From Cristatella mucedo (lineage: Eukaryota; Bryozoa; Phylactolaemata; Cristatellidae), in contig WPIO01000003.1 of the NCBI GenBank assembly GCA_009760855.2, positions 8,330,001-8,394,000 of the forward strand: a DNA stretch of 64,000 bases, written 5' to 3'. Made by a program: the position numbers and the translations under genes. How positions within the stretch are numbered: the first letter of the stretch is position 1; each line of letters begins with the position of its first letter. Positions 1 through 64,000 of this stretch are shown one piece after another. A model generated the notes under the pieces. The model worked only from the letters and a program-made list of their open reading frames with translations, ran no database searches and was not told the DNA's origin.

Positions 1-1045
1 TGTTGGAGGCTCTGCTTGCTTAGACTTATATCGGTTAATTTGACCCAGCCTCCAAAATTTAGGGAGGAGCATGTAGGGGCTGACTGTCAGTTAACTGCTG
101 AAGTTTCGTGGGCGAATTGCCGCGTGTTAAAGTGGTCAAATGACGAACTTCTGTAGTCAGCTGCTTCCACCCGAAAAATCGTTGAGCTGCTTACTGCTGA
201 GCAGCTGGTGCTCTGTCTTTTTTCGTGCCAAGCCCAGCCCAGCCCAAGCATAGCACAGTGTCAGCAAGCATCTTTCTCGTGCCCGCACTTAGGGCAAAAC
301 ACAGTCTGTCAGCGTAGACAGTGGCTGCGGATCCAGACTTTGTATCGGGCTCAAATACCAAATACCCTTGACAGTTCGTCACTGGGTCCGGTCAGTGTTT
401 GGAGTGTTCAACTAGTCCAATGCCACGAGACAGACAGAGAGACAGACAGAGAGACAGAGTACCCTCCTAAAGGCTCCCTATTGCTACCACCTCGTACCGC
501 CCAGTACCGTGTTACATCACTCAGCCACTACATCAAAACCGGTAACTGCAACCCCTTACTTTTACTGTAGGCACTCACCTGCAGCCACTTTATAATAACA
601 GTGGAATGGGTTGCAGGCTAACCTATCCTGCTGTAGGCTAGAACCGGCAACCAACGACTGCATCTAGGCATCCGTATATACAATAGCCCGCTGACGCAAC
701 CGCTTTCGAAAGTAAACAGCCCGATTGAATTCAGCAAAGCTTTGCAGCCGTTGTTCCATAAGTATGCCAACGGCCTCCAGTCCAAGCGGGATTGGTGCAC
801 ATTCAAAAACCCCAGCTGACCTTTGCGGGCGGCACCACCTTTTCGGTGAGAGGGGTACCAACTATTATAGCCGTCCTTGTATAATTTATTCTCGCTGCGC
901 AACGCTATTGATGTATGGTTTCGCACTAATAAAATCTGCTATTACTATAATTTCAAAATTTAGCTTCAGCTACAAGAAAGTAGGTAGCGAAGGGAAATGA
1001 CGTCATGGAAGCAACCATTAATTGGAGACCCCCGGCGTACGGTCA
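1..1045. other. Upstream non-coding stretch, no gene seen
   Basis: Open frames here are short, overlap on both strands and show no family motif. A short GACAGACAGAGA run lies near 429-458. I see no splice pattern or repeat linking this stretch to the gene that starts at 1150. Confidence 0.4.
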
Positions 1046-1149
1046 ATAATAAACATTAGCCCGACCGAGGTCGGCTGCTCTGCTCAGCTGCTGCGGCCGG
1101 TTGCTCGGGCGCGAGATGCGCTCGCCACGGTAGCCACGAAGCGCGGCGA
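1046..1149 (+). promoter_or_regulatory. CpG-rich 5' flank of the BAR-like gene
   Basis: Base composition changes abruptly here from AT-rich to CpG-rich (many CG dinucleotides, several CGGCC/GCGCG clusters). This continues through exon 1 and into intron 1 (to about 1600). It is the kind of composition seen at CpG-rich animal promoters or 5' UTRs. No clear TATA box is visible. The transcription start cannot be placed from sequence. Confidence 0.35.
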
Positions 1150-4100
1150 ATGGAGAAGGCGGCTAAAGTCTTGCGCAGGTGAGTGGGCACGCTAGGCCAG
1201 GACAGCCAACGAGCCGGAAGCATTCGGCCCCGAGCTCGTCGTCGAGCCGCCGAAGCGCGGCTGTCGGGGAGCAGCGGAGAGAATTCAAATGCTGCGTTTA
1301 CGTCTCGCGCGCGCGCGCATCGCTCGGCTAGACCTCACCACTCGCCCCTCCCCCTCCCCCACCGAATTGTAGGAGCGGCGCCAAGCTGATGGCTTTAAGC
1401 GACGGCGGCTCAGCCGAGCTGCGCATCGCCATGTCGGAGACGGCCGACGTTCGGAGCGCTGCGCGGACGTTCTCCGAGTCGCAATCTGCAGGTACCGCTC
1501 GCTCGCTGGACCGCGGCTCGTTGGACCGGGCCGCCGCCGCCGACTTGCCGTTAACCGACAGAAGTCTTAACTCGCGCGGGATGTGAACAGCGGCCGGCCA
1601 TTCTGCCGATCGGCCCAGCTCTCCCTGCTCTCGGCTGCTGCTTTTCGTAGGCGGCGGCTCAGCAGCAGCAGCAGCCCCCCCCCCGTAGTCTGCTACCGCC
1701 GCCAGTTGGTGGCTTGCGATCGGCGACTTGCCCGCAGCGATTTGCCTCCGGCGATCGCCCCAATGCGGTTAGATGCTCACTTGCGGCACTCACTGGGCGG
1801 CCGAGGTCTTGCTGCGTCGGTGCTGTCGCTAGGTAGGCTGCCAGTTGTATTTAGTTCTGTTTGCTCCTTCTTCATGAACGCTGCCTGGTTCGGGACCGCT
1901 AGACCTGTTGGTGTCGATTGATTGCTGCCGACTGGATTGGTAGACTGCATTCGTGCCTGGAGCTGTGATTTCTTTAGCTGCCCTGGGTTCGCGGCTCCTG
2001 GCAGGTCTATAGCATCCTCACAGATTTGTGCGTAAGAAGACGTGAAGTAGATTTAACATGCCGCGAGTCTCAGTAGCCTGCAGAGACTGAGCAGTGAAAT
2101 TGAAGGGTATCCACAGTTTTGGAAGTGAAGTAATCACTTAACTTTGCCGGCAGACCCTGCGACCTCGACCCTGCCTTGGCATTCCATTTGTATTTTTGAG
2201 CCTACTTACCAAGAATAGGCTGACTTGAATAGATTTTGAGTGACCTTGTGACTGGCGCAGCATTCCGTATTAGTTGGTTTGTGTGTGCTATAATCTGAGC
2301 TCTTGAAAGCACAGCCCTGCTTGCTATCTTATTTTACCATGAATTTCTAGCTTGCAGGCACCTGGTGCAGTGGTCGATCAAGCAAGGGAACCCAGCCATC
2401 CAGGTATGATCCTTTTTTGAATTCTTGTCCGAGATTGTAGTCCATAAATGAGAATCTCCGCTTGCAGAATGAATGATATCCTTTGTTTACATGCAGTCAG
2501 AGTGTGCTCTCTCCTTAAACGTGATTGGTAGGAGCAACTGGTGAGCAGCCAATCAGACTTGGCCTTTTCAGAGCAGGTGCTAGTGACCGTTAGCTTGCCA
2601 TCTGCTTGACCATAGTGCTCCATCCTTTGTTCTCAAGCAAGTGCTTGCAGCCCAGCTTTCGCCTCACATTCCAGACCAGCTGCTCTTTGTAGGCAGAGGG
2701 TGATAATCAGGACCCAGAAGAACCTTGCGTTAAAGCCTATTCTCTTAATTTCTGCTACTCAGTTACTTCGGTGCATTGAGGCCATAGATGCCGAGTTTTG
2801 TCGGAGAGGTCCCCTGCCCACAGGTCACTCCTCGCGTGTCTTGCTTTGACAATGGCGGTATAATAAATTGCTTCTGTTTCAGGATGTATCGGTCCAGATG
2901 GAGGAACTGAATCACCTCCTATCCGAAGCCATTCTCCAATACTCCGGTAAGCAGCTCTATTTATGATCTTTTATGGTAGCGACAGATAGAATGCAAGCAG
3001 CTTTTTAAATAAATCACGAGACAGCTGTTTCAGCTCTGCAGACATAATTAAAACCCATGGCTCACACTAGTTAGTTCGGTTTTGTACTGTCGCCCTGCAC
3101 ACCGCCCTATCTTTTGGAACTGCCCCTAAGCATACCTGAAGCTTTAGCTCATATAATGAATGATCAGTAGATGGGATCACCCTCAATATTGGTCCCTTAA
3201 TGTCTGTGGGAGTGCCTTTCAATTGCATGCTGGAACTATGATTGCTGACATCAAATTCGAGAATCGATGAGAAAATGCAACTTATGCTCAAGCTTTAAAT
3301 TTGACCTTACCCGGATAGAAAATCGTACTTAGGTTGAAGGGACAAATTCTTTCTGGCTGCCCTTGGGGGACTGCTGTGCCGTAGCCCCTCATCTCAATGC
3401 CCAGCTCCTGGATCGGAGACGTGTTGTAGACATCTTGCTAGCTCCAGGCTTGATATAATAGCAGTCCAAGTCAACGGACCGATTTTGTAAGGCATCGATG
3501 CTTACTACTTGGGAATGCCACTTACTTAGCCAGGGGTGCTTTATGTGCATGTACTATGCCAGAGGTACTTTTAACGTACGTGCAGGTAGTCAGGAATTAT
3601 GCACTTAAAGCAGCGGCCAGGCCAGGCCAGGCCAGGCCAGGCTAGGCCAGGCCAGGCTAGGCCAGGCCAGGCTAGGCTAGGGAGCATGGCTCGATTACAG
3701 AGATTTTTCCCTGCGTTTTGCTGCTTCTGATCTTCGCCAAGCAGCAAGGGCTACATCTAGCCACACTGACCTTTGTATCGTTGCACCAAATGGCTACTGT
3801 TATTTGCAAATATTGTCTTTGCTCACAGTAGCTACGTTTTTGGGCTTGCCTGAGCAATTACTTAAAAAACAAAAGCTCTTCACATGAAGTGCACTGCTTA
3901 AGCTGCAAGCATTACAGTTTTCCCTGCATGTTGTACCCTGTACTTACATAGAAAAAATTCTATGCCAGGATCTGCCGTCTTAACTGGTGTACCGAGTCAA
4001 CTCACATGTAATGTCTTAAAATATGGTAGTTAGCCAGTACAGGCAACAGCTAGCCAGTGTAGGCAGCAGTTAGCCAATATAGGCGACTGACAGCATAAGC

Positions 4101-7100
4101 ACTAAGGTGCTGTTGGAAAAGGAACTGCAGCTGCACCAGACGCATCCAATGTATCAGCTCCTGGCCTTTTATTAATCATTATCTTAATCACGACAAGCTA
4201 TACTTGCAGAGCCCAGCTCTACCACCCAACCCAAGGTTTTAGTGAGGCCTGATAAATAAACTGTGGTAGCCTTATTGTACACTAAGATCTTAGATTGTTT
4301 TACAATCTGTGGAAATATTACCCCTGATCATCAAAAGATACAATCATGGTTGGGCCTAAAATCAATCAGTCCGCAAGAGCCACTCGAATGATCAAAATGG
4401 TCAATGCTTTCTCGAGCAGGAGTCTGATACAGTAGCTAGCCCTTAGCCACTGCTTTTATTTAAAAAGGCATGCAATATTTTATCTAATGTCTGCCGAACA
4501 AAGCTGGTGTGCACACGTGCACACACTCTCGTGCATACAAGTGCGGCTGCAGGCCCCTGTCTGGCTCCGTACGAATGGAAGTGTCGAGTTTAGTAAGTGA
4601 GTTGAGTAGACGGTTTTCCTCAGCATTGTAGTCGTGTCCCCGTTGCAAAAGCTCGTGCAAAGCAGCCAATTATGATCAACTGGCGTTGGCCTTGCAATGC
4701 ACAAAAGCAGCCGAAAAAGCAAATTGCAATACGGCGATGCATAGGTAGGATACCTGCCTCGACAGATGATCGATCTTTTTGTGCCATCAGATGCTAGTGG
4801 ACTAAGGGTGGGTGGGGTCGGCTCTGCAGCTAGCGGGCGCTCGGAACAGCGACGGCAGCTTCATTCTATTCTTCCAACCACTCCATCCTTGCAGCTAGTG
4901 CCAGGTATTTTAGCGAGGTCTTCCCACGCCTGTATATGCCATTTTCCCTAGCACTTGCTAAACAAATCGTGTGTGTGCACGTTTGTGTGTGCACGTCTGT
5001 GTAGGCATGTTTGTGAGTTGCGCACTCGTGCACCTGAAGTATGCAAGTGTGTCTGCCGACCTCGGTCAGGCTGCGTAGGAATGCGAGCGTCGAGTAAGTG
5101 TTGAGCTGATGGTTTTCCCTCAGCATTTTAGTTGCACCCTCTTTGCTTGCTCGTGCAAAGCAGCTAATTCTGAGCACTGGTCATTGACCTTGGAATCCTC
5201 AGGGGAAGCCATAAAAGCTTATTGCAATATTGAGGTGCACATACCTGGGATACCTGAGGCGACGGACGATCGATCGTATTGTGCCATCCGACGCTGTCTG
5301 ACTGGGGGTGTGTGCGATCGGCTCGCTAGCAGTGCCCATCTACCCTTCCAATCAATCCATCCTTGCAGATAGTGCCGGGTATTTCAGCGAGGTCTTCGCA
5401 CGTCTAACAGAAGACGAACGTCGTCTAAACCGGCTAAGAGAGAAAATGGTAAGCCAAACCTCTATCGCATGTTTAGTGACCGCACAATTCTACTGTAACA
5501 TGCATTATGTGAATAGTGGGTAGTGCATGCTGTAAGTGCAACTATTGCAGTGTCTTATCATTTTTATATAGATAGCTGGCACGGCAATGGCACCCATTCT
5601 TAAGTTCTCAGATTCTGGGCACTTGCATGCAATATGAGATACTAGATGCAATATGAGCTATGATAAAGCATCGCTTAACATGCCTGCTCTGCATAGATGG
5701 TCTTAGTGCCACAAAAGCTATCGTAGCTGTGGTTTCTAGTTTAGATGCTGTAAGAAGGTTAAATCGGTCGTTTTACTTTCGCCATCTTTGTAACTACATC
5801 ATCTGCTCGGCAGGCGCTTGCAGTCTGCCGATCAAGCTGTCGGTGTACCCCTCATAATTTGCTGCAGACATGCCACCAGTGCTGTGTAGCCGTGCCTCAA
5901 GGGCCTGGACGCTCTGCTTGTTTTGTTTGGTTGGAGCCCTGTGCTTTAGTCTGAGCCTGAAACTGCATCAGTAGGGCGTGGTTTTCGGGTGCTGTGGGTG
6001 GCTTAATTTATGCAGTCACGCGACGTCATACTGGATGAGTGCCCATTCGAATACAAACTCACTAGAATTTTCAGACCTCCACATAGTGTTTATCCTGGTG
6101 CATCTTCGAATTCGCTTCCCGTAATTGCTTACTCTAGTTAATGTCTAAAAGTTAACGCAATTTTTTGGTTTGTAGTGGATTGGCTTTCGTATGCCAAATG
6201 CCTGGAATAATGTAATGACAGAACTATTTGACACTGTCTCCGGTGATCATGTGCTTGCCCTGTGTTGCACTAAAAGCTTGTGGACGTTATTCTGGAGCTG
6301 TAAGACAGTAGTTAATTAACATTTTCCAATTATTGACATCTTTTGGCTATACTGGTGCGTATAAAAGCTTGGGCAGACGATAGTTTTGGGTGCAATTGAA
6401 AATTCTCAATCTGTTTAACTGGAAACATGAACAATGGGTTAGTAGAAAAGAGCACAAGTATAGGTTAAGCAACACGTGAATGATTTGTGTAATGTTGCGA
6501 AAATCGTGTAGGATATAGTAACTATGCACAAGGAGAACGAGAAGACTCAATTAAGGTGTGTCATGTCTAAAAACTTGTACCTCGAACATAGAAGACTGAC
6601 GGCCTACTCGTTCGCCAACTTTGGCAGACAGTTGAAAGGCGTCAGGCCTGCTGCCACACACGGGCAAAGACAGCATTCCGAAGCCATTACTCCGAAAGAG
6701 CAAACTACCTGGAGAGTTCGTGTGCAACAGTGCACCTGTTACAGCCAGTGCATACCACTGGCCGCACATCCAAAAGGGGTCGCTGATTTCACAAGAACCT
6801 TTTTTGAGAATGTCGAACATTGTGTTTTATGAGTAAAAAATTCATTAGCAGGCATCGGTAGAAACTTGCTGTCATGTTCCGGCTATCACTCACTTTCTGG
6901 CAGTATTTTTACTTACATTCAATGCAATCATCGCGGAGAAGCTTGCAGTTTGTGAATATGCGCATGTATTCGGATGTCATTGCGAGTATGCTCCTAGTTC
7001 CTTTCAGTCAGTTGCAGTCTGTAGGAGTCAGGGCACCCCTGTTCCGCCGCCGACCTGCCTGTGCTGCTGTGCTGGCTGTGCATGCAAGGACTCGAGGCAG

Positions 7101-9522
7101 GCGAAAGCCAATGATTGAACCATTCCCTGCCTATTGAGCTGCCAAACGATGTCGGATAATCCTTGCTTATGGCATTCTTAGCCGAGTTTCTCGGGTCGGC
7201 TCCCAGCCTGCTGGTCTCCCAGGCTGCTGCTCTCTCTCTCATTGCCCTCTCAAGGTCAGGGCTCGAGCCTCTCGGGTCGGGCTGGACTACAAGCTGGGCC
7301 GATGGTGTGACCCTGGCGTGCATGGCTGGCCTGGCCTGGCCACATCTTTTGGCTGGCTGTACCAGATTGGAAAGTCCTAGATGTGAAATTAGTCTGTCAA
7401 ACCTTTTCGTCGCACTCTTTGGGCTCTTTGCAGGCCGACACCGAGAGGAAGGTCAGCAGGATGCGGGCCGAACTGAAGAAAGCTCTCAAGGTGCTGATTG
7501 CTCACATTAGATCGGCTGCTGCTGCTGCTGCCACCACTGCCACAATTCCCGCAGCTGCATCGAGTGTCTCTATCGCATTCTCTCATCCTGTATTGTAGAA
7601 ATCCTCTTCGGACAAAGTTCGCCAACTGGAGACCAAGCTGTCCGACGCCGAGCGAGCCAGAGGCGTGCAGCAGATCGAGCGTAAGTTAGCGGGCGTCGCC
7701 ACCTCCCTCTGCCTGCCACCTCGCTCTGCCTGCCGATGCGGCACGCCTGCAGCCGGTCGGGGCCGTTTTGCAGTCGCCGAGGAGACGCGGGAGAGCGATG
7801 CAGTGAAGAGCATTCGCTTCAAGCAGGGTGTTCTTCGGCTGAGCCAGGCCGGCATTCAGTTCGGCCTCAACTGCATATCCATCTACGAGGCACTGCAGGT
7901 GTGCTTTCCAATCCCTCTGCCCTACTAACCCGCCCCCTACTACTCGTGACAACAATTGATATAGCATGCGGCCCGGCCCGTATGTGCTGCTACGAACAGG
8001 CCCTAGATATGTGTGCACCAGCCCACTCGTGTGCGTGCTAGCGCTGGCAGCAGCAGCAGCGCCGGGCAGATTAGGAAGCTAGGAGTGTCCGTGTCCGAAG
8101 GACTGCTGACTATCGTGTTTGACTTTGGTGGCCTTGCATTCTTTAGCCTTTGTGCCCGCAGCGGTTACGTGCCCAGCTGCCCTTCATAGCCATCGTTGCC
8201 CTGCGTTCGTTTGTATGATGGCTGCTGCATCTCTGGTCGTAGGAGGTGGCAAACCAGGTGCCTGACGTGCACGATCCGGAGCCTGCAGGTCTAGAATGCA
8301 GCGGTATGCACGCGAGCATCCCAAGCCATGCCATCGGCCTGCCTCTGAGCTGCTGCTGCACGTGTGCCAGGCTCATCAGCGTGACGTCAGCATGACGACG
8401 CCACACACGCTGCTGCCTCCTTCTCGTGACTTGGGGGTGCACGTATGCCGAGCTCATCAGAATGAGCCGACTCGCGTTTCCGCCCAGGTTTTGCCGCGAT
8501 GCGGCAGCGAGTGGCCCGAGCGAGGCAAGAGGTGGAGCAGGGCTCGCTGCTCCTTGCTGCCTCCTCTGACAGCCGCGACCGCTCGCCTCGCGGTCACATG
8601 CCGTCGTCCGGTGCCGTGGCGGCCGACAGCAGCAGAGCCGAGCCGACGACGGCTGCAACGCCGTCGTCGTCGTCGAGCGGCCGCAGCTATTGCTGCTGCG
8701 AGCCTTCTCTGCCGCCAGGTACGGGCTGCTGCCGACTCTAAACGCGGCACGCCTCCCTCGTGGCTCCCCTGCTCCCTGCTTTCCTGGCCAAGTCACGTGG
8801 AAGCGGCCGCCTGCAGCAGACGACGTATCCTTACCATCCCTACCGCTGCTTCAACGCCTTGCACGTTTGCAGCGGCGGCTCAGGCCGACGTGCCACCGCC
8901 CTATAGTCCGGGCTCTTACGAGGAGCGCTCATCGAAGGCTGGGAGCTGGAGGCGCAGGAGCCGTGGCAGCTGCCACGGCGGCGTCGCCGGCGTGAGAGCC
9001 GATGCCAGCGTTTCTTTGTGCGACGCCGAGGCTCCGTCGTTCGTGGCCCTCGCAGCCGTGTCCACTCCCAGAGCGCCGGCTGCTGCCGGCTGCAGCGGCG
9101 GCGATGCCACTGCATCGTCCAGTGGCTACTTCAGTGTCGCCGAGTCGCCCGCGGCAAAGCGATCGTCGTTTGCTGCTGGCGAGAGTGCCACCGCTGCCGT
9201 ACAGCGGTGGCAGCCAACAACGCAGCCGCCGCCCAAGGAGCCGCCCGGCTCACCTTCGAGTGAGCCCGATCGCCGGCCCGGTGCCGGTGGCTTGGCGACA
9301 AAGCTGCCTGTCGTCGACGCATCGACATCGGTCCATTCGGACGCCGGCCGGCCTGCGTCTGAATGGATCGATGTGCCCTCGCCGTGCTTCGATCGGCCCG
9401 TCGAGCGACAGATCCTCTACAGAAACGTGGTCACATCGACGCCCCTGTGCCGCCAGGCCTCGACTTTGTCATCGACCAGCCGACGTCTGCGTCTGCCGAC
9501 TGCCATCAGCAGTCCGGACTAG
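1150..9522 (+). CDS. Ten-exon coiled-coil protein with BAR-like N-terminus (Pil1/LSP1- or FAM92-like layout) and PPPY tail
   Basis: Exons: 1150-1178, 2358-2403, 2883-2946, 5369-5448, 7434-7490, 7599-7680, 7774-7898, 8243-8288, 8488-8718, 8873-9522. All junctions are GT-AG, the phases agree, and the total is 1410 nt (469 residues plus TAG). The start at 1150 is chosen because exon 1 ends in a consensus donor (CAG|GTGAGT) that joins exon 2 in frame. Residues about 1-176 are amphipathic and heptad-rich: a QW-containing N-terminus, EELNHLL, LTEDERRLNRLREKM, an RMRAELKKALK basic stretch, then a helix ending GLNCISIYEALQ. This order resembles membrane-bending BAR proteins, nearest in my memory to fungal Pil1/LSP1, less so to FAM92/CIBAR. 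Residues 177-469 are low-complexity Ser/Ala/Pro/Arg with PPPYSP at 261-266, a potential WW-domain ligand. The exon model is firm; the family name is an inference without a search. An alternative start is ATG 2896. Confidence 0.72.
3614..3681. repeat. GGCCA/GGCTA pentamer tandem array
   Basis: Tandem pentamers, mostly GGCCA with interspersed GGCTA variants, spanning about 67 bp in intron 3 of the BAR-like gene. The variants recur in a GGCCA-GGCCA-GGCTA higher-order pattern, suggesting expansion of a 15-bp block. Confidence 0.9.
4484..5440 (+). repeat. Diverged tandem duplication (~480 bp unit) spanning the intron 3/exon 4 boundary
   Basis: The block from about 4484 to 4935 aligns with about 4960 to 5410. 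Shared landmarks in the same order: CGTGCA/TGTGCAC-rich start, a segment with GGTTTTCC(C)TCAGCATT, CTCGTGCAAAGCAGC, TATTGCAATA or AATTGCAATA, GGATACCTG followed by CGACAGATGATCGATC or CGACGGACGATCGATC, TTGTGCCATC(A/C)GA, and finally CCATCCTTGCAG followed by exon 4 sequence. The copies are clearly diverged, so the duplication is old. Confidence 0.85.
4895..4931 (+). pseudogene. Relic copy of exon 4
   Basis: It follows an intact-looking acceptor (CCATCCTTGCAG) and matches the first 35-40 bases of exon 4 (5369 onward), encoding SARYFSEVFPRL against SAGYFSEVFARL in the live exon. After that the match stops: the rest of the exon and its AAAATG|GTAAG donor are missing. The only nearby GT gives the wrong phase for exon 5. 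It is therefore probably dead rather than a mutually exclusive exon. Confidence 0.7.
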
Positions 9523-10975
9523 GCGCCATCCTCTCTCTTTCCATCAAGCTGTTGCCTATCTTCACGGTAGCTTGGCCCCTTCCGGGGACCCATGTCCCCT
9601 GGCTCGAGGTAGCTGCGACCTTACGTTGGCCCTTACGTTGGCCCGTACCGTTATCCTCTGACGTACCGCTACAACCACCCTGTGCAGTGGCTCGTGACGC
9701 AAGTCGTAACGCAGAGCAGCACGGCTTGATGCAGGGCAGCACGGCTTAATGCAGGCAGCAGCCAGCCGAAGCTTGCCTCGGTATGTACACTCGCCTGGAC
9801 TCGAGGGATTGACTGCTCACTCGCAAGAAACTGGCTAGGGCTAGCATCTGTGCCGTCTTGCTCGTTTTCTCTCTGCACGTCACGACGTGTCCCTGCCTTA
9901 TTTCTCCTTCCTCCTGAGGTGCTCTGCTCACGTGACCGTGAAGCCGCTACCGGCCGGCTGCTGCTTGGAGCGTCGGCTGCTGTTGGGCTCCGGCTCTCTC
10001 CCCTTTTCCCCGCTCTATTTCGGCAATCGATCGAAGCCACCTGAAGCTTCGAGAGTCTTCGACATCGATTGTCCCCGAGGCTCGTCGCTCTTCTCGCGTT
10101 TGCAGACCCTGTCCAGGAAGAAGCGGCTGTGACCCTCCTCCACAAACTGGACGCTGGCTGCTCGTTGGAAGGCTAGCCAGGCGGCTGCATCGGCCAGCAG
10201 ACGTGCGTTGGTCGGACGCGGGTCGGCGATGTGTTCATTCTAGTCACACTGTCTATCAGCAATACACCTCTGCGGTCGGCTCAGGCAATGTCAGTCGACA
10301 TGGCCTGACAGGAAAGCAAAGCTGCCGATGTGACAGCAGTGCTAGTGGAGGTGGCAGCCTTACCGGTGGGCCTTACCGGTGGCGTGTTATGGCTTCCAAC
10401 CAATCGCCAGGAATTCTGCCCTGTGGAGCTTGGGCTGTTGTGTTGAGTGTGCAATCGTGAAGGCTGACGCATGCATCTCATTCTCCCTGGCAGCGACGGT
10501 TTAGCCGTTTCATTCAACTTTCACTATGCCACGTGGGAGGCAAGTTGGTGTGTCGGCGTCACCCACTACCTCACCTCTCTTGATTTAAGGGTGCACCCCT
10601 TCGAGTACTGGCAGTGAGAGGGAGATGGACTCTCGACTTTGCAGGCTGTACAATTAGTTACTGAAATACGGTGTAATTTATGTTTTTTGCATGCTGGCCT
10701 CTGCCAACTGTGATAGGCTAAGATAGGCAAGGTACCTTCACTGCTTGGTCCGCATAAGTGGCAACTTTTTTTCATTTAAGCATGTGCAAGACATGAGCTG
10801 CCTTTTTTTTGTAAGTACCCCCGACTCGACCGTAGAACTAGAACTAAGACAGTGTGCATTGGTCATACTGACGAGGTATAAGCTATATTTTTACCCATGC
10901 CATCGGCTTGGGCTTAAGGTGGTTTTGCAAGATACCATGCAATAGTAAGTTCAATGAGTCTCCTTGTGTGCTTGC
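9523..10975. other. 3' flank of the BAR-like gene, probable 3' UTR at its start
   Basis: Composition stays GC- and CpG-rich to about 10400, as in the last exon, then turns AT-rich. Open frames here lack family motifs. Short direct duplications occur (TTACGTTGGCC twice near 9623; GCAGCACGGCTT twice near 9716). I could not place a convincing poly(A) signal. Confidence 0.35.
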
Positions 10976-11021
<46 letters not shown>

Positions 11022-11022
11022 A
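10976..11022. repeat. (AT)n/(GT)n microsatellite
   Basis: Alternating AT dinucleotides running into TGTGTGTGTG. Open frames across it are artefacts. Confidence 0.95.
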
Positions 11023-13180
11023 ATACAAAAACCATGTAGAGCTTTAGTTTCTTAACTCCACCGTGCATTCGTTGAATTAATTAGCACATTACTGTGAAGA
11101 ACATGGGAACAAACTGAGAATAATAACTACACTCGTTGGCAGAAGCTTTTCTAAACCTATAAAGAAATCGCATGGCAAGGTAGTTAGCTGATTTTTGCCC
11201 AAGGTGCTGTTTTTTGCCCAAGGTACAAGGTAAAGTCGCATCCGTCAAGCACAGAAAATGCAGCACTCACGGAGGTCACCCGAAAATATTTCCGCTACAT
11301 TTGGTGAATGGCTACGATGCTTTGTTCTCTCGTCCTGCTGTGGGAAGGGTTCAGCCCATACAGCTATGCATAGGGCTGAACTTACAAGTCATAACAGAAA
11401 ACAGAGCGCCTATTTGCTTTTCAAGATGAATCCAGATGCAGCATCTGAACAATTTCATCTTGAGCTCTTTCAAGATTGACAGCAGAGGAGCATATAGCCT
11501 TAAATTTACAGTCTGCTCTTTTTTTCAGCAGTGCGTTTCAGCTCATAAGCATGTCACTGCAGCCACATGTATGTGCATGCTAATGATCGGGTGATTTGGT
11601 AGTCTTGATCTTGATAGGACACTAGTTTATAAGCGTTATAAAGCATTGTAGAAAGTCGATGCCTTTTTGGGCCGGTGAGCCTAAATGTCTGCTGACTCAG
11701 CCAGTAAGCCAGACCTACTTATGGGCAAACTTGCAGTTCCTTTCTCATGTTAAAAAATCTATAAAAAAATATGAAAATACGGATCAGTTCACTTGAAAAT
11801 ATAAGCAACTATTTTGAATGCACAATGCACGTATCAACTACGGCACTGCATGTTGTAGCTACATATACAAATTAGGAAATTGTCTATCCTGACTTTGGCA
11901 CGACACTGACCAGCTAGCTTTACTGTCGTAAGAGTACTAGAAATATCACAAAGGGCACAGGCCGTGATTTTGACGTAAGCGACTTTCGTCCACCGGCTCT
12001 ACCATGTACTCATGTACTCGCAATCAAAATTAAATAGATTAATTACTGGGATCACATTTGTATTGACTGATTGATTACAGGCATTTCTTTTTTTGGGTTG
12101 GTTGGCGCTTGAATGCCAGGAGACAGCTGCTTAATACTGCATTGCAAACTTGTGGTACGACCAGTCACTCGGTCGTCACGTGACTTGCATGCATGAGAGG
12201 AAGCAGCACGACCGATCCCGGTAGAACTAGCCCCATCCCCCCCCCACGAAGCTCGGCTGGCGAACCGTCGAAGCAGCTCCGAATACAAGCAGCTGGTCTG
12301 AGGGTAATCGAGCATAATCGGAGTGCATGTTGCCCATACCTGAGACATCACACCAAGAGCCTGCATGAGACCGTGTGCTCTCCTCCAGGCCTGCTGCTAA
12401 TCGCACTTAGTGCTCAGATGAACGCAGAATATATAACGCAGCGAATCCGAGCCGCGAGTAAGCTCCGTTTGAGGAACATAAACCAGGGCCGATCATAGCC
12501 GGCCTTGGCTCCTAGTGTGCTGTCAGCCGGCTGCCCACTGCTCATTCCTTTGAGGCACTTGGGTGCATGTGCACGACACTGTTTAACCTACCTAGCAAGC
12601 CCGTCGGTACCTGTAGCTGTAGCTCACATGTAGACACGCCAAATTGAGTCGACGATCGAAGCTGTGAATAAATTGCAGCCATACCCTTCTTGGAGGTGAT
12701 GTGGCAGCAAGCCTGAGGTTCCCCCCCCCCAATCATGAGTCACCCAAAGGGGGCCTACAATCCAACGGTGAAGGTCGCTAGCTAGCTTGCGGCTCCCCTG
12801 TTGCGGTACGAAGCTGCGAAGCTGAAATGAATCGAAGCTTGTATTCTCTCCGATGAAACCGCACCAAGACTTGAACGAAAAGAAAGTAAGAGACATGCTA
12901 AAACGTGGCACTAGACCCCACGGGCATGCTTTCGGCTGTAAACTGCATCTTTGCTCCACGTAAGAATATACCCTGCACGTGCCTTGTTGCCCCGAAAAGG
13001 TTTCGTTAGTATGACATCACTTGGGGCGCGAGTGTTCCAATTGTGAATGTGCATCGGCCGTATTCTTAAAATATGTCTAAAGCGGCCCTTGTGAAATGTT
13101 GACACATCGTTGATTTAATAAAGTAAGATACACCGTGTTGCTACTGAATGTGCTGCCAGTGCAGGCAGACTGTACGTGTC
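11023..13180. other. Non-coding stretch, no feature supported
   Basis: No frame carries a recognisable domain and no splice series is apparent. Homopolymer C runs occur near 12235-12247 and 12721-12730. Confidence 0.35.
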
Positions 13181-13199
13181 TGCACCCAGTTGTTTTATA

Positions 13200-13478
13200 A
13201 TAATTTCTTAAGCAACGACAGCTACTATCCTGCTGCCGACTGTGGCTCATCCTTTTCTGCGGTCCTGAGCTGCTACTTCCACGATACTCACTACCTCAAC
13301 TGCTCTCCTGACTCGGCTTTGCTTCCCACTTTCTCTTCGTTATGTAAGACGAAGTCTGTTGGCTACCGAATGCGTAACGAAAGCCGCTCAGGCTGTGATT
13401 TCGCTATACAAAACTCTCCTGCGTAACCCCCTCATAGTCTTTATGGGTTTGTGGAGTTACAGGTGGAGATACATTACA
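13200..13478 (+). repeat. Copy 1 of a ~230-bp interspersed repeat
   Basis: From CTACTATCCTGCTGCCGAC to GGAGATACATTA this matches 47793-48015 in the same orientation and 25384-25590 in reverse. Shared pieces in order: GGCTCATCCTTT, GAGCTGCTACTTCCA, CTGCTCTCCTGACTC, GCTTCCCAC, TTCTCTT, GGCTACCGAATGC, CGAAAG and AGGCTGTGA. There is no coding motif. The sequence just 5' reads like a LINE ORF end, as it does at the 47.8-kb copy. Confidence 0.8.
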
Positions 13479-13479
13479 T

Positions 13480-13563
13480 AATGCACTTGATATAGCGCCC
13501 TCAGAGAACGCAATCTCTTTCTAGACACTTTACATTTGCTACAAAGGAAGCACGATCGAATGT
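13480..13563 (-). mobile_element. LINE-A 3'-end fragment
   Basis: Reverse-strand copy of the LINE-A terminal segment (GCGCCCTCAGAGAAC...CAATCTCTTTCTAG...CTTTACATTTGCT). It is about 80 bp, so strongly 5'-truncated, and it directly abuts repeat copy 1. The hairpin arm on one side has decayed. Confidence 0.8.
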
Positions 13564-16490
13564 TCATGGCCGTTATCAGATCAGTTGCACTGATTTGTTC
13601 TGAATGAAAACTCTCAGGACACGGTGGGTGGACAGTGCTAATTCAAAAGGTAAGCTAAATTCGCTCGCTACAGAGGCTCCTCTTAAGCCAAACTGCTGTC
13701 ACATCTGAAGCTGCTCTAAATCTAGTGGTCTAACGAAGGGCTATTGACTTGCCATGAGATCGAGGGTAGCGCCTGGAATCGTTACTAGAATCATTCGTAC
13801 TACTGCGGACCCAGACGAACTTCAGTTAATCGTGCGTCGCATGTAATTTCGTTCAAGTTTTTCAGCATCCGTCAGGCATTAAGCTGCCCACGTGACCCTT
13901 CTCTAGCGGGTGCGACGGCGCTCGTCCCGCTTTTCACACCCTCAACCAGACCTCCTTGCTCACTCCACCTAGGAGGCGAGAGCATCCAGCTCCGCTAACT
14001 TGACGCTGGACTTTCAGACCCTCGCCCTCCCACAAGATCACCGCCGCTCGCGACCTTGAGCCAAGGACGGCGTCTCGTGTCCAGATGGAGCGAGACACTT
14101 TCCCTCATCATTCGGTGGCTTAATGCGACAATGCCGAATTTAAGGTGCGCGGCCACCTCCATAGCACGTGTGAACGCACGCACACCCGCCTCAGCAACGC
14201 GCAAACAAACGCGCGCGAACACGAGCGCACAGCACGAAACATCCACGACGAGAGAGACACACACAGATAGAGACGCGGACGCACGGATACGATGACTAGG
14301 AGCCACTGCTCGTAATGATGCCCGCGATTTTCGACGACGTTTGGTGCTCACTGCCAGAGAATTATATCTTGTGACGCGATGAGTTGAACTTGTTTTGCTC
14401 TCTGCTCGCGTTCGACTGCACCCGCCAGCAGCCAACTGCGTTCCTCTTCGGTACGCCTGAGGTCGCCGGGCAAGAAATTGTCCTCAGAGGCCGACTAGTC
14501 ACCGGGCGATTTTCTGCTTGGGCTTTATTGAGTTTGATCTACCTCTGTTGGGCTCGCCGCTCGCTAATCTAAAGTACCGTAGGTTTGATACGATCCCAAA
14601 AACTTTACACGAGATTGGGCTTATTTTACGTTCAACTTCGTGCACATTCTTTACCTTATGCTCCAATCGAACGCGCCAGTACCGCTCCGGATCCAAAATC
14701 ACACGAGTCGTCCATGGTCAATGCCATGAAAAGTATCGCCATCATCACTCGCCGTCATCTTTTGGTGGATATATTTATATGAGATTTTCAGAAATATTTT
14801 AATAATCTCAAAAATACTTAAGCAGCATTCAACCGTATTCAGGTCCCGAAGTCCAACGCTTCGTTAAGCTCCCGTCGCCTACAAAAAAAGGGGGAACAAA
14901 CGAGAAAAGAGTTACGCAAGTGCGAATGGAAAGCGATGGCTAGGCCAACTTTTGCAACGGGGTGAAATGGAATAGTTGTAGTAGTAGTAGTTAAGTGGTT
15001 TCTTGGTATCTTTTGTAAGCAAGTCGGTTATCATTAAAAATACGGCAAATCAGCTTCAGATATTGCTTCATAGCTGGTTAAGTTACGATCCCGGTCGGAA
15101 CGAATCGCCACGAAAAAGATCAAAACAGAGAAAAGCAGTGGCAGCGATGATGCATGAAAGGAGGTGAGGAACCAAAGAGCGTAAGAGTTATTAATTTATA
15201 ATCAACACAGCCTCAATGTACCTTGCACTGCGTATATTGAGTTCCGCCAGAGCCAAGCATTGACTGCTTTTGCAGCAGCTCGTCGCTACCGGCCTCTAAT
15301 TTCGTCTATCCCCTTTCTTGTTTAGCTCCTCTATCTTACCGCGGACCACGATGGCTTCGTTGTTAACTTGGAGCTGGTGGCTACAGCAGCCCCCGAATCT
15401 CAATATTCTGCGCCTTTGACGGGCAGTTAACGTTGATGTTGATCGCCCCAGAAATGGCAAGCAGATACACTTGCACGTAAAAGCCAGTTATCCGGCTGGC
15501 TTTAGCGTGACGCAATGCAACTACGCTATCTAGAGAGATTAAGGAGTAAGTTGAAAACTGCAAATGCGCTCGGGCAAATGCCTGTCGTAAGTATTAGCTC
15601 CTCAAGGCAACGTGGCGGGCAGGTAGTTCGACGAGCTATGCCTTAAAAAGCCTAAAACATTGCTCATACATACACAGTTAGGTTTCTACTTTATTCTACA
15701 AATTGAGGGTCCCAGGCAAAAATTAGCCACAAGGCTGCCACCGGAAGCGCAGACGCGGCGAACCTCCGGCAAGGCGTTTACCAGTCATCTATGCTGCTTA
15801 GGGCTGCAGCGCGCGGGAGAAATCGGTGCCGTAGAGCTGCACGGAATCGCTTTTTTTTGCGGAACTCACGAATGCCATAGCTACTATTCCAGGGGCGCTC
15901 GCCGACTCTAAAACTGTAGCGAGGACATCCGGTCGCTAGTACACTAGTCGAAGACAGTTCGCGCGAGCCCGAAGGCGAAAACAGGTTGGACTGCATCCGC
16001 CACGCAAACAAAGAGTACTGCATGCAATTAGCGACCGCAGCAAAGCTACGCCGGCTGAAGAATCAGTGGCTGTCCGAGCAGCCAGCCATAGACTGATGCT
16101 TGCCTATTTGTTTACTTTTAGTGTGTCTACTTCAGCGTCAACATTGACAATGGGTGGCTCGCTGCATTGTAACAACAATGCTCGTTAAATGAGTTGACAA
16201 CATTTGCTCAAAGCGAAACTAACAGAGCATTCTCTTCTAATTCTCCGAATCCCTCGGTGCCTCAGCGACGGCGGCGTCGAGCGAATAAAAAGCACGACGC
16301 CAGGGCATGCGAAAGCATCAGCTTCAAAGGCACGATCCCCCGGGGCCGAAACCCGCCGGTGGACGTCGTGCGAGCAATGTAGGACAGATAAACACAATCC
16401 CGGAGTACCGAACTAATAGCAAATCAAAAGAGCAAGAGTGGTTACTGGGACCCGTTCTGCAGGCCGCACAGTAGTTGGCGCGATCTCCAT
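13564..16490. other. Non-coding stretch; CpG-rich pocket near 13900-14300
   Basis: The 13.9-14.5 kb part is CpG-rich and could be a promoter or UTR of an unseen gene, but no supported exon follows. The remainder shows only short chance frames. Confidence 0.3.
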
Positions 16491-16500
16491 ATTTCCGACG

Positions 16501-16535
16501 ACGCACACGCACACTCACACAGACGCACACATACA

Positions 16536-16568
<33 letters not shown>

Positions 16569-16704
16569 ACGCACACACGCACACACACACACACACACAC
16601 ACACGCGAACACGCACACACACACACGCGCACACACGCACGCACACGCACACGCACACACACACGCGCGCGCGCACGCACACGCACACACACGCACACAC
16701 ACAC
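16501..16704. repeat. (CA)n/(CG)n compound microsatellite
   Basis: About 200 bp of CA dinucleotides with interspersed CG blocks. It creates long His/Thr or Val/Cys frames on both strands that are not genes. Confidence 0.97.
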
Positions 16705-16709
16705 AGGGT

Positions 16710-17575
16710 GTGCTGTACTCTGAGGAAGATGTGGCATCGAAACCCGGTCGGACGGTCGACCAGCTAAAGAATTCGTCCTAATAACCAACCGTATTTACTG
16801 GTCCCACAAACCCAACCCAAAGCGACCCCGCGTACACTGGTCTGGCCAACTGCTTTGCGATGCTCATCAACTCGAACTCTTCTGTTAATGTTGAGTATAT
16901 AGCCAAAGGCGTATATCCGGGATTTCGGCTAAACCCGGACCTGGATGGGGCGCGGCACTATTAACTTCTTTTAGAAATCTGCTGGGAAAAGCTCTTTAGC
17001 GCCTTTATGAACTTGTTTTTTAACTTTCATTTTTGTTATTATGTAACCCCTTCAATAGACTGTTGGTGCTAACTCCTACATAGTTATTGGGGGCGGGCGC
17101 GGACGGGTCACCCGGAAGCTCCTGTCAACGTTCGGGCTAAAAAGAAATTCGTACCCTTATTTGCTACGTTCGAAGCAGCACGACAAACACTCGGCAGGCG
17201 CGACAAAGCTCGGCAGGCCACCAAGAAATAGCTGCCTATTTAGATGTCTAAAAAAACGATCCCCTTAAAAAAACTTGTAAGAGGCGTTCAGTAAGCACCC
17301 GTTGTTCGTGTGCGACAACTGTTCACTACGCTAGAGGCCTGTCTAGCCCCGTCTGGACACGTGATTACCCTCCCTCTGAAGAAACACCTTGACTCCGGGC
17401 ACCGAATGCACGACGCCTGAAAACCCTCTACGCGATACTTTATATTCAATACATTTGAACACATTCAAACACATTCGTCAACTATTATGGATCTGGCGAA
17501 CTGGCCGTGCTACCCATGCCTAAGCCCTGAAGACTTATCACCTAAGAAAGTACTGCAAGTTAAGTTTGACCATTA
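16710..17575. other. Non-coding stretch, no feature supported
   Basis: No domain, repeat copy or splice series recognised between the microsatellite and the LINE-A 3' end. Confidence 0.35.
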
Positions 17576-17577
17576 GA

Positions 17578-19175
17578 TGATAATAATAATAATAATGTAC
17601 TTGATAAAGCGCCCTCAGAGAACTTAATCTCTTTCTAGGCGCTTTACATTTGCTGCAAAGTGAAATGCAATTGAATGATAAGTAAAATCATGCTTGAAAA
17701 ACAAACAAAATGAATAACATGGTTAGGGGTGACATGCACAGGGTCAGCATGCCAATGTGGTTAGTGGCAGCATGCACAGTGTCAGCACGCATAAGCACGT
17801 GAAGGACGAATCACAGGGACCCACTAAATGCTGTCCAAAATAGGTGTTTTTAAGTTCCTTTTAAATGTGGTCAGCTCAGGGGATGTTCTGACGCAGGTCG
17901 GGAGGGAGTTCCAGGCTTTGGCAGCATACGAACTAAATGCACGGTCTCCAAAGGATTTAAGGTTTGTATGAGGTATTTGTAGACTGTTGGATTCCGAAAA
18001 GCGGGTGGTACGATGCTTGGCCTGATGGGGGAGTATGTCGGAGAGATAGGCTGGAGCCATAGAATGAAGAGACCTAAAAGTGAGCGACAAAACCTTGAAG
18101 TCAATCCGTTGCTTGACTGGTAGCCAGTGCAGGTCGGCGAGAAGTGGAGTAATGTGGCAACTGTGACACTCACGACAGACAAGCCTAGCTGCAGTTTTTC
18201 ACCACCTGCAATCGCCTGATCGCACATGCTGGTAGGCCAGTAAGCAGTGAGTTGCAGAAGTCGAGACGAGATGTCACGAATGCATGGACCAACTTAGACG
18301 TGGTATCCTTATCTAAACAAGCCCGAATTTTAGCAATGTTATGAAGCTGAAAATAGGCAGATTTGATTGTGGAGCTGATATGGTCTTCTAACGAGAGGTC
18401 GCTTTGGAATATGACACCTAGATTTCGAGCTGATTCAACTGGAGATGCTGGCAGAGCCAATTTTGAGAGACAGCCTTTCCGATCTCTGAATCACACTGGG
18501 TTTGCCCATAACTAGTAAGTTAGTTTTGTCATCGTTTAGTTTTAGAAAATTTGCTGCCTTCCATGTGCGGATGTCATCAATGAATGCAGCAAGTGAGTTT
18601 AGAGAATTCAAGATGCTCGAAGGCTGGGAGGGATCAAAGCAAAGGTACAACTGAGTGTCATCCGCATAGAAGTGAAAGTCTAGATTGTGCTTGGCAATCA
18701 CATCAGCAAAAGGGAGAGTATAAACCGTGAAAAGAACCGGACCTAGCACGGAGCCCTGAGGTACTCCATATTTCAGAGGTACTTCAGATGATCTTTGTCC
18801 ATTCACGTCAATACTCTGGAGTCTCCCACTGAGATAGGACCTGAACCACTGCAGAGCAGTGCCAGTGATGCCCAGGCGAGATGAGAGGCGCTCTAGAAGA
18901 ACTTTGTGATCGATGGTGTCAAAAGCTGCCGAAAGATCGAGCAAAACAAGCAGAGACACTCTACTCATGTCTGCATTCTTAAGTAGGTCGTTGTATACCC
19001 AAAGCAATGGTGACTCTGTGGAGTGATTAGCTCTAAAGCCAGACTGGAACTTACTAGCAAGGTTTGAAGTTTCAATATATGAGTTCAGGTGGTCTGCCAC
19101 GACTCGTTCCAGTGTCCATGATCCAAATAATTTTAGTATCGAACTGCAGGTACACGAGAAAAATGCTAATACATA
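17578..19175 (-). mobile_element. LINE-A, 5'-truncated non-LTR retrotransposon with reverse transcriptase (Jockey/CR1/L2 group)
   Basis: It reads right to left. The 3' end carries (ATT)n (seen as TAATAATAAT at 17578-17596), then the terminal hairpin with arms 17606-17613 and 17638-17645. The ORF is broken into at least three frames. 19181-18435 holds the RT core: SGFRANHSTE, LVLLDLSAAFDTIDH (motif A), PQGSVLGPVLF (motif B) and YADDTQLY (motif C, the catalytic Asp pair). 18460-18185 reads LGVIFQSDLSLEDHI and TSRLDFCNSLL. 18090-17824 reads LHSMAPAYLSDIL and SFGDRAFSSYAAKAWNSLP. This end-of-ORF order is typical of L2/CR1-like LINEs. The endonuclease is absent through 5' truncation. Confidence 0.93.
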
Positions 19176-19181
19176 CGTCAC
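18435..19181 (-). pseudogene. LINE-A reverse transcriptase core fragment
   Basis: A 248-codon open frame inside the LINE-A copy. All catalytic RT motifs are visible: Asp in LVLLDLSAAFD and the Asp pair in YADD. The upstream endonuclease and linker are lost, and the thumb/C-terminal part has shifted to other frames, so the protein is not functional as it stands. The initiator Met falls in non-LINE flank sequence and is accidental. Confidence 0.9.
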
Positions 19182-19597
19182 GTAGGGTCATGTCAAAAAG
19201 GTGGACAAGTAGGGCCACTTTGCATGGAGTTTGTTAATGCCTTGGCATCAAGAGGACTGGGGTGCTCGTACCGGCTGCCAGTATTGTGCTCTGAACTGTG
19301 GCCGTTATGACTGCCTGACTTGCTCTGCACAATCACATAAAAAGAAACCCGTGTAATGAAGTAGACTTTTTTATCGCAATACTCGATCTGTCCTTGCCTA
19401 ATTTATGACATACAAGTCAGCCAAGGAGACAGCATAATATTGAAAAGCGATCCGCAATTCATTTCAGGGCATTTTAATACAATAACCCAAAACCAGCATT
19501 TGTAACAGCTGAGCAGAAAAACTATACAGGTTTGTATGTGAAGATACCAACACGCACATCCCCCACACCCACCCACCCACTCACACACACTGTGTAT
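19176..19597. other. Non-coding flank of LINE-A
   Basis: No gene or repeat copy recognised. Confidence 0.3.
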
Positions 19598-19600
19598 ATG

Positions 19601-19646
<46 letters not shown>

Positions 19647-19652
19647 TATAAA

Positions 19653-19687
<35 letters not shown>

Positions 19688-19706
19688 AAAAAAAATAAAT
19701 AACTAA

Positions 19707-19745
<39 letters not shown>
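19598..19745. repeat. (AT)n microsatellite, interrupted
   Basis: Three blocks of TA dinucleotides separated by A-rich spacers (near 19650 and 19685). Tyr/Ile-rich frames across it are artefacts. Confidence 0.97.
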
Positions 19746-19749
<4 letters not shown>

Positions 19750-20639
19750 CATACACACATACAAGTAAAATACAGGAATATATGCACACCGCACATCGTC
19801 AGCATAAATAAATTTACGTTTAAGTTCAATAATAGAGGTTTCTAAAGCAGCCGTGTCGCTGATGAATTTTTTCTCCACCGTACACGGGAAAGGTGGAAGC
19901 AACACCACGTGAAACCGTTGGAAGCTGCTAGAGCCTCAGGTGGACGACACGGAGCAATCGCACCGGGTTGCAACGGCACAGCCTCTGAGCTCTGAGCAGC
20001 CAGGCATTAGAGAGCAAGTGTGTCCCTGAGTAGCTTCTTCACAGTTGTGCTTACTGAAGCACTGCTCGATTCTCCAGCTTGATAGCTAATCTGTAATGAA
20101 CGAAATAGTGTGTCATAAAAGCGACCAACGAATGAATAACAATGCGACAGCTGCAGCAGCATGTCCACAAAAGAAGTAACTTTAACAAGCTAGCAAGTCC
20201 GTCACTGACATGAGGCCAATGGCAAGCGTTACGCACAGACTGAGACATTGGCATAAGTGTAGAGACACGCAAGCACACTTAAGCAAGAATAGTGTACATG
20301 CACATGCCGGGTGCACACATATACCACATACACATTTACACACTGGTTCTCAAAAGTCTCATTCCACCCAGAACGGTGACACCCACATGATGCCGGCCGA
20401 TGGCTTTTAACTTCGATTACAGGAAAATATATCATGAATTTCTGTGCACTATATACTAAATGCAACTTAAAAGTATTGCTTAAATGAAAAACATTATTTG
20501 GTGCAAAATATTAATTTGGAGGTCGGGCCTCAACGGTTTTAATAACCTATCTTATACACCAAGGCATGAAATTCATAAACCTGTTATTTATAAGTATCTG
20601 GGGCCATACAACCCACTAGTACTGTAGCCGGCTAAACAG

Positions 20640-21547
20640 CATTCCGGAGTCGTCACGTACAGAATAGGACCCCAGACAGCACTCTAACCTATCCCAAAGA
20701 TGCTCTATGGGATTTAGGTCTGGCGACTGACTCGGCCAACTCATGACGCTCCCAGCCGCGTCAGCAATGAGCTTTCAGAAGCTTTTTCGAATGATTTGGG
20801 CCACTGTCCTGCTGCCAAACGTAACCGTGCCCCAGAAGAGATTTAGCACTTGGAGTCCCAGCATTTTTTTTTACCAGATGGGTGTTCACATGCTGGTCCA
20901 CAAGTTCGTTAATACGGTGCGGAAGTCCAACAGCGGAAGAGCAGAAGCCCAGCCCTACCAATTCTGCCACCAAATTTCACTGTTGGCTGGAGGCGGTCAC
21001 GGTGGTACATCTCATCTTTTTGCTAACTTGCGAATGCTTTTTGCTAGCTGCAAGCGAAATGCATGCATTTCGACTCGCCAGTTAAAAAAACTCGACCCTA
21101 GACGTATGCTGTATAAGTGGGCATGGTCCCGGACCTATATGAGACGATCTCTTCTGTGCCGCTCGGTAAGAAAAGGCTTGCATTTGGTGACCCTTCTCAA
21201 TATGCCAAGCCTGCCCGGCTACCAAAGTCTATTTCGCACTCTATCTATGCTTATGACCGTGCCTGAAGAGTCGATAGCGGCTGAGGCAGCTCCAGGATGG
21301 ATACCTTCAGTCGCCTAAGTGCCAGCACCTTGAGGGGAATATCGTCCCACCAGGTCGCCTTGCTTTGCAAACCAGTGTGTGGACTACTAGGGATACTGCC
21401 GCGCGGTTTAAACTTTTTAAGATTGTAGCTAACTCTTCTATGGCTGATTATAAGAGTCCTTCCCACTTCTAGGTTGCTTAGACCCATTTCGTGCAAGGCC
21501 TGAAGTCGTCCTTTCGTAGTGCTGTCGAGAGGTGACTTCCTAGGCAT
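20640..21547 (-). pseudogene. Broken Tc1-like (Tc1/mariner) transposase
   Basis: It reads right to left. The N-terminus at 21547-21251 is an intact helix-turn-helix segment (KSPLDSTTKGRLQALHEMGL, then LEVGRTLIISHRRVSYNLKK) of the Tc1 type. The middle is degenerate, with stops. At about 20790-20830 the reverse strand reads WQQDSGPNHSKK, the segment holding the second catalytic Asp. At about 20700-20740 it reads SQSPDLNPIEHLWDR, the C-terminal signature with the third acidic residue. DDE transposases of this family cut and paste DNA at TA sites. Frameshifts and stops separate the blocks, so this copy is dead. I did not identify its terminal repeats with confidence. Confidence 0.88.
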
Positions 21548-21599
21548 CTTGAACTAGGTCTCAAAAGTAGTCGGACGAAGGCGGCCTTCCGTCTTCGGA

Positions 21600-22680
21600 T
21601 AAGGAAACCGTCATACCCACAGCAATTCAAACACCGTCATGCCCACAGCAACTGTGAAGGCAGAATAGAGCAAAATGCTTGAAAATGTGTCAAAATATCA
21701 TATCAATCTTGCGTCTTTTTATAATTTTAACATATACAATGCACTAACTATGCCCGACAACTATTCCATTTCGACTGCATCCGATATGGTTTAATGGATC
21801 CGGTAGCTGCGCTTGAACTTCTGGCTGACCAATGTGTGCTTTGTAGTGGTGGAACGAGATTTTTGAGGGGTGTGCACGTGATCTGCTCATAGCTGTGCAT
21901 GGTGTGAGAAACCATTGTTAATACTACTGTTGAAAGAGCCTGCTTTGCTCTGCAAACTTACGGAGGTCTCTGCTATTCTAGTGGATTTCATGAGAATGAG
22001 ACGCTAGACACTAATAATGACAAGAACCTACACAGAGGGTAAGGTGCACTACTGTCACTCAACATAAAGATGATGTCAGGCCCGGATATACAGTGCATAC
22101 AGACTTAGGTTGTAGCAACCCGATTACAGCAAAACTGCAGTTACAACGAAATTGCTTGAAGTCTTATTTCCATCAATAGAAAGCACTCGGGTAGCAATGA
22201 GCTCAGTTAATAAGGGAACCTCCTGATATAACTAACCAGTTGCAGAATCTCAGTCGAGGGCTTGCTATTGATAAAACGAATACTAGCAAATTCATAATCA
22301 TGTCTATAGCATCACGTGCCACTCTGGTTAACTGCTCAGTAACAAGAGTCTGAATTACAGTACAAAGGCACCAGGAAAGTCATACTTTCCTTTTGGTCTG
22401 TAGTGATGAAAAATTTGCATAAATTTAAAATTGTAAAACCTGGAGTCCGTATAGGCTGGACAGGGTAAAAAATCCGACTTTGCAGTCACTGTACGAATTG
22501 ATTGACATTACAGACTAGTTCGACTTGCCTTTAAAGTCAGTTACTTTAAACGAATGATCTCCACGGTTGATCAGGTCAGGATAATTTGTAGAATTCAAAA
22601 TGTATGGTCCAGCTATTCAAAAAACAACAAGTTGAAAGAACGGTGATTAGTGGACCGCATGTAAAAACTTGATACCGACT
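21600..22680. other. Non-coding stretch, no feature supported
   Basis: AT-rich, with short frames only. Confidence 0.3.
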
Positions 22681-22684
22681 AACA

Positions 22685-22960
22685 TGACAACATTCCCAGA
22701 CTTTACGACATTTAAGGGGATTCTAAAAACCAACCTGTTTGTTCCTTGCAGCATTGCAAGGCCCACGCGATCGTCCTTCACACACTTAAGCATGCTGCAA
22801 TTATGCATGCTATTTACTCACTAATCAGTTCATGCGCATCCTTCAAGCCTATGCAAATTGTCTAGAAGGAGGTTTAAGATTCTTCAGGGCTATACAAATG
22901 CATAACAATACTACTGCTGCTGCTGCTGCTACTACTACTAATAATAATAATAATAATGAC
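22685..22960 (+). mobile_element. 3' fragment of a second LINE family (LINE-C) with trinucleotide tail
   Basis: The plus strand reads TFPDFTTFKGILKTNLF, matching the end of LINE ORFs (LINE-A has PDLTTFKKNLKTPI). The following about 180 bp differ from the LINE-A 3' UTR but finish with a comparable layout: TCTAGAAGGAGG...CTTCAGGGCTATACAAATG, then (CTG)n(CTA)n(ATA)n at 22914-22958. Confidence 0.65.
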
Positions 22961-24040
22961 ACTATTATGCACTCCGAGCTCGGTCCAAGTTAAGAGCAGT
23001 AGGCTGAGGTGACAATCCCAAAACAACAAGATAATTGACTAATACCATGACAGGTTCACGAATATTTTTTGGGGCAAAGTATGTCACGTGGCAGCTTGCA
23101 GACCCAAAGGCTTTAATGAAGGGGAGAGGGCTTGGCTTCATCAACTTACTTAACCGGTAGCTGAGACAAGGTTTGGCATTACAAGCATTTTGTCCAGAAC
23201 AAAAACCTGAATATTCTACGTTAAATTAAATTGTAAGCTAAGCATAGAACAACTACTGTGCCACGAGGCATATGTAAAGCACCAGAATATATTAAGGTCT
23301 CTTGGGGTGCTATACAAATGAATTATATGTATACTGTAGTTTCACCATGATTGCTTATATCACGTCTTCACGCGAGACCACAAGAGAAACCTTCCCCTGT
23401 GCCACACACGATAGCTTTATATGCTCCATCATGACCAACAAGCATAATGCTCAAAGAATAATTAAGGAGTTACCAGCATACCTTGAAGAGAAAGGGTTGA
23501 ACGTCTGGGAGTGACGTATCGTAGACAGTTTCCAATTCTGATTCACGGTCGGCCTTTGGCATGTATTGTCCGTGGCAATTTAGGACATCAAAAATTCCCA
23601 AAACCTTCTCCGTGAGCACATCTCCTAGCTTTTCTCGGAACAGCTGCCGTTCTACATAACAATGTTTTCAAACTGCTGGTCATAAAGGCAAGCACAAAGC
23701 AGTGAACAGAGCAGCATGCACATGGCCACATGCAACCATTTAGCCAGAAACACGATATAATCTGCTGCTTCTATCTGCTGCAGAAATAAGCTTATCGGAA
23801 CGATTCAGTCATCTAAGTCTCGTGAAAATACGAGCAGTGAGCATTGCCAGTGTACGAATCCACAGGCCAGTAGCTCAATAGTCAGAAACGATAAAAAAAG
23901 GGCAACAGCAACAAGGTACCGACCGACCTCGGCTAGATATCAGGGCTGATAGGGCTAGATATCAGGGCTGATAGGCTGATATCAGCACAGTTGGTGTTGT
24001 TGACGTTGGGCTCACTTAGCAAGTCAACAGAAAGAAGCAT
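22961..24040. other. Non-coding stretch
   Basis: Apart from the hairpin at 23268 and a short tandem of GGGCTGATA/GATATCAGG units at 23935-23985, I see nothing. Confidence 0.3.
23268..23330 (+). mobile_element. Terminal hairpin of a LINE/SINE 3' end
   Basis: GTAAAGCACC...GGGTGCTATACAAATG has the same layout as the LINE-A 3' hairpin. The middle pair of the stem is A-T where LINE-A has G-C, a compensatory change. No ORF is recognisable upstream. Probably a strongly truncated retroposon. Confidence 0.5.
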
Positions 24041-24062
24041 GGGCCAATGGAAGCATGCAGCC

Positions 24063-24160
24063 AGCACCAGTGGGTAGGGAAGGGGGAGGGAGGGAAAGAG
24101 GAGAGGGAAGGAGTAAGGGGAGCAGAGGGAGGCAGGGTAAAGAAGGGAAGGGAGCCAGAA
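24063..24160 (+). repeat. Polypurine tract with G-quadruplex-type motif
   Basis: Nearly 100 bases are almost entirely purine on the plus strand. The beginning (24075-24095) holds four G-runs of three or more separated by one or two A, the standard G-quadruplex pattern. A (TC)n tract follows at 24231-24252. Open frames across it are artefacts. Confidence 0.75.
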
Positions 24161-24299
24161 CAGCTGCAGTCACCGGGATCAGATGGAACCCGGAAAAATC
24201 TGTTAAAAAGAGAAAAGCCGAACTTCACTGCTCTCTCTCTCTCTCTCTCCTCCGCCTCCCCCTCTCTACCTTATTTGCAGTGAACAGAAACAAGAGGAC

Positions 24300-25380
24300 C
24301 ACCCACGATTACTACTAATAGCATCTTGCATATTTACGGTACATAACAGCACAATCCCCCCATCAAATGAGCTACCAGAGCAAGATGCCGAATCAAGCAC
24401 AGTAAAGCATAGACTGGTGTAGGAAAAAATAAACACAAATGACCACAACATGTCTAAAGTCGAATCTACGGAAAAGCAGGCCGGTGGGCTGGACCCCAAA
24501 CGTTTACGACACAAGCACGCATTCTTGACTCTCTTCCTATCATTCTTTTGAGTTTTGGTTATCGAGGCTGAATCCACGGCTCGAGCTCTAGCATGCAAAG
24601 CCAAATCGACAATGCACAATCGCTTCCTCTGAAACACAGCAGACAGATCGTGAGTAGGCGACTGATGACATAGCAGGCTTATAGCCGGGGTTCTTCCTGC
24701 CACACGCTCTTCAACTTTGCACGGCACTTATCGTTTGCCACCAGGAGGACTCGAGGTCCTCGTGCTCACCTGAAAAACTGCATTCCAATGATCTACGGTT
24801 TGCCGAGCGCACGTGCTACTTAAACTCCTTATTTATCTAAACGTTCGAAGGCTTATGAGATTGGTCGACAGCTGTAAGAGGGATCGGCTGTACGCATTAA
24901 AAAAAATATTATTGGAAGAGAAAGCTTGCTTAAACTGGTAGCCACACTGACAGGAGTCCGGCTAGTCGGAGGAGGCATAGCGTTCCCGATAGGTTTATAG
25001 CCCAGTGACAACAAACAGCAGCATTCTAAAAGTTCTAGGAGCCCTTCTGTAAAATCTATCGTCGATAGCAGATTTGGAGGTTATAGCACCAAAAACAATC
25101 AGTCGGCATTTGATTTCCACCTCTGTTCCTTAATGGGAAGGTAATGATTAGACAGGCAGCTGAGTCGAAAGCCAGCTCGTAAGACTTAATGGTGTCGTGC
25201 ATAATGGCGCCTCCTCTCTTGCCACCCCCACCCCATGTGCCGAAATCTCCGCATCTTTGCGGCAGCTGCTAGCGAAACTTCACAAAACGCGAGTGAGGAA
25301 CAACTAAAAAGCTGGCCAGCGAGGCTGACAAAATGCAAACCCCGGGTACCCAATGAACTTATTTGCCGACTTTGCAATGT
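24300..25380. other. Non-coding stretch, no feature supported
   Basis: Open frames have no recognisable domain. Confidence 0.3.
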
Positions 25381-25383
25381 ACA

Positions 25384-25590
25384 TGTAATATATCTCCGTC
25401 TGCAACTCCACAAACCCATAAAGACTATGAGGGTGTTACGCATGAGAGTTTTGTATAGCGCAATCACAGCCTAAGTGGCTTTTGGTACGCATTCGGTAGC
25501 CAACAGACTTCGTCTCACGCAACGAAGAGAAAGTGGGAAGCAAAGCCGAGTCAGGAGAGCAGTTGAGGTAGTAAGTGACTTTCATGCCAA
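25384..25590 (-). repeat. Copy 2 of the ~230-bp interspersed repeat (reverse)
   Basis: Reverse complement of the 13200-13478 and 47793-48015 copies. TGTAATATATCTCCGTCTGC, AGACTATGAGGG, CAATCACAGCCTAAG, GCATTCGGTAGCC, GAGAAAGTGGGAAGC and GAGTCAGGAGAGCAGTTGAG all match in order. It contains the 13.2-kb version's extra segment (GTTTTGTATAGCG), so it is closer to copy 1 than to the 47.8-kb copy. Confidence 0.8.
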
Positions 25591-25599
25591 CTAGCTACG

Positions 25600-26625
25600 A
25601 AAGAGCTCAGGTGTTTCCATGCGAAGAATGCTTAGTCTGAGTAGTCACAAGAATGCTCTTGGCAGCATGTAACCCTTTCGAGCAGGGCAACCCATTACCC
25701 TGCACGGAGGGGTTATTGCGACCCTGCACCGTGACCCACGCATCCAAATGCTCAACTGATTTACGGTTGCTGAACACTCGTTGAGATGTGCAAGTGCTGC
25801 TCTCGCCTAGCGCTGCCTACTCGTACTCAATCAAGCGAGCCAGCAGTCCGTCGGTTTGAGACGCTGACTCGCTGTACTGAGTCGAACGAGTATACCTGAG
25901 CAGTTGTGCTTCTTAAAAGGTGAGCACAGAGTGCACACCTGCTGCAACCTGAGCAGCAAGAGTGCAACCGCAGCCCTTGAGTTCACGACAGACGCGAGTT
26001 TAGGCTTACCAGCAACCCAAGCAAACCCCAAGCGTGCCTCGACTCAATGCAATAAGTCATTACCATGTTCGTTGGGCAGTTGAACACGAGTGACTTTGAT
26101 GGTCCAAATTTCCCAAGGGGTGCACTCGGGCTGCAGAGGCCACAGTCTAGGCTTCCTCTGGAAGAACTCCAACGATATCTAAATAATTCATTACAACAAG
26201 TTTGCAAATGGCACTTATCCTAATGAAGGCATTCATCGTAATGATCTCACACTTAGCTGGCGCAAAAATATCAACACTTAACGGACAACATAGCAAAACT
26301 AGCTGATGAGAACAAGGATATCCCTAAAGCATTGTGACGAAGTGAGACGAAGCTTTGCTTTCCTAACTTGAGCTTAAAAAAGTCGGTGCACTAGCCACGG
26401 TCGGGGAAAACAGCAGCCGATCAAGTTGACAAAATCCGGGAAATGTGCAGCGCATAATGCAAATGCCACGGTAGATTCGAAAGCGGGAGTAGAAACAAAA
26501 AATCTAAAAAGTGATACGAGCATTAAAATGAAAAAGAAACCAGATCAAGTCAAATGGTACTTCCACGCGGTTCCAAGTTTGCACCGACATATTTACTTTG
26601 CATCTCGATATACATATACAAAATA
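25600..26625. other. Non-coding stretch, no feature supported
   Basis: No gene or repeat copy recognised. Confidence 0.3.
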
Positions 26626-26632
26626 TATTATG

Positions 26633-26671
26633 ACACACACACACACACACACACACAGATCATATATAAAT

Positions 26672-26760
<89 letters not shown>
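26633..26760. repeat. (CA)n microsatellite, two blocks
   Basis: CA dinucleotides at 26633-26657 and 26673-26760. His/Thr frames across it are not genes. Confidence 0.97.
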
Positions 26761-26764
<4 letters not shown>

Positions 26765-26924
26765 TCTCAACAGGAAAGTACAAAAATTAAGTAACAGCAA
26801 GGGCCAAAAAAGTGCGGAAGGCTGCACCACCACTAACAGAAAAAAGACTAGGAGACTGAGCGTGACACGGGAAGGACGGTCATAGGAACAAACAGCTGAG
26901 GACGCACAACTAGCATGTCTTTAC

Positions 26925-27060
26925 CCCCAGGAGGTGAGGTGCTCGCTCTTCACGACCCAGGTCGTGGGTTCGAGTCCTGCAGTGGGCAATCCTTTATTGC
27001 CCATCGCAAGTGGCAGTGATAGCCGTTAAGGCTCCCCTGATGCTATACAAACAAGGCTGC
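26925..27060 (+). mobile_element. tRNA-derived SINE, copy 1
   Basis: A B-box-type pol III promoter (GGGTTCGAGTCC) follows CTCTTCACGACCCAGGTCGT, with the layout of a tRNA head. A family-specific body follows: GTGGGCAATCCTTTATTGCCC, GGTGATAGCCGTTAAGGCTC-type, TATACAAA. The same order recurs at 27195-27350 and, reversed, at 48350-48475. Confidence 0.72.
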
Positions 27061-27194
27061 TAAATCAGCTAAATTAATTAGGGATTCAGATCATCGAGCA
27101 AACGATCCACTTCACGATGTCTCGGCATCAGTCGGAAGCTGTTTTGACTTTGAGCTCTTCGATCCTCGAAAGTCTACTACATAGCTTGGTGAGC

Positions 27195-27350
27195 CGTGAT
27201 GGCACGCACTAGGTGAGGCGGTTGCTTTTCACGACCTCGGCCCCAAGGTCGTGGGTTCGAATCTTGTGGTGGGCGATCCTTTATCGCTGCTGCAACCGGT
27301 GGTGATAGCCGTCAAGGCTCTTCTGTCGCTTTACAAAAAAAGGCTGTTAA
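27195..27350 (+). mobile_element. tRNA-derived SINE, copy 2
   Basis: Same family as 26925-27060 and in the same orientation about 270 bp away: CACGACC, GGTCGTGGGTTCGAATC (B box), GTGGGCGATCCTTTATCGC, GTGATAGCCGTCAAGGCTC, TTTACAAAA. It carries an extra CTCGGCCCC in the anticodon-arm region. Confidence 0.72.
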
Positions 27351-27369
27351 ATCAGCTTGTATTTATTTT

Positions 27370-28215
27370 TACTTATGATTATAGCCTATATAGCATTGGG
27401 GCAGGAGGGCAGCACTTGCAGCTGCTTCATTCACGGTTTGGTTCAACACTAGCAGCAACTTCCTTCGCAACTCGGTTCAAAGCTGACCTTCAAATATAAA
27501 GCTAGCTTGGACTAGCTTCGCTTGCTTAGGTGCCTGGCATGCGATACTTGGTCACGGTAGATGGCCAATTTCGTTCGAGTCGACACGTGTGGCTGGGACC
27601 ACCTGTGACTCACTTCATGGCCATTGGTTCTGAGGCGAGCAACAGCTCGATACAGGTCGTCAAAGCAAAGCACGTGCGACTTTCTCGGAAGGCCAATGCT
27701 CACACTCTGCCAAATAAAAGCCCGCAGCCAAAGAAAACGAACACTTGCTGACATACATTTCGGCTCTCAGGCAACAAGTGGTTTGCCATCTATCAGCACG
27801 GCACAGATTGCAAGGCACTATCGACGGTGGGAGAGTGAGGTAAGAAATAGCCCAAGGAAAAGCCCAGAGCAGTGCAATACGACCGACTGAGCCGAGGCTG
27901 CATGGCAAATGGCGGTGCAGACATGCTGGGAGCAGCACAAGCAACGGCATGTGGTCCAGCGAGCCATCAGAGCACTGGTCATTGGAAAACTGGAGAGTAC
28001 GCTGAATCGGAGACCAAGAAAAGAAGCAGCTTGAGAAAATCCTTAGCAATGCTCCACTCATCAAAAAGAAGACAGTTAATGTGGCAGGACACATACGACA
28101 AACATCCTGACTAATTCTGTTGATGTCGACAACATGTCGACAACAATATAAGAAACCTACATGTGCTGATGATCACCAGCTGAGTCAATGGCTACTACAG
28201 CCAAGAGTGAAGGTA
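27370..28215. other. Non-coding stretch, no feature supported
   Basis: Short frames only. Confidence 0.3.
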
Positions 28216-28221
28216 TAATAA

Positions 28222-28385
28222 TATAACTATATTTGTATAGCACCCTAAGAGAAATAAATCTCTTACTAGGCACTTTACACAGGCTGCAAAGGAAGTAGGT
28301 CAGTTGGTTAATGATAACATGCACAGTGGCAGCACACATATGTACACAAAGAACAATTCACAGGGATCCAGCAAATGCTGACAGC
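28222..28385 (-). mobile_element. LINE-A-related 3'-end fragment
   Basis: The reverse strand carries the LINE-A terminal module in diverged form: TAGCACCCTAAGAGAAATAAATCTCTTACTAGGCACTTTACA (split by me into recognisable blocks), then GCTGCAAAGGAAG, GTGGCAGCACAC and CAGGGATCCAGCAAATGCTG. The hairpin stem is kept with G-T wobbles. Confidence 0.75.
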
Positions 28386-28389
28386 AGCA

Positions 28390-30845
28390 ATCAGCGTCAA
28401 CATCGATTGGCTGTCTGGTGGCCTTAATGCGTGAAAGAATGCAGCTGACTTTCTAAATGGTTCTACTAGACTACAGAGCAGCCGATACACAATCCCAATC
28501 TACCATGGGCAGTCCCAAAATCAAGAAATCAATAATCAGGGAATCTGAACCCCAAGAACTCACTGCAACTATGCCAATAAAACGGCATGTTTAAAGATCC
28601 CTGGCCAGAGAAGCCCAGCTCTTGAGCACATGGCCGAGCAGCAGTTGGGATAACATGGAAAGCGGACCTGACGAAAGAACCAAGCTGCAACTAAGCTTCT
28701 CAATGCAATCGGCTGGTTATGTGCCAAAAGCTCGCAGCGCTGGCAGCCTTCAACTTTGACTTAATACACAATGAACTAAGTAAAACGCAGACAGCTTAGC
28801 CAGAACACGAGGCATTCCTCACAGTTTACCACCGTCAATTTGCTAAAAGCAGTGCGAAGCGACACCTCATCAACTACAACTAAATTATTTGAGGGGTATC
28901 TATAACAACATACCAGGCCACACACATCGTCGGAGCTTCTTAAAGCTTCTTGAAACGATGATACATCTCGCCGAACTACTGTCTCCAACTGGGGAGAATT
29001 CACGCGAACCTGCAATGATGTAGGGGAGGGGTCAAGCTCATTACGCTATGGAAGCTTGAGCCAAAAGATATAGTGTGGCCAAGGCACAACAGTGGAAACT
29101 TACGTAAGAGAAATCTATAAGCTCGCAGTCGACGTCTTCAATACCAACAGTTCCGATAGCATACGACGTATCGCGTTCATAACTGAACTACAAACGTGCG
29201 ATCAAGAAAGAGAAATGAGACTTAATACACAGCCAGAAAGGCCGAGATCTAGTCGCAAATGACTATCGCAGCCCAATGTGCCATGAGAAAACCACAATAC
29301 CTTCCCAACGGTCCGGTGAAATAACAGTGTGTGAAATATGGCTACAACAGAAGGATGGCGCTCAGACACAGGCTGTCGCATCCTTCCAAGCTAACAGCCC
29401 CACATTCGAGGATTTTACGGGTCCCATCGTTAGCCACGATCGGCCGAGAAACACAAGAAAGACGGAGCACGATGACTTAAGCACATAAACAGCACGGCAG
29501 AGAAGGAAACACGATAACACTAGATGAGCGCGAGCTCACCCGAAACAGCTTCTTCTATCTGCCCACCCTCTGCAGACTACAACAGAGAACATACAAAATA
29601 AGTGCGATCGATAATGCATCGCATGAACTACAAGATTCTTGCGAGACGAATCACGTACTATAACTACGACGTGTGATCGCGCGTTCATTGCGAGCCACGA
29701 CCTCAGCGGAAGTGCTGCAGCGTTCCGTATAGTTGTTAGTCGTTAGCCCACAATGGACAGTGTATCTATGGTCAGGTTGGAGTGGTCACTACAGGGTAAC
29801 TCGATGCTACTCGCCCAGGAGGAAAAAATAAATTTTATCAAAATATATTAATTAAAAATACTAAAAAGTGATTAGATCGATCAAATACCCATTAATAGTC
29901 GCTGGTTGAGTAGACCCATCCCATGACGTAGCTGCGGGTAGCACCCATTAACTCCCGCTGCACGTGGCTCGTAAGCCTTTGAGGGTGTGCGGTAGGACAG
30001 TGCGCTTCGACGAGTAAGTACTCTGCTCCACCGCGTTGCTATTATTTGATCTTCTGAGTGTGCTGTAGGCTAGCGGCGTCTTTCGCCATTGCTTCTTGAG
30101 CTGCGCTTACTTACGCGTGTTCGGTATTTGACGCGGGCCTGGATGCGGAAGGATGGTTCTCGGTTAAAGTGTATTAAAGAGATTTTGTATAGCGTGACCC
30201 CGTATTTTTCTGTTGGTTCTAATTATGCGAGCACGCGGACCAGCCTATAGCCTGATAACGAATGCTAACATCTCAAATTATCTCCCATGTCGTTATTTGA
30301 ATATTATAATAAGAGATTATGTGGCAATGTATTTAGAAACACCTATCGGAAGAACTCTATTGCAAGACTAACTGCCAAAAAAGCGTCGCAGCGCTGATTT
30401 CAGCCACGAGCACGTGCCGGTCGCCATACCCGGCAAAACGTTGATTTTACGCAGAAATGCACGGTCTGTGCACAGAAATGGATAATTATTATTGTTCTGT
30501 GCTTAATGAATTCAGCTTACGGAGAAAATAAAGATATGTTAATTTTGTTAACCTAAACTGCGCGCTGCGACCCTTTCGACCGACCTTCGCTTAATACCGG
30601 GCTGAGTTTTCCGGGAGGGTAACCATTGCCGGTACGGATCGAAATGAGCTCGCGAGCCATCGCATGTCTTTGTTTTCCTCGTCAGCAGGCTTTGGCAAGA
30701 TTCGTTAGTTTGGTTTGCATGTCAATTATGGAAGCTGTAGATTTAGCTGTTCCTTAGCTCCAAAGAAGTTTCCAGTATGCCTGTGTTGTGCACGATTACG
30801 GGCATATTTATTAAGCAGGGGCACTAACCAGCGACACTAGAAGGG
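28390..30845. other. Non-coding stretch, no feature supported
   Basis: Scattered short frames without domains. The last kilobase is AT-rich. Confidence 0.3.
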
Positions 30846-30849
30846 TAAT

Positions 30850-30929
<80 letters not shown>
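30850..30929. repeat. (GT)n microsatellite at the hAT boundary
   Basis: Uninterrupted GT dinucleotides for about 80 bp, ending five bases before the hAT terminal repeat. The 8-bp target duplication includes the last GT units. Confidence 0.97.
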
Positions 30930-30931
<2 letters not shown>

Positions 30932-30933
30932 CA

Positions 30934-33219
30934 CAGGTGTGTGCAAACTTTTTGACGCGGCCACAATGGCTTCTAAAATTTGACAGAGGGGCCGGGCCAG
31001 GATAGGAGTGGTGTGTTTGTGTGAACTAATATAAATTTAATGTAGAAACCATTACATGTGAAAGATTTGGCCTTTAACAGGCAGCAAAACACCATTGTGC
31101 TTAGTTTATTGTAAAAATTGTTTTACAAATTTATTAATTTAAAAACGTAGTAATAAACTCCCATTCAATTTCAGTGGGAGCAGTGTTGTTGGTCTCCTTT
31201 TTTTGCAAGTGCATCAATGTCTGGCGTTATATTTGTTGCTGCAATTCTCAAGATAGATCCGAGATGTTGTTCGGTTAACTTGGATCTGTGAGAGCTTTGT
31301 TGATGTTCACGAAGCTGAATGGCTGTTCACACACATAGGTTGAGCCAAACAACGTCAGCATCTGCTGTGCCATCCTCCGGAGGTTTCGAAACGTGGCTTC
31401 GTTAAGTGAAGCATACAAGTCGTTCAGTTTAAGAGTTGAACTTCTTCAATATAGAGTCAGACTGAAGATCCATCAGTTCCAACTGCAGCTCCTGTGATGC
31501 TGTTTCAGGGTCTTGTGACAGGGGACAGGACACCAGCTGAAGTGACTTCAATTTTTTCGAAGTCACAGAAACGATGGCACAATTCTCCGTGCAGGTCGTC
31601 CAGTGATTTGCTGTATTTCTGCCTGCTTCGGGTCGCCTCTTTCTGCATGGCTATTGTGGGGAAATGAGTGAAAGATTTGTTTGAAATTTGTCTGGTAAAA
31701 AGAGTCAGCTTGGATTTGAAGGCTCCAACATTTGTGTACATGTCGTACACAAATTGATCTTTCCCCTGTAGCGTGGTGTTCAGCTCATTAATGTGCGAAA
31801 GTATGTCCACAGCAAGCACAAAGTCACCAAGCCAGTTCTTGTCACTTAGCTCGGGAAATTCGTCGGATCTCCCCATTAACTCCAAAAATGTAGTGATCTC
31901 CTTCAGCTCCCACACTCTTTGAAAGACTTTGCCCAAACTTGCACACGAGAGTGGTAAAGTAAGTGCTGGTGATCTGCATTGGTTTCTTCCAGGAACGCAA
32001 TAAACTGACGATGCTGAAGTCCCCATGCTCGTATTAAGTTAACAAGTTTTACGACTGGATTCACGACATGATTTAGCTGCCATATAGACTTAAACAGAAT
32101 TTCCTGATGAATGATGCAGTGAAGGAAAATAACATCCTGGTTAGGATTTTCTTTTTTACTTTTTCCTGCAGTCTTTTTTAGCAGCCCAACGTTTTTCCCA
32201 GTTAAATTTGGCGATCCATCCGTGGTGACATTGGCAAGTTTAATCCAGGGTAGCTTCATTCTCTCGATGACAGTAGACACCTGGTTATACAAGTCCTCTC
32301 CCCTCGTTTTTCCTTTTATGGACTCCGTGCTCAAAAATTCCTCTGTGATCTCAAAACTGTCGTTAATCCCTTGAATAAGAATTAGGAGCTGAGCAGTGTC
32401 TTATAAGTCTTTACTTTCATCCAGTGCTAGTGAATAAAACTTAAAGGACTCTGCCTTTTTGTTTAATTTGCTGGCTATATCTTCGTCAACCAATTCCACA
32501 TGGCGAGTCACAGTTCTTCGTGATAAACAGATTTTTTCAAATTTGCCTTTGCTCTCCTAACTCAAGAGACCTGCTGTGTCAACCATGCATTCTTTTAAAA
32601 ATTCGCCTTTGGGGAAAGGCTTACTGGCCTTTGCTAATTTGAATGCCAGCAAGAAACTTGCCTTAGTACTTGACTCTTGAATCGCAGTTTGTCTGTGAAA
32701 AAGGTTTTCCTGAGTCTGTAAATTAGCCGTCCATCTCTGAGCTGTAGCCGCCTGTTCTTGTGGAGACTGTTGAGTGGTGTAGTTTGCATGTTTTTTTTTA
32801 ATTTTGTGGCAAAAAGACGGCTGGTGTATTCTTTAAACATTGCTGCAGTTTCTTGGCATATCAGATACATTCAGCTGTTGATCGGACTTCAGTGAAAAAA
32901 TATTTTGTTGTCCACTCTTTATTGAACACTCGGCACACACTGTCTTTCTTCTCTTCGGTTCGCTCATTTTTACTGAAGGGCTGAAAGCACAAAGCGACAA
33001 AATGAAGTAGAGAGTAACCGTAATGCATCACACTCAAGGGGTCGATGTCTTCGGGGTGCGCCATCTGCTTGGGAAAGATGGGAATTACAGCTAGGTAAAA
33101 TGATTGAGGTGTCTTAATAATAAAATTTAATTTAGTAATATAACGGACGAGTTCGGCAGGCGGATTCAAAAACCCAACGGGCCGTATATGGCCCTCGGGC
33201 CCTAGCTTGCCCGTGTCTG
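30934..33219 (-). mobile_element. hAT DNA transposon with terminal repeats and target duplication
   Basis: The left end starts CAGGTGTGTGCAAACT and the right end, reversed, starts CAGACACGGGCAAGCT: the CAG....GGCAAACT-type ends known from hAT elements. The flanks are GTGTAGCA (30926-30933) and GCGTAGCA (33220-33227), an 8-bp target duplication with one mismatch, as expected for hAT. Inside is a frameshifted transposase on the minus strand of the ZBED5/FAM200/GTF2IRD2 type. The element is 2286 bp, so probably the full length of an autonomous copy. The right end also shows GGCCCTCGGGCC and GGCCGTATATGGCC palindromes just inside the terminus. Confidence 0.88.
31250..33169 (-). pseudogene. hAT transposase, ZBED5/GTF2IRD2-like, frameshifted
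   Basis: It reads right to left. 33169-32861: N-terminal segment (FNKEWTTKYFFTEV). 32870-32634: a degenerate BED-type zinc-finger area (CQETAAMFKEY). 32334-31903: the best-preserved core (STESIKGKTRGEDL, VTTDGSPNLTGKNVGLLK, FLHCIIHQEILFKS, LNHVVNPVVKLVN, GLQHRQFIAFLEE), which includes the Asp of VTTDG and the CxxH motif. 32026-31505: SCASLGKVFQRVWELKE, ELSDKNWLGDFVLAVDIL, YSKSLDDLHGELCHRFCDFEKIE. Further decayed C-terminal blocks run to about 31250. At least four frames are needed, so it is inactive. The order matches animal hAT transposases and the domesticated genes derived from them. Confidence 0.9.
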
Positions 33220-33227
33220 GCGTAGCA

Positions 33228-33379
33228 TTGCCACCATGTCGCCTGCCCTAGCCTGACAGGGCAGGAGTGCATAACCTCTCGGTAGGAGTCGGAGGGAGGA
33301 CGCTAACCGCAGAGCCCCTGTCAATAAGAAAACACATGCCTGTGTCAGGGTCGTGCACGAATAGTAGGCAGCTAACTTT
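33228..33379 (-). pseudogene. Second Gypsy protease fragment, rearranged
   Basis: The minus strand reads LFVHDPDTG, FLIDRGSAVSVLPP and TERL, matching the protease of the Gypsy element at 36.5-36.65 kb, but the catalytic DTGS is here DRGS. It is joined directly to LTR-type sequence at about 33380. Its other side (33216-33268) is the inverse of the LTR start at 33638-33697. It must come from another copy of the same family. Confidence 0.75.
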
Positions 33380-33698
33380 TTAGGGGTCGTCTCCAGCTTA
33401 GCCTCCGGAGCTCGTATGAGGTGCAGCAAGCACCGATAGCAAAAGGAGTCACCGACTCTCTACAAGATGTAATCGATCAAATTCGCAAGGCTCTTCACGG
33501 GCAGTTCACGTCCGCGAGCTGGAGACGGACGACACGTCCACTCGCGACCCCGGAAGCTGAACAAGTGAACAAGAGAGTGGCCATTCAGTCAAGCCTCCAC
33601 CCAATCAACGGTAGGCTCCCGGCCGCAGAGGCGTTATGCACTCCTGCCCTGTCAGGCCAGGGTGGGGCAACATGGTGGCGATGCTACGCCCACAAAGG
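33380..33698 (-). repeat. Gypsy 3' LTR (relative to the minus-strand element)
   Basis: On the minus strand, after the integrase end and a purine run (ACTGGGGGGAG), the sequence TGTGGGCGTAGCATCGCC begins a block ending near 33380. Its last 150 bases match 37617-37770 on the other side of the element: GGGGTCGTC, AGCTTG/AGCTTAG, GATGCAGCA/GTGCAGCAAGCACC, ACAAGATGTAAT and TTCGC(G/A)AGGCT. That is the expected LTR pair. The LTR carries no obvious TATA box. Confidence 0.65.
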
Positions 33699-33708
33699 CT
33701 CCCCCCAG

Positions 33709-34864
33709 TCACTTGGCTGAAACCAACGTGATGACATCAAACGATGTAATCCGCAAAGCCGGCGTGAAAGCGTACGAGGCGCCCGAACCGAGTTTCGTTT
33801 GCCAGAGGCAAAGTAGTGGGGTCGGGAGGCTCTGACGAAGGTGATTGCCCTGAAGTTGGCGTAGGTGATGTCCTCGGAGATGGTGCAGCCGGAGATTCCT
33901 GCGATGACGTGGGTATGCCTGCCTGCTTCGATTTGGCTGTCCTCGACGTATGCGATTGGTCGATTGAGATCCATTCGGCTGTCGGCGACGGTTAACGGAA
34001 AAATGTTTTTCTGCCCATTCAAGCACAACGAATGGGCCGTCGTAGGGTGGCTGAAGTGGTCTTCGAGCAGCATCGTGGCGTACAAAAACCTTGGGACAAT
34101 GCTGCAGGTCGTCGGGAACGTAAGATGGGCGGTCCGAATTTCGAGGCGGTACAGCTCGGAGGCTGTGCATGTGCTCGATGAGCGTCGTGACAAATAGCGT
34201 TACGTCTGAGCTGTCGGCCGGTGCCTCGGGCGCACTGAAGAAACCTCCGGGCAAACAAAGGGACTCCCCCCCCCACACTAGCTTGGCTGCTGAGTGGCCG
34301 ATGTCACACTTTTCAGCAGTGTGGATTCCGAGGGACAGCGCCTTTCGCCATGAATGTGGCGGGCTACTTGCAATGAGTGCTGCCTTGAGCTGTCGGTGCA
34401 GGCTCTACCATGCCGTTAGCGGCCTGGTGGTAAGTGGTATTTTGTACATGCCGTATTCCAGTGGCCTTCATGAGTTCGAGCCACATGAACGACTCAAATT
34501 GTCCTCCTTGGTCGGAAGTGAGCAACGCGGGGTCGGTCAGAGGAAACGCTTCAGGCCAGCATGTGAAACGGTCGACGACCGTAAGTAAATAGGTCGCACC
34601 GTCGGAGTGGGGTAGGGGCCCGACGAGGTCGACGTGAACATGACTGAATCGACACGATGGGGTGGGGAAACTTGGCCCAATGGGCGTTGAAGTGTGCCGA
34701 ACTACTTTGGTGAGTTGGCATGCGATGCAGGTTCGAGCCCAAGAGCGAACGTCGGAATTCAGATTCGGCCACACTAACCGCGATGCGATCAGACGCAGTG
34801 TAGCTCGTATTCCTGGGAGTCCGGGCAATATGTTGAAGATTCGTCGACGGAAGGCAGCAGGCAC
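33709..34864 (-). pseudogene. Gypsy integrase
   Basis: The minus strand reads RSWARTCIACQ (zinc-binding CxxC), HVDLVGPLPHS (first catalytic Asp), LTSDQGGQF (second Asp) and NGMVEP (Glu of the DDE triad). In another frame follows VFVRHDAARRPLQPPYDGPF, the C-terminal SH3-like segment that ends most Gypsy integrases. The enzyme inserts retrotransposon cDNA. All three catalytic residues survive, but a frameshift near 34370 separates the core from the C-terminus. Confidence 0.9.
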
Positions 34865-35156
34865 GTACGGTCGATCGTGGCCGGTAGAGCGGTCGCATAA
34901 AATGGTTCCCTGCGACGTCGGTAATAGAACCGGTTGAAAGTGCAGGGAAGTAGTTGGTGCTGCCAGGATTTCGGGCTCATTCGCGGCGCGGCGGCGAGCT
35001 GTAATCGATAGGGTCGTCCGTATCGAAAACAGTGTTAGCTTGTGAAAGTGTGTCGGCGACGCAATTCTCAGAACCCTTCAAGTATCGGGTGTCGGTAGTG
35101 AATTCGGATATGAAAGCGAAGTGTCACTCATGCCTAGGTGCGAACCGATCGGATGA

Positions 35157-35860
35157 TTAAACGATTTCGTAAACGATCGATAATCGGTGAGCACCGAGGA
35201 AGCCCGGCCTTCCACAAAGTAGCGGAAATGTCGGATCGAAGAGTAAATAGTGAGAAGCTCTTGGTCGAAAGTCGAGTAGCTGTTGCAGAGCGGGGCCGAT
35301 AGCGGTGTCCGAGGCGTCAGTCGCGATTAAAATCGGTGCTTCGGGCGCCGGATGGCTAATCAGTGTTGACTCGGTCAACGCAACTTTGCTGCGCTCGAAG
35401 GCAGCGGTCGGTAGGAGCGAATAGAGCAGCGCCAGCAAGCTTGTGCAGCTCGGGATGAATTGTCGGTAAAAAATGACCATGCCTAAGTAGCGACACAGTT
35501 TTCGTGCTGTATCGGGTCGAGGGAAAGAAACGATCGACTTAACTTTTGATACCTGTGGTCAGAGGCCCTCCGAGGATACATGGTGTCCGAGGTAATCAAG
35601 TGATGGAACACCGAGGATGCACTTAGATGGATTGATGATTACCCCATATTCCTCGAGGTGACCTCGAGGAAGATTGCTTCTAGGTGCGTGGCATGCTCGA
35701 CCTCGCCCTCGAGTTACCTAGCCGAAACGTTGAAAGGTCTGGGAAGCATTCCTGAGGCCAAAACTCATTCGCTTGAATTGAAACAGCCCGAATGGCGTGA
35801 TTACGGCGGTTTTAGGGACGTCGTTGGGATGAATGGGTATTTGATGATATGCTCGCACGA
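35157..35860 (-). pseudogene. Gypsy reverse transcriptase palm/RNase H portion
   Basis: Across frames the minus strand shows GVIINPSKCILGVPSLDYLGH, PDTARKLCRYLGMVIFYRQF (after the palm) and PILIATDASDTAIG (start of RNase H). The stretch that should hold the YIDD-type catalytic pair, between the TFQRF-like block (about 35735) and the EHATHLEAIF-like block (about 35700), is not there. The copy therefore could not make active RT. Confidence 0.8.
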
Positions 35861-35868
35861 GATCGAAT

Positions 35869-36714
35869 TTAGAGAAAACCACCTTGCCATGTAGAGCAGA
35901 TGCAAAATCGTTTAGCAGCGGTACAGTGTAACAATCGTGCTTGGTGGTGTGATTCGAAGCACGATAGTCGCCCGCAAGGGCGCCAATCGCCGTCCTTTTT
36001 GGGTACGAGATGGAGAGGACAGGCGTACTCGCTCTCCGACGGCTCTATTATTCCCAGCTGCAGCAGCATATGCTCGAATTCCACGCGAGCTGCTCTCAGG
36101 CGGTCTGGAGCCAGGCGACGAAGGCGGGAGGGGCAGGCTTGTGACGATGTGGAGGCGAACTGAATGCTTGACCGGTGCAGAGGTTTCCGGGTTGCGTGAT
36201 GCTTGGGAATCGGCGAAGCAAAGCAGCACAGTCGGCCGGAGTTGAGTCGAAGGGATGCAGCAGAGATGATAGGGCGTAATCGACGAAGTAAGCTAGCACC
36301 TCTTTCGAAGCTGAGTGCAACGTCGTATGATGAACGGTGCTCGAGGTCTACGATGAGCCCGAAATGAGCAAGGAAATCGGCGCCGATGAGAGGGTACGAA
36401 ACATCGTCTACAGAGAAAACCCAGGAGAGACTCCTTCGAATACCTAGGCTCAAGTTGAGGAGTCGTGAGCCGTATACTGCAATTAAAGAGCCATTGGCAG
36501 CCTGTAGATAAGACAGGGCAGGGCGTATCCTCTCGGTAGCATTCGGTGGGAGGACACTAACCGCCGAGCCCGTGTCAATAAGAAAGCCCATGTCAATAAG
36601 AAAGCCCATATCCGTGTCGGGGTCGTGTACGAATAGTAGGCGGCTAACTTCATTCCCCGGCTGTGGCGCCGCCTGTGCTAACAGTCCTGGTTCCTGTTTA
36701 AAGGAAACTTGCAA
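35869..36714 (-). pseudogene. Gypsy protease and RT N-terminus
   Basis: The minus strand encodes an aspartic protease: LFVHDPDT, then FLIDTGSAVSVLPP (catalytic Asp in DTGS), then IGADFLAHFGLIVDLEHR. The RT fingers follow: FEHMLLQLGIIEPSESEYA, PLHLVPKKDGDWRPCG. After DWRPCG the frame is wrong and the DYRRLN-type continuation is lost. A repeated MGFLID unit precedes DTGS: an 18-bp in-frame direct repeat at 36572-36610. Confidence 0.92.
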
Positions 36715-37068
36715 CCCGGTCGGCAGTGGAAAGCCTTGTCCCCAATCAGACCCCTGTCCTTGAGCAACCAGCTCGCGGTCGGAGCTGCTGTCTGCTAGGG
36801 AAATTGCAACGAAAACGGTTGCCAGTCCCCGAACCTATCCTGGTTGGAGATGCACCTATTATGGTTGGAGATTCGGAGTTCTTCTCGAAGGGCTAACACC
36901 TCAGCTTTCATAGACTGTAACTCTGACAATAAGCAGTGCTGCTCTGCTCGGATGTAGCCGAACTAGCGGCTAATAAAGGCAGCGTCTTCGGTCACGTTAT
37001 GGTGGCTGGTGGTGTAACGGCGGCTAGGTAACGTGCCGAGGCTTCCAGCATGCGGTCGGCCATTTCCA

Positions 37069-37506
37069 CTAGCCTGCTAAGGCTGAGCGTGGCGTCGCAA
37101 CCCGATAGAACCATCCGGACATCGGCCGGTAGGCGCTGCAGGAACAGTTCGCGAAAAAGGGTTCACCAAACCGGTCACGTTCATCGCCTGGCAGCTGCCG
37201 TAAATGCCGGAGGAACTGAGTCGGCGTGCGATCAACGAGCGGCTCACTAACGAGTAGCCGGCGCAGATGCAGTTGCTCGGAAGCTGAAAAAGGTTGTAGT
37301 ATAGCCATGCGTAGTCGATCATATCGGTCGTCATCTGGAGGGTTTGTTATGAGGTCGTGAAGCTCATAAATCGTTGGCTCACCTGTGGCAGACGATGTCA
37401 GGCGGACCTTAGTTCTCTGGTCCACAATTTTCAAGAAGTTAAAATGTGACTCGACACGGGCCAGCCAAAGTGCCGGGTCGTTTCGAAGAAATTCCGGCAA
37501 CCTCAC
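37069..37506 (-). pseudogene. Gypsy gag (capsid-type) fragment
   Basis: MRLPEFLRNDPALWLARVES opens like the capsid of many animal Gypsy elements (P.F...DP.LWF..VE..F). It continues with DLITNPPDDDRYDRLR, ASEQLHLRRLL, DRTPTQFLRHLRQL and the LPGDE block. The N-terminal Met lies where family members start. The reading frame is lost after CSCSAYRP, and no zinc knuckle is visible afterwards. Confidence 0.88.
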
Positions 37507-37602
37507 AGGGCGGTAGGAATCTGCATCGCTAGTTTCAGATTTAAGTCAAAGGATTGTTTGGTAAAGGAATACATACCGTTTTCGAATCAGCGTGAAGGTC
37601 AC

Positions 37603-37775
37603 CAATTTGACGACGACCCCTTCTTGGGGTCGTCGTCAGCTTGGCGCTCAGATGGTTGACGAGCTTGTATGCGATGCAGCATGCACCAATGGCAAACGAA
37701 GCCACTGACCTCTCCACAAGATGTAATTGAATTCGCGAGGCTTTTCTCTTCGCGTGCAGTGCAAGCCGGACGGAC
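37603..37775 (-). repeat. Partial Gypsy 5' LTR
   Basis: Matches the inner part of the 33380-33698 LTR. The far side (beyond about 37775) no longer matches, so the U3 part is lost or replaced by the adjacent retroelement remnant. It contains a near-perfect GACGACCCC...GGGGTCGTC inverted repeat at its edge (37609-37636). Confidence 0.6.
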
Positions 37776-37829
37776 GCACAGAAGCCCTCCCAGTCATCTG
37801 CCAATATACATGTGGCAATCGTGTCCTGC

Positions 37830-39136
37830 CTATCTCTCGATGAATTTGGAGGGTTCATCTGGATCTGGTTCCGGTCTTGGGCCGTCTTCCTCCAGGGCTA
37901 TTAGTGAGGCAGAAGACATTTGTGTGCTTTCTTCCCTTGATTCTTGATTCTTCCTTTTTTTGAGAGCCTCCCCTTGGCACGGGAGGGCCCGGAAGCGCTG
38001 GTAGTCATTGTCTTGGTCTGATGGGGAGGGCATGCTTGGGGTTGCTCTGGCCGTCTGCCTGCTACTCAGGGCTGGTGTGCTCTGAACTTGTAGGGCTGAC
38101 CTTATTTGCTCTTGGAGGACCGTAGCATCGCATCCCCAGACTCCGGGAGTTCTACCGGCTCGGCTAGGTTCATCCATGAGTAGAGACACCCGGGCAGGCT
38201 GGTGGATCCCTCAAGACAGCTCACTTGGCCTGCCAAGCAGGTCTAGGGACGATGCGTCAGAACTAAGGGCAGGGCCCTTTGTTAGGAGCAACTGAGATGG
38301 GGCACCACAAGGCTTCCTTGCCCGGCTTCGTCAGCTAAGAGCGTGGCTCTGCCTTGGCAGCCGCCCCATTACGGCTTCCTCATCGCTGTTCGACACCCAG
38401 GAGGTGTGCAGTGGAGCCTTCCTCTTGGGCCTGACCCTCATATACTTACTACTCGAGTGCCCCTCTACTCCGAAGTCCCACGCTTCTGCACGACAGGGCA
38501 GAAGCGTGCCATGTGCCCTGGTTTACGGCAGTTTTTGCTGGGGACGATCCCGTTGGCCTGCACAGGCCGAGTGCCAGCTACCCGTTATCATGCACACAAA
38601 GAATCACAAAACTACAGTCCCCCTTGATCTCAAGATCATCATAAATGCACAGGCGGAATGTGTGGGGAAGCAACTAGTGTGGTTGGTTATTAAGGTGGTC
38701 GTACTATTGGCCAGATAGAATCGCGCCCCTCCTTCGACTGCAAGGTGTGGTTGGCCCCTATTTGCTGCATATGCTAAGCAAGGTTTGATTGGTTGACCAC
38801 ATTTGAATCATGGGAGGTGATGTGCATGTAACTTGCAGTACCTAAAGGTCCCCAATGCTTAACATCTGACAAATTTCGGTTGGAGTCAACAGCCAAGGGC
38901 ACACATGCCCTAGGGAATTAGTCTGAAGCCTTTCATGAAGTTTGGTGTTCTGTCCTGGTAGGCGAAATGCTCGGTGCCGTCGCCATAGTGGCAACTAGCT
39001 CGGGGGTGGCATGGTCGACTGTAACCTGCCCTGACTGTAGAATAGCCCCCTCAAACAGGTTTAGTGTTCGTGCTGTCTCTGCCTGGCTAAGCCGTTGCCT
39101 CCTCTTCAAACTCAGCCTGTCGTCACTAAACTGCAA
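37830..39136 (-). pseudogene. gag/ORF1-like retroelement remnant with degenerate zinc knuckle
   Basis: It reads right to left across several frames. 39136-38933: QFSDDRLSLKRRQRLSQAE, a polar segment. 38540-38493: NCRKPGHMARFC, a CCHC zinc knuckle whose first Cys position is Ser (SKNC). 38189-37830: a Ser/Pro/charged tail (KKRKNQESREES). Retroelement gag or LINE ORF1 proteins have this knuckle to bind nucleic acid. I cannot assign the family, and the element lies just upstream (in its own orientation) of the Gypsy LTR remnant. Confidence 0.4.
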
Positions 39137-39701
39137 ACTAATTTAACTTTAATTTAACTTAAAAATTCGTTGCACACCGATAGTCACCTGGAACTTGTCC
39201 CAATAAGTCTCCTAGTTATGTCAACTGGCCTGTTGCTGCTATCCACACCTTTTAATATGCCACTAATTACTTAAGCTCGTTTACCATTGGTGCGAATTAA
39301 GTTTGGCAAGTGGTTTCTTTGCAGTACAGGGTATTCCACTTTTCAAGATCTGTGTTTGAAAATTAAGATATCATTTTGCATGGCTTTCCCACTTTCGTGC
39401 AAACTAACGAAAGAAAACATGAGTAGCAGTTCGTCTCGGTCGATGTAAGGTTATGCAGCGGTTCATTATGGTTTTGAGTTTTACCGTGCGACCATTTATG
39501 AAGCATAAAGTCATATGCTCTGTCCCTATATACACTCACACGCGAAAGTATTTACGAGGGTGTTTACTTACCATCACCGAGCGATGTCCCATCAGTTGAT
39601 TGACCCGCTTCGTCAAACTGCGCTGAAATCGTGCATACGAGGTGTTTTAACATTTTCTATTATCAGAGCTAAGGTTATACATGCACTAATCGAGGCTCAC
39701 A

Positions 39702-40650
39702 TCAAAAGGTCGGACCACCAGCTCTAATACGTGAGCGCTGGAAACTGTTCCACAGATGCTCAATAAGGTTGAGATCGGGTGATTGGCTTGACCAATAAGG
39801 CCTGTAGCCAGCTTTCCAAATCGACCTAGGCCCTCCTACCAGATGAGAAGAGTAAATCAATTTTCCACAGTATAGAGCCACTGTTGAGCCGCTGCTTGAT
39901 TCCATGACTTGACCAATCGGAATTCAGAATGGGATGCACATTTCTCCAGTGGCACTAGGGGGGAGGGTTCACGAACAAGTCGACCGTCGCTTCGAAATCG
40001 AAGCAGTTACAGGAACCGATCTCTCAAAATCAGCTGGCATGTCGCTGAGGCGTTCCTCTCCCACGGAGGCAGGCAAATGATTCAGGATGTGCTTCATCGT
40101 CGAGAACGATCGTTCCAGGCTGTCTGAAGAAACTGGGATTGTTATTGCAATTCAATACAGCTGCTGCATCATTTGAAGATCCTTGTGGTCGCCGATCAGA
40201 ATGTGCAGCCCACCTTTTTATTGTTGAATGTGTCTGCCTGGATTTATGTTGCAAATGCACGACCTCGCGACGCCGTAAAGTTGGTGTGTTCATGGGACCA
40301 CTGCTGGCATTTTTGTTGTCGTTCGCGAATTAACGGCGTGCGTGTACTAACTCTTCTCTGTAAATGCCGTGCACCGACAGCCCCCTACGAACTGTATCAA
40401 CGCTAACAGCCTTGCCTTTGGCCTATGGCTTATTCAAAGGACTCAGAGAGAGCTCGAAGTGATGCTTTCCTTGGACCCAGTGCAGCCAGCTTTAGCAGAC
40501 GGCCGTCTCGTTTTGCCGTTGAATGTGGGCGACTGGAACATGATAAGACGTCCGTGTTACCACCCTGAAAATGTTTCAGGTTGCATCTGACATTTCTCTT
40601 GCTTAAACCAAGCTTCCCTGCCACTTTCACGTTGCTAAAGCCCATCTTGT
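39702..40650 (-). pseudogene. Second broken Tc1-like transposase
   Basis: It reads right to left. 40645-40430: N-terminal helix-turn-helix (MGFSNVKVAGKLGLSKRNVR, CNLKHFQ). 40293-40030: the middle, including LDDEAHPESF, the second-Asp block. 39905-39702: YWSSQSPDLNLIEHLWNSF, the C-terminal Tc1 signature. It is in pieces with stops between, about 950 bp in all, close to the normal transposase length. It differs in sequence from the 20.6-kb copy, so it belongs to a different subfamily. Confidence 0.87.
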
Positions 40651-40659
40651 GATAAGCGA

Positions 40660-41610
40660 TGGTCTGGCTTTGATTTCACTATTTAGCTCCGTTGTTTTCC
40701 TATGGCGGCAGATAAGCACCGTACGAGCAGCTCCATGCGAGTGGTGTGGCCAGAAAGTAAAAAAATTGCTCCCCTTCTGCGAACAAGTGCACACAGAAAT
40801 ATCGTAGCACATAGGATAATCGAACTGCAAGTCAAAGCTACAGTTTCACCACTTTTAAAAGTAATGTCTTTACAGACCATCGGACGTTTTTGTATCCAGC
40901 AGTTGTCATAGACAAGGCGATCGACATTAAATCCATTTCTAATGTAAACATATTAGCCTACATAAGGTTTACATAAAAGCCGGTTCACACTAGTGGGGTC
41001 CTCCAAGAGTGAATGGTTACTAAGTAGCCGGTTTAGTTTGGTTGCCATCGCGAACTGCACAAAACGCCAGCCGATGAGCATCACTGCCAGTTTATTCGAC
41101 TACGGGAAGCTCAAATACGTTCCGAAGACTTCATCCTAACCGGCCCTTCTGTCTGTGGTTCCGGATTGCTTCGCTCTGATTCGTTAGTCCCACGCCTCAT
41201 TTAGGGCTACTGCCTTATGATATGGGCAGCTCGATGTAGCATTTTTGGTACAAAGCTTGTGATCTTGGGCTTCATCAGTTGAAAAAGTGTGGTGAATGGT
41301 TTTTCACACAGCATTCCTCATGCCTTCTAGATAAATAGGATTGATCATGACGGCATTTGCAAATTGCTTCTGCAACTTCTTTGTAATGACGTCGGTCAGC
41401 CCACTGACTCGACCGAACCATTTGGTTACCCCGGGTAGTTTGCTCTCCAGTTTCTGCAAAGCTGTACCAAGCCTCTTACCCACTAGGCTATAAACTCTTG
41501 CTTTTCAGTTGGTTGGTCGCCGTATATCTCAGCTTCACTGACGGTTTTCCAAGCTTTAGAATCTCCATCTCCTAAATAAGTAGCATACGTTACACTATGG
41601 GTGCCTGGTG
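40660..41610. other. Non-coding stretch, no feature supported
   Basis: No gene or repeat copy recognised. Confidence 0.3.
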
Positions 41611-41617
41611 ACCCGTG

Positions 41618-41856
41618 CAATGTTATTCGTCCTTGATGTGCTTATGCGTGCTGACACTGTGCATGCTGCCACTAACCACATTTGCCTGCTGACCCTGTGC
41701 ATGTCACCCCTAACCATATTATTCATTTCGTTTGTTTTTCAAGCATGATTTTACTTACCATTCAATTGCATTTCACTTTACAGCAAATGTAAAGCGCCTA
41801 GAGAGAGATTGAGTTCTCCGAGGGCGCTTTATCAAGTGAATTATTATTATTATTAT
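41618..41856 (+). mobile_element. LINE-A 3'-UTR fragment with (ATT)n tail
   Basis: From GTTATTCGTCCTTGATGTGC through GTGCATGCTGCCACTAACCA to the hairpin (AAAGCGCC...GGGCGCTTT at about 41791-41832) and (ATT)n. Only the 3' UTR is present, so this is a strongly 5'-truncated copy. Confidence 0.9.
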
Positions 41857-41869
41857 GTTCGTTTTGCCG

Positions 41870-44540
41870 AACCTGTCTCCATTGCCCCACCCATGCCACA
41901 ATTTTTATCATTTGTCATGGTCTCTCATACTGACCTTACAACCCTTGCATTTTAAGCTCTGCACTTTTGCATCTACTACCTTGCCTGTTCTGAGAGAAGT
42001 AGCTGTGGCAACCCTGTGATTAGATGTACTGTATATCCATCAGTCCTCCACGTTCCATTGGTGGCCATTGCAATATCCGAGGCATTTAAAAAAAATCTTG
42101 CCCTCTACGTCTGTATGCATTGACAGCTCAGCCTCTTGTCTAACTGCAGCTGCAATATCTCTTACACATGCAGTATATCTTTTGTCAGGGATAAGGGGGT
42201 GGCAAATCTTACAACCCGAAAAAATGTTCAGCACCTGCTCTGCCCAGCCCAAGGCTCCTTCCACATTGATGGCTTGTAGGTTGAAAGGTTTCTCGGTGCA
42301 TCCTAAACGAAATGTGCTTGCAGGGCCTTGCTTGATGTCCTCTTCATCCCCACTGTCGCCTGTATCCCACTGACATTACGTGGAGCAAATACTTCCTGCT
42401 GTTTCTGGTTAGGGGGCGGATAGAAAAGGCATGCTCTTCTTATAATGTATGCAAACTGTGCTCCTACATTTTAGTACAGTGGTACTAACAAGATCATCTA
42501 CATGTCACTTTGTCTTGAAATGCCTGATGTCAAACGTAAGCCTCAAGGAGCTTCTTACCTCTCGATTTCTTTCTGAGGTGGCCGCCGAATCCTCTGGCTC
42601 CTCTTAGGGTCGCGTCTTATTGGTCGTATGGTCATACCTCTGGGACGTCCTCACACCTTGATACGGCTCGTGGCTTTATGACAAAAATGGCTCAGTGACA
42701 CAATGAGAGGGCATTAGAACACGAAAGTGGATACAAATGATGCATGTGCTGGCTCGTCTGGATTGGCATGTGATGGCTCGTTTGGATGAAGGCTCGTTGG
42801 AGTTCTAAATAGGCAAAATGTAGGAATCGTTGTAATGATGCACGCTATTAATTTAGACAGCTGTGCCCAATCGTGCACACGTGGCTTGTACAAGTCGGAC
42901 ACAGTGAATCTAGAATGTAGAATCTTGAAGAGCCAGATGCTCGCTTTGATGAGGTCAAATCCCCATTGCAGAGGAGCATCATTTGAGGCATTCGGGTGTC
43001 CATTTTTGTACAAACGTGCCTTTGTAAACTGCCCGGCCAGAGGTATACACAACTGATTAGTGGCCTTACTCGAGTTAAAGTTATTTATCATGCACGTGTT
43101 TCATGCGGTTGCTGACGAAGGCTCTTGTGAACACCATTCCCGAAATACTGACAGTATCACAGGTACCTCGGGGCGATGTCGAAGTGAGCCGGTTCTTAAA
43201 AACAAGATATTGGGGAAATTAACACAAGAACAAGAAACACGAGTAACACAAGAATGCACTTGGTGCTACTTCAGTGTTGTTTCGTCTAAAAAGCTGCTGT
43301 TCATTCAGAGCGACATCTTGTGGGGCACCTTCGATTGCAGCAGGAAATGTCAAGGCGTTATGCAATCTCTTGCCCAGGTTCTCCAGAATCAGTCTCCACT
43401 TATCATAAAACGTGAACCGATAGCAAGATTTTTTCTGTTCTTGATTTTTTTTGGCTGTGGCGAAATGGTTTGGCAGCATCAAACGACTGCCACTGTGCAT
43501 TTGTGTTCTTGCCTGTCTCACCATCCAGCCAGCAATCTAGCCCATTGGCTATGCTTGCTCACAATGATTGAGGCCTTCTGGGTAGCTGTATTAATTGTCA
43601 GGTGGCAAGATAAACAACTCATTTATATTTCAGGTACAATGCTGTTGCATGAATGATGAGTTGGGCCGCGAGAAATCATGCTAGATTCTGTGCTGTAACA
43701 CATTCATTATCATCTGGCTGTATTCTACAGCAAACAAGAAATCATTGAAGGAAGGAGAAAACATGTGTTTTTTGTTAAGTCTTTAGCGTTTTTGTCCACA
43801 CCAGGTCATGCAGTGACTCGTGATTTTGCGTGTTACCATGCAAACATTTCATTTGTAGATCGTATGTTATTTTAGCATCATTAAGATCCTTTGTGGCCTT
43901 GTTTATTCCTGGTTTCTAGACATGGTGTGACGATTCAGTGCGATCGTACATATTTATTGTATCAAAGCACTTTGCATCGATCTCTGACGGCTGCCGCGTT
44001 GCTGCTAACGGCTGCCAGTGTGGCTGGCAACAAGCTGCACTGAACGTTGAGTCAGGCAGTTCGATTGTGCATCATAGTCTGGTGGTGGTATCCATTTATA
44101 CATTTGTAAGGCACCAAGGGCTCGGACCCTTCTTAACTTTACGAATATCAGCACTGAATGAAGACAATTTAAAAACTAAAGTCCATCAGCATGATACTAA
44201 GTGACCTCTGGATTCATTGCCACCTAATTGACTTTTCGCAGAATCATCCACTGGCATATGCCACGTGCTCTGTGGAATGCCTTGCCGACTTTCGGGACAT
44301 TTTTTATTGAGGCACTTGCAACAGTGTTAGTAGACCCGTCTAGGAGTTGAGCAATCGCAGCGATGCCATCCTCATAAGGAGTAATAAGTGTTCGAAATCC
44401 TTGCCATGGCATCAATTAGTAAGTCAAGACGAGGTCTGATCAGTACTATACCTTGATTCACAAACTCTGCAGCATGTCTCATAACCAGAAGCTCACCTGA
44501 CCGATCCAGAACGACTCGCTGGTTACTGAAGTGCAGAATA
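41870..44540. other. Stretch without a supported gene
   Basis: The minus-strand frame 42264-42040 (HPLIPDKRY, GKIFFKCLGYCNGH) looks protein-like and may be a relic of a mobile-element gene, but I do not recognise it. The rest shows no motif. Confidence 0.3.
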
Positions 44541-44778
44541 AATTTTGCTGCCCAGAGCCCCTCTCGTTCTCTATTTGTGCTCGAGACCTCGGCGGGCTTT
44601 AGTCGGTGCCTATGCGCTGGCGGACTGCCGAACAGGTCGTCCCCACCTCCCTATTCGATGCGCGCTGCCGTCAGCTCGAGGGCTTAGCCGAGAGCTCCCG
44701 TTATTGCTCTGCTCATTTGCTCCTGCCGCATACTGGCTGCTGCCACCTCTGTCCGAGCAGTTGGCAGGCCAGGGTCGC

Positions 44779-44801
44779 TCTCTTTCTCTTTCTCTTTGCA
44801 G
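44779..44801 (+). promoter_or_regulatory. Possible 3' splice acceptor in the leader of the CENP-H-like gene
   Basis: CTCTTTCTCTTTCTCTTTGCAG is a strong polypyrimidine tract plus AG, 55 bases before the chosen ATG. It suggests a spliced leader exon upstream, so the gene may have a 5' UTR intron. No unique donor can be fixed. Confidence 0.4.
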
Positions 44802-44856
44802 CCGCTGTACGGTGTCCACCTTGCCTCGTTGGCATTCAGCCGCGTGTCATTTGATC

Positions 44857-45600
44857 ATGGCGGGGCCACCTGCAACCGGCAAGCTGCACGGCGGTGGCGA
44901 GCTGTACGACGCACGGGCGGACGCCGAAGTGGCAGGCTTCAGCGAGGCCAGGCTGGCCCGGCGGTGGCTGTCGCTCGCCGCAAAGCAGTGGCGGCATCGA
45001 GCACTACCGGCCATGCCTGCAGCAGCAACGTTTGAGCAAGAGCGACTCCGCTTGTCGGCACTCACGGCCGCCGAGCTGAAGGCTTGTGAGCAGAAGTGCA
45101 AAGCCGAGCTGGTCGAGCTGGTGGCCGCCTGTACGGTGGCAGAAGCCCGGCTCGACCGAGCGACCTCTGGCAGCAGCCCAGCCCCGGCAGCGCCAGTAGT
45201 GGGCATCGCAGCAGCGAGTCCGTGCCGTCGGCTCACTGGCCAGGCCGCGGCCGATCGGAGTGCTGACCTGTCCACCGACATCGCAGCCGTACAGACTCAG
45301 AGTGCTGCTCTTCGTGCACGCTTGTTGCAACTCAGGCGGCAGAGCGCCGAGGCCGCTGAGCGAAACCGGGTTGCAGCTAGACGGCTTGCCGTGTGCCAAG
45401 CACACGCCAAGGAGAGCCACCTCCAGATGGCCGAAGGCGATGACGAACAGCAGCAGCTGCTGGCCGCTGCTCGTGCTCGCGATATGAGGGCCGAGAAGGT
45501 GCGCGTCGTCACCAGCGTGCTCCGGGGACTCGTCTTTGCGTGCCGCCTGGACTGGGCCGCCGACGAACGGCTAAAGGCCGCCGTCCTCGACCTCAACTAG
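44857..45600 (+). CDS. CENP-H-like kinetochore protein, intronless coding region
   Basis: 247 residues. The ATG at 44857 sits in a strong context (A at -3, G at +4). The open frame runs back in frame to 44545, but that part is low-complexity and holds a splice-acceptor-like site, so the inner ATG is preferred. Residues about 66-115 (EQERLRLSALTAAELKACEQ...) and 145-225 (ALRARLLQLRRQSAEAAERN...) are long amphipathic helices. The C-terminus reads VVTSVLRGLVFACRLDWAADERLKAAVLDLN (two blocks), which parallels the LILGS.VNWAEDP.LKEIVLQLE end of vertebrate CENP-H, including the central W. Length is close to vertebrate CENP-H. CENP-H works in the inner-kinetochore CCAN complex with CENP-K/I/M. The absence of coding introns beside a ten-exon neighbour could mean a retrocopy, although no poly(A) trace is seen. 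The call rests on recalled family features. Confidence 0.6.
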   Translation: MAGPPATGKLHGGGELYDARADAEVAGFSEARLARRWLSLAAKQWRHRALPAMPAAATFEQERLRLSALTAAELKACEQKCKAELVELVAACTVAEARLDRATSGSSPAPAAPVVGIAAASPCRRLTGQAAADRSADLSTDIAAVQTQSAALRARLLQLRRQSAEAAERNRVAARRLAVCQAHAKESHLQMAEGDDEQQQLLAAARARDMRAEKVRVVTSVLRGLVFACRLDWAADERLKAAVLDLN

Positions 45601-45983
45601 ATTGAGCTCGAGGCCGTCGCTCGGAATTGGGGAGCGCCGCTGGCGGCTCCAGGACGGCTGTGGAGCGCTGCTGGCGTTACCGTGGCTCCTTAATTTGCCC
45701 ATTCGTCGTTGCATGCTCAGTCAGCGAGCCGGTGCTGCACCTTGAAAGGGCTCCCTGTTGTAGCTCTCCACGACTTTGCCTAGCTATGCAGTATCTTGCA
45801 AAATATAGCATCGTTTTTTAAGTCACCGGAAAACTGGTATACGTCTGCGTTCTGAGTTTTGTTGCCCGTGCCTGCTGCATTGCATCTTGCGTTGGTGTGA
45901 TGATGCGTTTCATTACTTGTTTAGGCTTTCTTCTTTGTGTGTGTTGGTTTCGAGGCAGTCCTCGAATAGACTCTGCCCTTTTC

Positions 45984-46483
45984 GGTCACTTCATTCTTTG
46001 GCTCCAGCCTATCTCTCAGATATACTACCCCATCAGGCCAAGCATCGTACCACCCGCTTTTCGGAATCCAACAGTCTAGAAATACCTCGTGCAAACCTCA
46101 AATCCTTTGGAGACCGTGCATTTAGTTCGTATGCTCCCAAAGCTTGGAACTCCCTCCCGACCTGCGTCAGAACATCCCCTGACCTGACCACATTTAAAAA
46201 GAACTTAACCACACCTATTTAGGACAGCATTTAGTGGGTCCCTGGGATTCGTCCTTGATGTGCTTATGCGGGCTGACACCGTGCCTGCTGCCACTAACCA
46301 CATTTGCATGCTAACCCTGTGCATGTCACCCCTAACCATGTTATTCATTGTGTTTGTTTTTTAAGCATGATTCAACTTACCATTCAATTGCATTACCCTT
46401 TGCAGCAAATGTAAAGCGCCTAGAAAGAGATTAAGTTCTCCGAGGGTGCTTTATCGAGTGCATTATCATTATTATTATTATGC
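45984..46483 (+). mobile_element. LINE-A 3' fragment
   Basis: It starts inside the ORF end (SLAPAYLSDILPHQAKHRTT, SFGDRAFSSYAPKAWNSLP, DLTTFKKNL), then the 3' UTR, hairpin and (ATT)n. The ORF end is open through to the natural stop, so this copy is among the better preserved. Confidence 0.92.
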
Positions 46484-46884
46484 CCTGAGTCACAGGTACT
46501 GAGCAAAGCTGGGGCAGCCAAGATGTGAAACGCTACCAGTGCAGAACTAATAATGGTGGTGTTTGATCTACTCATGTGAATTCTAATTTTTGCTACCGGT
46601 GCCAACGAATAAGGGTAAATAAGCATTTCTCCCTAGACGTACTCAAGACGAAGTGGCTGGCATTACCGCCTGTGACCGAGAGTGTTTGCAAGCTCGGCTT
46701 CAAGGGCTCAACAGTCAAGTCGACCTACTTCGGTAAAGAAGCCATCGCCAAAAACAGTTGACTGCTGAGTGATGAAGAGGAAGCACGGCAGCCAAAATAG
46801 TTCTAGCTTTTTGTGACATCCCATGTAGATTACGGCGACTTTTTTTAATTCAGAACTCCTGGATTGTGTCCTTAATCATCTGTA

Positions 46885-47110
46885 ACTATTGCAAAACTCA
46901 ACTGCTCGACAGGTCGTAGTCGGCTCCCACATCGCACCACTTCTGACTTGTGCTCTCGGGCTACCTATCGAGAGTCTTAACCGATTTCAGGATCCCCTGT
47001 CAGGCTTACGGGACGCTTAACTCGTTAAGTCCTGTCTATCCTAAACGCCTAGAAAGAGATTGAGTTCTCCGAGGGTGATTTATCAAGTGTATTATTATTA
47101 TTATTATTAT
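46885..47110 (+). mobile_element. LINE-A fragment with internal deletion
   Basis: The plus strand reads QNSTARQVV and HIAPLL, as in the LINE ORF (QNSTARFV, HITPLLADLHWLP at 48.9 kb). It then jumps to the hairpin (CGCCTAGAAAGAGATTGAG) and (ATT)n at 47088-47110. About 500 bp of consensus between these points are missing. Confidence 0.7.
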
Positions 47111-47558
47111 CTACACACCTACCTACCTATCTGACCTCCCTTGCTCCTCCATTTTTCTCTTGGTCCGCCTCTCCTCAGCATCAAGTCTTCACCGTCCCTT
47201 CCCTAAAACTATTGCGAAATATGTTGGTGGTGGTCGCGGCTGTATGAATCGATAGTCAGAAATTCGAGCTCAGCTATGGTCACTGCTTGATTATTGTAAT
47301 TCTCTTTTGGTGGGCCACCAAAAAAGGCAAATCGGCCACTGCAGATGGCTATGAATATGGCTGCAAGGCTAATTAACATACGTGTCTCCTTTGCTAAACG
47401 AGCTAGGATGGCGGCAGGTTGATCAACGGATACAGAACAAAGTTCTTACGCACAAAGGAACCCACAAGGCCCGAAACGGCTTGGCTCCTCCATAGCTAGC
47501 TGGACTGCTGCACCAGTTACAGCCTCCTCGTGCCCTCAGGTCCTGTATGGACACTAAT

Positions 47559-47682
47559 TTGTTTATCAAGCATGATATTACTCACAATTCAATCTGGTTT
47601 CCCTTTGCAGCAAATGTAAAGCGCCTAAAAAGAGATTGAGTTTTCTGAGGGTGCTTTATCAAGTCCATTATTATTATTATTA
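47559..47682 (+). mobile_element. LINE-A tail nested in LINE-B
   Basis: 5'-truncated LINE-A (TTTGTTTATCAAGCATGATA to hairpin to ATTATTATTATTA) inserted into the LINE-B ORF. Only about 120 bp. Confidence 0.88.
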
Positions 47683-47792
47683 ATACATTAGCTGTTCCAT
47701 TCCTCCACTTAAAGACCGTTGGCGACAGAAGTTTTAGCTCTGCAGGTCTTAGACTGTGGAACTCGCTTCCACGACTCTTACGAAACAACTAC

Positions 47793-48015
47793 TCTCCTGC
47801 TGCCGACTATGGCTCATCCTTTCCAGCAGTCCTGAGCTGCTACTTCCATGCCACTCACTACCACAACTGCTCTCCTGACTCTGCTATGCTTCCCACCTTC
47901 TCTTTGTTGCGTGAGATGAAGTCTGCTGGCTACCGAATGCTTACCGAAAGTCGCTTAGGCTGTGAGTGTGCACCCAAATAGTCGTTGTGGCTTTGTGAAA
48001 TTACAGACGGAGATA
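47793..48015 (+). repeat. Copy 3 of the ~230-bp interspersed repeat
   Basis: Same block as 13200-13478. Here it interrupts LINE-B coding sequence between RLLRNN and SSFESQLNK. ACTACT occurs on both edges (47787-47792 area and 48012-48017 area) and may be the target duplication. Confidence 0.75.
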
Positions 48016-48349
48016 CATTACTACTTGCAATGAGCTCGTTCGAGTCTCAGCTAAACAAGCATCTGTTAAGGTCAGCAATCCGTTCATCCCAGTGAGCCTT
48101 TTTTCCATGCTGTACTTTTCGTACGTACCTGTGCATGATTCAGTGAATGCTACGAGCCATCGGTCTTACTGACGGGGGAGGGGGCTCGGGTATCTTCATG
48201 TTTACTTCAGCACGCGGGCTTAAGCATGAGTCCGCTTTGCTTTTGCATGCTTGTCTAAGCATGACGCCGTACATGCTCTTGCAGCTGCAAAGCGCTAAAA
48301 AGATTAGCTAATTTGATAGCCTCATTTATATAATCGCGGAAGAGCTCAA

Positions 48350-48475
48350 ACGGCTATTACCACCGCTTGCAGTGGGCAATAGAAGATGGCCCAAGCTAGG
48401 ACTCAAATCCACGACCTGGGTCGTGAAGAGCACTCTACCCTTGGGCTTAGACCCAGCGGCATTGAGATTTAGTTC
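48350..48475 (-). mobile_element. tRNA-derived SINE, copy 3
   Basis: The reverse strand reads GGGTCTAAGCCCAAGGGTAG (A-box-like), CTCTTCACGACCCAGGTCGT, GATTTGAGTCC (B box), TATTGCCCACTGC and GTGGTAATAGCCGTTTGAGC, in the same order as the 27-kb copies. It preserves the tRNA-like head better than they do. Confidence 0.72.
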
Positions 48476-48739
48476 CCTAACGACGTATTATTATTTGCAT
48501 TTCTATCAAGCCCAGCCTTGTTTGGAGCCAGAGCCAAACGTGCTTTTCAGTAGCCATCGGCTGTTGGTAACCAGAGTGCTGGCAGGGTTGTGTGAAGGGA
48601 TGGTGCTAGTCATACATTAGCTCATACCTACTGCACGGCCTGTCGGACGCGGTGCTGCCGTTGTTTGGAATCAGCTTAGAGGAGCAGGCTTAGTGTAGCG
48701 CGATCCGGCCTAGCCCAGGTTCACAGCCTGCAGGAAATA

Positions 48740-49545
48740 CAGACGACATCAGCTCCACAGTCAAGCTTGCCTACTTCCAGCTACATAGCATTGCTAAAAT
48801 TCGGGCTTATTTAGATAAGGATACCACGTCTAAGTTGATCCATGCATTTGTGACATCCCGTCTTGACTTCTGTAACTCACTGCTTGCTGGCCTACCGGCA
48901 TGTGCAATCAGGCAATTACAGCTGGGGCAAAACTCCACAGCTAGGTTTGTCTGTCGTGAGCGTCGCAGCTGCCACATCACACCACTTCTCGCCGACCTGC
49001 ACTGGCTACCAGTCAAGCAACGCATCGACTTCAAGGTTTTATCGCTCACTTGTAGGTCACTTCATTCTTTTGCTCCAGGCTATCTCTCAGATCCACTTCC
49101 CCACTAGGCCAAACATCGTACCACCCGCTTTTCGGAATCCATCAGTTTACCAATACCTCGTACAAACCTCAATTCCTTTGGAGACCGTGCGTTTAGTTCG
49201 TATGCTCCCAAAGCGTGAAACTTTCTCCTGACTTGCGTCAGAATATCCCCTGACCTGACGACATTTAAAAAGAACTTAAAAACACCTATTTAGGACAGCA
49301 TTTAGTGGGTCCCTGTGATTCGTTCTTCATGTGCTTATGCGTGCTGACACTGTGCATGCTGCCACTAACCACATTGGCATGCTGACCCTGTGCATGTAAC
49401 CCCTAACCACGTTGTTCATGTTGTTTTTCAAGCATGATATTACTCACGATTCAATCGCGTTTCCCTTTGCAGCAAATATAAAGTGCCTAGGAAGAGATGG
49501 AGTTCTCTGAGGGCGCTTCATCAAGTGCATTATTATTATTATTAT
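48740..49545 (+). mobile_element. LINE-A, 5'-truncated, ORF end plus 3' UTR
   Basis: The plus strand reads YLDKDTTSKLIHAFVTSRLD, FCNSLLAGLPACAIRQL, HITPLLADLHWLPVKQRIDF and APGYLSDPLPH, then stops appear. The 3' UTR, hairpin (AAAGTGCC...GGGCGCTTC) and (ATT)n at 49530-49545 complete it. Confidence 0.92.
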
Positions 49546-50804
49546 AACTATTATTAAATAGGTCGTTTGACTTGATCAACCCTTTGGGTGCCGATCTTTC
49601 TAATAACCTTGCCGTTGGGATATCAGGCTTCAGGTTCAGCAACTAATAAAGGTCTCACTCGGTGAGTCACAAGCTCTGCCTGTTGCCATCCGGTTCACAT
49701 TCGTTGTGAGCTTATTCTCGCTGACCCCACAACCCCCTAGGAGCATGCAGGATGGTGCTAATATTCATCTCTCTGCCCCATGATGACTTCAACCGGCAGC
49801 CGCATCTCATAAGCATTAATTTCCAACTCACCAGGATTAGTTTTATTGCTTAAATGAACGTTTCGATAGTGGTGGCAGAAAACCTATGGCGACCGAGGAC
49901 CAGTACCACGGTATGCGTCTCACCCTCTAGCACAGCCAGGCTTCTAAAAAAGGTCGCGAGCAGTCGTTTGTTTTGTTTGTGACTATTATTGATGATGATA
50001 CATTTGTGTAGTGCCCTCGGGTAACTTTATGTCTTTCTATGCACTTTACATTTAGCTGTAAATGAAGCATGACCAAATGGTTAACGGTTGGTCAACATTT
50101 GGTTGGTTAAATGGTTAACATCCATTTGTCAACAAATTTAATATGCTTACAGGTTGGTAACTTGCACAGTGTCAACGTGCATAATCACAAAGAACCCAGT
50201 AAATGCTCAGACAGATGCTTTTTAGCTTCTTTTTAAATGTAGTAAAGTCAGGGAATAATCGTGACGTCTGTCGGGAGTGAGTTCAAGGCTTTGGGAGCAT
50301 ACGAACATAGGGCACGGTCTCCACAGGATTTGGGGTTTGTCCTTGGTATAGCTAAACGATTTGAGTCCGAAAATTGAGCGGTACACGATAACTAGCCTGG
50401 TAGAGGAGGATTTCTGATAGGTAGGCTGGAGTCAAAGAATGAAGGGACCTAAGACTAAGTGCCAAAATCTTTTTTAAGTCGATGCACTGCTTGATGGGGA
50501 GCCAGTGCAGGTCGAGAGAAGTGGTGCGATGAAGCAGCTGCGACGCTCACGACAGACAACTTTAGCTGCAGAACTTAGCAACAACTATCACCTGATTACG
50601 TAGGCTGGTAGACCAACAGTGAGTTACAGAAGTTGAGACGTGACGTCACAAATGTGTGGACCAACTGAATGTAGTATCCCTGTCTAAGCAGGCTTGGAGC
50701 TAAAAGGACGCAGACTGTTGAGCTGATGTGGTCGTCTAGTGAGGGGTCACTTTGGAACAGTACGCCTAGATTTTGTAGCACTTTGCTGGCCTTGGCTGAA
50801 TTTT

Positions 50805-52466
50805 AGCGCGAACAAGAGCTGTTCGGAGGCGGGCTAGAACTACTTTGTCCTGGAGCAGTGAGCCAGAGAGGAGCGTCAGTGCGGTTAGAGAGCAAGAGCT
50901 TAAGAGCAAGCCAGGAAGCTGAGACCAGCGGTGGCGATTCGGCCTTTAGAAGTGGTCCGATACGCGCGGAAGCTGCTGATTGATGTTGGCTGGCCTGTCA
51001 ACCTTCGCCATCACTCTGTCCAAAAAGAATTGTCTGGAACCCATTCGCTATTCAAGCTGGACAGAGGGGACATTCCAGTGGCCTCGTGCCGGTATTAATT
51101 CCTTACTGTAATGGGCCCTGGTGTCGGGCCCAATACCACTAAGCTCTTGCCCCATTGTCTCAGCTAAGTATTAAAGAGTCGAGCGACGCTCGCTCTGTGT
51201 CTTTGGTCTCCTCTGGTCTTCTGTCCGGCTCTGCGCTTCGACGCCGTCGGACTCGTTTCTCTGAAAGCGAGGGAGGAGGGCGGGCAGTCCGCCGACGATG
51301 GACGGAACAGGACAAAACAGCGCTAGGAGGACTCGGTGGACTCCACCGAATACGGTCGTATCGCGCCCGAGCTGGCATTTTGTGTTTTTTTTGTGTTTTG
51401 TGTGTGCGCGCTTGCACGTGGTCTCGGCATAGGGATTTGCCGGTGCGAGCTAGACGTAGTTGGCGTGTGTGGAGTCCTAGTTCTCCGGTTAGAGTTTAGG
51501 CTCCGATTCGAGCTCTGTCTACTTGGGTCGTTCCCCATTTTAGATGTGAGCAGTTTAAGTGTGGAGACGTGTTTCCTCCGCAGGAGTGCTTGAGTTGGCG
51601 TGTGGGGAGTCCTAGTTCTCCGGTTAGGGTTTAGGTTCCGGTTCGAGCTCTGTCTACTTGGGTCGTCCCCAATTTTAGACGTAAGCAGCTTAAGTGTGGG
51701 GACGTGTTTTCTCCGCTGGAGTGCTTAAGGTGGCGTGTGTGGAATATTCCTGCCGCACTGGTGGAAACCGAGTCCTAGTTCTCCGGTTAGGGTTTAGGCT
51801 CTGGTTCGGCCTCCGCCTATTTGGGTCGTTTCTATTATACACGTAAGCAGCCCCAGTGTGGAGAAGTATTTCCTCCGCAAGAGTGCTCGAGGTGGCGTGT
51901 CTGGAGTATTCCTGACGCACTGATGGAAGCCGAGTCCTAGTTCTCCGGTTAGGGTTTAGGCTCCAGTTCGCGCTTCAGTGTGGAGAAGTATTCCCTCCGC
52001 AAGAGTGCTTTAGTTGGCGTGTGTGGAGTATTCCTTCCGCACAGGTGGAAACGGAGTCCTAGTTCTCCGGTAAGGGTTTAGGCTCCGATTCGCGCTCAGT
52101 GTGGAGAAGTATTCCCTCCGAAAGAGTGTTGGTGCTGTTGAGAACGTGCGAGGAGTGTGGAGATAAAACTGAGCTAGACGCACAGCGATTTTGTGCGCTT
52201 GCGAATAAAGTTCAGTAAAATCCCCAATTTGTGTGTCTCGCTTTCCAATTCACGCCGCGGACTCACGACCCCCTTTAGTAACGGTAAGCAGGTCGGCGCC
52301 AGAAATGCTCGTTTCGTGGCGGCCAGCTTATTGCGCGTAGGCGCGCACCGAACGGCAGTAGGCGCTAGGTTACGCCGCTAGGTAAGCGGCAGGTCAAGCC
52401 TACTCCGCCGAGCCTTCGGCGTTACAATTTCGTGCAGTTGCTACATTAGATATACTGAGGGAGCCG
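50805..52466 (+). mobile_element. LTR-like insert with internal tandem array inside LINE-A
   Basis: LINE-A sequence is continuous when this 1.66 kb is removed, and ATTTT sits at both edges (50800-50804, 52467-52471). Inside, TGTAATGGG at 51107 and CGGCGTTACA ending at 52426 form the TGTAA...TTACA ends of an LTR of about 1.32 kb. A purine run (CAGAGGGGACA) precedes the LTR. GAATAAAG at 52203 is a plausible poly(A) signal. I find no protein domain. Sequence outside the two LTR-like ends but inside the insert suggests internal retroelement flanks were kept. Confidence 0.5.
51459..52140 (+). repeat. Tandem array of ~110-160-bp units
   Basis: Five units start near 51459, 51595, 51729, 51890 and 52013. 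Each has TGGCGTGT(G)TGGAGT, then GAGTCCTAGTTCTCCGGT, AGGGTTTAGGCTC, GGTTCG or GATTCG, and AGTGTGGAGA with CCTCCGCA. Units 3-5 carry an extra TATTCC.CCGCAC.GGTGGAAA segment; the later ones lack GTCTACTTGGGTCG. It lies within the LTR-like sequence. Confidence 0.9.
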
Positions 52467-52796
52467 ATTTTGAGCATTACGCTTTCCCGTCTCCGAGTCA
52501 CCCTTGGTTAACTCATAGCTAGTAAGTTAGATTTATCATCATTCAATTTGAGAAAGTTTGCTGCCATCTAAGTGCCGATGTCATCAATACGTGCAACAAG
52601 GGAATTGAGAGAATTTGACCTGCTGGAGGGCTTGGGGGATCAAAGCATGGTGCAACATAGTCCAACAATCATCAACATAGAAGTGAAAGCTTAAATGTGT
52701 GCTTGGCGATAAAATTGGCTGAGGTAGAGTATAAATGGCGAAAAGAAAAGGACCGAGTACTAAGCCCTGAGGTAGCTCATACTTTAGTGGTTCTCT

Positions 52797-52853
52797 AGAT
52801 AGAGATTGAGTTCTCTGAGGGCGCTATATCAAGTTAATATTATTATTATTATT
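52797..52853 (+). mobile_element. Minimal LINE-A tail nested in a LINE-A copy
   Basis: Only the distal hairpin part (AGAGATTGAGTTCTCTGAGGG) and (ATT)n, in plus orientation inside the minus-strand LINE. The host sequence (GTGGTTCTCTAG / CCAATTTAGATCAATACTC) resumes on both sides. Confidence 0.85.
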
Positions 52854-53799
52854 TGCCAATTTAGATCAATACTCTGTGGTCCCCCACTGGGATAGGACCT
52901 AAACCATTGCCGTGCAGTGCCAGGGATGCACAGGCGAGATGCGAAGCGCTCGAGAAAGACTTGGTGATCGATAGTGCCAAACGCTGCCGAAAGATCGAGC
53001 AAAACAAGTAGAGAGACTTAACTTAAGGCTGCATTCCTTAGAAGGTCGTTATACACCTGAAGCATTATGTGATTCAACACTATTTTTTATTGAAGCTTGA
53101 CTTGTCTTTGTTTGGATAGATTGGTATGATCTACGTTAGTTCTCGTATGCCTGTCAATGTACAGTCCTGATCTTGTCTACGCTTTCTCAAGCTTTCGCTT
53201 AGCAAACCTAGCTAGTTTAATGTCTGTGGTACACCATAGGCCATCTGGGCGAGGGCGGAAAGAGTGCTTAATCACAGGTGTGAATTCAAGCTTGTCGGCT
53301 AGTGCCGTCCTAGCGTTCTGCCAATGATGGCAAGTCGGAAGGCGACTGAGCAGTAGGGGTGAAGATATCTTCGTGCGGGCAGCATGGATTTCAAGGGTCT
53401 AAATGTTTCCCGATTTACAGATGATGCTGAATTTGGAGAAGGGCACACACTGTAGGCCAAATGAGAACCTCGAGTGGTCAGAAGTGCAATTTTTTTAATA
53501 ATATGAAACTATAGCTTACACTCGTGCGAGAATATTTGATCGAGTGTGTGACTTTTGTTCCAAGTTCGGTCATTGCGCATAAGCCACCAGAGAAAAATGA
53601 ATCGGTCAGTGCGAAAAATTCGGCACTCATGACGTCAATTGAGTCATTGACATGAATTTTTAAATCACCCATCCCAAGAAAAGTTTAATTTCTTGCCCAC
53701 ACAGAATCAAAATGAGGTCAGAAAAATCTGAAATACTGGAGGACTTGTCATCACTTGAGTGGCGACAGATTATTGCCATCATGGCAGCTTGTTGTTAGG

Positions 53800-54755
53800 G
53801 GGACTTAAAGCAAGACATTTGAAAAAAGATGGCTTCGAGGGAATTACACGTGTTTTGAAATTGAGGGAGGAACGTGCGACAATTGCAACTGCTCGACTAG
53901 TTTTGATTGATCTAGGAGTATGGAAGCCGGCCGGCTGGCGTGGGGGCGTCAGTTACGGTCGAGCGGTTGATCGACTTCATTCCCTTTCTCTTAAGCTTGC
54001 ACCCACCAGTGCAGGCACCTGCTCCTACACCAAGGGCGAAAACTTTTAGCTCTTAGCTACTTTGATTCTTACCTTGTTCCCATCTCCTGCACAATTTTAC
54101 TTCGACTGGCATGTTTACTCGTCGAGTTCTTGAATTCTAAAAGATGCAGGCGCCTTGGGGTTTTCCCGGGCTAACCCTGTTCGTACCCAAGCAAGCAAGT
54201 CTACCTGTTGTGCACAGTATTTCACAGCCTTTCCAACTAAATTGCACATTATACTTGTGCTTGCTATAGTTATGCCAGTTAATTTCACTGACCAGCTCAC
54301 CTTTTTTTCAACCGATGTGAGCACTGTACAAAATAACTATTGGTGTCTGTATTATTAGTGCAGTATGTAACAAAAAAATTTCCCTGGGTAGTATGTTTTT
54401 TCCTATTTGCTTTCGCCTCAGAAGAATAGAAAATGGCTAGAATTTCTTTTATAAACTTCGCTTCCGTTACCAGGACAGTGGTTAACTTGAAATTAAATCA
54501 TTTCCGATCAGAAAACTGACTAATTCGAATCTTTTGATTCCCATTTAGTCGGGAATAAGAGCAAAGGAATCAAAATGAGCATGAGTTGACTCTGAAGTCG
54601 TACTAACATAACCCCTCAAAAGGTTCAGAACTGAGTAGATATTTAAGATTTGCGGCTATACTGGAAATTGCTTTCTTGAAGGAGCCTCCAAACATTGTCC
54701 GCCATAAGTTTTAATGATGCAGTCCCTAGTAAAGACGTTCAAAGGCAAGTATATG
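53800..54755. other. Non-coding stretch, no feature supported
   Basis: Short frames without domains. Confidence 0.3.
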
Positions 54756-54764
54756 CAACCCTGA

Positions 54765-54895
54765 TCTGGCCTAGGGGTAAGACGCCCCCTTTTAACGACC
54801 GAAGCCGTGGCCTCGACCTCTGCGGTATGTATAAAGCGCCTGGGTAGATTTCAAGTTCTCTTATGGGCCTATGCAAATTAATTGTATTGATTTAC
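54765..54895 (+). mobile_element. tRNA-derived SINE with LINE-A-like tail
   Basis: The head CTGGCCTAGGGGTAAGACGC reads as a tRNA A box, and GTGGCCTCGACCTCTGC about 35 bases on lies in the B-box position. Then comes TATAAAGCGCCTGGGTAGAT, TTCAAGTTCTCTTATGGGCC, which is the LINE-A terminal hairpin in diverged form. A SINE that shares its 3' end with a LINE is the normal way such elements borrow the LINE's reverse transcriptase. Confidence 0.65.
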
Positions 54896-55069
54896 ATATT
54901 CCGTAGAACGCGCTCGCCTGACTCCACTGAGTAAGCTCCCGCGTTCTCCTTGAAATTTTCATGATGAGTATCGAGATTATTGGCTTTGAAGGACATTCTG
55001 CGTCCCATGCTTGCACGGGTCTTTAACCGACTCTAAACTAGCTGCTCATAATTTTCAGCCTTGCGATTG

Positions 55070-55690
55070 CACATGATGGCGATGAACCACTTTGATGAAA
55101 ACGCTCCAGGCCGCCTTCTCCGTTCTGCTCAGCTTCATGGCGAATTCGTCACACTCGATGATCTTTAAAATCTGTGGTCTGACGAAGATACCAGCTTTGA
55201 CTATTGCCTCCGACAGCTGCAGGAAGTTATGTTGCAGGTACTTGAAATTTGCTGACTCGTTGTCTAAAACCGTGACAAATTGCTCGACGAGGCGTAATTT
55301 GACAGCATCTTCCGAGGGTCTACCGACTTTGTCCGCTGAGACCAGAACCATTTGCGATATTTCGCTTTAGTGTCCCTGCTTTTCTTGTGGCCAAGAAAGC
55401 CAGGAAACTTCGTGAAACCACATTGAAGGGCCATCAGAAATGATACCATTTTGAAGTCTCCAATGACCTGCCAGCCATAGGAGTCCTCAACAGCATATAG
55501 ACACTGGTGTAGTCTTCCTTGAGGTTCACAGAGGGAGCCATTGGGAGACACGACTCCGTATTCCCGTTTTGAAGCAGCAAGGCTTTGAGACTCCTGGATA
55601 AACTTTCTATGAAAAGGCGCCGTGTATTCGGGTTATGGGAGATTCCAATAGTCCCGAATAGACCGACCACGTTTTTGCAGAAGCACAACT
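55070..55690 (-). pseudogene. Broken copy of a repeated invertebrate protein family (possibly transposon-derived)
   Basis: It reads right to left in three frames. 55688-55434: VVGLFGTIGISHNPNTRRLF, ESLSRSLKALLLQNGN, VNLKEDYTSVYMLL. 55551-55264: GWQVIGDFKMVSFLMALQCG, FTKFPGFLGH (usually CFLC, a lost Cys pair). 55351-55055: LVEQFVTVLDNESANFKYLQ, LSEAIVKAGIFVRPQI, RTEKAAWSVFIKVV. This order is known to me from many uncharacterised, multicopy proteins of arthropods and other invertebrates. Its biochemical role is unknown to me. Frameshifts make this copy dead. Confidence 0.7.
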
Positions 55691-55954
55691 TGTCTTATCT
55701 ATTCATGAGGTAGGGAAGATTTAGTGACACTTTTTGTCACCTGTTACTTTCACACTTTCGCCCATTAAGTTTCACTCCTATAGCCTAGATGTCAGAAGCT
55801 AAACATTGTATATGCATGGTAAGACCAAGGTCTCTGATCAGATCGTTGAGGATTTTTGGCTGGGGAAGTATGGCTTTCTCTCTTCAGTCGTATCTGGGAA
55901 ATTAGAATCCGGATGCGTAGTATTGTCCTCGCTGTATGAGTCACCACTCTCCTA

Positions 55955-56190
55955 AAAATAATAATAATAATAATAATAATGCACTTGATAAAGCGCCCTC
56001 AGAGAACTCAATCTCTCTCTAGGCGCTTTACAATTGCTGCAAAAGGAAATGCAATTGAACGGTGAGTAATATCATGCTTGATAAACAAACAAAATGAATA
56101 ACATGGTTAGTGGTAACATGCATAGGGTCAGCATGCAAATGTGGTTAGTGGCAGCATGCAGTGTCAGCACGCATAAACATGGCTGATCAT
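55955..56190 (-). mobile_element. LINE-A 3'-UTR fragment
   Basis: AATAATAATAATAATAATG then AAAGCGCCCTCAGAG...CTCTAGGCGCTTTAC (an intact hairpin), GCTGCAAAAGG and the GCATGCA-rich UTR. About 235 bp, truncated within the UTR. Confidence 0.9.
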
Positions 56191-56199
56191 TCTCAGCAG

Positions 56200-56790
56200 G
56201 GGTGGAGACGGGTTTCTCAGGTCAGCGTGATACTGGAATTATTGATGAAGGAATGTGTGGATACATAATGGGAGGCTGTTGCCAGCTCGATGTTTGAAAG
56301 GGTCCGCCGTGAAAAACTAGCACCTGCTTAGGTGGTACATCGGTTCCAGCCGAATTCTTGGGATGGCCAACTTCAGTTCTCTTTTCTTCCGGTAGCAGCC
56401 TGCAGAAATACTAGAATTTATAAATTTAAAAATCATATCCTCCACACTCCCTAGTATTTCGCAAAAAATTCTATCTAGCCAGTAGCAATTCTTCATCTTA
56501 AAAGATTGTGCAAGACATTCCATAGCCAGCAGTCATTGTTCACATTATCTTGAAGAGTTCTCTTCTAGCGTCTGCACGTGAAGGGAGGTGCCCAGAGCTT
56601 GTACTGATTTCCGACACGCATGCCGAATAGTGCTTTGTAGGCCTCGCGAATCTCAACAGAAGCTTTCGTGGCGTACTTTTTTGTTCCTGTCTTGATAAAC
56701 TGCCCAGACACACAGGAAAACACATGTTGGGTGAACCAACCTTGAAATCAATTGAATATGGCACACTCTGCAATAAAAAACTGAAATTTT
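56200..56790. other. Stretch between LINE copies
   Basis: Minus-strand frames at 56523-56317 and 56773-56540 look protein-like but match nothing I know. They may belong upstream of the 55.07-kb pseudogene. Confidence 0.25.
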
Positions 56791-56794
56791 TTAA

Positions 56795-58150
56795 TAATCA
56801 TAACAACACACTTGATTGAGAAAGCGCCCTGGGAGAATTCAATCTCTGTCTGGGTGCTTTAAATTTGCTGCAAAGGAAACACGATTGAATGGTTAGTGTT
56901 AGCATGCTCAATAAACCACAAGAATGTACCCAGGCTAGGTCCGGTTGGCTGGGACCGGACGGCTGTAATGCGGGTAAGGGTCACCGGCTAGGCCGGGGTC
57001 GGACCTACGGCATGGTCGGATGTGTAGTGACAAGAGGTCACCGGGGCTCTTGGGTAGGGGAAGTTGGCGGAGTAAGTCGTGTTGTTAGGCTCCCAGTCTC
57101 GCCGAGTTAAGCACCTGGATGGTTGCAGGCGTGCTCAGGCGATGCGGCCACGCACGCAAGGCAACGAGTGCCCAAGGCCCGAGCGGAACTGGATAGCACG
57201 CTCGTTGTTGTGAATGTGTATTATGCGTTCCCCGTGTAGCGTGTTCGTGACCCCCCATGAGTTGGTGTCTTTCGGCGGAAGCTCTCGACTGTGGTGGACG
57301 TTGACTCCGACTAGCCAAGCAGTTACTCAGCTAGCCGGATCTTTTACGGCGTACGCTCGTACTGTTGGATTCGGAGTCAGTACAACGGCGGGACTGCGGA
57401 AGCCGACTGACCAACTAACACGTTTGTTCGCCCTTGCGGCGGCGTCTTGCGCCCCTATAGTGTACTTTGTATAGGACCTTCCCCTGTAGACTTATATAGT
57501 TCCTCTGTTGTTGTTGGTGCATGCGATATATTATAAAAAGGTCTAACCTGACGGCCGCTCGTCTTACCCTAGCTCAGCGGCATGGCGAGCGACGGCGTGG
57601 CCTGAGCATGGTGTGGCTTTGCGGGAATGAGCCTCTGACCCCTGGAACTCGGCTACAAGAATAACATGGTTAGGGTTGGATGCACAGGGTCAGCATGTAA
57701 GTGGGGTTAGTGGCAGTATGCACAGTGTAAGCATGCACAGGCACATAAAGATCAAATCACAAGGACCCACTAAATGCTGTGATAAATGGCTGCGTTTTTA
57801 GTTTCTTTTTAAATGTGGTCAAGTCAGGGGATGTTCTGACGCAAGTCTGGAGTGAGTTTCAGGTTTTGAGAGCATACGAACTAAATGCACGGTCTCCAAA
57901 GGATTTGAGGTTTGAACGAGGTATAGGTAAACAATAAGATTCCGAAAAGCGGCTGGTACGATGCTTAACTCGGTAGCGAAAGTAGATCTGATAGGTAGGC
58001 TGGAGTCAAAAGATGAAGGGACCTAAAAGCGAGCGACAAAACTGTGAGTAGTGTGGTAACTGTGCTGCTCACGACTGACAAGCTCCGCTGCAGTTTTGCA
58101 CTAGCTGTGAGCGCCTGATTGCACAGGCCGGTAGACCACCAAGCAGTGAG
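56795..58150 (-). mobile_element. LINE-A, ORF end and 3' UTR, split by a GC-rich insert
   Basis: 56795-56925 is the tail with hairpin (AAAGCGCCCTGGGAGAATTC...GGTGCTTTAA). 57663-58150 continues the same copy through GAATAACATGGTTAGG into the ORF end (AACTAAATGCACGGTCTCCAAAGG). The insert at 56926-57654 separates them. Confidence 0.9.
56926..57654. mobile_element. 729-bp GC-rich insertion with 8-bp target duplication, family unknown
   Basis: It is flanked by ACAAGAAT at 56918-56925 and 57655-57662. The LINE-A sequence is continuous without it. It is strongly GC- and CpG-rich compared with its host. No TG...CA ends, terminal inverted repeat or protein domain is evident. A TATTATAAAAAGG sequence at about 57529 and a GAGTTAAGCACCTGGATGG block at 57105 (recalling the 3' half of 5S rRNA) are the only signals. 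Orientation is unknown. Confidence 0.7.
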
Positions 58151-58844
58151 TTACCAGTGAGTTAGCAGTGAATAAGGTGCCTGTATTTTTACAATTCTAC
58201 GGATACTACTTTATCGCGTTATGTCCACCTTATCCTCATTCATTTGGTAGCGACCCAGCTCTTTGTGCTATATGTGCGAACCCGATGTCTCACGAAACCG
58301 AAGAGTTTTCAAAAGATTATTCTCCTGACCACAGAAGCTAAGATTCGTATAAACCAATGACTATTTTATATTTATTTTAGGCTTACATAATTAGGAAAAC
58401 CCTCTTTGTACATGATGGAAAAAATTGAAATATGTAACCCAGTGCATTTGACACAAGCTGCCATTGAAAAGTGCTGCACCTTTCGCACACACTCGTGATT
58501 TTCACGAAAGTTTGCAACGGCCTCAACTGGTACCACAAGTAGCAGCATATTCTATATCGCTGTCTTTGATAAAGGGCTACTTATCGGAGTGGCTGGCTGG
58601 AGATCTTGCTTGCTCGCTAGTTACCTTTTGACTACTGTAACAGTATTGGCCTGACTGTCGAAGAAGCGATTGTGCCACTTTAATGGTGATGAATCTGGAC
58701 GCTGGGTTGGCCTTTAAATTCCAGAAATCCGGGGATGCGTCTACCTTGCCAGAGGTGCAACGACCACTTCTGATCGATCAACAGTTAGATTACAAAGCAG
58801 CATCTTTACTATGACCCAGATGAATCGCCATCGCTTGGCTTCTC

Positions 58845-59000
58845 CATATCTAGCTGACCTACCTTGTCAGTTTCGCCACCCTAATGCTCTCAAATCTCTC
58901 AGAACAATAAATATTTTGATGCTCCCTTCTTTAAACTTAAGACCATTGGAGACTTAAGATTTTTCTCTGCCGATCTAAGAATGTAGAACTGACTTTCACA
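58845..59000 (+). mobile_element. LINE ORF-end remnant (LINE-B-like)
   Basis: The plus strand reads SPYLADLPCQFRHPNALKSL, then LPSLNLRPLET in another frame, the end of a CR1/L2-like ORF with frameshifts. No 3' UTR is recognisable. Confidence 0.5.
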
Positions 59001-59009
59001 GCTCTCGTG

Positions 59010-61210
59010 CGAAGGCATTCTTTCACATTGGACGTAGCTTTTAAGTGGTGCTCAAGATCGTCAATTTGTGAGTCATCTGCTCTGCCAGGAAGCCAAACGT
59101 AACTCGCACTGGAGTCAACGAAATGATCGTCGTAGTCGTACTGACATCTATGCACCAGTTCTGAAGTTGAAGCGCCTATCCAATTCAAAAATTTAGCCAG
59201 ATATAAGTGATCGCTAAGTCTGTAGATGAGCAAATGTAAGTTTTACCTAGAGTGAGGATAAATCCTAACCGGGGTATATTAAAGAATGTATAACTTTGAT
59301 GCGCTCACCCTGCTAATTAGCTGATTCATTGGCCACGATTGTTGGTTTTACAGCATTGCGAAAGACCGGACATGCTAGTAGTTTCGACCGGTATATTAGC
59401 TTGAAGTTTCAAAGTACGTTATCTTATCGAAGGCTTCAAAGCAGGCCTCCACCGCTTACCGATGGCAGAGTAATCTAGCTGTAGTTCATCAGCTGATTAC
59501 AATTTGTGTGAACTAATTTTTATTCCGATTCAATTTTATTTATAGCTGTAGATAATTATATACGGTGGAAAAAGTCAATGCACAGTTAAAGTAATCATTT
59601 TAATAAATAGTTGTCAAATTATTAATTTTTAATAAATAAATTATTATTTTAACACGGTGCACGAAATTTTTCCTCAAACTTATACTTTGGTGTGCTATAT
59701 AAGCAAGGCTATGCCTACCTAACTATTGTATTCGTGGTTCCTGAGTTATAATGATAACGAGCAGGTTACGTGGCTAGGCGGCATAACACCCCGTCATGCA
59801 ATGGTCAGTCAGTTACTCTCTGGGATTTCAAGAGACTTGTACGCTATTGCTGATGTTGGACACATATAGCCCGCTGTGACTGTCTAAAATACTGTTCTAT
59901 GCTGCAGACAGGGACTCGTTATATTAAGGTACTGCCGCTCTTTACTGCTGCTGTGCTCAGCTACAGTCGGAATGTCAGCGTGCATCGAGGTACGCGAAGC
60001 GCCAGCCGAGATAGCTCGAGGCGCAGCTTCAAAGCATCCTGTCTTGTCTGCCTTTATTTCAGTTAGGCAGTCTGTGGGGTATGGTGGACGACGTCCGGGG
60101 GTCTCTTTGAAGCATACATTCACTGGCAGACTTCCGAAGCACAGCGAACAGTTAGGCCAAACAGTGAGGCGAATTGGAGCAAGAAACTCAAGGTTTTTGC
60201 TTATAGGAGACGTCGATTCAGCAACCTAGCACGGTCATAACCGCTCGAAGTTCGTCGATATTTGAAGCACTCAAAAACTACGGCATCGCGTTCACCAACT
60301 TTTCAATTAAACAGCGTCATCTTAAATGTAGCTTGAGCTATCGTCGCGAACGGCACAGAACGCTAACCGACGAGCAACACCGAAGGTTTATTTCACCCAC
60401 ACACGGAGCACGGAGCACGACTCTCTTCGCCCCTGTCGCCCACCGGAGTCCCCGACTCCCTTGTCATAACAATCACCAATAGCACGTCCCGGCTGCCCAC
60501 CACATCGAGTGTCACAGCCCACTCGTACAGCGATCAGGGTCAGTGTCATCAATTAAATGAAACCACATTAAAAGAAGCTGCATAGACATTACGGCACGCA
60601 GGAGAAGAAGCTTCCTTAAATCTGCAAAAACGCAAAGAGAAGTCGTCGTCTAAGCCCACGAGCTCGAGAGACGAACAAACAGTCCTCGGCAGCATAAAGC
60701 AGCGGCATGCGAGCCATGGCCATATCACTGCATTGCACATCAATGCAGCCACGGGGTCATCGTCCTCGCAAGTTACGAGAGTTGGCAACAGTCACGTTAC
60801 TCACAGTGCAGACACCACCAGCAGTAGGCTCATGGCGAATGAAGGCAGCTTGTCCGGCGTCAGAGCAGCAGTCGAAAACCTCAACAGCTCGCACAGTAGC
60901 AGTCTCGAAGCAAGCTACAGCATTCGCCAGCTCAAAAGTGGCTATAATCGCGGCTGAGGAAGGGCGATCACTTTGAACCTCAGGTCGGCAGCCACGGCTC
61001 TGATACCAGACGCATGCACGCTACCAGGAGTCATTTTTATACTCTCACTCTTCTGAAATGGGAGTCTATGTAAAATCACATCGTCAGTCAAGGGATGACA
61101 TCGATGCCCGCAAGTCGCTGCGCACGTTTTGCGTTTCTTCTCCTTCCAGCAAAATTTTCACCTGCAGCACCTGTAGCACATGTAGCACCTGTAGGCTCGT
61201 CGTGCTCCTT
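59010..61210. other. Stretch without a supported gene
   Basis: 59.5-59.7 kb is very AT-rich. The remainder has short frames without domains. Confidence 0.3.
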
Positions 61211-61225
61211 TCTCTCTCGGCAGAC

Positions 61226-61346
61226 ATTCAATGCACTGGAGCTGATAGAACGCGAGATGGTGATCGGACCTCCCGCCCAGCCCCCTCCTGATCGGACCCA
61301 GTTGGTCCCCGTGCGCTCGAGAAAGCAGCGACAGAGATTGGGGTGA
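61226..61346 (+). CDS. Possible orphan terminal exon, unknown protein
   Basis: A good acceptor (TTTCTCTCTCGGCAG) at 61211-61225 precedes an open stretch encoding TFNALELIEREMVIGPPAQP, then a Pro-rich and basic end, and TGA at 61344. The codon use is unlike the surrounding AT-rich DNA. No upstream exon could be joined, so the parent gene is unknown; it could be chance. A short CAGCACCTGTAGCACATGTAG repeat lies just before it. Confidence 0.22.
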
Positions 61347-61349
61347 CAT

Positions 61350-64000
61350 GCAAGACGCCGCGGGTAAACGTTAGACTGGGTTACTGAAGCGCTGTTTACT
61401 GGTACTAAAATGGCGAAGATTCAAAATACTAGACCAGTTGGAGGACGTGGGACTGAGCTCAGAAAAGAAAACAGTTTCGGTGCGAGCGCGGAAATCTCCA
61501 GCAAATCTGGCTGACCTTTCCAGAGCTCTAACCCGTTGAACTATCGAACTACTCTTCGTATTGTGTTCAATACAGTGCTGTGAACCCTTTCCTTTAAATT
61601 GCTACTGACGTGCTCAAGCCGGATTCCGGCTCGCTGTGCCACTTGTGGTTTGAAAGGCACATGATCTAGCTCTACAGCGATTATTCAGTTGTGTTGATCT
61701 TCTCGCATACTTATAGTGACAGCTCATGGCACGTTTCAATAATAATATATATAAAATCATTAATGAGAGCAGTCCGCGAAACTAGAACACTCCATGGTTT
61801 CACACGACATAAAAATGGGCATTCAAGTGCCTTACAAAAAATCACCCCTTCGTTTATTCGGTTCAACGAAGTCGCTGACAGGAGAGCAAACGTATTTGTA
61901 TCGTTGCCATCACTACCCGAGGCATTAGTGGATCAATATCTACGAGTTTCCCAGGACGGCATTATTTAGCTAGTAGCTGTAGAGAGCGAATAACATCATC
62001 TCAGATCAGCACCTGTCCAGGATAGCGTTAATCGCTGGGATACCGTGGCTCCTCAAGATTCCGTGTTGCTGCTCTTGCCAAACTACCTGAGCCTTTTCAG
62101 CTGTGCGTGCTGGCTAGAAAAGTAAGTGCGTACAATTGCTAACCATCAGCCTTGGCGCCCCAGATGCCATCCAGAAGTTTGACGACGGATGCTCAGAAAA
62201 ATACGCTGCTGAATTGGTCTACGTGCTGCTAAACACTGTCGGTCTTATGCCAAGGCATAATGTATAATATATAATATATGTGCCGCATTCACTAAAAGCT
62301 GCTTTTTGAGCACGGATTGAGGACGGAAGCACATCAGAACACTAGAGCGAGCAGAAGAAAACCAACAGGTCAAAGCTCATTCCTCGGCTCATTCCTTCTA
62401 TGCTGCTACATTAACCATAACCAGATGCAGCCTGCCATTGAGGAAGGTTGCCTACTACAAATGATGCAGCATAATTGTTTCATTTAGATACTTTGGTGTG
62501 GCAAAGCCTGAAATTCTTTGTACATAGCGCAGTCTAAAATGTGGTCAGCCAGCAACAATGCGTGTACAGCCGTTGACACATCTACGAATCTGGAAGTCCT
62601 AGCAGCGATGATGCAAACAAAGAATAAAACGCATCAGGGTCAGAGTTGGCCTTCACGAATCCTACAAATTATTCGTCGAATATGGATGACACTTGATGAA
62701 TGCACCTGACAGATCATCCGACATAACAAAATTAATAGAAGGTCAACCAGAAATCTTCGAGTGCCATTTGGCCGGCTGTCCCTCCGGCAGTCTTCGTACT
62801 AAATGTCTTCGGTTGGTGGTCCGTCATGATGGAGCTCGCTTCTTACGTAATGGTGTTGCCTTCCATTCTAGAGCAAAATTACGGTACTTACTTTAAGGCC
62901 GTCCTTCGTTACTGCTTCTACGCTCTTTAGCTATTCGTCGGTCCCCGACTCCGCTGTTTTGAATGTTTTTCTCTGCTGCCTGCGATGAAGGCTGATCCAG
63001 GGTGACATAATGGCAGCCGTTAAGACCTCAAGACTGTTTGGAGTTTCTGACGAGGGATTACACGGTGCAACGAAAACACTGCATGTACTAAACTAGCAAA
63101 GACCCGTAAACATAATTGGATATTTAATTGAATTTTTGGAACAGAAAGTTGGAAGGTATAATCCTGCAGGATCAGCTCCTTGGCTTACTATTCAGTCTCT
63201 TGTTCTTGCAGCGTTCTACAAAAGTTGTGCTTACGACAAGATTCTAAAGCGCGACCCTTGATGGCTTTTCGTTTGTCTCTCACGTTGTCTGCGGTTGCAG
63301 CACATTTATGTATACTTGGCGCGCTTCCTATTGTCGATTCGGAATCAATTTCTATGACATGAAGATTTTTTTCTCAAAACAAATACTCACCTTGCTAATC
63401 GTACTTATACTAATACCTTGAAGCGAGAAAGTAGTAACGTTAAGCAATTACTTTACTCTTATTCAACTTGAAAACTTTCACTTTTTCTCTACATTCATGC
63501 ACTGTTTTACCTGTATCCTGTAATCTTGAATTGTGTTTCAATGCACTTACGATTAGCAGCTAATGGCCTTTCGTACCTTATATATGCAAATCGAAACTTC
63601 GAGAAATTCTCTATCTTTTCTCGAAAAATGGTTACCCTATGTATGCAAGTTGAAACTTATAAAATGTTCAATTTTTTCTCAGAAATTCATTAAACATTAA
63701 ATTATATTTCAAATTTCAATTATAAGTGTGCATTTTATCACACGAATGTGTAGGCATGACATTTTCTTCTAGTTTCTTATGTATATCCCTTTGGGATGTT
63801 GAGTGCCTTGCAAATCCGGCTGACTGCTCACGGTGGATTTAGACTCTGTCCGTTGTCAGTAGATTGACGATCAGATGTTGGCGAATTACTTTCTGAATTC
63901 TCAGCGACAGTATAATAGTCTAAAGGTCAGTTTTCGGATTCTCCTAAAGGGGCGCCCTCAATGCATAATTCACTACAACCCAAGCCATAATATAGCGTAT
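61350..64000. other. Terminal stretch without a supported gene
   Basis: I saw no gene, repeat copy or splice series. The last 600 bases are AT-rich. Confidence 0.3.

Follow-up and report, generated by a model that had tools for sequence, protein, structure and literature searches.

A long helical N-terminus with sub-threshold similarity to the Pil1/LSP1 BAR domain in an unclassified protein of the bryozoan Cristatella mucedo

The yeast proteins Pil1 and Lsp1 (PF13805; PDB 8qb7, 3plt) form the core of the eisosome, and according to PMC11324527 residues R126, K130 and R133 of Pil1 bind PI(4,5)P2 while K66 and R70 bind PS. BAR domains of this type may be invisible at the sequence level, a precedent being Saccharomyces cerevisiae Ssp1, whose Pil1-type BAR domain is described in PMC12470953 as missed by sequence search and revealed by structure prediction. 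In animals, eisosome-like membrane folds are described as the meisosomes of nematodes (PMC10010689), the authors of that paper stating that direct orthologues of Pil1 or LSP-1 are absent from animals. The gene analysed here lies in a 64-kb stretch of the C. mucedo genome (the window, meaning the whole of this stretch). An initial annotation had described it as an animal gene whose N-terminal half is laid out like the Pil1/LSP1 BAR domain, with two possible relationships, either to Pil1/LSP1 or, in diverged form, to the FAM92/CIBAR proteins. Our verdict leaves the product unclassified: it is an animal protein whose long helical N-terminus is compatible with a BAR domain.

The ten phase-consistent exons of the initial annotation were reproduced in full, with nine GT-AG introns of compatible phases spanning 1150-9522 on the forward strand (Table 1), and the motifs quoted in it are present in the translated exons. 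Joined, the exons amount to 1410 nt, encoding 469 residues plus a stop codon; the span first given for the gene, 1150-8288, comprises exons 1 to 8 (the N-terminal ~177 residues), but the gene runs on to 9522. The model is a prediction from genomic DNA alone, made in a 64-kb window of one species. When all GT sites of the window were ranked with a simple custom consensus score, 7 of the 9 donors fell above the 96th percentile, the weaker two being those after 7490 (89.9th percentile) and 8288 (65.1th); the alternative exon 8 donor is in phase, ranks at the 94.3th percentile and would add 5 residues. Exons 1 to 8 have a G+C content of 0.64/0.36/0.71 at codon positions 1/2/3, which is a coding signature, and exons 9 and 10 (0.63/0.69/0.74) do not have the low G+C at position 2. 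Since this signature is absent there and 4 of 1000 Markov resamplings of 8200-9700 equalled the 418-codon open frame in which the last exon lies, exons 9 and 10 are less strongly supported. The search for alternative joins covered the 5' end and the exon 8 donor, and intron 1 was found to offer 169 open, phase-compatible alternatives for the 5' end. Together, the joined exons and their codon-position composition show a real-looking, intron-rich animal protein-coding gene with a product of about 470 residues, and we regard the initial observation of it as confirmed.

Two further observations concern the introns. Intron 6 (7681-7773) consists of 93 bases and is in frame and stop-free, lying in an open frame of 7599-7928, and its retention would insert 31 residues. 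In intron 3, a short tandem GGCCA-type repeat occupies 3615-3681.

Table 1. Exons of the gene and candidate alternative exon (positions in the window; helix statements come from a crude helix-propensity profile)
Feature	Position	Strand	Remarks
Exon 1 (initial annotation)	1150-1178	+	ATG, MEKAAKVLR plus split codon; first coding exon uncertain
Exon 1 donor		+	CAG/GTGAGT; 100th percentile
Candidate alternative exon	1373-1491	+	Begins at 1373 if internal, at ATG 1389 or 1431 if initial; joins exon 2 acceptor at 2350
Exon 2	2358-2403	+	HLVQWSIKQGNPAIQ; alternative start 2351
Exon 3	2883-2946	+	DVSVQMEELNHLLSEAILQYS; helix propensity high
Exon 4	5369-5448	+	SAGYFSEVFARLTEDERRLNRLREKM; helix propensity high
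Exon 5	7434-7490	+	ADTERKVSRMRAELKKALK; basic, helix propensity high
Exon 6	7599-7680	+	KSSSDKVRQLETKLSDAERARGVQQIE; most Pil1-like stretch
Exon 7	7774-7898	+	AEETRESDAVKSIRFKQGVLRLSQAGIQFGLNCISIYEALQ; helix propensity low mid-exon, high at both ends
Exon 8	8243-8288	+	EVANQVPDVHDPEPA; better donor at 8303, 15 bases downstream
Exon 9	8488-8718	+	Short helical stretch FAAMRQRVARARQEVEQ first, then Ser/Ala-rich tail
Exon 10	8873-9522	+	Ser/Pro/Ala/Arg-rich, VPPPYSPGSY stretch; stop TAG at 9520

No Pfam family scored over its own cut-off with the 469-residue model or its N-terminus. The curated cut-off of PF13805 (Pil1) is 27 bits, and this family scored 11.0 bits with the full 469 residues (E 0.3), 13.8 bits with the N-terminal 177 (E 0.043; residues 6-127 against profile positions 80-195 of 265), 13.1 bits with the model using the 8303 donor and 13.0 bits with exons 2-9 alone (E 0.076). 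With the candidate alternative first exon the values were 17.0 bits (E 0.0045), 16.5 bits from its shorter start, and 18.3 bits (E 0.0018) for a trimmed 155-residue segment. By score, then, the protein falls outside PF13805 in all versions, at 11.0-18.3 versus 27 bits. Among Pfam families at E<=0.3, Pil1 gave the longest match (116-134 residues); DUF1090, MIT, Sec8_N and others had E values similar to or better than that of Pil1, yet matched no more than about 95 residues, e.g. MIT (PF04212) with 16.8 bits over 41 residues, under its 30-bit cut-off. FUSC was the exception on length, with 132 residues at E 0.49 versus 116 for Pil1 in the search with exons 2-9. Profile searches against both candidate families, suggested in the initial annotation, thus yielded a sub-threshold match to PF13805 and none to PF06730 (FAM92) at E<=10; the proposed relationship to Pil1 keeps the longest collinear match at E<=0.3 but stays under 27 bits throughout. 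This Pil1 match we regard as supported but below the cut-off.

None of 22 decoys (5 window-shuffled, 5 reversed and 12 with residues exchanged within chemical class) matched Pil1 at E<=1, nor did four natural or artificial controls, namely tropomyosin, FAM92A, a CENP-H-like exon and the reversed core of the bryozoan protein (with one surplus letter); for apoA1, Pil1 was absent among the best 25 of 50 families, down to E 0.049. However, since the decoys gave at least 5 matches at E<=0.01 to other families, down to E 0.002 (among the best 25 of 48 families), E values near 0.002 are optimistic and unsafe for sequences of this kind. Scores of about 12 bits with PF13805 also arise by chance, since a Pfam table in PMC4089355 contains a non-significant 12.2-bit match of this family on a tapeworm cystatin.

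For pairwise comparison, the letters of yeast Pil1 and Lsp1 were verified against the PDB chains. MAFFT aligned the segment of the bryozoan protein with both over the whole domain (24-26% identity, 43 columns common to the three rows, 46 of 193 aligned pairs identical with Pil1), a collinearity to be read alongside two facts: of the 265 profile positions, the Pfam local match reaches only to 195, and natural helical controls score nearby. Landmarks common to the bryozoan and yeast proteins are a Trp at Pil1 position 89 and the stretch LE..L..AE....V....L...TR. Loops fall in equal places, KSSSDK with KDPQSPK and PDVHDPEPAGFAAMRQ with PGETRPAYDGYEASKQ, and a final P-rich loop is followed by a short C-terminal helical stretch, with GFAAMRQ against GYEASKQ. 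The bryozoan protein differs from Pil1/Lsp1 in its Ser/Pro/Ala-rich tail of ~290 residues, and a Pil1-like pre-BAR N-terminus is only putative.

In end-free global alignment to Pil1/Lsp1, the initial model scored 113 and the version with the alternative exon 120, values reached by 0-5 and 0-1 shuffles, respectively, per 1500 of each decoy type; FAM92A, a real animal BAR protein, scored just 71, reached by 55-87 of 1500. Divided by part, the signal was z 3.6-4.0 from exon 6 onward and 2.2-3.1 in the part before exon 6, with little (z 1.7-1.9) from exon 7 onward alone. A local profile of the two yeast sequences, run with filters off, gave 6.6 bits for the initial model and 9.0 bits for the alternative, reached by 2-23 and 0-12 decoys, respectively, per 2000 of each type. 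When a profile of the yeast Pil1/Lsp1 pair was run against the 177,635 sequences of the PDB, 9 non-Pil1 sequences scored at least 10.3 bits, over at most 72 profile positions. Profile-profile comparison with the two-sequence Pil1 profile returned a probability below 1%, a profile of two yeast sequences being uninformative here.

How much of this signal is specific can be judged from natural helical proteins. Against shuffles, exons 2-9 gave z 4.2-4.6, the CENP-H-like piece 3.2-4.5, apoA1 2.1-4.1 and tropomyosin -0.9 to 2.5. In raw scores the core of the bryozoan protein had 110 with Lsp1 and 92 with Pil1; reversed Lsp1 gave 93 and tropomyosin 80-86, and apoA1 and tropomyosin themselves reached 96 and 94 with Lsp1. 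When Pil1 was circularly permuted in 37 ways, the highest score against the core was 92, the same as for the true order, and in local BLOSUM62 alignment tropomyosin (70-71) ranked above Lsp1 (67) and Pil1 (53). Since unrelated helical proteins give like values, shuffles overstate the significance, and the z-scores were rejected as proof of homology; much of the pairwise Pil1 signal is what a long amphipathic protein yields in any case.

These controls bear most directly on the possibility that the protein is an animal coiled-coil or other helical scaffold with no BAR fold, its likeness to Pil1 reflecting amphipathic charged helices of similar length. We consider this a serious contender, although somewhat doubtful: proteins of no known Pil1 kinship show a similar excess over shuffles and nearby raw scores, short coiled-coil families match about equally well in Pfam and the Pil1 lipid pocket is not conserved (see below), but neither the 22 decoys nor the 4 controls with full lists match Pil1 at E<=1, and the match extends over a long span in which the loops sit at equal positions. 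The reading that we tentatively place first, while holding it open to reversal, is that the protein descends from Pil1 and forms a helical dimer of the BAR type which binds membrane, PPPY lying in a disordered tail; Pil1 homology itself, judged from these sequence comparisons, we rate as slightly less likely than not.

The alternative exon in intron 1 lifts the Pil1 score, but 530 of 3000 shuffles of its own residues match its alignment score. Since other phase-compatible joins score as well or better and so many shuffles equal it, the exon was not accepted and was rejected as proof of a Pil1 N-terminus. By eye, the product of one alternative join, MEKAAKVLRRSGA, resembles what we take to be the Pil1 N-terminus (the amphipathic helix, Pil1 39-48), the choice of exon being unsupported. 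A PDB search with the protein version containing this exon returned two AI-designed TIM barrels, matched over 33 residues around the exon (E 3.3e-7 and 6.9e-7), which we take as a composition effect; beyond these, matches had E 0.039 or worse and included no BAR protein.

Where Pil1 has R126, K130, R133 and K66, the aligned residues of the bryozoan protein are S, A, T and T, respectively, so that these lipid-binding residues are not kept, and R70 aligns to R within the uncertain alternative exon. The protein has a basic stretch of its own, ERRLNRLREKMADTERKVSRMRAELKKALKK (ERRL...ALKK), with a net charge of +8. Since the lipid pocket is unlike that of yeast Pil1, the protein need not build eisosomes, and any membrane binding would, from the aligned residues, use a surface other than that of Pil1. 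For the Pil1-descent reading we envisage the following: i) the first ~200 residues would make up a domain of long helices, the likeliest identity of which is a single, diverged BAR domain of Pil1/LSP1 type, ii) its dimer would be held together along the helices, iii) basic patches such as ERRLNRLREKMADTERKVSRMRAELKKALKK would lie on an acidic membrane, and iv) the PPPY stretch in the Ser/Pro/Ala-rich disordered tail could recruit WW-domain proteins. The VPPPYSPGSY stretch of exon 10 is presumably of the PPxY type and the tail around it probably disordered; the BAR fold of the helices, the dimer, the membrane binding and the function of the tail we only infer.

It is unlikely that the protein has diverged within some other BAR group (sorting-nexin/Vps5-like or similar) or belongs to an unnamed animal BAR family, with Pil1 nearest by accident. 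In favour of this are a helix layout that suits a BAR domain and the observation that FAM92A too matches, below threshold, a BAR family not its own (Vps5, E 0.00058); against it, Pfam showed no other BAR family at E<=10 and no BAR protein was matched in the PDB. There, the best match to the N-terminus of the initial model had E 0.0037 and was not a BAR protein, and a mixed profile of the bryozoan and yeast sequences matched no other BAR protein at E<=10. Quite improbable is a wrong gene model, in which some exons, mainly exon 1 and the two G+C-rich ones at the end, would be misjoined: the first exon has alternatives, exon 8 has a better donor and the last two exons have no low-GC2 signature, but the strength of the donors, the phases and the codon-position composition of exons 1 to 8 speak against it. 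Lastly, the other relationship first proposed, that of a duplicated or diverged FAM92/CIBAR protein (PF06730; PDB 8ceg, 9uhd), animal BAR proteins with a helical domain of similar length and with a gene in this genome, is refuted and has next to no likelihood left, with no PF06730 match at E<=10, an alignment to FAM92A at chance level (reached by 302-502 of 1500 shuffles per type) and a true FAM92 gene elsewhere, on contig C561, two exons of which (L005:1501-1623 and L006:1501-1614) score over the family cut-off and are identical to the FAM92A chain of PDB 8ceg at 21 of 37 (57%) and 17 of 39 (44%) positions in local alignments.

Within the C. mucedo assembly itself (572 Mb in 688 contigs, the window lying at 8.33 Mb of contig C332), the protein had four matches at E<=0.001, all at this locus. 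A Pil1 family search of the same genome gave no match, and since it gave none in 14 control genomes either, it is uninformative. No relatives of the protein were found in viral contigs, where yeast Pil1 had none either, or in contigs of prokaryote genomes; since these collections are not animal, such absence means little. As the collections searched contained no relatives, no family profile of the protein could be built. In the literature, animal Pil1 was absent among the matches listed, which covered titles and abstract openings, with subscription journals mostly outside.

Elsewhere in the window, the plus strand carries a 352-codon open frame (44542-45597), the C-terminal part of which matches CENP-H (PF05837, E 1.1e-13), probably an exon of a kinetochore gene; this and the FAM92 gene on contig C561 fit a genome that is probably animal. 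On the minus strand lie the remains of an LTR retrotransposon (34367-37545), with matches to DUF7041 (E 9.6e-17), weakly to aspartyl protease, and to Integrase_H2C2 and rve, and a reverse transcriptase open frame (18438-19187; RVT_1, E 5.7e-25). A tandem array at 51458-52128 has overlapping periods of 122, 135 and 162 bases.

Ssp1 provides the closest parallel for a Pil1-type BAR domain beyond the reach of sequence searches, although it differs in being fungal and in having, as described in PMC12470953, a predicted structure and mutant data; any connection between the meisosomes of PMC10010689 and the present gene would be hypothetical. If the protein is merely of the coiled-coil kind, this is an ordinary unclassified gene. 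It is possible, although we hold it with some doubt, that animals possess a Pil1/LSP1-type BAR protein lying beyond the reach of Pfam, with the yeast lipid pocket lost and a long PPxY tail fused. If so, one lineage or more would have to be excepted from the printed statement denying animals a direct Pil1 orthologue, the fold of the eisosome scaffold would date to the split of fungi and animals or earlier, and the gene would offer a way into the study of furrow-like membrane domains of animals.
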